Part shown: positions 1 through 44,624 of the stretch, piece after piece
Layout: the number at the start of each line of letters is the position of its first letter
Position numbering within the stretch: position 1 is the first letter of the stretch
Assembly: GCA_902386205.1 (NCBI GenBank)
Contig: CABMIH010000033.1
Coordinates: 1 to 44,624 of the forward strand
Source of the DNA: an uncultured archaeon
Lineage (GTDB): Archaea > Halobacteriota > Methanosarcinia > Methanosarcinales > Methanoperedenaceae
Direction of reading: 5' to 3'
Length of the DNA stretch: 44,624 nt
Notes under the pieces: model-generated
Database searches by the model: none
What the model saw: the letters and a program-made list of their open reading frames with translations, nothing else
What the model was told of the DNA's origin: nothing
Translations under genes and position numbers: made by a program

Positions 1-853
1 CACATTGATCCCTGGGACATACTATATCGGGGCGATCACGGATCTTTACAACCGCGTGGTTGAGAACAACGAGACAAACAATGTGCTGGCAGGGAACAGC
101 ATAGCAATATCAGGTCCGGATATGGTAGTCAGTTCGGTTACAGGCCCGTCAGCTGGCTCAACAGGGAACAGTATCACGATAACAGACACAGTGACGAACC
201 AGGGACAGGGATATGCATCTAAGTTTTTTGAAGGCATCTATCTATCCATGGATACCACAATTACACCATCAGACATTCTTATAAGCGGGCGATGGGTCAA
301 CGGGATGGCACCGGCGGAAACCAATTCATCAAGTAGAATCGCGACACTGCCCATCAATGGGACACCAGGAACATACTACATCGGTGCGATCGCGGATATT
401 ACATTCGGTTTTTGTGCACCTACTAACTACTACTACCACCGCGTGGCCGAAAACAACGAGAACAATAACGCCATGGCAGGGAACAGCATAGCAATTTCGG
501 GTCCTGACATGGTAATTAGCTCAGTGACCGGCCCACAAGTAGGTTCAACCGGGAACAGTATCACAATAACAGACACAGTGACGAACCAGGGACAGGGATA
601 TGCATCTAAGTTTTTTGAAGGCATCTATATTTCCACGGATGCCACCATAACCACATCCGACATGCTTATAGGCGGCCGGTGGCGCAACGGTATGGCGCCT
701 GGAGAAACCAATACGTCAAGCACGACAGTGGCCTTGCCCGCAAATTTGGCCCCTGGAACTTACTATATTGGTGCGATCGCCGATGTTTACAACCGAGTTG
801 TTGAGAACAACGAAGCAAACAATGCTCTGGCCGGTAACAGCATAGCAATATAA
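1..853 (+). CDS. Secreted CARDB-repeat protein, C-terminal part (5' end outside window)
   Basis: The reading frame is open from the left edge to a TAA at 851-853, so only the C-terminal part is present. It consists of repeated beta-sandwich units starting with a GPDMV motif and ending with YYIGAI.D....V.ENNE.NN, the signature of CARDB (cell-adhesion-related) domains. One partial and two full units are visible; full units begin near 113 and 500, a 387-bp period. The second unit carries a short Tyr/Cys-containing insertion (FGFCAPTNYYYHR) that the others lack. CARDB proteins are usually exported cell-surface proteins; the specific ligand cannot be inferred. The protein ends directly after the last domain, with no C-terminal membrane anchor or sorting motif. 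The N-terminus, including any signal peptide, is not visible. Confidence 0.85.
   Translation, partial: TLIPGTYYIGAITDLYNRVVENNETNNVLAGNSIAISGPDMVVSSVTGPSAGSTGNSITITDTVTNQGQGYASKFFEGIYLSMDTTITPSDILISGRWVNGMAPAETNSSSRIATLPINGTPGTYYIGAIADITFGFCAPTNYYYHRVAENNENNNAMAGNSIAISGPDMVISSVTGPQVGSTGNSITITDTVTNQGQGYASKFFEGIYISTDATITTSDMLIGGRWRNGMAPGETNTSSTTVALPANLAPGTYYIGAIADVYNRVVENNEANNALAGNSIAI
113..853 (+). repeat. Tandem CARDB-coding direct repeats
   Basis: Two copies (113-499 and 500-853) are highly similar at the nucleotide level. The stretch from the GPDMV codons through the FFEGIY codons is nearly identical in both, which suggests recent internal duplication. An earlier partial copy precedes them at the window edge. 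Confidence 0.8.
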
Positions 854-865
854 AGGCGGATAATC

Positions 866-878
866 CAGGATTTTCCTG
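866..878 (+). terminator. Small hairpin after the CARDB gene
   Basis: CAGGA-TTT-TCCTG forms a perfect 5-bp stem 12 bases after the stop codon of the CARDB gene and upstream of the ATP sulfurylase promoter. It may mark transcript end, but the stem is short and archaeal termination usually relies on U-tracts, so support is weak. Confidence 0.3.
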
Positions 879-947
879 ATATACTTTGCCTGTTCGCAAA
901 CAATTATTAAACAGGAACTACATTTGAGCGCAAAATCCGGGATTACA

Positions 948-2084
948 ATGACTCAAATAAAACCTCACGGCGGAAAGTTGATCAACAGGACTTTGGCCGA
1001 ACAAAAGAAAACAAAGATAATCGAACAGTCTTTCGAATACCAGAGCGTTTCGATCAGCACTGACCTGATGAAAGATGTAGAGAACATCGCTTCGGGATTG
1101 TTCAGCCCTCTTGAGGGCTTCAACTGCCGTGAGGATTATGAGAGCATCTTATATAACAAGCGCCTTTCGAATGGCCTTCCCTGGACTTTGCCTATCGTGC
1201 TTGATGCCGATAACAGCGACATAAAAGAAGGGGACGACATTGTCCTTAAAAGCAATGATAATCTTGTCGCAGTTATGCAGGTCGAGGAAATATACAGCTA
1301 TGATAAAAGGGCTTACGCTGAACAGGTGTTCGGAACGAATGACGCCGCGCATCCGGGAGTCGCTAAGACCTATTCAATGAAAGACAGGCTTCTTGGAGGG
1401 AAGATCAGCCTTATAAACGAATCCCAGACGCCTTATTATAAATACGCCCTCAAACCCACAGAGACGAGGAACCTGTTCAAAGAGAAAGGCTGGGAAAAAG
1501 TCGTCGGATTCCAGACGCGCAATGTTGCTCACCTTGGCCATGAATACCTCCAGAAATCCGCGCTCACGATGGTTGACGGGCTTTTCATAAATCCTGTCAT
1601 TGGCAAAAAAAAGAAGGGCGATTTCAGGGACGATGTCATCCTTGAAAGCTACGAAGTGCTCATTGATAATTATTATCCCAAGGATAGAGTCGTCCTTGGC
1701 ATATTCCAGACCGAGATGCGTTATGCAGGTCCGCGTGAGGCGATATTCCACGCTATCGTGAGAAAAAACTACGGATGTACGCATTTCATCATCGGAAGAG
1801 ATCATGCAGGCGTCGGGAGCTACTACCATCCGTATGCTGCGCAGGAGATTTTCAAAGAGTTCCCGGACATCGGGATCGAACCCATGTTCTTTATGTCCTT
1901 CTTCCACTGCAACAAATGCGGCGGGATAACCAACGATAAGGTATGCCCGCATAACGACAGGATCGATTTTAGCGGTACGAAAATGAGGCAGATGATAGAG
2001 GCAGGAAAACGGCCGCCTGCGGACTCAATGAGACCTGAAGTGGCTGATGTGATATTGAAATCTGGAAATCCGTTCGTGGAGTGA
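948..2084 (+). CDS. sat: Sulfate adenylyltransferase (ATP sulfurylase)
   Basis: Converts sulfate and ATP to adenosine 5'-phosphosulfate and pyrophosphate (or the reverse), the entry step of sulfate activation in the cytoplasm. The family motifs are present: KPHGGKLINR near the N-terminus, the nucleotide-binding QTRNVAHLGHE, GRDHAGVGSYYHPY, and FSGTKMRQMIEAGKRPP near the C-terminus. A CNKCGG...CPH cysteine/histidine cluster typical of zinc-binding prokaryotic Sat proteins is also seen. Length (378 aa) fits the single-domain archaeal/bacterial type without a fused APS kinase. I chose the ATG at 948 over an upstream in-frame TTG at 924: a TATA-like ATTATTAAA at 904-912 would start transcription near 935, downstream of the TTG. 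No APS reductase, APS kinase or sulfite reductase gene lies next to it, so assimilatory and other roles cannot be separated. Confidence 0.93.
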   Translation: MTQIKPHGGKLINRTLAEQKKTKIIEQSFEYQSVSISTDLMKDVENIASGLFSPLEGFNCREDYESILYNKRLSNGLPWTLPIVLDADNSDIKEGDDIVLKSNDNLVAVMQVEEIYSYDKRAYAEQVFGTNDAAHPGVAKTYSMKDRLLGGKISLINESQTPYYKYALKPTETRNLFKEKGWEKVVGFQTRNVAHLGHEYLQKSALTMVDGLFINPVIGKKKKGDFRDDVILESYEVLIDNYYPKDRVVLGIFQTEMRYAGPREAIFHAIVRKNYGCTHFIIGRDHAGVGSYYHPYAAQEIFKEFPDIGIEPMFFMSFFHCNKCGGITNDKVCPHNDRIDFSGTKMRQMIEAGKRPPADSMRPEVADVILKSGNPFVE

Positions 2085-2102
2085 ACAGGCATCCGGATTT
2101 CT

Positions 2103-2780
2103 TTACCCGCGTAACCTCTTTTGTACCTTTTCATCTGTTAATTCGCGAAGGGCGTCGGATGCGATCCATTTTGCTGCCTTTGAATCCATTTTCCGGATTT
2201 CATTTGCAGTCTCAATTGCAGCCCTGTTTAAATTGAGATTTCGTTTTCCTATCTGTCTTAGCGCCCAGTTTACCGCTTTCCTGACGTAATTCCTTTCATC
2301 ATTTGCTTTTTTTATAATCACAGGCAGGAACTTCAATAACTCTTTATCGCCTGCCTTCTTATCATGGACAGAAAGTGTAGCCATCAGGACAAATCCGGCC
2401 CTTTTGACAAATTCTTCATCCCTGTCACTCCACTCATTCGCCTTCCGGTATGCGAATTCTGTTTTGTCAATAAGATTACTGCAACACTGGTCGCATACGT
2501 CCCAGGAATCAAAATCCCTCACCCAGTTCTCAATCTGCTCCTCGCTTACAAGTTCCGGGACATCGATCATGCATGCAAGTATCCGCGCTTCATGGATACC
2601 TGACGACCATAACCGCAAAGCAAGAAGGTGATTTTTTCCAATTTCCCCGGCTATCTTCCTGAGAACAGGAATAGAAATACCATAGGTGTTATCCGGATTA
2701 ATACCATACCGTGCCATACCTGCCACTGCCTCCGGATTTGAGAGTGATTTCAGTTGTTCAAGTATTTCTTCGTATTGCAT
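2103..2780 (-). CDS. AlkD-like DNA alkylation repair HEAT-repeat protein
   Basis: A 225-aa all-helical protein matching the DNA alkylation repair (AlkD/AlkC) family, HEAT-like-repeat DNA glycosylases that remove N3- and N7-alkylated purines. The family active-site pattern is visible as SWDVCDQCC, with W93 and D97 at the spacing of AlkD W109/D113, followed later by the conserved YVRKAVNWALRQIGK helix with its tryptophan. It follows nadM on the same strand after a 37-base gap, so it is likely the last gene of the mer-fpoF-nadM transcript. Its stop faces the sat stop 18 bases away. The substrate range is inferred from the family only. Confidence 0.85.
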   Translation of the reverse strand: MQYEEILEQLKSLSNPEAVAGMARYGINPDNTYGISIPVLRKIAGEIGKNHLLALRLWSSGIHEARILACMIDVPELVSEEQIENWVRDFDSWDVCDQCCSNLIDKTEFAYRKANEWSDRDEEFVKRAGFVLMATLSVHDKKAGDKELLKFLPVIIKKANDERNYVRKAVNWALRQIGKRNLNLNRAAIETANEIRKMDSKAAKWIASDALRELTDEKVQKRLRG

Positions 2781-2817
2781 TTTTGTACCCGTCGTTTTAT
2801 GGTGTACAAAAGTTGCC

Positions 2818-4696
<1,879 letters not shown>

Positions 4697-4697
4697 C

Positions 4698-5724
<1,027 letters not shown>

Positions 5725-5744
5725 CATATTGGTTTTGTTCTGCC

Positions 5745-6374
5745 TCAGATGCCCGAATACTCTCTTGCCATCATAAGCGAGAGTTTTATCTGTTCGTTGG
5801 CTTCACTGGCCACAATGTCGCCGTGGCCCGGATACATAACATTGACATCAAGAGCGGATAACTTTTTAATTGATTCTATCAACTTCTGTGCATTACCCCC
5901 GTACAGGTCGGTGCGCCCGAAGCTGCCGTCCTGGAATACTGTGTCCCCTGAAAAAAGGCTCTTTGAAACCTGATTATAAAGGCAGATGCCGCCAGGTGTA
6001 TGACCCGGAGTATGGATGACCTCAAATCCCCCGAATATCTCCCCACCTTTTAACAGGATATCAGGAACAATGGAAGGCGCTTTCTCACCAAAGAGGGAAG
6101 CTGCGCTCGCGTTTGCATTGCCGAGCAATTTAGCGTCTTCTTCATGTATGGCTATTTTTGCGCCGAATGCTTTTGCAACTTCCCCCACGCCGCCTGAATG
6201 GTCATAGTGGCAATGCGTCAGGATGATGGTCTTAAGTTGCCTGGTATATTTTCCAAGCTGCAATATTATCGAAACGGCATCCATACCTACATCGACGAGA
6301 ATGGAACCGTCAACAAGATACGCATTTGCATCATATGGGGAATTTTTCAGTTTTATTACCTGCATACAGGGCAT
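5745..6374 (-). CDS. MBL-fold metallo-hydrolase, glyoxalase II-like
   Basis: A 209-aa metallo-beta-lactamase-fold protein. The metal ligands are visible: THCHYDH (H54, H56, D58, H59), HTPGHTPGG, SGDTVFQDGSFGRTD and the terminal PGHG. The pattern matches the compact glyoxalase II/YcbL-like hydrolase group, typically thioester or glyoxalase-type hydrolases; the true substrate is unknown. Two close in-frame starts exist (ATG 6374 and ATG 6365). A TATA-like TTTTTAAAT on the minus strand near 6391-6400 would put the transcript start at about 6368, which would favour the ATG at 6365 and a leaderless mRNA. It probably has its own promoter, separate from the upstream phosphatase-like gene. Confidence 0.88.
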   Translation of the reverse strand: MPCMQVIKLKNSPYDANAYLVDGSILVDVGMDAVSIILQLGKYTRQLKTIILTHCHYDHSGGVGEVAKAFGAKIAIHEEDAKLLGNANASAASLFGEKAPSIVPDILLKGGEIFGGFEVIHTPGHTPGGICLYNQVSKSLFSGDTVFQDGSFGRTDLYGGNAQKLIESIKKLSALDVNVMYPGHGDIVASEANEQIKLSLMMAREYSGI

Positions 6375-6398
6375 ATATAATGCGGCATCATTTAAAAA

Positions 6399-6599
6399 TT
6401 ATGGGATACATGATGATGAGAAATGTTTATATGTAATGAAAATTATATGTTCTATAGGGGCATTCGGCATCGCATCCATCCCCTCCGATGATTCCGTATT
6501 GCCCCCTTTTCTGGGCATCAGGGCAGCAGTTATATGCCCGGAGATATGGAATTTTATGATCTGTTCATTTAAACGAAAAACTCGTTTTTCCCCTCTCAC
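6399..6599 (-). CDS. Doubtful small ORF coupled to the phosphatase-like gene
   Basis: A 66-codon frame starts with GTG overlapping the TGA of the upstream gene (GTGA) and has GGAGG five bases before the GTG. However, that GGAGG also encodes the end (RRIK) of the upstream protein. The translated product has no recognisable domain, membrane segment or convincing composition. It fills the otherwise empty 221-base gap between the phosphatase-like gene and the MBL hydrolase. I see no homology that would confirm it; it may be non-coding. Confidence 0.2.
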   Translation of the reverse strand: MRGEKRVFRLNEQIIKFHISGHITAALMPRKGGNTESSEGMDAMPNAPIEHIIFITYKHFSSSCIP

Positions 6600-7942
6600 T
6601 TGATCCTCCTTATAATGGCCAATCCCGCGATATTAACAATAATTATCAGGATACCCGCAGCCATTTGTTTCTGGTTCAATCCTGTCTTATTATCGAATCT
6701 GAACTGCCTGTCAGAATCAAGCGAAACTTTTTCTTCAAATGTCCCGCCCGCACCTGATGCTTTTACGGTATAACTTGCATTTAGAGGCAGCCCCGCAAAA
6801 ATAAGTTCTGAAGCGGATTGTTCCGACAATTTCGTACCCCCGTCCCATAACGAGACCTTATATTCGGAATCTGCCTTTACAAAGATGCTGGCATACTTTT
6901 TTACGTGTATTGAGGTGCCGTCTGCATACTGGAGGTGGTTCGGGAGGTCAAGGACGCTAAGGATCGTCGGGGCTATATCCTCCTCCCCGTATCCCCCGCT
7001 TATTAATCCCGGAACAGCGTTCTGGGAAATCATCACAAAAGGTATCCTCAGGCTTTCTTTCATGGAAACGTATTTTTCCGATACATGCCCGCCCCTTCGT
7101 GCATTTTTCTTCGCAAAAGCCATGCCGTGATCGGCAGTGAAAAAGAAAGCCATGTCGTTCTCCTTTGCAGTTTCATACAGGGAATAAATATCCCTGTCAA
7201 GGTCTTCGACCAGCCTGATATAATCATCATCCCCCATATTGTGGCCCCCGCTGTCTATAGCGCCTACGTTCACGGTCAGGAAGAATTTGCTGGTGGGATG
7301 TTCTTCTATCATGTACACAGCCACGGCGTTGGCTGCGTCAATACCCCATTTATTGTAAGCCGAATATTTCCCCACACCTGATTTGCCATCCAGGTACTCA
7401 GGGAGTTTCTCTTTCCAGTCATCCATTAATTCCAGGACCCCGGGAGGCGGGTTCTTTGACTGGACGGATATCTTTGGGTCATCTATCGAATTGTTCTCTG
7501 CATAAAGGATTATATCCTGCTCTTCGCGCATGTTCATGAAATCCCCCTTTTCCATCACAGCAATGTTAAAAAAGCCGTGCTGCCTCGTGATATCATATAT
7601 GGTCGCATCGGGGTAACCGACGATTTCTTCATTTGCTTCCGAAAAACCTGTGACAATGACAGAATGTGCGATCCCGGTATCGGGATACGGCGTACTGATG
7701 TTTATGATCCTTGTCCCGAAAGCCAGGTTCTGTGTTCCTGCTCTTGAAAGCTCGCTGCCATCAAGAGCGAAAGGCGTTAGTTCGGGATAGTAATATGAAG
7801 CCCCCAGCCCGTCAACTATCAAAAGTATCGCACTTTCGGGCCGTTCAATATCGTTAAGCGTAATTTCCGAAGCCCCAAGAGCCGGATTTAACGTTAAAAG
7901 CAGTATTATCAAAATTGTTACTTTTTTAGTGAGATGTTGCAT
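6596..7942 (-). CDS. Membrane-anchored alkaline-phosphatase-superfamily protein
   Basis: A 448-aa protein of the alkaline phosphatase/sulfatase/nucleotide pyrophosphatase superfamily. It has a signal peptide (KKVTILIILLLTLNPALGAS), an N-terminal metal-binding LLIVDGLGASYY, a DSGGHNMGDDDYI segment, FFFTADHGMAFAKKN, RGGHVSEKYV and a C-terminal membrane helix (AAGILIIIVNIAGLAII) followed by RRIK. The catalytic domain should face outside the cell, tethered by the last helix. Family members hydrolyse phosphate, phosphonate or sulfate esters or transfer phospho groups; the substrate cannot be told here. A carboxy-proximal beta domain (about residues 345-420) precedes the anchor. It begins 21 bases after gatE on the same strand and may be co-transcribed with it. 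Confidence 0.82.
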   Translation of the reverse strand: MQHLTKKVTILIILLLTLNPALGASEITLNDIERPESAILLIVDGLGASYYYPELTPFALDGSELSRAGTQNLAFGTRIINISTPYPDTGIAHSVIVTGFSEANEEIVGYPDATIYDITRQHGFFNIAVMEKGDFMNMREEQDIILYAENNSIDDPKISVQSKNPPPGVLELMDDWKEKLPEYLDGKSGVGKYSAYNKWGIDAANAVAVYMIEEHPTSKFFLTVNVGAIDSGGHNMGDDDYIRLVEDLDRDIYSLYETAKENDMAFFFTADHGMAFAKKNARRGGHVSEKYVSMKESLRIPFVMISQNAVPGLISGGYGEEDIAPTILSVLDLPNHLQYADGTSIHVKKYASIFVKADSEYKVSLWDGGTKLSEQSASELIFAGLPLNASYTVKASGAGGTFEEKVSLDSDRQFRFDNKTGLNQKQMAAGILIIIVNIAGLAIIRRIK

Positions 7943-7963
7943 AGCCTACTGAAAGAAAATCTA

Positions 7964-9853
7964 CTACTTAATCGTATCCAATTTTTTTGAGATTTTTTCT
8001 TTCAGTAACCTGCTGACTTCCTGGCCGCTTACCTTGCCTCTCATATCCTTCATGACCACGCCCATCAGGGGTCCCACAGAATCCAGTCCTTTTTCCCTGA
8101 TAAAATCCATCCTGGATTCCACTATCTTATCAATGACAGATTCCAGTTCCCCGGTACCGCCCCCTATGCCAAGTGCCCGCAGGGCCGTATCCACCCCTGA
8201 TTCAGGCTTACCTGCAATGATTTTCAGGACTTCGCCTATCGCTTCGTTCGGGACTTTTCCTTCTGAGTGGAGCTTGAATAGCTGGATGAGATGTCCCTCC
8301 CTGATATTGTTCACAGGCACACCCTCTTTTCCGAGTTCATATAAAGTGGTGCCAAGCGTGCGTACTACTATTGTCGCGCTGGCCTGCGGCGCCTGTTGCA
8401 TTATGGTCTCAAAAAGGATAAAATCCGAAGAGCGCGCTATCTGGCCTGCAATCTCCCCGTTCAGCCTGAAATCCCTTACGTACCTTTCTATGCGCTGCTC
8501 GATGAGTTCAGGCAATTTGATATTGCGGATGCGTTCTTCCGTGATCACAACGGGCGGGACATCAGTCTCAGGATACATTCTCGCTGCGCCGGGAAGCGGT
8601 CTCATGTATGCAGAGTTCCCATCGGGAAGTGCGCGCCTTGTTTCTTCGGGGATGTAAACAAGCGCTTCCCTTGCGCGGACAATAACAGCTTCAATCGCAC
8701 CCTTTGCTTTTTCCTTTGTATCTGCGACCATGACCACGCAATCCCCATCCTTTGCCCCGGCAGCTTCCTTTAGCGCATCTACTTCGTCCACGGTGATGCC
8801 GTAGTTTGGCAGCTCGTCGGTATGGAATATGCCCCCAACCCCTGATTTCTTGGCGCGGTCCGAGAATTCGGTGCCAAGCCTCCTGCCTGGCTGGATCTCC
8901 TTTCCCGCAAACCCGGCAAACCCTGGCAGGTTGATTGCATATACAACGCCGCCCTTCAATGATTTTTGTATCACTTTTGAACTTGTATTTGAAAAAACAT
9001 CCGTAACATTTATGATATTATCCTGAACCGCGGCATTTCGCCTGTTAAGTTCTTTTTTTATCTCAACCAGGGCGACCTGCCTTGCGGCTTCCCTCTCCAC
9101 GATGGTCTCGATAAGCGAAAGATCCTGCACGCCCTTAATTTCTACCCTTGCACCTTCTGCTATTGAGATATTTATGTCCTGCCTTATGGTGCCAAGCCCG
9201 CGCTTTACCTTGCCGGTTGAGCGCAATATCATGCCGAGTTTCTCCGCCACCTCCCTTGCATGTTCCGGGGATACGATATCTGGCGCAGTGCCTATCTCCA
9301 CAAGCGGGATACCGAGACGGTCAAGTGAATATATCACTGAATCCCCCCTGTCTTCCACTTTCTGCGCCGCCTCTTCCTCAAGGCAGAGAACATCTATCCC
9401 CACGCGGCCGTTCGATGATTCCAGGTGGCCGTGCGTAGCCACAAGGCCCGTTCTCTGGAAACCTGAGGTATTCGAGCCGTCTATCACTATTTTTCGCATG
9501 GTATAAAGTTCATCCACGATATTCATGTTCATGAGGCGTGCAATCATTATCGAACAGTCCACAGCCTCCTGGTTCAATTCGCGCGGCGGCTCTTCATCGT
9601 TCTCAACAAGGCAGGTCGTATCATATGCCTTATAGATGAATCTCTTTGTAAGTTTAACTTCCTCAAGGGCAGCCCTGTCAATTACTCCCATCTCGCTTTG
9701 CGTCGGGCGAAGATACCTGAAGAACTCAAAATTGGATTCCTTCGTGTCACGGAGCAGGGTGGGACAGCCGCAGAACAGTTTTTCTTTTGTGTCAAGCTGC
9801 TGGTGGATTTCAAGCCCGGCTTTTAACCCGAGCGCCCTGTAATCATGACTCAT
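7964..9853 (-). CDS. gatE: Glu-tRNA(Gln) amidotransferase subunit E
   Basis: With GatD this archaeal-specific subunit converts mischarged Glu-tRNA(Gln) to Gln-tRNA(Gln). The order is a GatB/GatE catalytic core (GLKAGLEIHQQLDT, cysteine pair FCGCP, SRDDEEPPRE-like acidic stretch seen as ENDEEPPRELN), a central GAD insertion resembling that of bacterial AspRS (near PGFAGFAGKEIQPGRRLGTE), and a C-terminal helical/YqeY tail for tRNA binding. The 629-aa length is typical of GatE and longer than GatB. The ATG at 9853 fits the family start; the longer frame uses a GTG nine bases upstream. gatD is not in this window. Confidence 0.95.
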   Translation of the reverse strand: MSHDYRALGLKAGLEIHQQLDTKEKLFCGCPTLLRDTKESNFEFFRYLRPTQSEMGVIDRAALEEVKLTKRFIYKAYDTTCLVENDEEPPRELNQEAVDCSIMIARLMNMNIVDELYTMRKIVIDGSNTSGFQRTGLVATHGHLESSNGRVGIDVLCLEEEAAQKVEDRGDSVIYSLDRLGIPLVEIGTAPDIVSPEHAREVAEKLGMILRSTGKVKRGLGTIRQDINISIAEGARVEIKGVQDLSLIETIVEREAARQVALVEIKKELNRRNAAVQDNIINVTDVFSNTSSKVIQKSLKGGVVYAINLPGFAGFAGKEIQPGRRLGTEFSDRAKKSGVGGIFHTDELPNYGITVDEVDALKEAAGAKDGDCVVMVADTKEKAKGAIEAVIVRAREALVYIPEETRRALPDGNSAYMRPLPGAARMYPETDVPPVVITEERIRNIKLPELIEQRIERYVRDFRLNGEIAGQIARSSDFILFETIMQQAPQASATIVVRTLGTTLYELGKEGVPVNNIREGHLIQLFKLHSEGKVPNEAIGEVLKIIAGKPESGVDTALRALGIGGGTGELESVIDKIVESRMDFIREKGLDSVGPLMGVVMKDMRGKVSGQEVSRLLKEKISKKLDTIK

Positions 9854-10013
9854 GGGTTCCACTGATAAGCCGCATGCTATAAAATAATTGCCATTTTGAA
9901 GTATTTAGAACGCCACATCAGGCGTTAATTTGGGATAGGATTTTTATACTATCATGGTTTTTCAACCTCGCTGATTTGGTGCTTAAAAAATATTTTAAAA
10001 AAGACACCAGTAC

Positions 10014-10020
10014 AGGTGAT
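10014..10020 (+). promoter_or_regulatory. Shine-Dalgarno of the S-layer gene
   Basis: AGGTGAT, complementary to the archaeal 16S 3' end, stands four bases before the ATG at 10025 and sets the start of the S-layer-like gene. Confidence 0.75.
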
Positions 10021-10024
10021 ATGA

Positions 10025-12688
10025 ATGGTAGAGAAAAATATTTGTAAGGGGCACGCCCTCGGAATCGCATTATGGATAACTTTAATCGTATTTTTGTTTG
10101 CCGGCACGGCCGGCGCGGCTCTTTCCGAAACAGGCAACCGTGTGTGGGACGGCAACAAGGAAATGAGCACGACATACACCTGGAACTCATACAGCTTTGC
10201 CGGGTTCTATTATAATCTTAACGATAATCTTGGTACCGAGGAACTTACTATCAGCCACATCAAAAGGAACATTGCCGAAGGTAATATCCAGTACAGGACT
10301 TCACCTAATGAGGTCAGCTTCGATTATCCGGGCTTTGGTAAATACCAGGTGATCGGCTTCATGGCTGACAAGTATTTTGCAGGCTATACAAAGAAAAGCG
10401 TTGTTTCAGACAATACGGTAATAAGCACGCTTGGAAGCAGCCAGTTGCATAAAGTCCTCCTTGACGAAGAGGAAAAACGCGTCGTTTCCGAAGGAGGGAC
10501 CATGACCCTCAAGGAGGGTTATGTATTAAAAATGAAGGAAGTCGATGTCAGCGCGGGCCCGGGACAGGTATGGGTCGTTCTATTAAAGGACGGGAATGAG
10601 GTCGACAACGATGTGGTCTCAGGGCGCGATACTTACGTTTATTCAAAAAAAGTGGGAAGCGAGAGCAACCTGCCGCTTATAGCTATTCACTTTGATTCAG
10701 TCTTTCGGGGCAGGGAAGTGAACGCTGCCTTTATCAAAGGCGTATTCCAGATATCTGAATATTATACGCCTGTGAAAAGCGGTGACAGGTACGGGCAGAT
10801 GGAGATAAGCGGCGTGGGTTCAGGGGGAATCGAGATGGAAAATACCAACTCGATCGACCTTTCAAGTGGAAATACAATAGACCTTATGGGGAATTTGCAG
10901 ATAAAGGTCGCTGACAGCAGCGACCTGCGCTTTGCCCTGTCTGTAGAGAAGACAGGGACTTTTGAAGTAAGGGGAACTGTTTATCCTGCGACCGATGTAT
11001 GGACTCCCATGAACTTCGGCCTTAACATCGGCGGCTCGAACATTGGCTTTTATTATGATATGGACAACGATGTCGGAAAAGAGAATCTCAAGATAGAAAG
11101 AATTAACGGAAGAACGATCCCTGAGGGAAAACTTGTTTATTCCACGTCTCCCGAAGAGGTCAGCTTTGATTATGCCGGCTTTGGAAAATATGAAGTTATA
11201 GGCTTCATGGCAGACAAGTATTTTGCAGGCTATACAAAGAACAGCGTTGTTTCAGACAATACGGCAAAAAGCACGCTTGGCAGCAGTCAGTTGCACAAGG
11301 TGCTTCTTGATGACGAGAATAAGCGCACGGTCTCTGCAGGCGGGACCATGACCCTGAAAGAAGGTTATGTGCTTAAGATGAAGGAAGTTGATATCGGGGC
11401 AGGCCCGGGACAGGTCTGGGTCGTTCTATTAAAGGACGGGAACGAGGTCGATAACGACGTGGTCTCAGGGCGCGATACCTATGTTTATGCAAAAAAGACG
11501 GGAACAGAGAGCGACCTGCCGCTCATCGCCGTTCACTTTGATTCAGTCTTTCGGGGCAAGGAAGTGAACGCTGCCTTTACAAGAGGTATTTTCCAGATAT
11601 CAGAAGATTATATCCCTATAAAATCAGGGGATAAATATGGCGTAATGGAGATCGGAAGTGTGGGTTCAGGGGGAATAGAGATGACGAATGCGAATTCCAT
11701 CGGCCTTTCCTCAGGAAGCACCGTTGACCTTATGGGCAACATCAGGTTCAAGGTGGCGGATTCAAGCGATGTCAGGTTCTATCCGTTCGTGGATGTAAAA
11801 CCTGAGATGCTGGTTGACCAGCTTTTGATAGATGCACCTTTAAAGGCTACTGCCGGGGATACTATCAGGATAAAGGTCACTGCCGGCGGTAATGCGGTTG
11901 AGGGGGCATCCGTTGGCATCGATTCCGATGGCGGCCTGACGGGCAGGGACGGCATCCTTGACTATAGCATCAAGAGAACGATGAAAGGTGCGTATAACCT
12001 GACAGCGACAAAACTCGGTTTCCAGAAAGCGAGCAAAAGTATTGAAGTCGCGGATTATAAAGAGAACAGGCTGAGCATAGAAGCGCCTGTCAAGGCAAAC
12101 CAGTTCGAGACAATTACCATTCGTGTCACATACAACGACTCCGCAGTAAGCGGTGCAAATGTGACATATGATAATGTAACCGTGGGCCAGACGGATAATA
12201 CCGGTTCTGTCAAATATGCCCTTGAAACAAGCGGTACGCATACGATCTATGCATCAAAGACGGGGTACGTGACATCGGCCAGGGATATTGAGGTCAGGAT
12301 GCCATTCACAGAGTTCAAGGCGCTTGATATCACCGTCGCTCCCACCGTAATTTCCGCGAAGCAGGAGGCTACGATCTCCTCCAATGTAACGAATATAGGC
12401 ACAAAAGCCGGGACTCTTCCTGTTGTGCTTATAATAAATAACACCGAGGTGGATACAAAGCAGGTCACTCTGGCCCCGGGAGAGAACAAAGAGATCGTTT
12501 TCAAGAAAAGCCTGGATCTGCCGGCCGGGAATTACACGGTTGAAATACTCGGGCAGAAGGAATTGATCGATGTCACGGAAGCCTCTTCGGACATTCTTAC
12601 GCTTCTTGGAATACTGATAGGCGTGATCGCAATAGGAGCAGTTATTATTTACATGCTGACAGCAAAAAAGCAGATAAAGAATGATTGA
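10025..12688 (+). CDS. S-layer protein with tandem duplication domains and C-terminal anchor
   Basis: An 887-aa surface protein. A signal peptide (residues 1-31, ending GTAGAA) is followed by two copies of the Methanosarcina-type S-layer duplication domain (about residues 32-312 and 313-590). Each copy contains SFDY.GFGKY..IGFMADKYFAGYT, GGTMTLKEGY.LKMKEVD and QVWVVLLKDGNEVDNDVVSG. Then come two PEGA/Big-like beta domains (about 597-765), a CARDB-like domain (about 770-855) and a transmembrane helix (ILTLLGILIGVIAIGAVIIY) with a short charged tail. In Methanosarcina this architecture forms the cell-envelope lattice; that role here is inferred from the family. The C-terminal beta domains are an unusual extension between the tandem lattice domains and the anchor. 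The end overlaps cbiD by 8 bases. Confidence 0.88.
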   Translation: MVEKNICKGHALGIALWITLIVFLFAGTAGAALSETGNRVWDGNKEMSTTYTWNSYSFAGFYYNLNDNLGTEELTISHIKRNIAEGNIQYRTSPNEVSFDYPGFGKYQVIGFMADKYFAGYTKKSVVSDNTVISTLGSSQLHKVLLDEEEKRVVSEGGTMTLKEGYVLKMKEVDVSAGPGQVWVVLLKDGNEVDNDVVSGRDTYVYSKKVGSESNLPLIAIHFDSVFRGREVNAAFIKGVFQISEYYTPVKSGDRYGQMEISGVGSGGIEMENTNSIDLSSGNTIDLMGNLQIKVADSSDLRFALSVEKTGTFEVRGTVYPATDVWTPMNFGLNIGGSNIGFYYDMDNDVGKENLKIERINGRTIPEGKLVYSTSPEEVSFDYAGFGKYEVIGFMADKYFAGYTKNSVVSDNTAKSTLGSSQLHKVLLDDENKRTVSAGGTMTLKEGYVLKMKEVDIGAGPGQVWVVLLKDGNEVDNDVVSGRDTYVYAKKTGTESDLPLIAVHFDSVFRGKEVNAAFTRGIFQISEDYIPIKSGDKYGVMEIGSVGSGGIEMTNANSIGLSSGSTVDLMGNIRFKVADSSDVRFYPFVDVKPEMLVDQLLIDAPLKATAGDTIRIKVTAGGNAVEGASVGIDSDGGLTGRDGILDYSIKRTMKGAYNLTATKLGFQKASKSIEVADYKENRLSIEAPVKANQFETITIRVTYNDSAVSGANVTYDNVTVGQTDNTGSVKYALETSGTHTIYASKTGYVTSARDIEVRMPFTEFKALDITVAPTVISAKQEATISSNVTNIGTKAGTLPVVLIINNTEVDTKQVTLAPGENKEIVFKKSLDLPAGNYTVEILGQKELIDVTEASSDILTLLGILIGVIAIGAVIIYMLTAKKQIKND
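10118..11794 (+). repeat. Internal direct duplication within the S-layer gene
   Basis: Two copies of about 846 bp (matching points 10373 and 11219) encode the two S-layer domains. Long stretches are almost identical at DNA level, for example around the FMADKYFAGYT and VVLLKDGNEVDNDVVSGRDT codons, consistent with recent duplication or ongoing conversion between the halves. Confidence 0.8.
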
Positions 12689-13670
12689 CCCCGTTAACAA
12701 TTTCAGGATACCCGATGAATGGGTAAGGAGGGCAAAATTACCGCCCGGTGAGCTTGAAAAGCTGATCACAAGCGGTCGTTATGTCCTTCTTTCCGACGGC
12801 TCGATGCTAAGGAGAGGTTATACTACAGGAACGGTTGCCGCTGCCGCGGCAAAAGCCTCTGTATTATCTTTGAAAAAAGATGTATCGGATGTATCCGTTC
12901 CAACACCGATCGGACTTCGGGCGGAATTGAGTGTCAGGGCTAATAACGGAAAGGCGAAAGCTACGAAAGATCCGGGTGACCATGCCTTTGATGCCACTGC
13001 CGGTATCGGGATTGTCGCAGTTGCCAGTGAATACGATACTATCGTAATAAAAGCAGGATGCGGCATCGGTATGAAAAAAAACGAACCTGCAATCAATCCT
13101 TCTCCCATGCGACAGATACGGGAAGCTGTAAAAGAGGCGCTTCTTGAGACAGGCCTGAAAGGCGCATATGTGACAATCTCTGTGCCGGATGGTGAAAAAG
13201 TCTCCAGGGATACTCTCAATGAGATAATCGGAATATCGGGTGGAATATCCATCCTTGGGACCACGGGTTTTGTTGAGCCCTGGAATGAACATCTGGGTGA
13301 GATGAAAAAAGAGCTGATAAAGAGCGCAGATAAGCTTGTTCTAACAACCGGGCGGCTTGGAATGCGTTTTTCTCACATCCTTTTTCCCGGATACACCGTT
13401 ATTCTTATAGGGAGCGATATTTCAAGCGGACTGTCTGCCGCAAAAGGGAAGGTGATCATCTGCGGCCTTGCGGGATTGATTTTGAAATGGGCATCCCCTG
13501 ATATCCTTAAAGACAGCGGCTTCCTGACGTTTGCGGAGTTGATAGAAGATGATCCGGAAAATCCCCTGATAGACAGGGCGCTTTCCCGGGCAGCGGGCTT
13601 ATCAGGAAAAAGGGTAGTGCTTTTAAACAGGAACGGGACAATACTCAGGGACAGCGGAGAGCCAAAATGA
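12681..13670 (+). CDS. cbiD: Cobalt-precorrin-5B C1-methyltransferase
   Basis: Methylates C-1 of the corrin ring during anaerobic (early cobalt insertion) cobalamin synthesis. The 329-aa protein has the family N-terminal signature RRGYTTGTVAAAAAKA, a DAGDPGDHAFD-like segment seen as KDPGDHAFDATAGIG, and the glycine-rich GISGGISILGTTGFVEPW block. Many CbiD proteins have Cys where this one has Val in TTGTxAAAA. The ATG overlaps the end of the S-layer gene (ATGATTGA, 8 bases), and the stop overlaps the cbiE start in ATGA. Cobamides are needed by methyl-transfer enzymes of the host's C1 metabolism. Confidence 0.93.
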   Translation: MIDPVNNFRIPDEWVRRAKLPPGELEKLITSGRYVLLSDGSMLRRGYTTGTVAAAAAKASVLSLKKDVSDVSVPTPIGLRAELSVRANNGKAKATKDPGDHAFDATAGIGIVAVASEYDTIVIKAGCGIGMKKNEPAINPSPMRQIREAVKEALLETGLKGAYVTISVPDGEKVSRDTLNEIIGISGGISILGTTGFVEPWNEHLGEMKKELIKSADKLVLTTGRLGMRFSHILFPGYTVILIGSDISSGLSAAKGKVIICGLAGLILKWASPDILKDSGFLTFAELIEDDPENPLIDRALSRAAGLSGKRVVLLNRNGTILRDSGEPK

Positions 13671-14245
13671 AAATCGTAGGTGTAGGTGCGGGCCCCAATC
13701 TACTTACAGGGGAGGCGATATCAGCGATAGAGAACGCCACGGTGATTTTCGGCTCAAAAAGGGCCATAGAACTTGCAAAAGAACATATCAGGTGCAGGAC
13801 ATGGGAGATCACGGATTATACCCTGCATTCGCTTCCTGAAGATGCCGTCATCCTGTCAACGGGCGACCCGATGCTGTCAGGTCTTGGGAAATTTGCCAGG
13901 ACAGGGGATGAGATAATCCCGGGGGTATCCTCAATGCAGATTGCCTGCTCCAGGCTGCGTCTGGATATTGAGAACATTTTTGTCATCACCGCCCACTCGC
14001 GGGATTTAAATTCTGCAAAAAAGCAGCTCATTATGGAGCTTCGAAGCGGAAAAAACGTCTTTTTTATCCCTGATCCAGCCTTCGGGATAAATGAGCTGGC
14101 AGGATTCCTTAGATCCGAAGGTTTAGCCAGGAAGATCTCTATTTGCGAGAGACTTGCCTATGCAGATGAACGAATAGCTACAGGCACGACAGGAAACCCT
14201 CCTGTGTCAGGATCGGATCTATATTGTATCGTAATAAGCAACTGA
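13667..14245 (+). CDS. cbiE: Cobalt-precorrin-7 (C5)-methyltransferase
   Basis: A SAM-dependent tetrapyrrole methylase acting on the corrin ring after CbiD. The 192-aa protein shows the fold's hallmarks: MKIVGVGAGPNLLTGEA at the N-terminus, a VIFGSKRAIEL segment, the LSTGDPMLSGLG loop and EIIPGVSSMQIACSRL. It covers only the CbiE part; no CbiT decarboxylase domain is fused. It is translationally coupled to cbiD by an ATGA overlap and ends four bases before the convergent Sm-like gene. Confidence 0.93.
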   Translation: MKIVGVGAGPNLLTGEAISAIENATVIFGSKRAIELAKEHIRCRTWEITDYTLHSLPEDAVILSTGDPMLSGLGKFARTGDEIIPGVSSMQIACSRLRLDIENIFVITAHSRDLNSAKKQLIMELRSGKNVFFIPDPAFGINELAGFLRSEGLARKISICERLAYADERIATGTTGNPPVSGSDLYCIVISN

Positions 14246-14248
14246 CAT

Positions 14249-14821
14249 TCATTTCTTTTCTTCCTTCGGGATGATTATTTTTTTGATGTCGTGCCAGGTG
14301 ATGAAAAGGGGGGCAGAGTCATCTTCTGGTTCAAAAAAAACACCGATGGAATCTGCATTTTTCAGGATGCCGTTGTATATCGTTCCCGAACTTGTTTGCA
14401 CCTGTACTTTCCTGTTCACGAATACGCCAAGATAAACAGAAGACGGTTTGCTTTTAAGAGAGCCTTTATTAGCTTCTTTATTAAATATATTTGGCAAAAC
14501 AAGGTCAGGAAGGAGAGGTATCATTTTGACAAACTCATTATACAGTTCATGTGATGCGTCAAGCAGGTGAACGTCCGAATAAACAGGTATGCTTTTGACT
14601 TTGCCCCTGGCTGTATCATAATCCTGGGTGATAGGGACTAAAGCGCAAACCTCATATTTCTGCCCTGATGAATCAAGCATGGAGGACAATTTTTTTTCCG
14701 TATAAGCAGGGTTGATTTCTTTGGGTTTGCACTCAAAATCCAGACCCGCACGGATCATTTCCTGAAGTGTCGATTTGAGTTTTAAGATATCGGTTGCCCC
14801 GATTATTGCAAGTGAGTTCAT
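14249..14821 (-). CDS. Uncharacterised protein with possible Sm-like C-terminal domain
   Basis: A 190-aa soluble protein of unrecognised family. The first 100 residues look alpha/beta (NSLAIIGATDILKLK start). The last 65 residues (from SSVYLGVFVNRKVQVQ) are predicted as five short strands with V.V.T.SG....G.L......G....E pattern and a closing I.W.DIKKIIIP, reminiscent of Sm/Lsm-fold proteins, which bind RNA as rings. No motif proves it. It is convergent with cbiE and appears monocistronic. The fold assignment is inference; a structure prediction could settle it. Confidence 0.6.
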   Translation of the reverse strand: MNSLAIIGATDILKLKSTLQEMIRAGLDFECKPKEINPAYTEKKLSSMLDSSGQKYEVCALVPITQDYDTARGKVKSIPVYSDVHLLDASHELYNEFVKMIPLLPDLVLPNIFNKEANKGSLKSKPSSVYLGVFVNRKVQVQTSSGTIYNGILKNADSIGVFFEPEDDSAPLFITWHDIKKIIIPKEEKK

Positions 14822-14949
14822 TTATCATTTCCAAAGCATTTTATTTAATAATAAATCCCCTTTTTTCACATTTTTAACCTATCCCTGTTTTTTTATTACT
14901 AATAGCCGACCACCATAAATAATTTTTGAAACAACTGGAAAAAACCTAA

Positions 14950-15234
14950 CTATCCGAATTGTGGTTCCAGAGTAATAGATTCTTTCGAGATAGAAATTAT
15001 GAAGAAACTTTTTTCCGGATTGAAAAGACCTTTTAATTCTTTTTTTATTACCGGGATACCTTCCACGAATAATGATACTAAAACGAAAACAACAGGAATA
15101 ACAATAAATCCCATAAGAAAAGCTATCAATGCTGCTGAAATTGATATTATGGAAATCACGAAACCTGCAAAACCTATTACCAGGGCAAATTTCAATTTTC
15201 TTTTGATCATTTTTAAACTTCGCCTTTTCATCAT
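14950..15234 (-). CDS. Small two-TM membrane protein, unknown
   Basis: A 94-aa protein with a basic N-terminus (MMKRRSLKMIKRKLK), two closely spaced hydrophobic segments (FALVIGFAGFVISIISISAA and FLMGFIVIPVVFVLVSLFV), and a cytosolic or external tail of about 35 residues ending in LEPQFG. No family recognised. A TATA-like CTTATATAG on the minus strand near 15246-15254 lies so close that the real start could be the internal Met at 15210. It is isolated between two short intergenic gaps. Confidence 0.6.
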   Translation of the reverse strand: MMKRRSLKMIKRKLKFALVIGFAGFVISIISISAALIAFLMGFIVIPVVFVLVSLFVEGIPVIKKELKGLFNPEKSFFIISISKESITLEPQFG

Positions 15235-15356
15235 ACCACAAGCACTATATAAGCTATACGTTTTTGATCTTCAATGGCTTGTTTTGAATTATTCGAAGAT
15301 TCAGGTAAATTCTGCAATGATTAAAATATTACAATGGATTTGAAAATAAATAGCAA

Positions 15357-15365
15357 AATATATAT
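15357..15365 (+). promoter_or_regulatory. TATA element upstream of the small ORF/RHH operon
   Basis: AAATATATA centred near 15361 predicts a transcript start near 15388, about 13 bases before the small ORF at 15401. The rest of the 15235-15400 gap is AT-rich with nothing else recognised. Confidence 0.45.
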
Positions 15366-15400
15366 GTTAGGAAAGGAACAATCATATTGTAGGATTAGAA

Positions 15401-15562
15401 ATGGCTTGGCCTGTTGGCATAAGTTGTATTCCGTTGGTAAAAAACCTATCAATAGGTAATAATCCAGATGATTTCTTCGTAAAACGGGTAAAATGTAAAT
15501 GGGGAAAACGCAGGTTGATTTTAATAATCGATAATAGTAGAACTAAGGATAGGAAACAATGA
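15401..15562 (+). CDS. 53-residue ORF translationally coupled to the RHH gene
   Basis: An ATG at 15401 opens a 53-codon frame beginning MAWPVGISCIPLVKN and ending TKDRKQ. Its TGA (15560-15562) overlaps the ATG of the next gene in an ATGA junction. A TATA element sits about 40 bases upstream and AGGAT lies just before the ATG. The product is basic in its second half and contains two cysteines; no family recognised. The exact ATGA overlap, placed after a suitable promoter, argues for a real coupled gene or leader ORF, but composition alone does not prove coding. Confidence 0.42.
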   Translation: MAWPVGISCIPLVKNLSIGNNPDDFFVKRVKCKWGKRRLILIIDNSRTKDRKQ

Positions 15563-17001
15563 TAGTTACAAGGCATATCTCGCTTGACAATGACTGCATA
15601 AGCAAGCTGGAACCATACGTTACCAGGCACAAAGGAAATTTTAGCGCGGCTGTCAGGGAGATGATAGACCATGTAGGCAAATCCGTTTATCCCAATAATT
15701 CATCGGCTATGGATGCATCTCTTTTTAAGTGGGTACTGAACGAGACGGATGGTTTGCTGATCCCTGATAACGTTTTAAATGAGATAATAGATCCCATGCG
15801 GATGAATTCTGTGAGAAAACTTGAGGAATACCTGAATTACAGATTTGGCGAACTTGAATGGGATATTAACATAGGATTAACAAGTGACAACGATACGAAT
15901 CCCTCCGACGTCCTGGCTGAAATAAAGGGAGAATCCGGGAAAATAAAATTCGTTGCCAGTATCCTGGCCCAGTACCTTGTGAAAAGCTCAATCGGGCAGG
16001 CGCCGCTTGAGATAAAGTCGGTTGTCAGATTTAATGAAGGCATGAAACTTGAATTCTCACGATCGAATTGCAAGGATGCGCTTAACAGCCTGGTTGCTTT
16101 TTTTGGAGGAACGGATGACGTCATAAAAGCCATAAAGAGCCGCCCCGGTTTCTGGAAGGCCGTCATTGACAGGCATATATTGAGCAATTATAATATGGTC
16201 ACAGTCCATAGGAATTACTTTGAGGACCTGCTTGCGAACAATATTCCCCTGGGAGAAATAACGATAGAAAACCTGGCAAAAAAACCCATCAAGGAAATAC
16301 CATTGGACGAAATGCTCTTGCTGATCAAGGAGGTTTATGAGACCTCAAGGGTAGCAGACAGGGTGGAGATCGATAAAGAAACCATAATATTATTCCATAA
16401 TTACAGGGCCAAGGAAGCCATTGAAAAAATAAAGAGGATCCTGGTAACGCTTTTAGAAGCCAACGGCCATCTGTATGATGCAAAATCCACTGCCAATATG
16501 ATAGTGCTGACCCACAGGCCTGATGTGGGGATGAAAGTCGATGAGATAGTGGATAATCTGAAAACAAGCAGCAGCAGGGTGGATCAGGAATTAATCATGT
16601 TCGTTACGTACCTTAGGGGGCTAAAGGACATACCAGACATACCTTTGTCCCTGTCGGCCCTGGGCAGGAAAACAGGCAAGTCACTGATGCAGGAATATGA
16701 AAAAGAAAACGGTATAAAGGACTGGAACCTGGAAGCATTCAAAAAAGCGTTCGAAATGATCAATTCCAAACTGCACATAGAAAGCGAATGGAAACTGGAA
16801 GGGAAAAACCTCCTGTACACTGTCCATAAATGCAATATTGCAACAGAAGGGAATAAGTTCGATAAATATGTCTGCCATACTGCCAGGGAGACCTTCAAAG
16901 GAGCGCTGAATTATGCATTCGGGAACAGGGCCGAATTAGACGTCAGGAAACTGCTGACGCATGGGGATAAGTTTTGTGAAGTTGTTATAAAAATACCTTG
17001 A
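15559..17001 (+). CDS. Putative regulator with N-terminal ribbon-helix-helix domain
   Basis: A 480-aa protein. The first 42 residues (MIVTRHISLDNDCISKLEP through FSAAVREMIDHV) have the strand-helix-helix pattern of CopG/Arc-type ribbon-helix-helix DNA-binding domains. The remaining 430 residues are a large alpha/beta sensor or effector region of unknown family. It contains two similar-looking halves: KLEFSRSNCKDALNSLVAFF near residue 170, and a C-terminal segment with CHTARETFKGALNYAF and GDKFCEVVIKIP. Paired cysteines recur (HKCNIA, YVCHTA, KFCEV). A role in transcription control is inferred from the RHH start only. The ATG overlaps the upstream small ORF by ATGA, and a hairpin follows the stop. 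Confidence 0.65.
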   Translation: MIVTRHISLDNDCISKLEPYVTRHKGNFSAAVREMIDHVGKSVYPNNSSAMDASLFKWVLNETDGLLIPDNVLNEIIDPMRMNSVRKLEEYLNYRFGELEWDINIGLTSDNDTNPSDVLAEIKGESGKIKFVASILAQYLVKSSIGQAPLEIKSVVRFNEGMKLEFSRSNCKDALNSLVAFFGGTDDVIKAIKSRPGFWKAVIDRHILSNYNMVTVHRNYFEDLLANNIPLGEITIENLAKKPIKEIPLDEMLLLIKEVYETSRVADRVEIDKETIILFHNYRAKEAIEKIKRILVTLLEANGHLYDAKSTANMIVLTHRPDVGMKVDEIVDNLKTSSSRVDQELIMFVTYLRGLKDIPDIPLSLSALGRKTGKSLMQEYEKENGIKDWNLEAFKKAFEMINSKLHIESEWKLEGKNLLYTVHKCNIATEGNKFDKYVCHTARETFKGALNYAFGNRAELDVRKLLTHGDKFCEVVIKIP

Positions 17002-17026
17002 GCCAGTTTCTGTAAAATTATTTCTG

Positions 17027-17047
17027 TACAAAAGCAGGACTTTTGTA
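17027..17047 (+). terminator. Hairpin downstream of the RHH gene
   Basis: TACAAAAG-CAGGA-CTTTTGTA is a perfect 8-bp inverted repeat with a 5-base loop, 26 bases after the stop codon. A second, competing inverted repeat, GCAGGAC (17034-17040) with GTCCTGC (17065-17071), overlaps it. It may be a terminator, or a structured 3' end with two alternative folds. Confidence 0.5.
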
Positions 17048-17205
17048 TATCCTGTTTATTGTTCGTCCTGCGCCATAGTATCCGCAAGATTGGCGTTTAA
17101 TACACACACCTGCAAAAATGTGGCGTATGTTGTTCATTTCAGAAAAAATGTCTCCAATTAATTTTTTAATATTGGCATTAGATATCATTAATTAGTGGTG
17201 CTAAA

Positions 17206-17511
17206 ATGAAAAACCAGATAAAGTACATTGCGGCCGTGGTTTCTGCGGTTATTTTCATGGCATTTTCTTTTTATTACCCGGCACAAACTTTTCTTGCCTT
17301 CTTTGCAGGATGGTTATTTCTTATTCCTGCGGCCTTTGTCATATATATGGTGTACGGGTTGATGGAACTCAGGAAAGAAAGGGTGCACAGGATAACAGTG
17401 ACAATAAAACCCACGGCAGCTATGAAGGTGCTCACCCATCGTGAAGCGGTCATCAGGAAAGAAAAAGAAAGGCTCCTGTATGAAGAGTTTGGGAATGAGT
17501 TAAAACAGTGA
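17206..17511 (+). CDS. Small two-TM membrane protein, paralogue A
   Basis: A 101-aa protein with two hydrophobic segments (IAAVVSAVIFMAFSFYY and FFAGWLFLIPAAFVIYMVYG) followed by a charged cytosolic tail ending in RKEKERLLYEEFGNELKQ, likely helical. A GGTG motif lies seven bases before the ATG. It is clearly paralogous to the next gene: both share GWLFLIPAA, a VTIKPTAAMK/VAIKPTEAMK stretch and the EKERLLYEEFG/EKKRLMFEEFG ending. No named family recognised. Confidence 0.7.
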   Translation: MKNQIKYIAAVVSAVIFMAFSFYYPAQTFLAFFAGWLFLIPAAFVIYMVYGLMELRKERVHRITVTIKPTAAMKVLTHREAVIRKEKERLLYEEFGNELKQ

Positions 17512-17540
17512 TTCCCGTATTGTTCATATTATGAACCAAA

Positions 17541-17550
17541 TATATAAATA
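17541..17550 (+). promoter_or_regulatory. TATA box, leaderless promoter
   Basis: TATATAAATA centred about 29 bases before the ATG at 17574 predicts a transcript starting almost at that ATG. This excludes the upstream in-frame TTG at 17553 as the start. Confidence 0.6.
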
Positions 17551-17573
17551 CTTTGTTCGCCAATATACGAATC

Positions 17574-17855
17574 ATGGCCGGTAAAAATATATTTAATACG
17601 AATAAATTGTACAGGTATGGGTTTGTCTCTCTCATAGCATGGATTTTCATGTCTTTCGTCGTGGGCTGGTTGTTCCTGATCCCGGCAGCAGTTGTTGGGC
17701 TCCTGGTTTACGGGTATGTAGCCTATATGAAGGAAAGGAAGAACAGGATTTCAGTGGCCATTAAGCCCACAGAGGCCATGAAAGCACTTGCCCGCCGCGA
17801 AGCTGAACTTGAGAGAGAGAAAAAGCGGCTCATGTTCGAAGAATTCGGGCGTTGA
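17574..17855 (+). CDS. Small two-TM membrane protein, paralogue B
   Basis: A 93-aa protein. After MAGKNIFNTNKLYRYGF come two membrane segments (SLIAWIFMSFVVGWLFLIP and AAVVGLLVYGYVAYM) and a charged tail (ERKNRISVAIKPTEAMKALA...EKKRLMFEEFG) matching paralogue A. The ATG start follows the TATA-box spacing. The pair and the following roadblock gene read in one direction but have separate promoters. The function is unknown; the conserved charged tail suggests a cytosolic partner. Confidence 0.7.
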   Translation: MAGKNIFNTNKLYRYGFVSLIAWIFMSFVVGWLFLIPAAVVGLLVYGYVAYMKERKNRISVAIKPTEAMKALARREAELEREKKRLMFEEFGR

Positions 17856-17936
17856 ATTTTTTTTGCATTAAAACAGAAAAACCTATCTGGCTGGAGGTCA
17901 ATATATATTTTGGGAAATTTTATGAAAGGGGGAAAG

Positions 17937-18287
17937 ATGTCTATAATATTCAGGAATATCCTTCTGGATTTAAAAAAAATTGACGGTGTGAAAATGATCG
18001 CCGTAGGAAGCAGGGATGGTTTTCTCATCGGCGAATCAAACAGCAGCGAGTCGGAGATATTAACACTGATGTCGGCAGCGATGTTGAGAGCGGCGGAAAA
18101 TGTTACCGACAAAATTGGAAAAGTAAGTCCCACGCGGATAATAGTGGATTTTGAGGGAGGGAAGATAATTACGACCCTGGCGGGGCATAAAGCACTTATT
18201 TCTGTGACGACATCAATGGATGCAAATATCGAGCCAATAATCCGCGAGATCGACCGGACTGCCGGTAAACTTAAGGATATACTTTAA
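17937..18287 (+). CDS. Roadblock/LC7 domain protein
   Basis: A 116-aa single-domain roadblock/LC7 (MglB-like) protein: an N-terminal helix, the GVKMIAVGSRDGFLIGES beta hairpin, MSAAMLRAAENV helix, RIIVDFEGGKIITTLAG strands and a C-terminal helix. Such proteins dimerise and regulate small GTPases or scaffold signalling complexes in archaea and bacteria. The ATG at 17937 is preferred over upstream in-frame starts because GGGGG lies just before it and the length then fits the family. A second roadblock gene is at 21586. Its partner GTPase is not evident. Confidence 0.83.
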   Translation: MSIIFRNILLDLKKIDGVKMIAVGSRDGFLIGESNSSESEILTLMSAAMLRAAENVTDKIGKVSPTRIIVDFEGGKIITTLAGHKALISVTTSMDANIEPIIREIDRTAGKLKDIL

Positions 18288-18302
18288 TAGGCTATTATTC
18301 CC

Positions 18303-19466
18303 TCAATTATTTCCAGCCTTTCTTCTCCATGTACCTGAAATTGACGAATGTGGCATTATCCATCCATTATATTTTAATTTAGTATTGGATTTGACCGGAG
18401 TATTCTGGACCCCTATCAACACTTCTTCTATTTTTGTTTCAAAATCATCGCCAAAATTCAAATCAAAAGTAACGCCTTTGGAATATGAAATGAATTCATA
18501 GGTCCAGAGGTCGTAATCCGAAACGATCCCTTTCACTTCAAAACACAGGTCTATGAATTCCTTTGGCGGGATTTTTACATTTAAATAGAAATTCAGTTTA
18601 AGAAGGCTGTTATCGTCGCTCTGTCGTACTATCTCATAGACACCATATAATTCTGTTTTTTCGGATTCTCTTCCATTTTTTTTAGGCCTGCAATTTTCAA
18701 TATCAAAATCCTTTCCCGGCAAAAAGACAGGGTTAAGGCACATACGTTCCTTGTTGCATGTGGAGCCGCGTACTTCAAATGATGTAGAAAATTCAAACTT
18801 GACATCCAGGTACTTACGGATATCATTCAGGATCTCATTCTCGTCCTCATCTGCTACGGTAGGTACAGGTGAATCGAAAAAGGCTACCAGTCCATCTCCA
18901 TTGATACGCTTGAAGCTTCCACCTTCGCGGGCCTCGTTCGTGGCCCTGAAATCATATATCCTGTTCAGGAGTATCTTATCCCTCTCACCTTCGACCTCTC
19001 CTTCTTTTTTGAATATGATCGAAACGTTTGATCTCCTGGGTTCATCTGTAAGCTCAAGCAACCCATGCTTTTCATACAAATTATATATTTCTTCATCTAT
19101 ATTTTCATATTTATTTAGATTTTTTATTCCCCTCAATATGAACCCCAGCAATTCATTTCTCTGGAAATGCTTGTCTATGATCTCATCGATAATTGACTTT
19201 GAAACGTCTTTTACCATCATCGCCAGGGGATGCTCTTCCAGGACAAAAACAACAAATCCCGAGAGGATAAACGCCTCTCCGATTTTACCGAACAGCTCTA
19301 TGATCACATTGGAAATATGCCAGATACCTGTATTCTGTTCAAGCGGTATCATTTCTTTGGCAAGCAATGAGAGAAGTAGCAGGATCACCCCGATAAGCCC
19401 GATCCTGACCGCAAGGCTTTTCCTTTTCTCATACAGGTCTTTAAAGATTGACCTTTTTGTTGGCAT
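18303..19466 (-). CDS. Two-TM membrane protein with large cytosolic domain, unknown
   Basis: A 387-aa protein of unknown family. Near the N-terminus are two hydrophobic helices (IGLIGVILLLLSLLAKE and IGEAFILSGFVVFVLEE); the remaining 300 residues are soluble and include CNKERMCLNP cysteines and a repeated KI/DL beta pattern. I take the ATG at 19466 rather than 19490: the minus-strand TATA (19491-19500) is centred 29 bases upstream of 19466 and would place the 19490 codon before the transcript. It is convergent with the roadblock gene and divergent from the GTPase gene. Confidence 0.6.
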   Translation of the reverse strand: MPTKRSIFKDLYEKRKSLAVRIGLIGVILLLLSLLAKEMIPLEQNTGIWHISNVIIELFGKIGEAFILSGFVVFVLEEHPLAMMVKDVSKSIIDEIIDKHFQRNELLGFILRGIKNLNKYENIDEEIYNLYEKHGLLELTDEPRRSNVSIIFKKEGEVEGERDKILLNRIYDFRATNEAREGGSFKRINGDGLVAFFDSPVPTVADEDENEILNDIRKYLDVKFEFSTSFEVRGSTCNKERMCLNPVFLPGKDFDIENCRPKKNGRESEKTELYGVYEIVRQSDDNSLLKLNFYLNVKIPPKEFIDLCFEVKGIVSDYDLWTYEFISYSKGVTFDLNFGDDFETKIEEVLIGVQNTPVKSNTKLKYNGWIMPHSSISGTWRRKAGNN

Positions 19467-19490
19467 AACATGGTTGTTGGGTGATACCAT

Positions 19491-19500
19491 ATATATTTTT
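19491..19500 (-). promoter_or_regulatory. TATA box of the two-TM protein gene
   Basis: Minus-strand AAAAATATAT centred about 29 bases before the ATG at 19466 gives a predicted leaderless transcript and decides the start. Confidence 0.55.
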
Positions 19501-19626
19501 TTGGTTCATTTATCGTCGATTCATTATACACCGCCACTGCTTTTATTAGTGATAATGGTTTTAATAAATGGGACGAAATGCAAATAAATAGATAAGGATT
19601 AAGTCCACAGGAAATGTAATAAGGGC

Positions 19627-20799
19627 ATGGCCATTTCAATAGCACTTGCAGGAAAACCGAACTCCGGGAAATCAACATTTTTCAAGGCAGCGACCCTGGC
19701 AAATGTTGAGATCGCAAATTATCCTTTTACGACGATCGACGCCAATCATGGTGTTGCTTATATCAGGACAACATGCCCCTGCAGGGAATTAAGACTGGAT
19801 TGCGGGAATTGCAGGGATGGCGTACGCTTTGTGCCAATAGAAATGATAGATGTGGCGGGGCTTGTGCCCGATGCCCACAAAGGGCGGGGACTGGGTAATG
19901 CCTTTCTTGATAACCTGAGGCAGGCAAAGGCGATAATCCATGTAATAGACGCATCAGGCGGCACTGATATTGAGGGAAATGTGGTTCCTGTCGGCTCCCA
20001 CGACCCTCTCCTTGACATAGAATTCCTTGAACGCGAAATAACCATGTGGATCTTCGGGATCCTGAAACGCAATTGGGAGAGACTGTCGCGCAAAGTCCAG
20101 GCAGAGGGATTAAAACTGGAAGAGACAATTGCATCTCAGCTTGAAGGTGCGGGTATCACGGAATCCCATGTCAAAACCGTGCTTGGGAAATTAAAACTCC
20201 CGCGCGACAAACCCCACATGTGGACTGATGGGGAGATTTTAGGACTTTCGGATATGCTAAGGTCTGATAGCAAACCACTCATCATAGCCGCAAATAAAAT
20301 AGATGTTGCCTCGCAAGAGAACATCGAGCGACTTTTGAAAGCCGGGGCTCTGCCTGTAAGTGCAGCAGCGGAAGTGGCTTTGCGCCTTGCGGACAAAAGC
20401 GGTGCGATAAAATATGTACCTGGTGATGAAGATTTCCACGAATCACCGGGCCTTTCACAAACCCAGAAAGAAGCTCTCATGAAAATACGTATCCTTGTCA
20501 AGAAATACAGGGGCACGGGAATCCAGAAGTGCATCAATGAAACAGTATTCACCCTGCTTGGTCTGATAGTTGTTTACCCTGTTGAGGATGAAAACAAGTT
20601 CACTGACAAGAAAGGGAACATCCTTCCTGACGCCTTCCTGCTGAAAAAAGGAAGCACCCCGAAGGATCTGGCTTTTCTTATCCACACAGATATAGGCAAA
20701 GGATTTCTCTATGCTGTGGATGCACGCACCAGGATGAGGCTGGGTGAGAAGTACGAGTTGAAGAATGGGGATATCGTGAAGATCGTGGCAGTCAAATAA
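19627..20799 (+). CDS. Obg/YchF-related GTPase with TGS domain
   Basis: A 390-aa TRAFAC-class GTPase of the OBG-HflX superfamily, YchF/Ygr210 branch. Walker A is AGKPNSGKST, switch/G3 is EMIDVAGLVPDAHKGRGLG, and the specificity motif is AANKID; the C-terminus (about 310-388) is a TGS domain ending in LKNGDIVKIVAVK. An extra CPCRELRLDCGNC cysteine segment between G1 and G3, possibly metal-binding, is characteristic of the archaeal Ygr210-like subgroup. These proteins bind ribosomes or translation factors, with roles not well defined. Monocistronic. Confidence 0.88.
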   Translation: MAISIALAGKPNSGKSTFFKAATLANVEIANYPFTTIDANHGVAYIRTTCPCRELRLDCGNCRDGVRFVPIEMIDVAGLVPDAHKGRGLGNAFLDNLRQAKAIIHVIDASGGTDIEGNVVPVGSHDPLLDIEFLEREITMWIFGILKRNWERLSRKVQAEGLKLEETIASQLEGAGITESHVKTVLGKLKLPRDKPHMWTDGEILGLSDMLRSDSKPLIIAANKIDVASQENIERLLKAGALPVSAAAEVALRLADKSGAIKYVPGDEDFHESPGLSQTQKEALMKIRILVKKYRGTGIQKCINETVFTLLGLIVVYPVEDENKFTDKKGNILPDAFLLKKGSTPKDLAFLIHTDIGKGFLYAVDARTRMRLGEKYELKNGDIVKIVAVK

Positions 20800-20848
20800 G
20801 AATAATATTAATTTATTTGGTATTATATATTAATTTGATTTAATAAGT

Positions 20849-20857
20849 ATTATATAC
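20849..20857 (+). promoter_or_regulatory. TATA box of the polytopic protein/roadblock operon
   Basis: ATTATATAC is centred about 28 bases before the ATG at 20880, implying a leaderless transcript. The short gap after the GTPase gene is otherwise AT-rich without other signals. Confidence 0.55.
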
Positions 20858-20879
20858 ATGGAAGACAATAATTCTAATT

Positions 20880-21602
20880 ATGATTGATTTATCTTCATAC
20901 GGTCTTGAAGAGAGTATAGGATTGCATGTCATCCTTTCGAATGTCATGTGGTGGATATCACTTGTTCTTGTGATCATAGCTTTCAGGAACAGGCGCATCT
21001 GGAATATCGGCGATACACCGTGGACTTTCCTGTTTCTTGCTTTCTTCTTTTTCGGGATACGTGAATTGGGACATCTTACTAAAGAGCCACTGATAGGATC
21101 GGTGAGGTATATTTTTGGCATATGGTCGTCAATATTCATGACTACCGCATTATTTTTTATATTCCTGATCCTATGCCATGGCAGGAAAATTACCGGAGTA
21201 ATCACATATATACCGTATGCTTTTGCGTTGATCTTCCCGGTCATCTGGTCATATCTATACATTTCTGATCCCGGAAATCTAAAAAGTACGATGGGGACCA
21301 TAGAGAATCTTATATGGGTAGCCGGGAGCCTGGTAACTATTTATACGACATATATGCTTGGAACACGCGCCACAGGTGATTTCGTAAAAGTGTTCATGTT
21401 TTTCCAGTTTTCGGCTTACCTGTCCCTGACATGGAAATTCCTCGGCCTGATAGAAACAGAGGGTTTTCCGGTACCCTATTCGATCCGTGAAATAATTGAG
21501 ACATTGTTCGGCCTGTTTGCAATTATTTCCATGTATGTCCTGACAAGGATGCTTCGAAAATTATCAAAACAATTATACGGAACATATGACGACAAAAGCT
21601 GA
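20880..21602 (+). CDS. Polytopic membrane protein, about seven helices
   Basis: A 240-aa integral membrane protein with roughly seven hydrophobic segments, for example SNVMWWISLVLVIIAF, FLFLAFFFFGI, IFMTTALFFIFLILC, YIPYAFALIFPVIWSYLYI and LFGLFAIISMYVLT. It resembles the N-terminal 7TM sensor module of some histidine kinases but carries no kinase or other output domain. Its last 17 bases overlap the start of the downstream roadblock gene, so the two are translationally coupled and probably form a receptor plus signalling adaptor pair. Ligand and output are unknown. Confidence 0.72.
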   Translation: MIDLSSYGLEESIGLHVILSNVMWWISLVLVIIAFRNRRIWNIGDTPWTFLFLAFFFFGIRELGHLTKEPLIGSVRYIFGIWSSIFMTTALFFIFLILCHGRKITGVITYIPYAFALIFPVIWSYLYISDPGNLKSTMGTIENLIWVAGSLVTIYTTYMLGTRATGDFVKVFMFFQFSAYLSLTWKFLGLIETEGFPVPYSIREIIETLFGLFAIISMYVLTRMLRKLSKQLYGTYDDKS

Positions 21603-21954
21603 ATTATATTTACTCACACTCCAGGAATTGGAGAAATCCGCCGGAAATATCATAAGCTCGGCAATAGTAACACGTGACGGGCTCATCATGTCCAGTACAT
21701 CTTCAAACAATATCCAGAAAGAGACTTTCGCCGCGTACGGTGCTGCCGCATTCAAAAGTGCGAGTAAGACCATGGAAGAACTCTCTGAAGAGAATATTAA
21801 TTTATTAATATTTGAATCAGAGAACTATAGAGTTGTAACCCTCCTGGCCGGAGAGGTTCTTCTGATCGCGCTGACAGGCAAGGATGTCCAGATGGGTATG
21901 ATGCTTCTGGAAATGAAGAATACAGCCCAAAAAGTAAAGGGATTCCTCGCTTAA
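21586..21954 (+). CDS. Roadblock/LC7 domain protein, coupled to the polytopic protein
   Basis: A 122-aa roadblock protein: IISSAIVTRDGLIMSST hairpin, a long helix (AYGAAAFKSASKTMEEL), NLLIFESENYRVVTLLAGEVLLIALTGK-type strands and a final helix. It shares the DGLxI and LAG signatures with the roadblock protein at 17937. It starts inside the last codons of the membrane protein gene (17-base overlap in another frame), strong evidence of a functional pair. Confidence 0.85.
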   Translation: MTTKAELYLLTLQELEKSAGNIISSAIVTRDGLIMSSTSSNNIQKETFAAYGAAAFKSASKTMEELSEENINLLIFESENYRVVTLLAGEVLLIALTGKDVQMGMMLLEMKNTAQKVKGFLA

Positions 21955-21973
21955 TTTGCGGGGATAAAAGCTG

Positions 21974-22004
21974 GCCTTTCCACTGTGTGGGTGAAACGAA
22001 AGGC
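21974..22004 (+). other. Inverted repeat in the serA leader
   Basis: GCCTTTC (21974-21980) and GAAAGGC (21998-22004) pair perfectly over 7 bp around a 17-base loop that contains its own CAC/GTG pairing. It lies between the roadblock gene and serA, and could be a terminator of the former or a structured leader of the latter. No known riboswitch consensus was recognised. Confidence 0.4.
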
Positions 22005-22039
22005 TGAAATGCTAGTAATCCTATTAGACGGACTTGTCT

Positions 22040-22045
22040 GGTGAT
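22040..22045 (+). promoter_or_regulatory. Shine-Dalgarno of serA
   Basis: GGTGAT followed by four bases and a GTG at 22050. It selects 22050 over the overlapping GTG at 22041, which lies inside the motif itself. Confidence 0.65.
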
Positions 22046-22049
22046 AAAC

Positions 22050-23621
22050 GTGAAAGTACTTGTAAGTGACCCGATATCTGACAAAGGGATTGAGATACTG
22101 AAAAATGAATTTGACGTGGACATAGCAACGGGTCTTGAACCATCTGAACTCATAAAAAGGATTGGTAATTACGAGGCGCTTATCGTCCGCAGCGAGACAC
22201 AGGTAACAAAAGATGTCATCAATGCAGGCAAGAAACTTAAGATAATAGGCCGCGCCGGGGTAGGTGTTGACAATATTGATGTAAATGCCGCGACAGATAA
22301 GGGTATTATAGTTGTAAATGCGCCCGAAGGCAATACAATTTCGGCAGCCGAACACACAATTGCGATGATGATGGCAATGTCAAGGAATATCCCGCAGGCA
22401 AATGCCTCACTTAAGAACAAGAAATGGGACAGGAAGAAATTCATGGGTGTCGAGGTCAGGGATAAGATTATCGGGATTATCGGCCTCGGCAGGATTGGAG
22501 CGGAGGTCGCAAAACGCGCGCAGGGAATGGAAATGAAAGTGCTTGCCTATGACCCCTTTATCTCACCTGAGAGGGCAGGCGACCTGGGCGTGGAACTGAC
22601 CACCGTTATAGATATAGTTAAACGGGCCGATTATATAACAGTACACACGCCGCTCACCAAAGAGACTAAAGACCTTATAAGTACAAAGGAATTCGCTATT
22701 ATGAAGAAAGGTGCGCGTGTCATAAACTGCGCAAGGGGAGGTATCATCAACGAGGAAGCGCTTGCAAATGCAGTCAGGGAAGGCACAGTAAGTGCCGCTG
22801 CAGTAGATGTTTTCGTTAAAGAGCCGCCTTTTGACAGCCCTCTCCTTGAGCTTGACCGCGTTATCTTAACACCTCACCTTGGGGCATCGACCGAAGAAGC
22901 TCAGGTCAATGTCGCCGTTACGGTTGCCGAGCAGGTAGTGAACGCCCTGAAGGGTTTTCCCGTGAAGAATGCCATTAACATGCCTTATATAAAAGCTGAG
23001 GCCATGCAGATCCTTGAGCCTTATTTCCCTCTTGCTGAAAAAATGGGCAAGCTCTGTATGCAGCTTATAGGAAGCAATTATGAAAAGGTCGAGATCTCAT
23101 ATTGCGGAGAGATCTCAGAACAGAACGTGGCGCCCTTAACCCTTGCAGTGTTAAAAGGGCTTCTTGAGCCGGTACTCGGGGCGGGTGTGAATTACGTAAA
23201 TGCGCCGGGGATTGCAAAAGAGCGCAAGATAAAGGTAGTCGAGAGCAAATCAAAGACGATCGAGGGTTATTCAAGCCAGGTTGCCGTAAAATTAAGCAAG
23301 AAAGGCGAGGAAAAGCTTGTCAGTGGCACTATCGTAGGAAAAGAACCACGGATTGTACAAATTGACGATTATCGGATCGATGTCCTGCCTTCAAGGTACA
23401 TGATCGTTGCAAAACATGAGGACCATCCCAATATTATTGGCCCCTGCTGTGTGATACTTGGAAGGAACAACATCAATATTGCAGGGATGCAGGTCGGCAG
23501 GCTTAACATCGGCAGTGAAGCCATCATGGTGCTTAATATCGATAGCGACGTGGGTGATGAGGTACTGGATGAGATAAAATCTGTTGCCGGCATAATCGAT
23601 GCAAAACGCGTGGTGCTATGA
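22050..23621 (+). CDS. serA: D-3-phosphoglycerate dehydrogenase, long form
   Basis: Oxidises 3-phosphoglycerate to 3-phosphohydroxypyruvate, first step of serine synthesis. The 523-aa protein has the D-2-hydroxyacid dehydrogenase substrate domain (MKVLVSDPISDKG, GRAGVGVDNIDV), the Rossmann motif IGLGRIGAEVAKR, the catalytic INCARGGIINE and LTPHLGASTEEAQ segments, an intervening ASB domain (about 315-445) and a C-terminal ACT domain (NIIGPCCVILGRNNINIAG), which usually binds serine for feedback control. A GTG start is chosen from the Shine-Dalgarno. Coupled to the next gene by ATGA. Confidence 0.95.
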   Translation: MKVLVSDPISDKGIEILKNEFDVDIATGLEPSELIKRIGNYEALIVRSETQVTKDVINAGKKLKIIGRAGVGVDNIDVNAATDKGIIVVNAPEGNTISAAEHTIAMMMAMSRNIPQANASLKNKKWDRKKFMGVEVRDKIIGIIGLGRIGAEVAKRAQGMEMKVLAYDPFISPERAGDLGVELTTVIDIVKRADYITVHTPLTKETKDLISTKEFAIMKKGARVINCARGGIINEEALANAVREGTVSAAAVDVFVKEPPFDSPLLELDRVILTPHLGASTEEAQVNVAVTVAEQVVNALKGFPVKNAINMPYIKAEAMQILEPYFPLAEKMGKLCMQLIGSNYEKVEISYCGEISEQNVAPLTLAVLKGLLEPVLGAGVNYVNAPGIAKERKIKVVESKSKTIEGYSSQVAVKLSKKGEEKLVSGTIVGKEPRIVQIDDYRIDVLPSRYMIVAKHEDHPNIIGPCCVILGRNNINIAGMQVGRLNIGSEAIMVLNIDSDVGDEVLDEIKSVAGIIDAKRVVL

Positions 23622-23803
23622 AGAAAACGCAACTTGAGATAACCATGACTGTTGTCTCACTGGTGATTTTTATTATTTCAATCGTTGCATCAAAACTTAT
23701 AATACCCACATCCCCGGGATACGGTTATGCTGTTGCCCTTCTTGTATATGTGATTTTAATGGGTGTAGCGGGATTAAAGCTTGCAGAGATCCCGGATAAA
23801 TAA
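23618..23803 (+). CDS. Small two-TM protein coupled to serA
   Basis: A 61-aa protein made of two hydrophobic helices (ITMTVVSLVIFIISIVASKL and YGYAVALLVYVILMGVAG) with a short charged tail ending KLAEIPDK. The ATG overlaps the serA stop (ATGA), so it is very probably translated. No family recognised, and why it is tied to serine synthesis is unclear. Confidence 0.7.
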   Translation: MKKTQLEITMTVVSLVIFIISIVASKLIIPTSPGYGYAVALLVYVILMGVAGLKLAEIPDK

Positions 23804-23832
23804 AGCCGGAATTGAAGTATAGTCCTTGAAAA

Positions 23833-25086
23833 TCATATACCTCTTAAGAGAAATTTAAAAGCTGGGATTACATTGATAGTGTATCGCTCAACCTTCAGCC
23901 GATCTTCTTTTTCGTGAGATATTATATACCCTTCATCGGTTTTGAACTTTTTCATAAATGCAATTAGACCGCTGGTATCGATTTTTCCATATTTTATTTC
24001 TATTGGAATCGTCGTTTTGTCTGCAATAATAACATCTACCTCATTCTTATACGGGTCTCTCCAGAAGAATACTGCATTTAACCGCGTTACAATCAGCCAT
24101 TCGAAAACTTTTGACCTTGATATATTGTCTTCTTTAAAAATGATATCTGAAAGTATCATTGGGTAATATTTTTTTAATTTTCTTTCTGTTTTCCTCCTGC
24201 TGTTGGAAAAATTATATAATTTCCTGATGAGAAAGGACTCTTCCAGATATACCAGATAATTGGAAAGCGTTTGCCTTGATATTTTTAATTCTTTTGCCAG
24301 GTCTGATATCTCAATAAGCTGCCCTGGCTCTTCCATAATTATCCCAAGCAGCGATTCAAGGACGGCTATGTCTCTTATTTTAAACAATTGCGGCAGGTCT
24401 TTATAAATTACTTTTTCTACAATGCTTTCTTTTACATATTTTTTTATGACCTGTCGGTCTCTAATGCCAACGAGCTCTGGAAAACCCTGGCAGAGCATGT
24501 ATTCCTCAAAGAGTCTTGCCAGTTCTTTTTCATAAAGTCCGGTTGGTTCAAATTCCATGTCTTTAAAAGTAAGGAATTCTTTAAATGAAAGTGTTTCAAC
24601 CTTGAATTCAAATATCCTTCCAGATAACGTTTCTTTTGATTTCTTTTTCAGGAACATCGATTCCGAGCCTGAAATAATTATTTTAATATTCTTTCCATGA
24701 ATATCGTAGACCCTTTTTACCTGGTCTTCCCAGTTTGCAAGCTTTTGTATCTCGTCAAGCAATAACAAATAATTACCCTGCCTGAAGTTTTTTTCCATCA
24801 GCGTTTCATATTCTTTCATTATTTCCCGGATTTCGGCATCCCTGAATTCATCAAAAGAAAAATAAACCACATTCCTGGCATCGAATCCACCTTTGATGGA
24901 ATCAAAAGCGATCTTTAGCATCAATGTCGTTTTCCCGACCCTTCGCAGGCCTGTCAAAGCGATTATTTGAGGAAGGGGGAGGTACTTTGATATCTGAGCA
25001 TGGATCTCTCGCTCATGATATTCAATTTTGAATTCTTCTTTCCACCACGGGTTGGATTCCAAAAGTACGTCTTTAATTTTTGGCAT
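23833..25086 (-). CDS. AAA ATPase, DUF4143-type
   Basis: A 417-aa protein: P-loop TGLRRVGKTTLM (about 46-57), Walker B YLLLLDEIQKL, sensor IIISGSESMFLKKK, a winged-helix region (ISDLAKELKISRQTLSNYLVYLEESFLIRKL), then a C-terminal DUF4143-like domain with a PD-(D/E)XK-like pattern (WRDPYKNEVDVIIADKTTIPIEIKYG). This architecture is common, usually multicopy, in archaea; roles are not defined. It is AT-richer than its neighbours and stands alone with its own upstream region, consistent with horizontal spread, though no mobile-element ends were seen. Confidence 0.85.
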   Translation of the reverse strand: MPKIKDVLLESNPWWKEEFKIEYHEREIHAQISKYLPLPQIIALTGLRRVGKTTLMLKIAFDSIKGGFDARNVVYFSFDEFRDAEIREIMKEYETLMEKNFRQGNYLLLLDEIQKLANWEDQVKRVYDIHGKNIKIIISGSESMFLKKKSKETLSGRIFEFKVETLSFKEFLTFKDMEFEPTGLYEKELARLFEEYMLCQGFPELVGIRDRQVIKKYVKESIVEKVIYKDLPQLFKIRDIAVLESLLGIIMEEPGQLIEISDLAKELKISRQTLSNYLVYLEESFLIRKLYNFSNSRRKTERKLKKYYPMILSDIIFKEDNISRSKVFEWLIVTRLNAVFFWRDPYKNEVDVIIADKTTIPIEIKYGKIDTSGLIAFMKKFKTDEGYIISHEKEDRLKVERYTINVIPAFKFLLRGI

Positions 25087-25238
25087 GTATAGTTAACCTA
25101 TTTTCTATTCTAAGTTAAGTGTAGACGTCATATTATTTAAATTATTGGTTCAAATTATGGATGGAGATTTTATCATTTATGAAGATGAAATAGAAAAAAT
25201 TAGATGATAACACTATAAATGTTATTGAAAAGAAAAAA

Positions 25239-25248
25239 TTTTATAATT
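25239..25248 (+). promoter_or_regulatory. TATA box of guaAA
   Basis: TTTTATAATT is centred about 27 bases before the ATG at 25270, giving a leaderless mRNA. The 183-base gap between the ATPase gene and guaAA is otherwise AT-rich with only a very short ORF, which I do not call. Confidence 0.55.
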
Positions 25249-25269
25249 TAAACATCAATTACACATAAA

Positions 25270-25833
25270 ATGGTAAAAATCATCGTAATCAACAACTACG
25301 GCCAGACCTGCCACCTTATCCACCGCGCCATTCGCGACCTTGACCATGAAGCAGAACTCATGAAAAATACATCTTCCCTGGAAGATATATTATCCATGGA
25401 ACCCGATGGCCTCATACTGAGCGGCGGCCCAACCCTTGAACGCGCAGGTAATTGCAGCGTTTATGTGAAAGAGCTCAACCTGCCCATCCTGGGTATCTGC
25501 CTCGGCCACCAGGTAATGGCGAAAACTTACGGCGGCAAGGTGAGAACCGGCGCTGCTGGCGGCTATGCTGCCGTCGAAATAGAGATCCTGGAAGAAGATG
25601 ATATCCTGAAAGGGTTTGGCCCGAAAACAAACGTATGGGCTTCCCATGCAGACGAGGTAAGCATTCTACCCCCCGATTTCATAAGACTTGCTCGCTCCAG
25701 GATATGCGAGATCGAAGCCATGAAACATAAGACAAAGCCCCTTTATGGTGTCCAGTGGCATCCTGAAGTCTCGCATACTGAGCGAGGGAATGACCTGCTC
25801 AGGAACTTTTTTGAGGTCTGTCGGAACTATTGA
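25270..25833 (+). CDS. guaAA: GMP synthase glutaminase subunit A
   Basis: The class I glutamine amidotransferase subunit that supplies ammonia to the separate ATP-pyrophosphatase subunit B for XMP to GMP conversion. The 187-aa protein shows the catalytic triad: nucleophile C77 in GICLGHQ, H164 and E166 in [11 protein letters not shown]; oxyanion SGGP is at 51-54. The stand-alone subunit is the archaeal arrangement; in bacteria the two are fused. The subunit B gene is not in this window. Its last 35 bases overlap the end of the convergent MFS gene. Confidence 0.95.
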
Positions 25834-26878
25834 AACGTATGACTGCATAACCCAGGACAGAAAAAAAGGCCCCGGCAGCCATCACAGCCCTAAAATTGAA
25901 ATATTCAAGAATTATCCCTCCTATCAGGGATCCGATTATTGTCGCAAAAGCGATGGACGAATTAAGCAATCCGGCAGCTGTGCCTTTTTCTTCATTTGTT
26001 TCAATAAGCAGGCGCGTAGAGCCAACGTACAGGCAGGAATAGGAAAAAGCGATCAGTATCATACCAACAGCGGCCTGGTAATATATGGTCAACGGAATAA
26101 GCGCTATGAACGCTGCCGCTGAAAATAAATCCCCGACATGGATCAATAATGCATTATTGAATCTGTCAAGCCTTCTCATAATGAAAAATTGCAGGGTCGG
26201 ATTCAACATATATATTAATCCCACCCACAATTCATTCGCCCCGAGACTTACAAGATAAAGAGGGAAAATCACCCATACGTTATTGGCCCCTATCTGGCGA
26301 AGGAAAAACCCGAAATATATATTCCAGTTCTTTTTCAGTACATCCAGAGACTTGTAATCTTTCTTTTTTGTGCTGACCTGTGCCGGTGGCAATGTTAAAG
26401 TTATTAAAAAAGCAGCTGCAAAAAATAATGATGAAATGGCAAAAATTTGCTGATAGACTGCAATGATCCCTGCCAACAGGTTCCCGACAGCCCAGCCCAG
26501 GGGCATGAATGAACTGAACTTCCCAATACTTCGTTTTAAATTGTAAACATAAAGCAGGAGCACCGCAGGATAAATTCCAACACTGAATCCTGCCAGGAAG
26601 CGTATTATCCCGAGACTCAGGGGGTCGTATGCAAACATCTGGAGAAAAAAAGTTGCGGCGGCGCTCAGGAAACCAGCATATAGAAGCGTCTTGGGACGTA
26701 CTGAATCTGCTGCCCTGCTGAATATATAGGTTGAAATAAAAAGCGCTGCCCCGTAGGTAGCCCCGATTATTCCAATCTGCGTCCCTGATGCCCCGAGATC
26801 ATTTGCAAGCACGGGGATAAAAAGGTTGGACATCATTATAGCAGAGTTAATAAAAAGCTGGATTGCATTTAATTTCAT
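25799..26878 (-). CDS. Major facilitator superfamily transporter
   Basis: A 359-aa polytopic protein with about ten to twelve hydrophobic segments. Two MFS features are visible: the loop-2/3 motif A region ([19 protein letters not shown]) and the glycine-rich helix-5 region ([17 protein letters not shown]); a second half follows a basic cytosolic loop ([17 protein letters not shown]). Compact compared with the usual 400 aa. The substrate is unknown. It shares a 59-base divergent promoter with rfcL and overlaps guaAA tail-to-tail. Confidence 0.82.
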
Positions 26879-26901
26879 CTGGCCTTTAAATGAAAAGATA
26901 T

Positions 26902-26910
26902 GTATTTAAG
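26902..26910. promoter_or_regulatory. Shared bidirectional TATA element for rfcL and the MFS gene
   Basis: GTATTTAAG reads as a TATA-like element on both strands. It is centred about 32 bases from the rfcL ATG and about 28 bases from the MFS ATG, so one element could serve both transcripts, each with a leader of a few bases at most. Confidence 0.45.
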
Positions 26911-26937
26911 GGATATAGTTTGTAACACTACCCACCC

Positions 26938-28353
26938 ATGACATCCCTTGACTGGACAGAAAAATACCGTCCGCAGTTGCTTTCCCAGATTGTCGGGCAC
27001 AATAAGGCTATGGAGGAACTGAAACTCTGGGCTGAAAACTGGAAAAAAGGAATACCAAAGGAAAGGGCCATAGTCCTGTACGGGAAGGCAGGGATAGGCA
27101 AAACAACGGCGGCCCATGCGCTGGCGCACGAAATGGGATGGGAGGTCATCGAGCTGAACGCAAGCGACCAGCGCACTGCGGATATAATCGAAAAAGTGGC
27201 TGGCTCTGCTTCCAGATTGGGCACGCTTGAAGGCAGCAATGTGAAAAGGCTTGTGATAATGGACGAAGCAGATAATATCCACGGCAATGCGGACAGGGGG
27301 GGAGAGAGGGCTATCGTCGAATTGATAAAAAAGACACGCCAGCCGATAATTCTGATTGCCAACGAGCTTTACGATATGTCGGCAGGACTCCGGGGCGCCT
27401 GCAAGCCAATCCAGTTCAATTCCGTAATCTCACGTTCAATGATCCCTGTCCTTAAAAGAATTGCAGAGGCTGAAAGTGTAACCTGCGGGCTGGGTGTCCT
27501 GGAGAATATCGCAGAGAATGCCAATGGTGATTTGAGAAGCGCTATAAACGATCTTCAGGCCATTGCCCAGGGGAGAACAAATATCGGGCCGGAGGATATC
27601 ATCACAGGTGAGCGGGATACAAAGGAGAACATCTTCAAGGTGCTGGCAAAGATCTTTAAGGGCACAAACATTACTGAAGCCCACAGGGCTACTTTTAATC
27701 TTGATGAGAACCCTGAGGATTTTATCCAGTGGGTGGATGAAAATCTGCCGCTTGAATATACAGACCCTGCCGACCTCGCAAAAGGATATCATTATCTTTC
27801 AAGAGCGTCCATCTTCCTGGGAAGGGTAGGAAGAAGACAGAATTATAACATGTGGAGGTATGCAAGCGTGATGATGACCGCAGGCATTGTAGTGGCGCGC
27901 GCCCATCGGTACACAGGATTTGTAAAGTTCCAGCCGCCTTCCCTGTGGAGAAAACTCGGGCAGACAAAAAGCGCAAGGCAGATAAGGGATTCTACAGCCA
28001 TGAAAATAGGTACTCATTGCCACGTCTCCGCAAGTTTTGCCCGTTCACAGTTGTTCCCGTTTTTCAGGTTGATGTTAAATAATGATGAATGCGCCCCGCG
28101 TGTGGCAGCTTTGCTCGCCCTTATCCCCGAAGAAATCGCATTCCTCACCCAATCAAAATCAGCCACAAAAAAGGTTGAAAAGATATACGAAAAGGCGCAG
28201 TCCCTTGTCGAAAAAGAGACGGAGTATGAAATAGAATTATTCGGAGGATTCGGGGCTAAGAAGCTTCAAAAGGAGGAAGACGAAATAGAAGAAAAACCTC
28301 AGGGAAAGTCCGGCAGGGATGTGAAATCCCAGAGTTCTTTGTTTGATTTTTAA
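26938..28353 (+). CDS. rfcL: Replication factor C large subunit
   Basis: Large subunit of the archaeal clamp loader that opens PCNA onto primed DNA. The 471-aa protein has the N-terminal WTEKYRPQLLSQIVG RFC box, Walker A GKAGIGKTT (49-57), Walker B LVIMDEAD (105-112), a sensor NGDLRSAINDLQ and a C-terminal collar. The last residues form a PIP-box, QSSLFDF, after a Glu/Lys-rich linker, which is how RfcL docks on PCNA. The small subunit gene is not here. Ends three bases before the convergent regulator gene. Confidence 0.95.
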   Translation: MTSLDWTEKYRPQLLSQIVGHNKAMEELKLWAENWKKGIPKERAIVLYGKAGIGKTTAAHALAHEMGWEVIELNASDQRTADIIEKVAGSASRLGTLEGSNVKRLVIMDEADNIHGNADRGGERAIVELIKKTRQPIILIANELYDMSAGLRGACKPIQFNSVISRSMIPVLKRIAEAESVTCGLGVLENIAENANGDLRSAINDLQAIAQGRTNIGPEDIITGERDTKENIFKVLAKIFKGTNITEAHRATFNLDENPEDFIQWVDENLPLEYTDPADLAKGYHYLSRASIFLGRVGRRQNYNMWRYASVMMTAGIVVARAHRYTGFVKFQPPSLWRKLGQTKSARQIRDSTAMKIGTHCHVSASFARSQLFPFFRLMLNNDECAPRVAALLALIPEEIAFLTQSKSATKKVEKIYEKAQSLVEKETEYEIELFGGFGAKKLQKEEDEIEEKPQGKSGRDVKSQSSLFDF

Positions 28354-28356
28354 AGG

Positions 28357-29364
28357 TTAATTCTGCGGTTCGGTTTTTTTGGCCAGTCTTATGATATTCT
28401 CTTTGCCCTTTCTTACCTTGAGAATCCTTCCTTCCTCCTTCATCTGGGCAAGCACAATGCTTATTTTGGATTTTGAAAGTCCACTCTCCTTAACGATATC
28501 TGATTGGAAAGCCTGCCCGCCGGATTTCACTAAGAATTTTTCTATCATATCTTCATAACCCAAAAATTCTTCATTTAAATCAGGGGGTGTTGGTAAAGAA
28601 GCTTCGTTTTCAGTTAATTGACCTGTTTCATTTTCAACATTGACTGAGCGTTTTCTTTTCCATATTATCGCAAAAGCGATCGCTATTGAAATTACTATTG
28701 CACTGATTATAATAATTGCCGGCAAAGGCGAAGGTTCATTTTCCGGGACTTTTACAACTGTTACATTTGTGCGATTTATAGGCGAGAGTATAAGATTAGG
28801 CTCTCCTTTGCTGAAGTTCCTGTATGATGTTTCCCATATCAGGCGGTTCCCATCGCGCTTATCAAATTCCGGAGTCGCATTCTGGATTTCGTAGCCATCC
28901 GGCATTTTGATAATAAGCGCAGTGGCAGAAGAAATTACCATTTCGTCTAAAAAAGCATCCCCTACGTAAATTTTTGAGGAATTCGTAAATGAAAAATTCT
29001 TCCACCAGAAACTGTAGCGGATAATCCCAAAGCCGCCATCCAGGGTTTTTGACGTATCATAAGATATATTGGAGCTATTAAACTCTTCAATTTCCATAGA
29101 GCGATTCGAGAAATTTTGAGATGAGGCAATGAACAGGTTGATCGTGTCGTTAAATTCTGAAATAACCTTGTACTGGGATATGTTCTGTCCTGATTTTATG
29201 GATGCTTCCCATTCGTTTATTTGAGATTTGGTAAAAGGCAGCCGCTTTTCCATCGTCCACAGGGCGTTCCCGCTCCCGTTAACCTCAATCGTGATGACAG
29301 ACTGGGCTACTGCTACGTTTGCCCATAATAACAAAAAAATAAACAGGAGTATTGATTTTCTCAT
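28357..29364 (-). CDS. Membrane-anchored winged-helix regulator, paralogue 1
   Basis: A protein of about 335 aa: signal peptide (MRKSILLFIFLLLWANVAVA), an extracellular domain of about 190 residues (starting VITIEVNGSGNALWTMEKRL), one transmembrane helix (AIIIISAIVISIAIAFAIIW), and a cytosolic winged helix (MIEKFLVKSGGQAFQSDIVKESGLSKSKISIVLAQMKEEGRILKVRKGKENIIRL). The layout is a one-component membrane sensor whose DNA-binding domain sits at the C-terminus. The internal ATG at 29364 is chosen because the signal peptide begins there and a minus-strand TTTAATAC is suitably placed upstream. The gene at 29481 is a tandem paralogue. Its target genes are unknown. Confidence 0.78.
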   Translation of the reverse strand: MRKSILLFIFLLLWANVAVAQSVITIEVNGSGNALWTMEKRLPFTKSQINEWEASIKSGQNISQYKVISEFNDTINLFIASSQNFSNRSMEIEEFNSSNISYDTSKTLDGGFGIIRYSFWWKNFSFTNSSKIYVGDAFLDEMVISSATALIIKMPDGYEIQNATPEFDKRDGNRLIWETSYRNFSKGEPNLILSPINRTNVTVVKVPENEPSPLPAIIIISAIVISIAIAFAIIWKRKRSVNVENETGQLTENEASLPTPPDLNEEFLGYEDMIEKFLVKSGGQAFQSDIVKESGLSKSKISIVLAQMKEEGRILKVRKGKENIIRLAKKTEPQN

Positions 29365-29480
29365 TTTTATATAGCAACTCCACCACATTAGTATTAAAAT
29401 TTACTGATTGATTGTCGACTTGAATAATAAATTAATAGAGTCTTGATTATTCAGGTGTTAATACCCCAACCAAAAAAAAA

Positions 29481-30440
29481 TTATCTGTTGGCAAGCCGTA
29501 TCAGGTTCTCTTTCCCCTTTTTGATCTTCAATATCCGCCCTTCGTCTTTCATCTTAGCAAGAACGAGGCTTATTTTGGACTTTGAGAACCTGCTTTCCTT
29601 TACTATCCTGGATTGATATGCTTCTCCTCCGTATTTAATCAGGAACTGTTCTATCATTTCTTCATCTTCCATATCCTCTTTTACCTGTACCTGAGAGGTC
29701 ATCAAATCTGTATTAGCTGCGACTGCCGGCGAATCAGCATTATCTTTGGTCGTTAAATCAGGTTTGTGGCTTCTCTTCCAGAACAGGAATGAAGCGCCTG
29801 ACACTAAACCGACCATTACAATCGCTATAACAAACCATGCAAAATAGCCACCCGCATATGAGAGCACAAGAGCAGGTTCTCCTTTTCCAAAGCTCCGGTA
29901 CATAGTCCCATCCCATATCAAACGGTTCCCATCGCGTTTATCAAAACCCGGGGATGTACTCGTGACCTCATAGCCGTCCGGGATTCTGATGACAAGCACA
30001 TTATCAGAGGATAACACCATCCCGTCTGAAAAAGAGTCACCTATGAACATCTTTTGGGAGTCCTGGCGCGAAAAATTCTTCCACTCAAAACCATACCGTA
30101 TAATACCATACGCATCTGACGGGGTTTTCACCATATCATAGGAAATATTGAACTTCTCAGCCTTCATCGGCCTTTTTGCTGACTTTTCCGCAGAACCAAG
30201 AAACCAGTCAATCCTCTGGCTGAATTCTGAAATATCCCGTGTGGAACTATTAGCATCCTGCCCTTTCTTTATGAACTCATCCCAGTAATCAATTTCTGTC
30301 TGGTTTGTAAGAGGAAGCCTTTTTTCCATTGTCCAGAAAGCATTCCCATTATCGTAAACCTCGATCGTGATGATAGACTGTGCTCCTGCAACAGATACCC
30401 ACATTGCAAAAAAAATAAAAAAAGGTAATAACCGCCTCAT
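29481..30440 (-). CDS. Membrane-anchored winged-helix regulator, paralogue 2
   Basis: Same architecture as paralogue 1: signal peptide (MRRLLPFFIFFAMWVSVAGA), extracellular domain beginning IITIEVYDNGNAFWTMEKRL, a GDSFSDGMVLSSDNVLVIRI region, FDKRDGNRLIWDGTMYRS, one TM helix (AWFVIAIVMVGLVSGASFLFW) and a cytosolic winged helix (MIEQFLIKYGGEAYQSRIVK through KGKENLIRL). Extracellular and DNA-binding parts match paralogue 1 closely while the linkers do not. The ATG at 30440 is 37 bases after the stop of the secreted protein gene upstream, so the two may be one transcript. Confidence 0.78.
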   Translation of the reverse strand: MRRLLPFFIFFAMWVSVAGAQSIITIEVYDNGNAFWTMEKRLPLTNQTEIDYWDEFIKKGQDANSSTRDISEFSQRIDWFLGSAEKSAKRPMKAEKFNISYDMVKTPSDAYGIIRYGFEWKNFSRQDSQKMFIGDSFSDGMVLSSDNVLVIRIPDGYEVTSTSPGFDKRDGNRLIWDGTMYRSFGKGEPALVLSYAGGYFAWFVIAIVMVGLVSGASFLFWKRSHKPDLTTKDNADSPAVAANTDLMTSQVQVKEDMEDEEMIEQFLIKYGGEAYQSRIVKESRFSKSKISLVLAKMKDEGRILKIKKGKENLIRLANR

Positions 30441-30476
30441 ATACAGCACTCAACCACAATGGATAAGATTTACTGC

Positions 30477-31313
30477 TCAATCATTGCTATCATTTTCACC
30501 ATCTTTATTTTCAGGATCCTCTTTTTTTTCATGTCTTTTGTTTTTCCCGGTATTTTTATCATGGGACTTTATTTCCTGTTCTTTCTTTTCATCTTTGAAA
30601 TCTTCCCTGTCATCTTCCATCTCTGATATCTTTTCGAAATCTTCGCCGGACCTTTCATCCTTGAGTTCGTCTTTTGATATTTTTGCCAGCTCCCTTGCCT
30701 GTTTGAAGTCATACTTTTCATCCCTCTTGATCTGTTTCAGGGCTGATACGTATTCCTCTAAAGTGATTTCACCTGCTTTGAACTCTTTTAATATGGACTC
30801 TCGCGTCATCTTTCGCCGGGTAATCTCCTCACGCAGACCTCTCACTTTTTGCGACGCCAGATCCGCATTGCCTTCTTCTTTTTCTATCCTGTATTTGAAC
30901 ATCTGGATTTTGATGTCTGTGATATGGTTCTCCAGTGTATCATCTATCACATCAAAGAGGTTTCCGCCCCTGTATCCGCCTATCTCATATACATTTACAT
31001 ACCATCTGAAGCCGACGGTAGATTCATTGTTGTTTCCATTGTACGTTACTGTATGGGAACCGATGCCCTGGTTGTCCCATCTATGTGTATAGGAGTACGT
31101 ATCAGAGCCGGCTGTTCCTGCTACAGGAATCCCATCAACGCTCCATGTATTTACAGCCATTGGTTTTGATGTGGTGATCGAATACTCTATTGTCTCATTC
31201 ACAGTATTGTTAACATACACATAATCCACAACCTGGGGAGACCATGAATCAATAATCGATGCGCTGGCAGGAAGCGACAAACCTATCAACAGGAATAATC
31301 CAATAAATCTCAT
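30477..31313 (-). CDS. Secreted Ig-like protein with long charged coiled-coil tail
   Basis: A 278-aa protein: signal peptide (MRFIGLFLLIGLSLPASA), an Ig/PKD-like beta domain of about 95 residues (VNNTVNETIEYSITTSKPMA ... HTVTYNGNNN), then about 150 residues of very charged helix (many Lys/Glu/Asp, for example KSHDKNTGKNKRHEKK), ending in acidic NDSND. No membrane anchor. Extracellular location follows from the signal peptide. It is upstream of and possibly co-transcribed with the membrane regulators, so it could be a ligand or target for them; this is speculation. Confidence 0.68.
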   Translation of the reverse strand: MRFIGLFLLIGLSLPASASIIDSWSPQVVDYVYVNNTVNETIEYSITTSKPMAVNTWSVDGIPVAGTAGSDTYSYTHRWDNQGIGSHTVTYNGNNNESTVGFRWYVNVYEIGGYRGGNLFDVIDDTLENHITDIKIQMFKYRIEKEEGNADLASQKVRGLREEITRRKMTRESILKEFKAGEITLEEYVSALKQIKRDEKYDFKQARELAKISKDELKDERSGEDFEKISEMEDDREDFKDEKKEQEIKSHDKNTGKNKRHEKKEDPENKDGENDSND

Positions 31314-31434
31314 TTAATTTCACAAACACCAATATAATCGCTGGCAATATAAATACATCGAGAGTTTCGTGATCCCCAAAAATACATGGTGTTGTTTAGA
31401 TTTGTTTTTTATTCTTTATTAGAAGTTATTTTGT

Positions 31435-32127
31435 CTATATTATTTTTACCCTTGCCCCGTCAATCTCATATTCAAGCCATTGTGTGGGTTTTGGCGATAA
31501 ACCTATTACCCGGATAAAATTTTTATCATTTTCGGATTTAACCTCAATAATACCATCAAACAGCTGGGTTAAAGCCACAATTGCCTGCATATCATGGATG
31601 CCGCTTTCCAATACGAATATCCCGAGGCCTCCTGCTTCTTTGATGCGTCCCGTAAAAACCTGAATGAACCTGAAAACCTTTTTGATATTTGAATACATTA
31701 ATAACGTAGAGAGTGAATTGATGTCAAGCTGTATTTTGTGGATGTTCTTTATCGTAAAGAATTTCTCGTAAAACTGGCTTATTTTAACACCGATTCCTGT
31801 TAAGTCCACAGGGCTGTTTGCAATTTTAATATTTTCATCTTCGTCTATCCCGCTTCCAATCAGATTCGTGATACAATCGACTATCCCTATCCTTGATTGC
31901 GGCAGGTCTAATTTGTTCTCTTTGAACCGTTCCAGCATGCGTGTTCCGGGTTCATTAGTGATCACACTTATTATTGCACTTTCATTTTCTGCCGCCCCAT
32001 GGTACATTATTTGATTCAAAATAACTTCTTTTCCACTCATAGGGGGGCCGATTAAAATTATGTTTGATCCTTTTTTTATTCCCCCTCCAAGCAATTCATC
32101 CAATTTTTGGATTCCTGTCTCTATCAT
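31435..32127 (-). CDS. KaiC/RAD55-like P-loop protein with altered Walker A
   Basis: A protein of about 230 aa resembling archaeal single-domain KaiC/RAD55 ATPases: the family start MIETGIQKLDELLGGGI, P-loop GPPMSGKEV, ESAIISVITNEPG, and the C-terminal beta sheet (IRVIGLSPKPTQWLEYEIDG). The Ser/Thr that normally follows the P-loop lysine is Glu (GKE), and the usual Walker B acidic strand is not obvious, so ATP hydrolysis may be lost. The ATG at 32127 follows GAGG and fits the family N-terminus; an upstream in-frame start at 32163 adds 12 residues. Often such proteins regulate motility or signalling; the function here is unknown. Confidence 0.72.
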   Translation of the reverse strand: MIETGIQKLDELLGGGIKKGSNIILIGPPMSGKEVILNQIMYHGAAENESAIISVITNEPGTRMLERFKENKLDLPQSRIGIVDCITNLIGSGIDEDENIKIANSPVDLTGIGVKISQFYEKFFTIKNIHKIQLDINSLSTLLMYSNIKKVFRFIQVFTGRIKEAGGLGIFVLESGIHDMQAIVALTQLFDGIIEVKSENDKNFIRVIGLSPKPTQWLEYEIDGARVKII

Positions 32128-32333
32128 ACTCTTCCTCGTTATTTTCCATTTTTCATTACACAATTAATATGAAATGAATAATGGCATAACAATCATCATT
32201 ACTATCATGAATTAAATAATCATCGATAATTTCCACTTTTCTTACAGTTTTTAAGATTTATTACGATTTTTTTTTGCATTTAATACTTTATAATTACATT
32301 TTTTTAGGTTTTTAAACTCCATGTAATTTATTA

Positions 32334-33077
32334 TCAATATCTGGCTATCGTAATAAACCCTGTATGCCCCACCCTGGTTGTCGAAGGCCTTGTTCCACGA
32401 TCTGAAAAAGAGATTTCACGCTCAATGGTTTCAAATATCCTTACTTCGGTAAAACCGGTTTTTCCTATAGCATCCCTTACTTCTTTTGCCTGTTCAAAAA
32501 AAGGCGAATATACGGCAAGATAACCTCCCGGATAAATTACCGCAGGAACTTGCGGGACAACTCTTGCCGCATCGATAGTATCAAGGGTTATAACATCGAA
32601 TTTCTCATCCAGCGTCTGTATTTCGGTAACTATATCCCCAAAGCGCAGCTCTATATTGGAAAGTCCCGTAAGAATTATATTCTGCCGCGCAATATTAATG
32701 AATTCCTCCCTGATCTCGTAAGATACAACTTTTTTGGCGATACTCCCGAGATAAATAGCCAGGATACCCGAACCAGTGCCTGCATCAAGTACACTATCAG
32801 AACAAGAAAGACCTGTGCTTGAAATTATCTGGCCAATATCTTTTGGCATCATGGGTGCCCCACTGCGTTTTGCATGCTTGAAAAAATCAGGGGGTTTTGG
32901 CTTCTGGATAACGAAATCAAAACCAAGATGGGTACTTATTATATCACCGGGTGATTTTACCTTTAGTTCATCAAGCCTGATAATCCCGAGATCGGTATGC
33001 AAATCCCCTTCAGGCATTACAAAATACTCTTTGATTTTACCTTTATGAAAAGTCTTTAAAATTACAGGTGTGTCCAT
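32334..33077 (-). CDS. trmI: tRNA (adenine-N1)-methyltransferase, TrmI type
   Basis: Methylates A58 (and in archaea also A57) of tRNA using SAM. The 247-aa protein has the TrmI layout: a small N-terminal beta domain (MDTPVILKTFHKGKIKEYFV), the KRSGAPMMPKDIG segment, SAM motif I LDAGTGSGILAIYLG, the acidic YEIREEF loop, and the FDVITLDTIDAARVVPQ motif IV region; the end RPSTTRVGHTGFITIARY matches the family's RP..R...HT.... tail. A GGAG Shine-Dalgarno lies before the ATG. The 170-base gap between this gene and the KaiC-like gene is AT-rich and empty. Confidence 0.88.
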   Translation of the reverse strand: MDTPVILKTFHKGKIKEYFVMPEGDLHTDLGIIRLDELKVKSPGDIISTHLGFDFVIQKPKPPDFFKHAKRSGAPMMPKDIGQIISSTGLSCSDSVLDAGTGSGILAIYLGSIAKKVVSYEIREEFINIARQNIILTGLSNIELRFGDIVTEIQTLDEKFDVITLDTIDAARVVPQVPAVIYPGGYLAVYSPFFEQAKEVRDAIGKTGFTEVRIFETIEREISFSDRGTRPSTTRVGHTGFITIARY

Positions 33078-33133
33078 TATCTCTCCGTCTGGCTAATATA
33101 GGACTTGGTAGATAAAGAATATGTGTGGTAAGT

Positions 33134-33484
33134 ATGGATTATATTAGTATTAATAATAAAAAATATTCATCCGATACCTTAAAACTTCTGACCGGCCACA
33201 TGGAATTAGATGTCGATAAAATCCCTGAGAACCTGTTAATTATTGCCGAGGCCGTAGATGGACCCGATAAATTGCCTTATCTTATAGAAACCATTAGATC
33301 ACTTGAAATCGGGGACCCTGAAAAATTCAGGTTTATATTGCTGCGTGTCCAGATCGATTCAGAACTTCATATGAATGAAGATTTGCAGAGATACCAGAAG
33401 CGTCTTTATGTATCCCAGGTAATTGAAAAATTACTTTACGGCGAGCTGTTTTTTGAAGCAGGAAAAGAAAAAGAGAACGACTAG
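33134..33484 (+). CDS. Small acidic helical protein, unknown
   Basis: A protein of about 116 aa, mostly helical and acidic at its end (EKEKEND). No motif or family recognised, no signal peptide or membrane segment. I choose the ATG at 33134 (MDYISINNKKY); an in-frame GTG nine bases upstream is possible. It is divergent from the tRNA methyltransferase gene. Coding is supported by length, frame and amino-acid composition only. Confidence 0.6.
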   Translation: MDYISINNKKYSSDTLKLLTGHMELDVDKIPENLLIIAEAVDGPDKLPYLIETIRSLEIGDPEKFRFILLRVQIDSELHMNEDLQRYQKRLYVSQVIEKLLYGELFFEAGKEKEND

Positions 33485-33511
33485 GATTGAGCAGTAATGC
33501 GATCTGGTTTG

Positions 33512-33811
33512 CTATTTCACCATTTGTATTCCACGTCCCAGTATCCAGAATCCTATCAGTCCCATTAAGAACAGGTAGCCAGAGGAATAAGCAAGGGGTA
33601 TCATGGCGTCAAAGAACGGGGTAAGGGCCTGGGAGAGGGCTGCGTTTATATCCGGCTGTCCTGAAGTGCTCGGAGGTGAGTTCTTGGGGGGCGAAGCCTG
33701 GGGATATGGGGAATTCAGGTAGCTGTAGGACTGATAAAATGTAAAAAGCAATAAAACCAGCCCGATAATTATTATGCCTAAGCCGGCCATTTTTAGCTGT
33801 TTTTCTTCCAT
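33512..33811 (-). CDS. Small two-TM membrane protein, unknown
   Basis: A 99-aa protein with a TM helix near the start (GLGIIIIGLVLLLFTFY), a Pro/Ser-rich linker (NSPYPQASPPKNSPPSTSG) and a second TM helix near the end (GYLFLMGLIGFWILGRGI). The ATG at 33811 fits a leaderless transcript from the TATA at 33837-33846, so the longer frame opening at 33877 is rejected. No family recognised. Confidence 0.62.
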   Translation of the reverse strand: MEEKQLKMAGLGIIIIGLVLLLFTFYQSYSYLNSPYPQASPPKNSPPSTSGQPDINAALSQALTPFFDAMIPLAYSSGYLFLMGLIGFWILGRGIQMVK

Positions 33812-33836
33812 AATAATACCTATATTATATATATAG

Positions 33837-33846
33837 TATATAAAAA
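33837..33846 (-). promoter_or_regulatory. TATA box of the small membrane protein gene
   Basis: Minus-strand TTTTATATAC is centred about 30 bases before the ATG at 33811, giving a leaderless start. Confidence 0.5.
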
Positions 33847-33860
33847 CTTCGAAAAGAAAA

Positions 33861-34220
33861 TTATCTCCAATATTCATTCATAGGCATTTCTTTCCAATCC
33901 ATATCTATCTGAGTATCATTGATTAGAAGCGCAAAAATTAACGAATCGTCCCTTATTCTGTGGTTCTTTGAATCCCTCTCCTCTACCCACCTTGCGAGTT
34001 CCCCGCTCTTTAACATGGAACGCAAGGCGAATTTGATGCCACCCCCGTCTTCTTTGCGCCTGATGCCTGCTCCGCCGTGTATGAATTTTATATACCTGAA
34101 TCCATGCTCGTATGCCTCTTTTATTTTTTCACGAGCTACCAGTATTGCAGTCCTGTGAGAGTAATCGTGCAGGTCAACCTCAACGCATTTTTTGAAAATA
34201 TCCACCTGGAACCAAGCCAT
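33861..34220 (-). CDS. Smr-like domain protein
   Basis: A 119-aa protein with a small MutS-related (Smr)-like core: VDLHDYSHRTAILVAREKI, then GFRYIKFIHGGAGI, the typical L-DLH...and IHG-G-G motif pair. Smr domains nick DNA or, more often, cleave RNA in translation quality control; the exact substrate is unknown. The C-terminal half (SLIFALLINDTQIDMDW) is not conserved-looking. The ATG at 34220 (MAWFQVDIFKK) is chosen from a TATA box centred 29 bases upstream, replacing the longer frame that begins inside the dehydratase gene. Confidence 0.72.
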   Translation of the reverse strand: MAWFQVDIFKKCVEVDLHDYSHRTAILVAREKIKEAYEHGFRYIKFIHGGAGIRRKEDGGGIKFALRSMLKSGELARWVEERDSKNHRIRDDSLIFALLINDTQIDMDWKEMPMNEYWR

Positions 34221-34244
34221 AAAAAGACGGGTATTATTATGTAA

Positions 34245-34254
34245 TATATTTAAA
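34245..34254 (-). promoter_or_regulatory. TATA box of the Smr-like gene
   Basis: Minus-strand TTTAAATATA lies between the dehydratase stop and the Smr-like ATG at 34220, at leaderless spacing. It suggests the Smr-like gene has its own transcript. Confidence 0.5.
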
Positions 34255-34260
34255 TTTAGC

Positions 34261-35508
34261 TCAAAAATCCAACTCCCTGGGATCCGCAATCTCCCCTTTC
34301 AGCGCGCTTGCTGCCGCAGTCTCAGGCGACGACAGGTAAATAAGACCGCCCGTTCCCATTCTTCCTTTGAAATTCCGGTTTGATGTGGAAAGGCACGTCT
34401 CGCCTTCGCATATCACTCCCATGTGCGCCCCCAGGCAGGGTCCGCAGCCCGGCGGCGCGATGATGACACCCGCTTTCAGGAGCGTCGCAATAATGCCAGC
34501 CTCTGTTGCCTTTATAAGTACCGAACGGGAAGCAGGAAGAACAATTGTACGCACCCTGACTTTCCTACCCTTCAGTATCCTCGCAACAACCTCTAAATCC
34601 TCATACCGGCCATTGGTACATGAACCTATAAAGACCTGGTCAAGCGGAATCCCGGCTACCTCCGTGACCGCGGATACATTATCCACCTCGTGTGGTTTTG
34701 CCACCTGCGGCTCAAGGTCTCCTGCATCAAAACTATATTCCTCTGAATATTCTGCGTCATTATCCGCATACACAGGGGTATATTTTTCAGCAGCTTTTCC
34801 TTTTAAGTATCCCGCGGTTTTTTCATCGGCAGGTACGATACCTGTTTTTGCCCCCATCTCGATTGACATATTGCACAGCGTCATGCGTTCTGAAATCGAT
34901 AAATCGCTTATAGCCGTTCCGTAATACTCTATCGCTTTATAATTGGCGCCGTCGGCACCCACATTTTTTATAATATAGAGTGTTAAGTCCTTTGCAGATA
35001 CGCCCTTCCCCGGTGTCCCTTCTACTGTTATCCTTACGGATTGCGGCACCCGCAGCCACAGCTTTCCCGTGGCAAATATCTCGGCCATGTCCGTTGCGCC
35101 AACGCCAGTTGCGAATGCGCCGAAGGCGCCATATGTGCATGAATGCGAATCAGCCCCTATGATAAGTTTTCCTGGAAGAGCATACCCGTGCTCGGAAAAC
35201 ACCTGGTGGCAGATGCCTTCCCCGACATCGAAGAAACTCGAAATACCCTGCTCTTTAACCCACTGCCTTATGTTTTGCTGGAGTTTTGCGGCCGTTTCAT
35301 TATTGGCAGGTACGATATGGTCAAAAGCGATAATGATCCTTGAAGGGTCCCACACCTTTTTTGCCCCCATTTCCCTGAATGCTTTTACGGCAAGCACACT
35401 TGTCCCATCGTGCGCCATGGCGTAATCTATATTAGCTATTACAAAATCTCCTGCTTTCGCTGGTTTTCCCGAGGCCCTGCCCAGGATCTTTTCACTTATT
35501 GTAGGCAT
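34261..35508 (-). CDS. 3-isopropylmalate dehydratase / homoaconitase large subunit
   Basis: Aconitase-family large subunit that isomerises 2-isopropylmalate (leucine) or homocitrate-type acids (coenzyme B 2-oxosuberate pathway in methane-metabolising archaea); sequence alone does not choose between LeuC and HacA/AksD. Length 415 aa fits the archaeal short type. [4Fe-4S] ligands are C297 in [12 protein letters not shown] and C355/C358 in [33 protein letters not shown] and the terminal [10 protein letters not shown] are diagnostic. The small subunit gene is not adjacent, so it must be elsewhere. The ATG at 35508 follows an AGGT motif. Confidence 0.92.
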
Positions 35509-35532
35509 TGCTACCTGTTAGTCTTAAAATAG

Positions 35533-36075
35533 TTAGATGTTGCTTACATCAAAGGAATATTCTTTTCGTTCTCCATTGACCGATACAGTAACTTTTAAAG
35601 CAGGACCTTCACTTTTACTGACCAGGGGGTAACACATGCCGATAGTGTGGGATGATCTTGCGTCAAGCTTGAATTCTAATCCCAGCGGACGCACGCATAA
35701 ATCACTTAACCCGACCTGGGCATCATACCTATCATCGATTTCTTTCCCGCTTTTAGTAATAACTGCATCTGTGAGGATTTTAAAATCAATACTCTTTTCA
35801 ATGTTATTTTTTACCTCCAGGTTGATAATAAAACAGGACTGCTTTTGTCCGGTTTGTACTATACAGTCTTCAAGAGTTTTTGCTTCTGTTACCTGAATCT
35901 GGAATGGAGGGGCCGCAGGAGTTTGAGCAGCAGGTGTCTGGCCTGCCGGGGCCTGCTCAGTAAGGGTCGGTTTGAGATTTTCAGCAACATTTTTGTCTGG
36001 AGTATCTGTGCAGCCTGAAAAGAAAATTATCATTCCAATAGCAGTGATTAATATGATGGATTTGGATCGTGCCAT
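35533..36075 (-). CDS. Lipoprotein with C-terminal beta domain
   Basis: A 180-aa protein with a lipoprotein signal peptide and lipobox (IIFFSGC), a Pro/Ala/Thr-rich linker (TPAAQTPAAPP) and a beta-rich C-terminal domain resembling DUF4352-like extracellular Ig folds. Four cysteines lie in the mature domain (EDCIVQ, QSCFII, DLCVRP, IGMCYP), possibly disulfide pairs. It precedes the dehydratase gene on the same strand (stop to start 24 bases) but a shared role is doubtful. Function unknown. Confidence 0.68.
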   Translation of the reverse strand: MARSKSIILITAIGMIIFFSGCTDTPDKNVAENLKPTLTEQAPAGQTPAAQTPAAPPFQIQVTEAKTLEDCIVQTGQKQSCFIINLEVKNNIEKSIDFKILTDAVITKSGKEIDDRYDAQVGLSDLCVRPLGLEFKLDARSSHTIGMCYPLVSKSEGPALKVTVSVNGERKEYSFDVSNI

Positions 36076-36228
36076 AACACCACATAACTTGAGATTGCGT
36101 ACAGCATAATAAACTTATGGTTTTATTACTTGTTCTTGAATTTTGAGGAATAGATATATTCTTAAATCAAAAGGCCAATTTGATGACTCCTGCAAAAGGA
36201 ACGAAGAAGTATGTACAGGTGAATCATA

Positions 36229-37662
36229 ATGAGAGCAAATAAAAGAACCATAATTTTATTCAATCCCATGCCCGTAAAACATCCTGTGGCGATCCCAAAT
36301 AAGCAAACCACATCCCTGCAGGTCCCTCTTGTCAATGTCCCGCTATCCCTTCTTGCCATTGCAAGAATGGTCAGGGACGATTTTGATGTTAAGATTATTA
36401 ATGCCGTGGTTGATAACGATTATAAAGAGAATATTCTCGATATGTGTGAAAATGCGCTCTGCCTCGGGGTGAGCAGCATGACCTGTTACCAGATAACGGA
36501 CGGGATCGATGTTTCATCAGCAGTTAAAGAACGCTATCCTGCTCTTCCTGTCATCTGGGGAGGGTATCATCCATCAACTGAACCCATACAGACACTTACA
36601 AATCCTTATATTGATATTGTTATCAGGGGACAGGGAGAGCTGACTTTCAGGGATGTTGTAGAAAAGATTAACAATAATGATCCGCTTGATGATGTTCCGG
36701 GAGTGTCCTATAAAGATGTTGGACGCATCATAAGCAACCCCGACAGGAAATTTGAGAATATCAATGTTTTTCCCCCTGTTCCCTATGATATGATCAATGT
36801 TGAGAGCCATATAAAAGGCTATAAGTTCGGAAAGCGCTGCCTCGATTATTATGCGAGCCAGGGATGTGATTCAGGGTGTGATTTCTGCTCAGAACCACTT
36901 TTTTGCAAAAAGCACTGGTCGGGCCTTTCGCCTGAAACCGTGGTTTCTCAACTTGAATACCTGGCAAAGACCTACAATATCGACACATTCATGATACGCG
37001 ACAGTGATTTCTTCCTGAATGTCAGGAGGGTGAAAGGGATATGTGAACTCCTGATCAGGAAAAATCCGGCTATCAGACTTACAAGTGTCAATGCCAGAAT
37101 GGAGCATATTGCGCGTATTGATGATGATATCCTTGCTCTTGCCCGCAAAGCGGGAATATGTGAGCTTTTCATTGGCATTGAGAGCGGGTTCCAGAATGCG
37201 CTTGATGTAATGAACAAAGGGGCAAAAGTCAGCCAGATCAAGATATGTACTGACAGGTGCATAAAACATGACATTGACATAAGGGGATCGTTCATGGTCG
37301 GGATTCCTGGCGTGGATGCAAGAGAGGAAGTCAGAAGCACATTCAACGAGATCCATAAGATGATATGTGTGTACGGGGAGCAGGACAGGCTTGCACATAT
37401 GGATATATTGCTATCGTTTTTCACCCCATATCCCCACACGTCGCTCTACGATATCTCGTTAAAATACGGCCTCAAACCGATGAATACTCTTGAGGAATGG
37501 GGTAATTTTGACCAGTTCGATTTCAAGGCGCCCTGGTTCCCGCAGGAATATTTTGACCTGGTCAGGGAATTCAGGGCTGGATTGCCATGGAATTCAGGAT
37601 GCGGATATAAGGATTGGTGCGAGTTCTATAGAAATATAATGGGACGGTTGGAAGATATTTAG
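36229..37662 (+). CDS. B12-binding-domain radical SAM protein
   Basis: A 477-aa enzyme: N-terminal cobalamin-binding-type Rossmann domain (about 1-165, containing IIWGGYHP-like VIWGGYHPS and GQGELTF), then a radical SAM barrel with the CX3CX2C cluster C213-C217-C220 (GCDSGCDFCSEP) and RDSDFFLN, SVNARMEHI and GIESGFQNALDVMNKG motifs. This is the BchE/P-methylase-like class, which can do methyl transfers, cyclisations or oxidations. The substrate is not predictable. A GGTGAAT ribosome-binding site precedes the ATG. The genes around it do not form an obvious biosynthetic cluster. Confidence 0.85.
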   Translation: MRANKRTIILFNPMPVKHPVAIPNKQTTSLQVPLVNVPLSLLAIARMVRDDFDVKIINAVVDNDYKENILDMCENALCLGVSSMTCYQITDGIDVSSAVKERYPALPVIWGGYHPSTEPIQTLTNPYIDIVIRGQGELTFRDVVEKINNNDPLDDVPGVSYKDVGRIISNPDRKFENINVFPPVPYDMINVESHIKGYKFGKRCLDYYASQGCDSGCDFCSEPLFCKKHWSGLSPETVVSQLEYLAKTYNIDTFMIRDSDFFLNVRRVKGICELLIRKNPAIRLTSVNARMEHIARIDDDILALARKAGICELFIGIESGFQNALDVMNKGAKVSQIKICTDRCIKHDIDIRGSFMVGIPGVDAREEVRSTFNEIHKMICVYGEQDRLAHMDILLSFFTPYPHTSLYDISLKYGLKPMNTLEEWGNFDQFDFKAPWFPQEYFDLVREFRAGLPWNSGCGYKDWCEFYRNIMGRLEDI

Positions 37663-37676
37663 ATCAAAAAATAGAA

Positions 37677-37697
37677 ACCCGATATAAATTATCGGGT
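37677..37697. terminator. Bidirectional hairpin between the radical SAM and cytochrome genes
   Basis: ACCCGATA-TAAAT-TATCGGGT is a perfect 8-bp inverted repeat with a 5-base loop, 15 bases after the radical SAM stop and in the convergent gap (37663-37777). Likely a terminator for one or both strands. Confidence 0.55.
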
Positions 37698-37777
37698 ATC
37701 CGGAGTCATGAATCAAGCATCATTATACTCCACAAACAAACCAACTAATATCTATCATGCATCGCCATCTTCCTATC

Positions 37778-40700
37778 TCAACCCCCGCCATAACCCATAG
37801 CAACCGTTGAAGCTGTATTAATCTGGTTAACAACTGCCGCCACAGGCTGGCTTGAAACTACCACAGCCGATCCGCCTGTTGTAGGCGCCGAAGGCGCAGG
37901 GACGAATACCTGTGATGTATTCGCAGAGATTACTGCGTTCCGGGTTTCTACAGGTGCACCGTTCTGGTCATAGAACGATACGGCGACATTCGCGCTCACA
38001 GTCCCAGTATTCTGGACATACACCGGGGTATTCCAGCCTGAATTGCCATATGATATCCACGGGATGTATACCTGGCTTGATCCTGTCGCGAAACCATCGT
38101 AGCTCATAGCCCAATTATTGTTGTTTATCATCTCATTGACGATTGCTATGACATCCTGTGTGGACTCGATAACCGCAGACCCATAAGATGTCGATGCAGC
38201 GGGAGGCCAGAACACGGATGCAGTGTTCGGAGGTATTACTCCAGTTTGTGTCTGGACAGGAACACCATTTGAATCGTAAAAGTTCACATTCACGCTGGCA
38301 CTTGCAGTACCGATGTTCTGAACCTGGATCGGTGTATAGGTATTTGTCTGGGAGAAGTTTATTGCAGGAATATAGACTTTCCTTGACCCTGTACTAAATC
38401 CTTCATAGCTCATGGCCTGGGGTGTGACTTTGGCCATTTCATTGACCACGGCGATCACATTCCGTGTTGAGGTAATCACTGCGGAACCGCCTGCCGTCGG
38501 ACCCGCTGGAGGCCAGAACACTGACGATGTCCTGGGCTGGATGGTAGCAGTCTGGGTCGCTACAGGATTACCGCTCTGGTCATACATGGCAACCGATACG
38601 TCGGCAGGCACGGTGTCGATATTCTGGACCTGGATGGGTGTATACCAGTCGGTCTGTGAATACGCTATCCACGGAATGTACACTTTCGTTGAGCCCTGGG
38701 TGAATCCGCTGTAACTCATTCCATCAAGACCGTTCTTTGGCATTTCGTTCACTATGGCGACAACATTCTGTGTTGAGGTAATCACCGCAGACCCGCCTGC
38801 CGTCGGACCCACCGGAGGCCAGAAGACCGAAGTTGCATTAGGCAGGATAGCAGCTGACTGTGTTGTTACCAAGTTGCCGTTCTGGTCATAGAACGCAACA
38901 GCAAAATTTGCACTGACAGTCCCTGCATTCTGGACATACAGCGGCGTAAGCCAGTCTGATTGGGAATACGCTATCCATGGGATGAACATCCCTGTACTTG
39001 GAGTAAGGATAAAGTCCTGTATTATATCTGCATTAACCAACAATGTTGTTACATTCGTTGCATACCCTGAAGCACCTGCACTTACCTGGTACGTACCAGC
39101 AGGAACGTTCATTGAATAATCGCCTGTGGTGCCTGTGGTTGCGTTATACTGCGAATAGGCATCCAGTTTTACAAGTGCACCGTCAATCCCGAGTCCTGAT
39201 GTGGCGTTGGTAACCTTTCCGCTTAATGCATAGATTGGTTTCGGTATTAGCACAACATCCTGAATTAGTATTGTATCAGCTATAATTGTTGCCGGTGGTA
39301 TCGTATTGTTATAGTCATATTCGGGATCTTTAGTCACATTCAACAGGTAAGTACCCTCAGGGAGACGAAGCGAATAAAATCCTGATGCATCGGTTGTGGC
39401 TTTCCAGGTGGTATTTGTTGCAACAATCGCTCCTTCGATGGGAAGGAGTGAAGAGCTGTTGATTACCGTGCCGTTCAGGAAACCTTTTGGCTGTTGTATG
39501 ACCAGAGTCGCATCCATCGGTAAACTGAATTCACCGTTAAGAGGATAATATGGCTTGGTTATGATTGTCTTGGGTGCTGAGGCCATAACCCTCACACTTA
39601 CCTTGTAAGTACCCTCACCAAGAACAGAGGTATTAAGTGTTGCATTCACTGTCTCGTAGCTTGTATCGAATCTGCCGTCTTTTGCATTCATTGAAGTCCA
39701 ATTGATGATAATCCGATCAAGACTATCCCGAACCTGGTATTGGGCTGCTTCGATAGGCAGGAATTTGCTTGTCTTTGATCCGTTAGCTATGATATCTACT
39801 GGCTTGGTTATTATCACTATCGAGGGTATGAGGGACATATTCACAACGACTGGTATCTGGTTTTGGTCCTTTCCGGCTACATTGTGCGTTGTTATATTAT
39901 TTGTTGGAGTATTATGACAACTGGTACCGCATTTTGCCGGATTGGTGGTAATATTGTTTCCCAGAATATGGTATCGGCCAGATTCAACTGCAATACCCGG
40001 CCCGTGGAAAGGTTCATCCAGACCATTATGAGTTGTGTGACAATCATGACAACCTGAATAGTTCACAGGATTTATAAGCTGCCACCCTGGGTTCTCTACC
40101 CTGCCTCTTGGGCCTGTTGTGCCCTGCACATGGTAGGTGTCAGGAGCATGACAGCTCTTGCATGTATTAGATCCATGGTTTAATTTACTAACAATTAACA
40201 AAGGATCATTTACCGGAACCACTCCTGTGCTGTTTTTATGACAGCTATCACACAGATAAACATCGCGGCGGTCCATATCCTTCTTATAATGACATGTCCA
40301 GCAATCATAATTTGAGACCACGCCCGTACCATCACTTCTATTAATATTGGCATGTCGCCCGAACTTGGAAATGTTAACATCATTTTCAACTACGACATGG
40401 CAAGAGATGCAATCATCAAATACATTAACTTCAATTCTGTAATATTTGAAGGTTGTACCATTTGTATGGCAGCCGGTGCAATAGAGGTCGCCCCCGCGAT
40501 AAAGGTAAGCATCGCTTCCAATATAACCGAATGTGCCGTTGGAGTCACTGCCGTATGTGATCGCAAGGTCATTTTTTGTCATTTTAGGATAATTTGTTCC
40601 ATGTACATCATGGCATGCAGGGCAGGATTCGTAAGATGTTCTATTCCCGCTCATATTATAATCGAACATGCCTTTTATGCCTGCATTAATACTCCCGAAG

Positions 40701-41227
40701 TCGTCCAGATGATTCCAATGTATATTGGTCGGGATATCAGGACCACCGTTTTTACTACCATCATGATAACCAGCCGGATTCGTATTAATGAAATTAGTTC
40801 CAATATTGGCGACGGCAATTGGATCATTTATGTGGTCAGTTGAAGATATATAGCTGGACAACTGACCTACGATCTTTGATTCATTATGGCAGAAATAACA
40901 AAGATAAAAATTTTGTGAATTATACGACGTTGTGAGCGGCCCGGTAATATTACTGCCATTCAACTGTCTTATAAACTTACCGTGGTCCGGGTCACCACCA
41001 TTTATAGAGTTTACATGGCAATCAATACACTTTATAATGCCATGAGGATTCGAATCATAAAGGGAATGATTAATCGGTTTTGCATTAGGAGATGTATGGC
41101 ATGCCCCGTTGAAACACGCATCATTTGGTGAGACACCGAATACGCCTGGAATAAAAAAAATTCCTATGAAAAATAACAGCAATCCTGTCCTATTCACATT
41201 ATTTGATAATATCTTCAGCTTGTACAT
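37778..41227 (-). CDS. Secreted multiheme c-type cytochrome A, 11 heme sites, four C-terminal repeats
   Basis: An 1149-aa extracellular cytochrome. After a signal peptide (residues 1-32, ending GVFG) there are nine canonical CXXCH sites (C67, C110, C202, C250, C273, C309, C326, C356, C393) and two variants, CX4CH at C38 and CX3CH at C433. Residues about 450-580 form a beta domain and 580-745 hold two carboxypeptidase-regulatory-like domains (GFLNGTVI... and ALSGKVTNATSGLGIDGALV). Residues 748-1149 are four tandem repeats with WPP and VNEM motifs. There is no C-terminal membrane anchor. A GAGGT ribosome-binding site precedes the ATG. It is a paralogue of the next gene upstream and both are probably involved in extracellular electron transfer; that is inferred from the heme content and export signal. 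Confidence 0.9.
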   Translation of the reverse strand: MYKLKILSNNVNRTGLLLFFIGIFFIPGVFGVSPNDACFNGACHTSPNAKPINHSLYDSNPHGIIKCIDCHVNSINGGDPDHGKFIRQLNGSNITGPLTTSYNSQNFYLCYFCHNESKIVGQLSSYISSTDHINDPIAVANIGTNFINTNPAGYHDGSKNGGPDIPTNIHWNHLDDFGSINAGIKGMFDYNMSGNRTSYESCPACHDVHGTNYPKMTKNDLAITYGSDSNGTFGYIGSDAYLYRGGDLYCTGCHTNGTTFKYYRIEVNVFDDCISCHVVVENDVNISKFGRHANINRSDGTGVVSNYDCWTCHYKKDMDRRDVYLCDSCHKNSTGVVPVNDPLLIVSKLNHGSNTCKSCHAPDTYHVQGTTGPRGRVENPGWQLINPVNYSGCHDCHTTHNGLDEPFHGPGIAVESGRYHILGNNITTNPAKCGTSCHNTPTNNITTHNVAGKDQNQIPVVVNMSLIPSIVIITKPVDIIANGSKTSKFLPIEAAQYQVRDSLDRIIINWTSMNAKDGRFDTSYETVNATLNTSVLGEGTYKVSVRVMASAPKTIITKPYYPLNGEFSLPMDATLVIQQPKGFLNGTVINSSSLLPIEGAIVATNTTWKATTDASGFYSLRLPEGTYLLNVTKDPEYDYNNTIPPATIIADTILIQDVVLIPKPIYALSGKVTNATSGLGIDGALVKLDAYSQYNATTGTTGDYSMNVPAGTYQVSAGASGYATNVTTLLVNADIIQDFILTPSTGMFIPWIAYSQSDWLTPLYVQNAGTVSANFAVAFYDQNGNLVTTQSAAILPNATSVFWPPVGPTAGGSAVITSTQNVVAIVNEMPKNGLDGMSYSGFTQGSTKVYIPWIAYSQTDWYTPIQVQNIDTVPADVSVAMYDQSGNPVATQTATIQPRTSSVFWPPAGPTAGGSAVITSTRNVIAVVNEMAKVTPQAMSYEGFSTGSRKVYIPAINFSQTNTYTPIQVQNIGTASASVNVNFYDSNGVPVQTQTGVIPPNTASVFWPPAASTSYGSAVIESTQDVIAIVNEMINNNNWAMSYDGFATGSSQVYIPWISYGNSGWNTPVYVQNTGTVSANVAVSFYDQNGAPVETRNAVISANTSQVFVPAPSAPTTGGSAVVVSSQPVAAVVNQINTASTVAMGYGGG
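37781..38986 (-). repeat. Four tandem repeats in cytochrome A C-terminus
   Basis: Units at 38681-38986, 38375-38680, 38069-38374 (each 102 codons) and 37781-38068 (96 codons) share the pattern [FY]IPWI.YS..DW.TP..VQN ... FYDQ.G ... VFWPP ... GSAV..S...VA.VN. Unit 3 differs at YIPAINFSQT. These beta-rich repeats match no family I can name. They are not heme-binding. Confidence 0.85.
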
Positions 41228-41341
41228 AGAGTTAACCTCGCCTATCCAAATTTCACTCGATTATCATATGGATTAATCATGAAATAAAGCTTTCTAATTG
41301 CATTTTTTATAAGTGAAAATGAATGGAATATTAGAGGCCCC

Positions 41342-44300
41342 CTAAACCAACACTCCACCATAAGCCAAAGCCTGCATATTCGAGGTTGCATCAATCTCGC
41401 TAATCTCAGCCGCCACTGGCTGGCTTGAAACAACCACAGCCGAACCACCTGTTGTGAGCGCAGTAGAAGCTGGGACGAATATCTGTGACGTATTCGCCGG
41501 GATCACTGCATTCCTGGTCTCTACAGGCGCGCCGTTCTGGTCATAGAACGATAATGCAACATTCGCGTTCACAGTTCCGGTATTCTGGACATATACCGGA
41601 GTATTCCAGCCTGAATTGCCGTATGCTATCCAGGGGATGGATACCTTGACAGAGCCGGCCGCGAAACCGTCATAGCTCATAGCCCAATTATTGTTGTTTA
41701 TCATCGCGTTGACGATGGCTATAATATCTTGGGTGGACTCGATAACCGCAGACCCTGAAGTAGTCGATGCTGCGGGAGGCCAGAACACAGATGCAGTGTT
41801 CGGAGGTATTACCCCATTCTGAGTCTGGACAAGTGCGCCATTCGAATCGTAAATTTTCACGTTCACGCTGGCACTCGCAGTACCGATATTCTGTACCTGG
41901 ATCGGCGTATAGGTATTCGTCTGGGAGAAATTTATAGCCGGAATATACGCTTTCCTTGACCCGGTATTAAATCCTTCATAGCTCATGGCCTGGGATGTGA
42001 CTTTACTCATTTCATTGACTATGGCGATCACATTCCTTGTTGAGGTTATCACGGCCGAACCACCTGTGGTCGGACCTGCTGGAGGCCAGAACACAGAAGC
42101 AGTATTGGGTTGGATGGCAGCCGTCTGGATTGCTAAAGGATTGCCGTTCTGGTCAAACATCGAAACTGATACGTTTGCTGACGTGCTATCAATATTCTGA
42201 ACCTGGATGGGTGTATACCAGTCTGATTGGGAATACGCTATCCAGGGAATATATACTTTCGTAGAGCCCTGCGTAAAACCATTGTAGCTCATGCCGTCCA
42301 AGCCGTTCTTGGGCATTTCGTTAACTATGGCGACAACTTTCTGGGTGGAGGTTATAATTGCAGTGCCACCTGTTGTCTGGCCAATAGGAGGCCAGAACAC
42401 AGAAGCAGTATTGGGCTGGATCGTTGCAATCTGGGTCGTTACTAAATTGCCAGTCTGGTCATACATCGAAACTGATACGGTAGATGTAGATGAACCAATA
42501 TTTTGCACCTGGATCGGTGTGTACCAGTCTGATTGGGAATACGCTATCCACGGGATGAATATACCTGAACTTACGTTAAGGATGAAGTCCTGTCTCATAT
42601 TCTTATTCACTAATAATGTCGTTACGTTTGTTGAATAGCCTGAAGCTGTTGCACTTACCTGATACCTATCACCTGGAACGTTCATTGAATAATCTCCTGT
42701 GATGTTAGAAGTTACATTATACTGGGGATAGGCATCAAGTTTTACAAGTGCACCATTTATCCCAAGGCCTGAAGAGGCATTTGTAAGTCTTCCGTTCAAT
42801 TGATAAACAGGTTTCCTTGTCAATAAAATATCCTGGGTTACGGTCGTAAATGGCGCAACTATCACGGGGGGGATTGTATTGTTGGAATTATATTCCGGCA
42901 ATTTTGAAGCATTTAGTACATAAGTACCATTTGGAATATGCAATGAATAGAAACCTGAGTTATCAGTTACCGTGGAAATCCCAGTGCTCGCAGCTACCAT
43001 GACCCCGGAGATTCCAGTGAGACCCTCTCTCACAGTACCATTGATGAAACCTTTCGATTCAGTTATGGTTATGATCGCAGTAACCGGAGTACTCCACTGT
43101 TTCCCTATATCCATCCCACGGACATAAACATAATGAGTCCCTAAAGAAAGGCCCGAAGTATTTATACTCCCTGTGATGTCTTCCCATCCTCCATTGACCG
43201 CATCAAACCGCCCATCAACCGCCCCCATTGGTTTTCCTTTCCCCGGTCCAGGAATCGGGCTAATATGATCCGATCTAATATAATATTCCGCTCCCCTGAC
43301 TCTGCTTGCAAGGTAATTATAGTCTTTAATTCTCGAAGTAATTGTCACGGTTTCACCTCTCATTACGGTCAATTCCATAGTACCGTTCAAATAAACTGTA
43401 TCTGTTGTGGGTGGATTCCCCGGTGAAAAGGTCCAATCTGTATTGTGGTCAACTGGATCGAATTGCCCCAGGGTTCCATTATCTGTCGGAATGTGACAGG
43501 AATAACTACAGTCGTAATCTTTATGATTTGTGCCTGTTAGATTAGGTGCACTATATTGATCTGCATATAGTGAATGGCATCCTATGCAGCTCCTCGTCAG
43601 AGGCATGCTTAACGAACCATTGTGTAAATTATCGGCATTTCCGGAAACATGGCACTGGTTGCATGTTGCAAGAGAGGTATGAGCTGACTTTATTTGTGCA
43701 CTGGTACCGTAATTCGGATTTGGCGGATTATGGCATGAATTGCATTCCTTATTGTAATTTGAAGCTTCTCCCTGTGACATAAATCCATAAGCAGGCGCAA
43801 GTGTGTTGTTGACCGTGGGTTTTAGCAAGGATACATTTGTTCCGTAGTGACCAACACTTGCATTGGGATTGTAAGCAAACGCGGTAATGCTGTTGTTATG
43901 ACAGGTAGAGCAATCGGAAGACGTTTTTATGCTGGCGCCGGAGGGTATATGGTTCTTTACTATAGGAGCTGAAAAATTAGCCGCCGCGTGACAATCAATG
44001 CACGTAAATGTTGCTGTAGTTATTCCAGGCAGCGTCATGTTTGAAATATTATAGTGACATGAAACACAGTCATTATTATCCAGAACATCCGATCCACCTG
44101 TTACATTTACATTATTGTGCCTGCCAAATGACGCTTGAACAATGGCAGGATAAATTCCTTTTTGTAAATTATGACAGCCGAGGCAGTTACTCGATGTCCC
44201 GATTTTTACGGTTATAGTGATTGTTTCATTCGCTTTCCCACCGTAGTTATCTGTGGAATTGAAGTACCATGTATAATTTCCTGAATCGCCATTGCCAGGT

Positions 44301-44624
44301 GTCCATGAGAATTGCCCTGTTGTGATGTTAAATGTTCCTTTGCTGGCATTCGTACCGTATGATATCGCGTCATAATCAAGATCCGTAGATATTACTGTGA
44401 ACTGGAGGAGAGTGTTCTCATCTATTACTTTGTTCCCGATTGGCTGCTGGACTGGCGGGTTATTCGGGATCGTGGCATTGAACCATATCATGGTCTGGTT
44501 GGTATTCCCGGAGGTATCGACTGTCTGGGAACTGATATTCTGGGTATAGTGTGGTGACAAGGTAAGATTAAGATAGTTCGTAGGTTTGCTGACGTTTTGG
44601 AGTGTGGTACCATTGCTGTACCTG
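41342..44624 (-). CDS. Secreted multiheme c-type cytochrome B, at least 8 heme sites (5' end outside window)
   Basis: The frame is open to the right edge, so the N-terminus with its signal peptide is missing. Visible order, numbered from the in-frame TTG at 44560: an Ig-like (He_PIG-type) domain (FTVISTDLDYDAISYGTNAS ... GQFSWTPGNGDSGNYTWYF), a heme domain with seven CXXCH (C126, C165, C187, C217, C273, C300, C325) and one CX3CH (C351), a beta domain, two carboxypeptidase-regulatory-like domains, and the same four-repeat C-terminus as cytochrome A, ending ALAYGGVLV. No C-terminal anchor. It lies 114 bases upstream of cytochrome A on the same strand, so the two may be co-transcribed or share regulation. 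Electron-transfer role inferred. Confidence 0.9.
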   Translation of the reverse strand, partial: RYSNGTTLQNVSKPTNYLNLTLSPHYTQNISSQTVDTSGNTNQTMIWFNATIPNNPPVQQPIGNKVIDENTLLQFTVISTDLDYDAISYGTNASKGTFNITTGQFSWTPGNGDSGNYTWYFNSTDNYGGKANETITITVKIGTSSNCLGCHNLQKGIYPAIVQASFGRHNNVNVTGGSDVLDNNDCVSCHYNISNMTLPGITTATFTCIDCHAAANFSAPIVKNHIPSGASIKTSSDCSTCHNNSITAFAYNPNASVGHYGTNVSLLKPTVNNTLAPAYGFMSQGEASNYNKECNSCHNPPNPNYGTSAQIKSAHTSLATCNQCHVSGNADNLHNGSLSMPLTRSCIGCHSLYADQYSAPNLTGTNHKDYDCSYSCHIPTDNGTLGQFDPVDHNTDWTFSPGNPPTTDTVYLNGTMELTVMRGETVTITSRIKDYNYLASRVRGAEYYIRSDHISPIPGPGKGKPMGAVDGRFDAVNGGWEDITGSINTSGLSLGTHYVYVRGMDIGKQWSTPVTAIITITESKGFINGTVREGLTGISGVMVAASTGISTVTDNSGFYSLHIPNGTYVLNASKLPEYNSNNTIPPVIVAPFTTVTQDILLTRKPVYQLNGRLTNASSGLGINGALVKLDAYPQYNVTSNITGDYSMNVPGDRYQVSATASGYSTNVTTLLVNKNMRQDFILNVSSGIFIPWIAYSQSDWYTPIQVQNIGSSTSTVSVSMYDQTGNLVTTQIATIQPNTASVFWPPIGQTTGGTAIITSTQKVVAIVNEMPKNGLDGMSYNGFTQGSTKVYIPWIAYSQSDWYTPIQVQNIDSTSANVSVSMFDQNGNPLAIQTAAIQPNTASVFWPPAGPTTGGSAVITSTRNVIAIVNEMSKVTSQAMSYEGFNTGSRKAYIPAINFSQTNTYTPIQVQNIGTASASVNVKIYDSNGALVQTQNGVIPPNTASVFWPPAASTTSGSAVIESTQDIIAIVNAMINNNNWAMSYDGFAAGSVKVSIPWIAYGNSGWNTPVYVQNTGTVNANVALSFYDQNGAPVETRNAVIPANTSQIFVPASTALTTGGSAVVVSSQPVAAEISEIDATSNMQALAYGGVLV
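41345..42559 (-). repeat. Four tandem repeats in cytochrome B C-terminus
   Basis: Units at 42254-42559, 41948-42253, 41642-41947 (102 codons each) and 41345-41641 (99 codons). Each unit matches the same-position unit of cytochrome A better than its own neighbours (for example unit 3: YIPAINFSQTNTYTPIQVQN in both), and much of the DNA is nearly identical. Confidence 0.85.

Follow-up and report, generated by a model that had tools for sequence, protein, structure and literature searches.

A C-terminal tail shared by giant cytochromes of a Methanoperedenaceae archaeon, probably the fused form of a two-protein, strand-docking surface anchor

Two adjacent giant cytochromes of an uncultured Methanoperedenaceae archaeon end in the same tail, which is probably a general surface-anchoring one, the two cytochromes being fused versions of a system that would normally consist of two proteins docked through a β-strand. 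In congeners (Candidatus Methanoperedens), the same architecture appears divided within its second carboxypeptidase-regulatory-like domain (CpD2) into tagged cargo proteins and a separate acceptor. At the level of sequence, this reading draws on the unrelated heads that carry the tail, the split point, the conservation of the tag, the finding of one acceptor per genome, its co-occurrence with tags and adjacency to tagged genes, and the exchange of the tail repeats for SLH domains in one genome. We regard it as very likely that tag and acceptor form one system, and as likely that the common tail serves to anchor proteins at the cell surface, while we favour with more caution the step in which the cargo would donate its C-terminal strand to the acceptor.

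The window, which is the whole stretch of DNA analysed (44,624 nucleotides), comprises the entire contig C33 of a genome assembled in 88 contigs (2.79 Mb), and the features of its two genes of interest, A and B, are collected in Table 1. An earlier note had described them as tandem multiheme cytochromes with differing heads, A having 11 heme sites and B at least 8, and motif counts confirm this description. In A, nine CXXCH motifs occur besides two variants, CX4CH at residue 38 and CX3CH at residue 433, and composition shuffles of A and B yield 0.002–0.007 CXXCH per protein by chance. With at least three CXXCH each, both are multiheme c-type cytochromes, the export signal being seen in A; since the contig stops at the 5′ end of B, the start and the signal peptide of this gene lie out of view. 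The β domain of A, between the heme head and the first CpD domain (CpD1), has no confident Pfam match. Two CpD domains and a four-repeat tail common to both proteins, also claimed in that note, were recovered by Pfam and by comparison of the repeats: CarboxypepD_reg (PF13620) occurs as two domains each in A and B (61.8 and 51.1 bits versus a cut-off of 32.3), and each tail is made of exactly four repeats of 102, 102, 102 and 95–98 residues. The repeats pair by position across the proteins (87% identity between the third repeats of A and B) and are less alike within one (62% between the third and second repeats of A), which indicates that the array was copied as a unit. The absence of a C-terminal membrane anchor holds as well, since a scan for membrane-anchor-like hydrophobic 19-mers detected none in A or B apart from the signal sequence of A, with no hydrophobic segment at either C-terminus. 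Moreover, no S-layer (DUF1608) domain appears among the Pfam hits of both proteins up to E = 10.

Table 1. Features of genes A and B in the window
Feature	Coordinates	Strand	Residues or size	Basis or remark
Gene A: secreted 11-heme cytochrome, CpD1-CpD2-four-repeat tail	37778..41227	minus	1149 aa	
A signal sequence	41129..41227	minus	res 1-33	hydrophobic peak res 14-32
A heme head: 9 CXXCH + CX4CH + CX3CH	39914..41116	minus	res 38-438	
A β domain, heme head to CpD1	39503..39850	minus	res ~460-575	sequence
A CpD1 (CarboxypepD_reg)	39242..39481	minus	res ~583-662	Pfam
A CpD2 strand A, IYALSGKVTN	39206..39235	minus	res 665-674	AF2 strand and alignment
A CpD2 remainder	38996..39205	minus		Pfam, AF2
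A tail repeat 1	38678..38983	minus	102 aa	
A tail repeat 2	38372..38677	minus		
A tail repeat 3	38066..38371	minus		
A tail repeat 4	37781..38065	minus		
Gene B: cytochrome, at least 8 heme sites	41342..44623	minus	1093 aa seen	open at contig end
B Big_9 Ig-like domain	44210..44464	minus	res 54-138	Pfam E=4e-7
B heme region: 7 CXXCH + CX3CH	43493..44185	minus	res 147-377	
B CpD1	42815..43054	minus		Pfam
B CpD2, strand A intact (VYQLNGRLTN)	42569..42808	minus		Pfam, alignment
B four tail repeats: 42251-42556, 41945-42250, 41639-41944, 41345-41638	41345..42556	minus		

No fused tails were found in the search of the congeners, where, in most genomes with the system, many secreted proteins end in CpD1 followed by an orphan first strand of CpD2, KPTG[NT]I[TS]GxV, and then the stop. 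The CpD1 of A is the counterpart of the C-terminal domain of such a tagged cargo and its strand IYALSGKVTN that of the orphan strand, so that the window chains can be read as a cargo end and an acceptor joined together, KPIYALSGKVTN and then ATSGLGIDGALVKL. A profile search retrieved 80 proteins with the C-terminal tag and a stop 0–6 residues later, leaving out one protein that continues for 98 residues and one match truncated at a contig edge or by a frame break; the stop comes 2–4 residues past the Val of the tag in 73 of these 80, as a rule 2–3. Two Gly residues are invariant throughout the set, and Ile (97%), Lys (96%) and Val (89%) are nearly so. In the DNA coding for the tag, each of the four Gly codons and each of the three stop codons occurs, and the DNA downstream shows background identity (27%), which indicates that selection acts on the protein; a DNA recombination site as the cause of the conservation was ruled out on these same grounds. 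Neither a transmembrane helix nor a basic segment follows the motif, and none of the NCBIfam sorting models matches the tag. Cytochromes with 5–54 CXXCH make up 34 of the 80 tagged proteins and the remaining 46 are of other kinds, the longest 33 of which include Pfam matches to Peptidase_S8 (10 proteins), NosD (8) and Beta_helix (8). The tag is present in 13 congeners and in two genomes of another family, G034 and G445, which makes 15 tagged genomes among the 185 examined in the order, and a sample of 393 genomes of the phylum, searched for the full tag outside the order, gave generic CpD matches only, of at most 68 bits.

The complementary part is found in the congeners as an exported stand-alone acceptor of ~560 residues, with a signal sequence, a CpD2 domain without strand A and four β repeats, whose N-terminal domain has its counterpart in the CpD2 remainder of A. 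Clear stand-alone acceptors occur in 9 of the 30 congeners and in G034, one per genome, with tagged cytochromes, β-helix proteins and others as neighbours in the congeners; the window genome has the fused form. The acceptor repeats, four in each complete acceptor by inspection, diverge largely between species. With cleavage sites set by the small-x-Ala rule, the predicted mature acceptors begin 8–12 residues ahead of strand B, compared with 16 residues in the fused A, counted from where strand A starts in the model. The 2–4 residues that they retain could form a short strand A, and the domain might consequently fold without a donor. As far as donor-strand complementation can be read from the primary structure, the acceptor has a domain minus one strand and the cargo has the matching strand free.

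All 10 genomes with an acceptor also carry tags, a nesting whose hypergeometric probability, with shared descent ignored, is 5e-5 within the genus and 3e-13 across the order. In six of the seven genomes where an intact upstream gene is in view, the acceptor gene lies immediately 3′ of a tagged gene and has the same orientation, the acceptor of METP1 (G003) being the one that does not adjoin a tagged gene; elsewhere, the tag is broken (G011), the contig ends upstream (G002) or the acceptor itself is at a contig end (G034). No acceptor was detected in the tagged Methanoperedens genomes G004 and G016 (both 95% complete) and G023 and G027 (both fragmentary), nor in the tagged G445, and no SLH-type acceptor was found in the tagged genomes without one. 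The acceptor profile had no match in viral contigs either. Such tagged genomes without a detected acceptor, together with the frequent use of CpD domains as spacers, would fit an alternative in which the tail is a common surface anchor, the strand does no more than cap CpD1 for folding or export, and the acceptor is related to the tail but otherwise unconnected with the strand. We consider this unlikely, because all ten acceptors sit in tagged genomes and six of seven adjoin a tagged gene, the strand absent from the acceptor is the one present at the cargo end, and the fused chains join exactly at that point.

The role of the tail in a joint system of tag and acceptor is illuminated by G034, where the acceptor domain continues into three SLH domains (152 bits, E=3e-45) and not into β repeats. 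No other SLH protein was found in that genome. The bacterial SLH ligand is made by an enzyme of the polysaccharide pyruvyl transferase type, and a gene for a polysaccharide pyruvyl transferase (E=1e-34) lies ~2–5 kb from the G034 acceptor on the opposite strand. The swap of the β repeats for a known surface-anchoring module constitutes the best evidence that the repeats anchor, and gives the strongest support to surface anchoring as the job of the tail, as initially proposed for A and B. The tailed proteins would then be located at the cell surface, where the repeats may bind surface polysaccharide or the S-layer.

In the mechanism that we propose, the C-terminal strand of the cargo would complete the CpD domain of the acceptor by donor-strand complementation, and the acceptor tail, made of either four DUF5719-like repeats or three SLH domains, would hold the complex at the surface, so that a single type of anchor could hold many surface proteins. 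In the window genome, strand, CpD2 and tail are united in one chain, so that each cytochrome would bring its own anchor. An AF2 model of residues 575–1149 of A (pLDDT mostly 80–93 for CpD1-CpD2, about 30–80 for the repeats) makes residues 665–674, which are 91–100 of the modelled piece, the first strand of CpD2. In Foldseek searches the CpD domains match the transthyretin-like domain of carboxypeptidase D at 1.4–1.6 Å, and low-TM matches to multidomain proteins tell nothing sure about the repeats. A model of the BLZ2 acceptor alone, obtained from 3 sequences, had a mean pLDDT of 39.8 and could not be interpreted. A detail of the tag counts against this mechanism: the invariant Gly of KPTG is changed in the fused chains (KPIY, KPVY) and may accordingly serve a purpose other than strand pairing. 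This loss, the resemblance of KPTG to sortase-type sequences and the relatedness of the CpD and CnaB folds (SpaA profile matches) would be consistent with genuine partners that become covalently joined, whether by sortase-like or other transpeptidation or by a CnaB-type isopeptide bond. Such a linkage seems improbable, however, as the motif is not followed by a transmembrane or basic segment, the position of the strand-A Lys of CnaB domains is a Gly here, and the N-termini of the acceptors are not rich in Gly.

The reading that we prefer, a general anchoring tail, is also consistent with the variety of heads joined to it. The idea of different heads on one swappable tail, first raised from A and B, was extended in the window genome by two other cytochromes that end in the tail, with 11 CXXCH (contig C9) and 12 CXXCH (C18), and, also on C18, by a subtilase that has no heme sites (Peptidase_S8 E=1e-63). 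On C27, the start of the tail (~25 residues) comes after a β-helix protein and is then cut off by the contig end, and C17, C21 and C26 each have a partial tail at an end. A cytochrome-only module is ruled out by the subtilase and β-helix carriers. In the six readable fused junctions, CpD1 is placed ahead of CpD2 in four (A, B, the C18 cytochrome and the subtilase), and the junctions of C9 and C27 have CpD2 only, which makes CpD2 plus tail the constant unit. Tails of this family with four repeats are also present beyond the genus, in the Methanothrix-like G426, where a GH26-like protein and an SBBP/PKD β-propeller protein carry them; searches of GTDB r220 contigs, IMG/VR and plasmids gave no close relatives of the four-repeat tail. 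The initial note, which did not recognise the repeat as a named family, needs one correction here: the tail of B reaches 23.3 bits against DUF5719 (PF18986), below its cut-off of 26.2, and A is not reported, but the subtilase tail of this genome, at 30.7 bits, exceeds that cut-off. Matches to DUF5719 above the cut-off were also obtained for both G426 proteins (59 and 45 bits) and for three acceptors (39, 46 and 32 bits), so this family can be taken as a remote named relative of the tail repeats. Being a family of unknown function, it yields no mechanism.

These same carriers weigh against the earlier proposal of a tail tied to an electron-transfer machine, where it would bind another cytochrome or a conductive filament. 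This possibility, already weakened by the subtilase, β-helix, GH26-like and β-propeller carriers, is favoured by the 34 cytochromes among the 80 cargoes and by the neighbourhood of the G019 acceptor, whose gene comes after those of an OmcZ homologue (8d9m, E=2.5e-54), a subtilase and a tagged cytochrome with eight hemes. On electrodes, a Methanoperedens OmcZ/OzpA cluster was reported to be strongly upregulated (Ouboter et al. 2024, PMC10874420), and a link of the G019 neighbourhood to electron transfer is possible. As the specific function of the tail, on the other hand, electron transfer is very doubtful: more than half of the tagged cargo is heme-free, the tails found outside the genus sit on glycosidase-like and β-propeller proteins, and, among the complete tails compared, the one closest in DNA to that of A belongs to the heme-free subtilase (82% identity, compared with 79% for gene B and 72% for the C9 cytochrome). 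Finally, the spread of the tail through exchange of a DNA cassette, with split genes as a recombination reservoir and no protein system, would be in line with the 72–92% DNA identity of the window-genome tails and with the breaks of the assembly there at several contig ends, but can be dismissed almost entirely, since tag codons and stops vary freely, the downstream DNA is unconserved and the acceptors own a signal peptide.

An anchor of the kind that we favour would have several partial parallels among known systems. Chadwick et al. (2022, PMC9012536) described ANME cytochromes with S-layer domains and C-terminal membrane helices, as well as MHC-C, which has neither. Like MHC-A and MHC-B of that work, A and B are giant secreted methanotroph cytochromes that would be tied to the surface by an added domain; unlike them, with their DUF1608 and C-terminal helix, A and B have neither element and carry a four-repeat tail, which in this system is either part of the same chain or supplied in trans. 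A tag of this kind might also be used by MHC-C. Cohesin and dockerin proteins in ANME archaea were described in that work too. Cohesin-dockerin docking with SLH-bearing anchor proteins offers another precedent, in which a single type of docking element is found on many cargoes, with one anchored receptor and SLH as an anchor module, although the docking element here is the orphan first strand of a CpD domain, and neither cohesin nor dockerin is found among the Pfam hits listed for the window proteins, the acceptors and the 33 longest non-cytochrome cargoes (commonest 25 of 29 families). The donor-strand complementation of chaperone-usher pili and of the Sulfolobus thread filament (PMC9715654) resembles our proposal in that a terminal strand of one protein would complete an incomplete β domain of another, but in our case there are one acceptor, many unrelated cargoes, a C-terminal donor and a transthyretin-like fold, with no reaction between filament subunits. 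One C-terminal signal shared by many secreted proteins of a genome also recalls the C-terminal domains of type IX secretion and the PGF-CTERM signals of archaeosortase, but in these archaea there is no outer membrane, and no transmembrane helix or basic tail follows the motif. We found no papers on this tag or acceptor, or on DUF5719, in a search that covered few subscription journals, and the use of a tag and an acceptor to keep electron carriers and further proteins on the cell surface has apparently not been described before.

How anaerobic methanotrophs keep cytochromes outside the membrane in the absence of an outer membrane is a question of extracellular electron transfer for which published models have offered S-layer fusions and membrane helices. 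Our data somewhat favour a form of archaeal surface display in which a strand-deficient acceptor with an exchangeable anchor would capture dozens of secreted proteins, the two partners being fused in some species. In practical terms, the rule of a KPTG[NT]I[TS]GxV-stop after a CpD domain finds candidate surface-docked proteins in the genomes concerned and points to one partner, which makes the idea testable with purified proteins. If true, the two partners would point to a natural pair of strand tag and catcher, and in methane-oxidising archaea the acceptor would organise giant cytochromes, along with other enzymes, at the cell surface.

Giant cytochromes carrying the tag, an orphan C-terminal strand KPTG[NT]I[TS]GxV found after the CarboxypepD_reg domain CpD1 of secreted cargo, were also observed in other genomes. 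Those of the Methanoperedens congener G021 (regions L169, L170 and L172) have ~2500-3060 aa and 44-54 CXXCH motifs, and a tagged open frame of 1798 aa with 47 CXXCH motifs occurs in G034, from another family of the same order. In METP1 (L176), a cytochrome frame with 24 CXXCH motifs is truncated within its CpD domain by the contig end, and at the opposite end of this contig the tag is found on a separate 74-aa frame. The CpD1-tag region shows weak similarity to models of the anammox S-layer glycoprotein Kustd1514 and of the S-layer protein SlaB.

Alignment of acceptors, the separate exported proteins that combine an anchor with a CpD2 domain lacking its first strand, revealed a signal region (GYKKIATGIAIVxxLALxYIALIPGGTLA) common to most of them, a conservation unusual for a signal peptide and kept despite divergent repeats. 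One acceptor closes a run of four consecutive same-strand genes, after an OmcZ homologue, an OzpA-like subtilase and a tagged 8-heme cytochrome. On a viral-collection contig, a gene product of 134 aa has a start resembling a signal sequence and a CpD domain with KKPTGTITG, but continues for ~27 more residues.

Coordinates of the features, by sequence region
Feature	Source	Region	Positions
Tagged 47-CXXCH open frame	G034	L226	8202-13595
OmcZ homologue to acceptor	G019 (congener)	L058	3620-10036
Tag-like protein	IMGVR_UViG_3300010391_000186	L255	5001-5216
DUF5719-repeat gene pair	G426	L055	6508-13716
In-frame TAA	G000 (window genome), contig C18	L021	6250-6252

Outside the genus, two adjacent genes, with one GH26-like and one SBBP/PKD head, each terminate in four DUF5719 repeats, and nearby genes resemble sugar-nucleotide and glycosyltransferase genes. 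In the window genome, the C18 cytochrome tail is broken between repeats 2 and 3 by an in-frame TAA, beyond which repeats 3-4 continue in frame; mutation, strain mixture or assembly error may be the cause. Since contigs C17, C18, C21, C26, C27 and C33 (the window) all end within tail or head genes of this family, the near-identical tails probably caused these assembly breaks. The true number of tail genes in this archaeon is likely at least eight.
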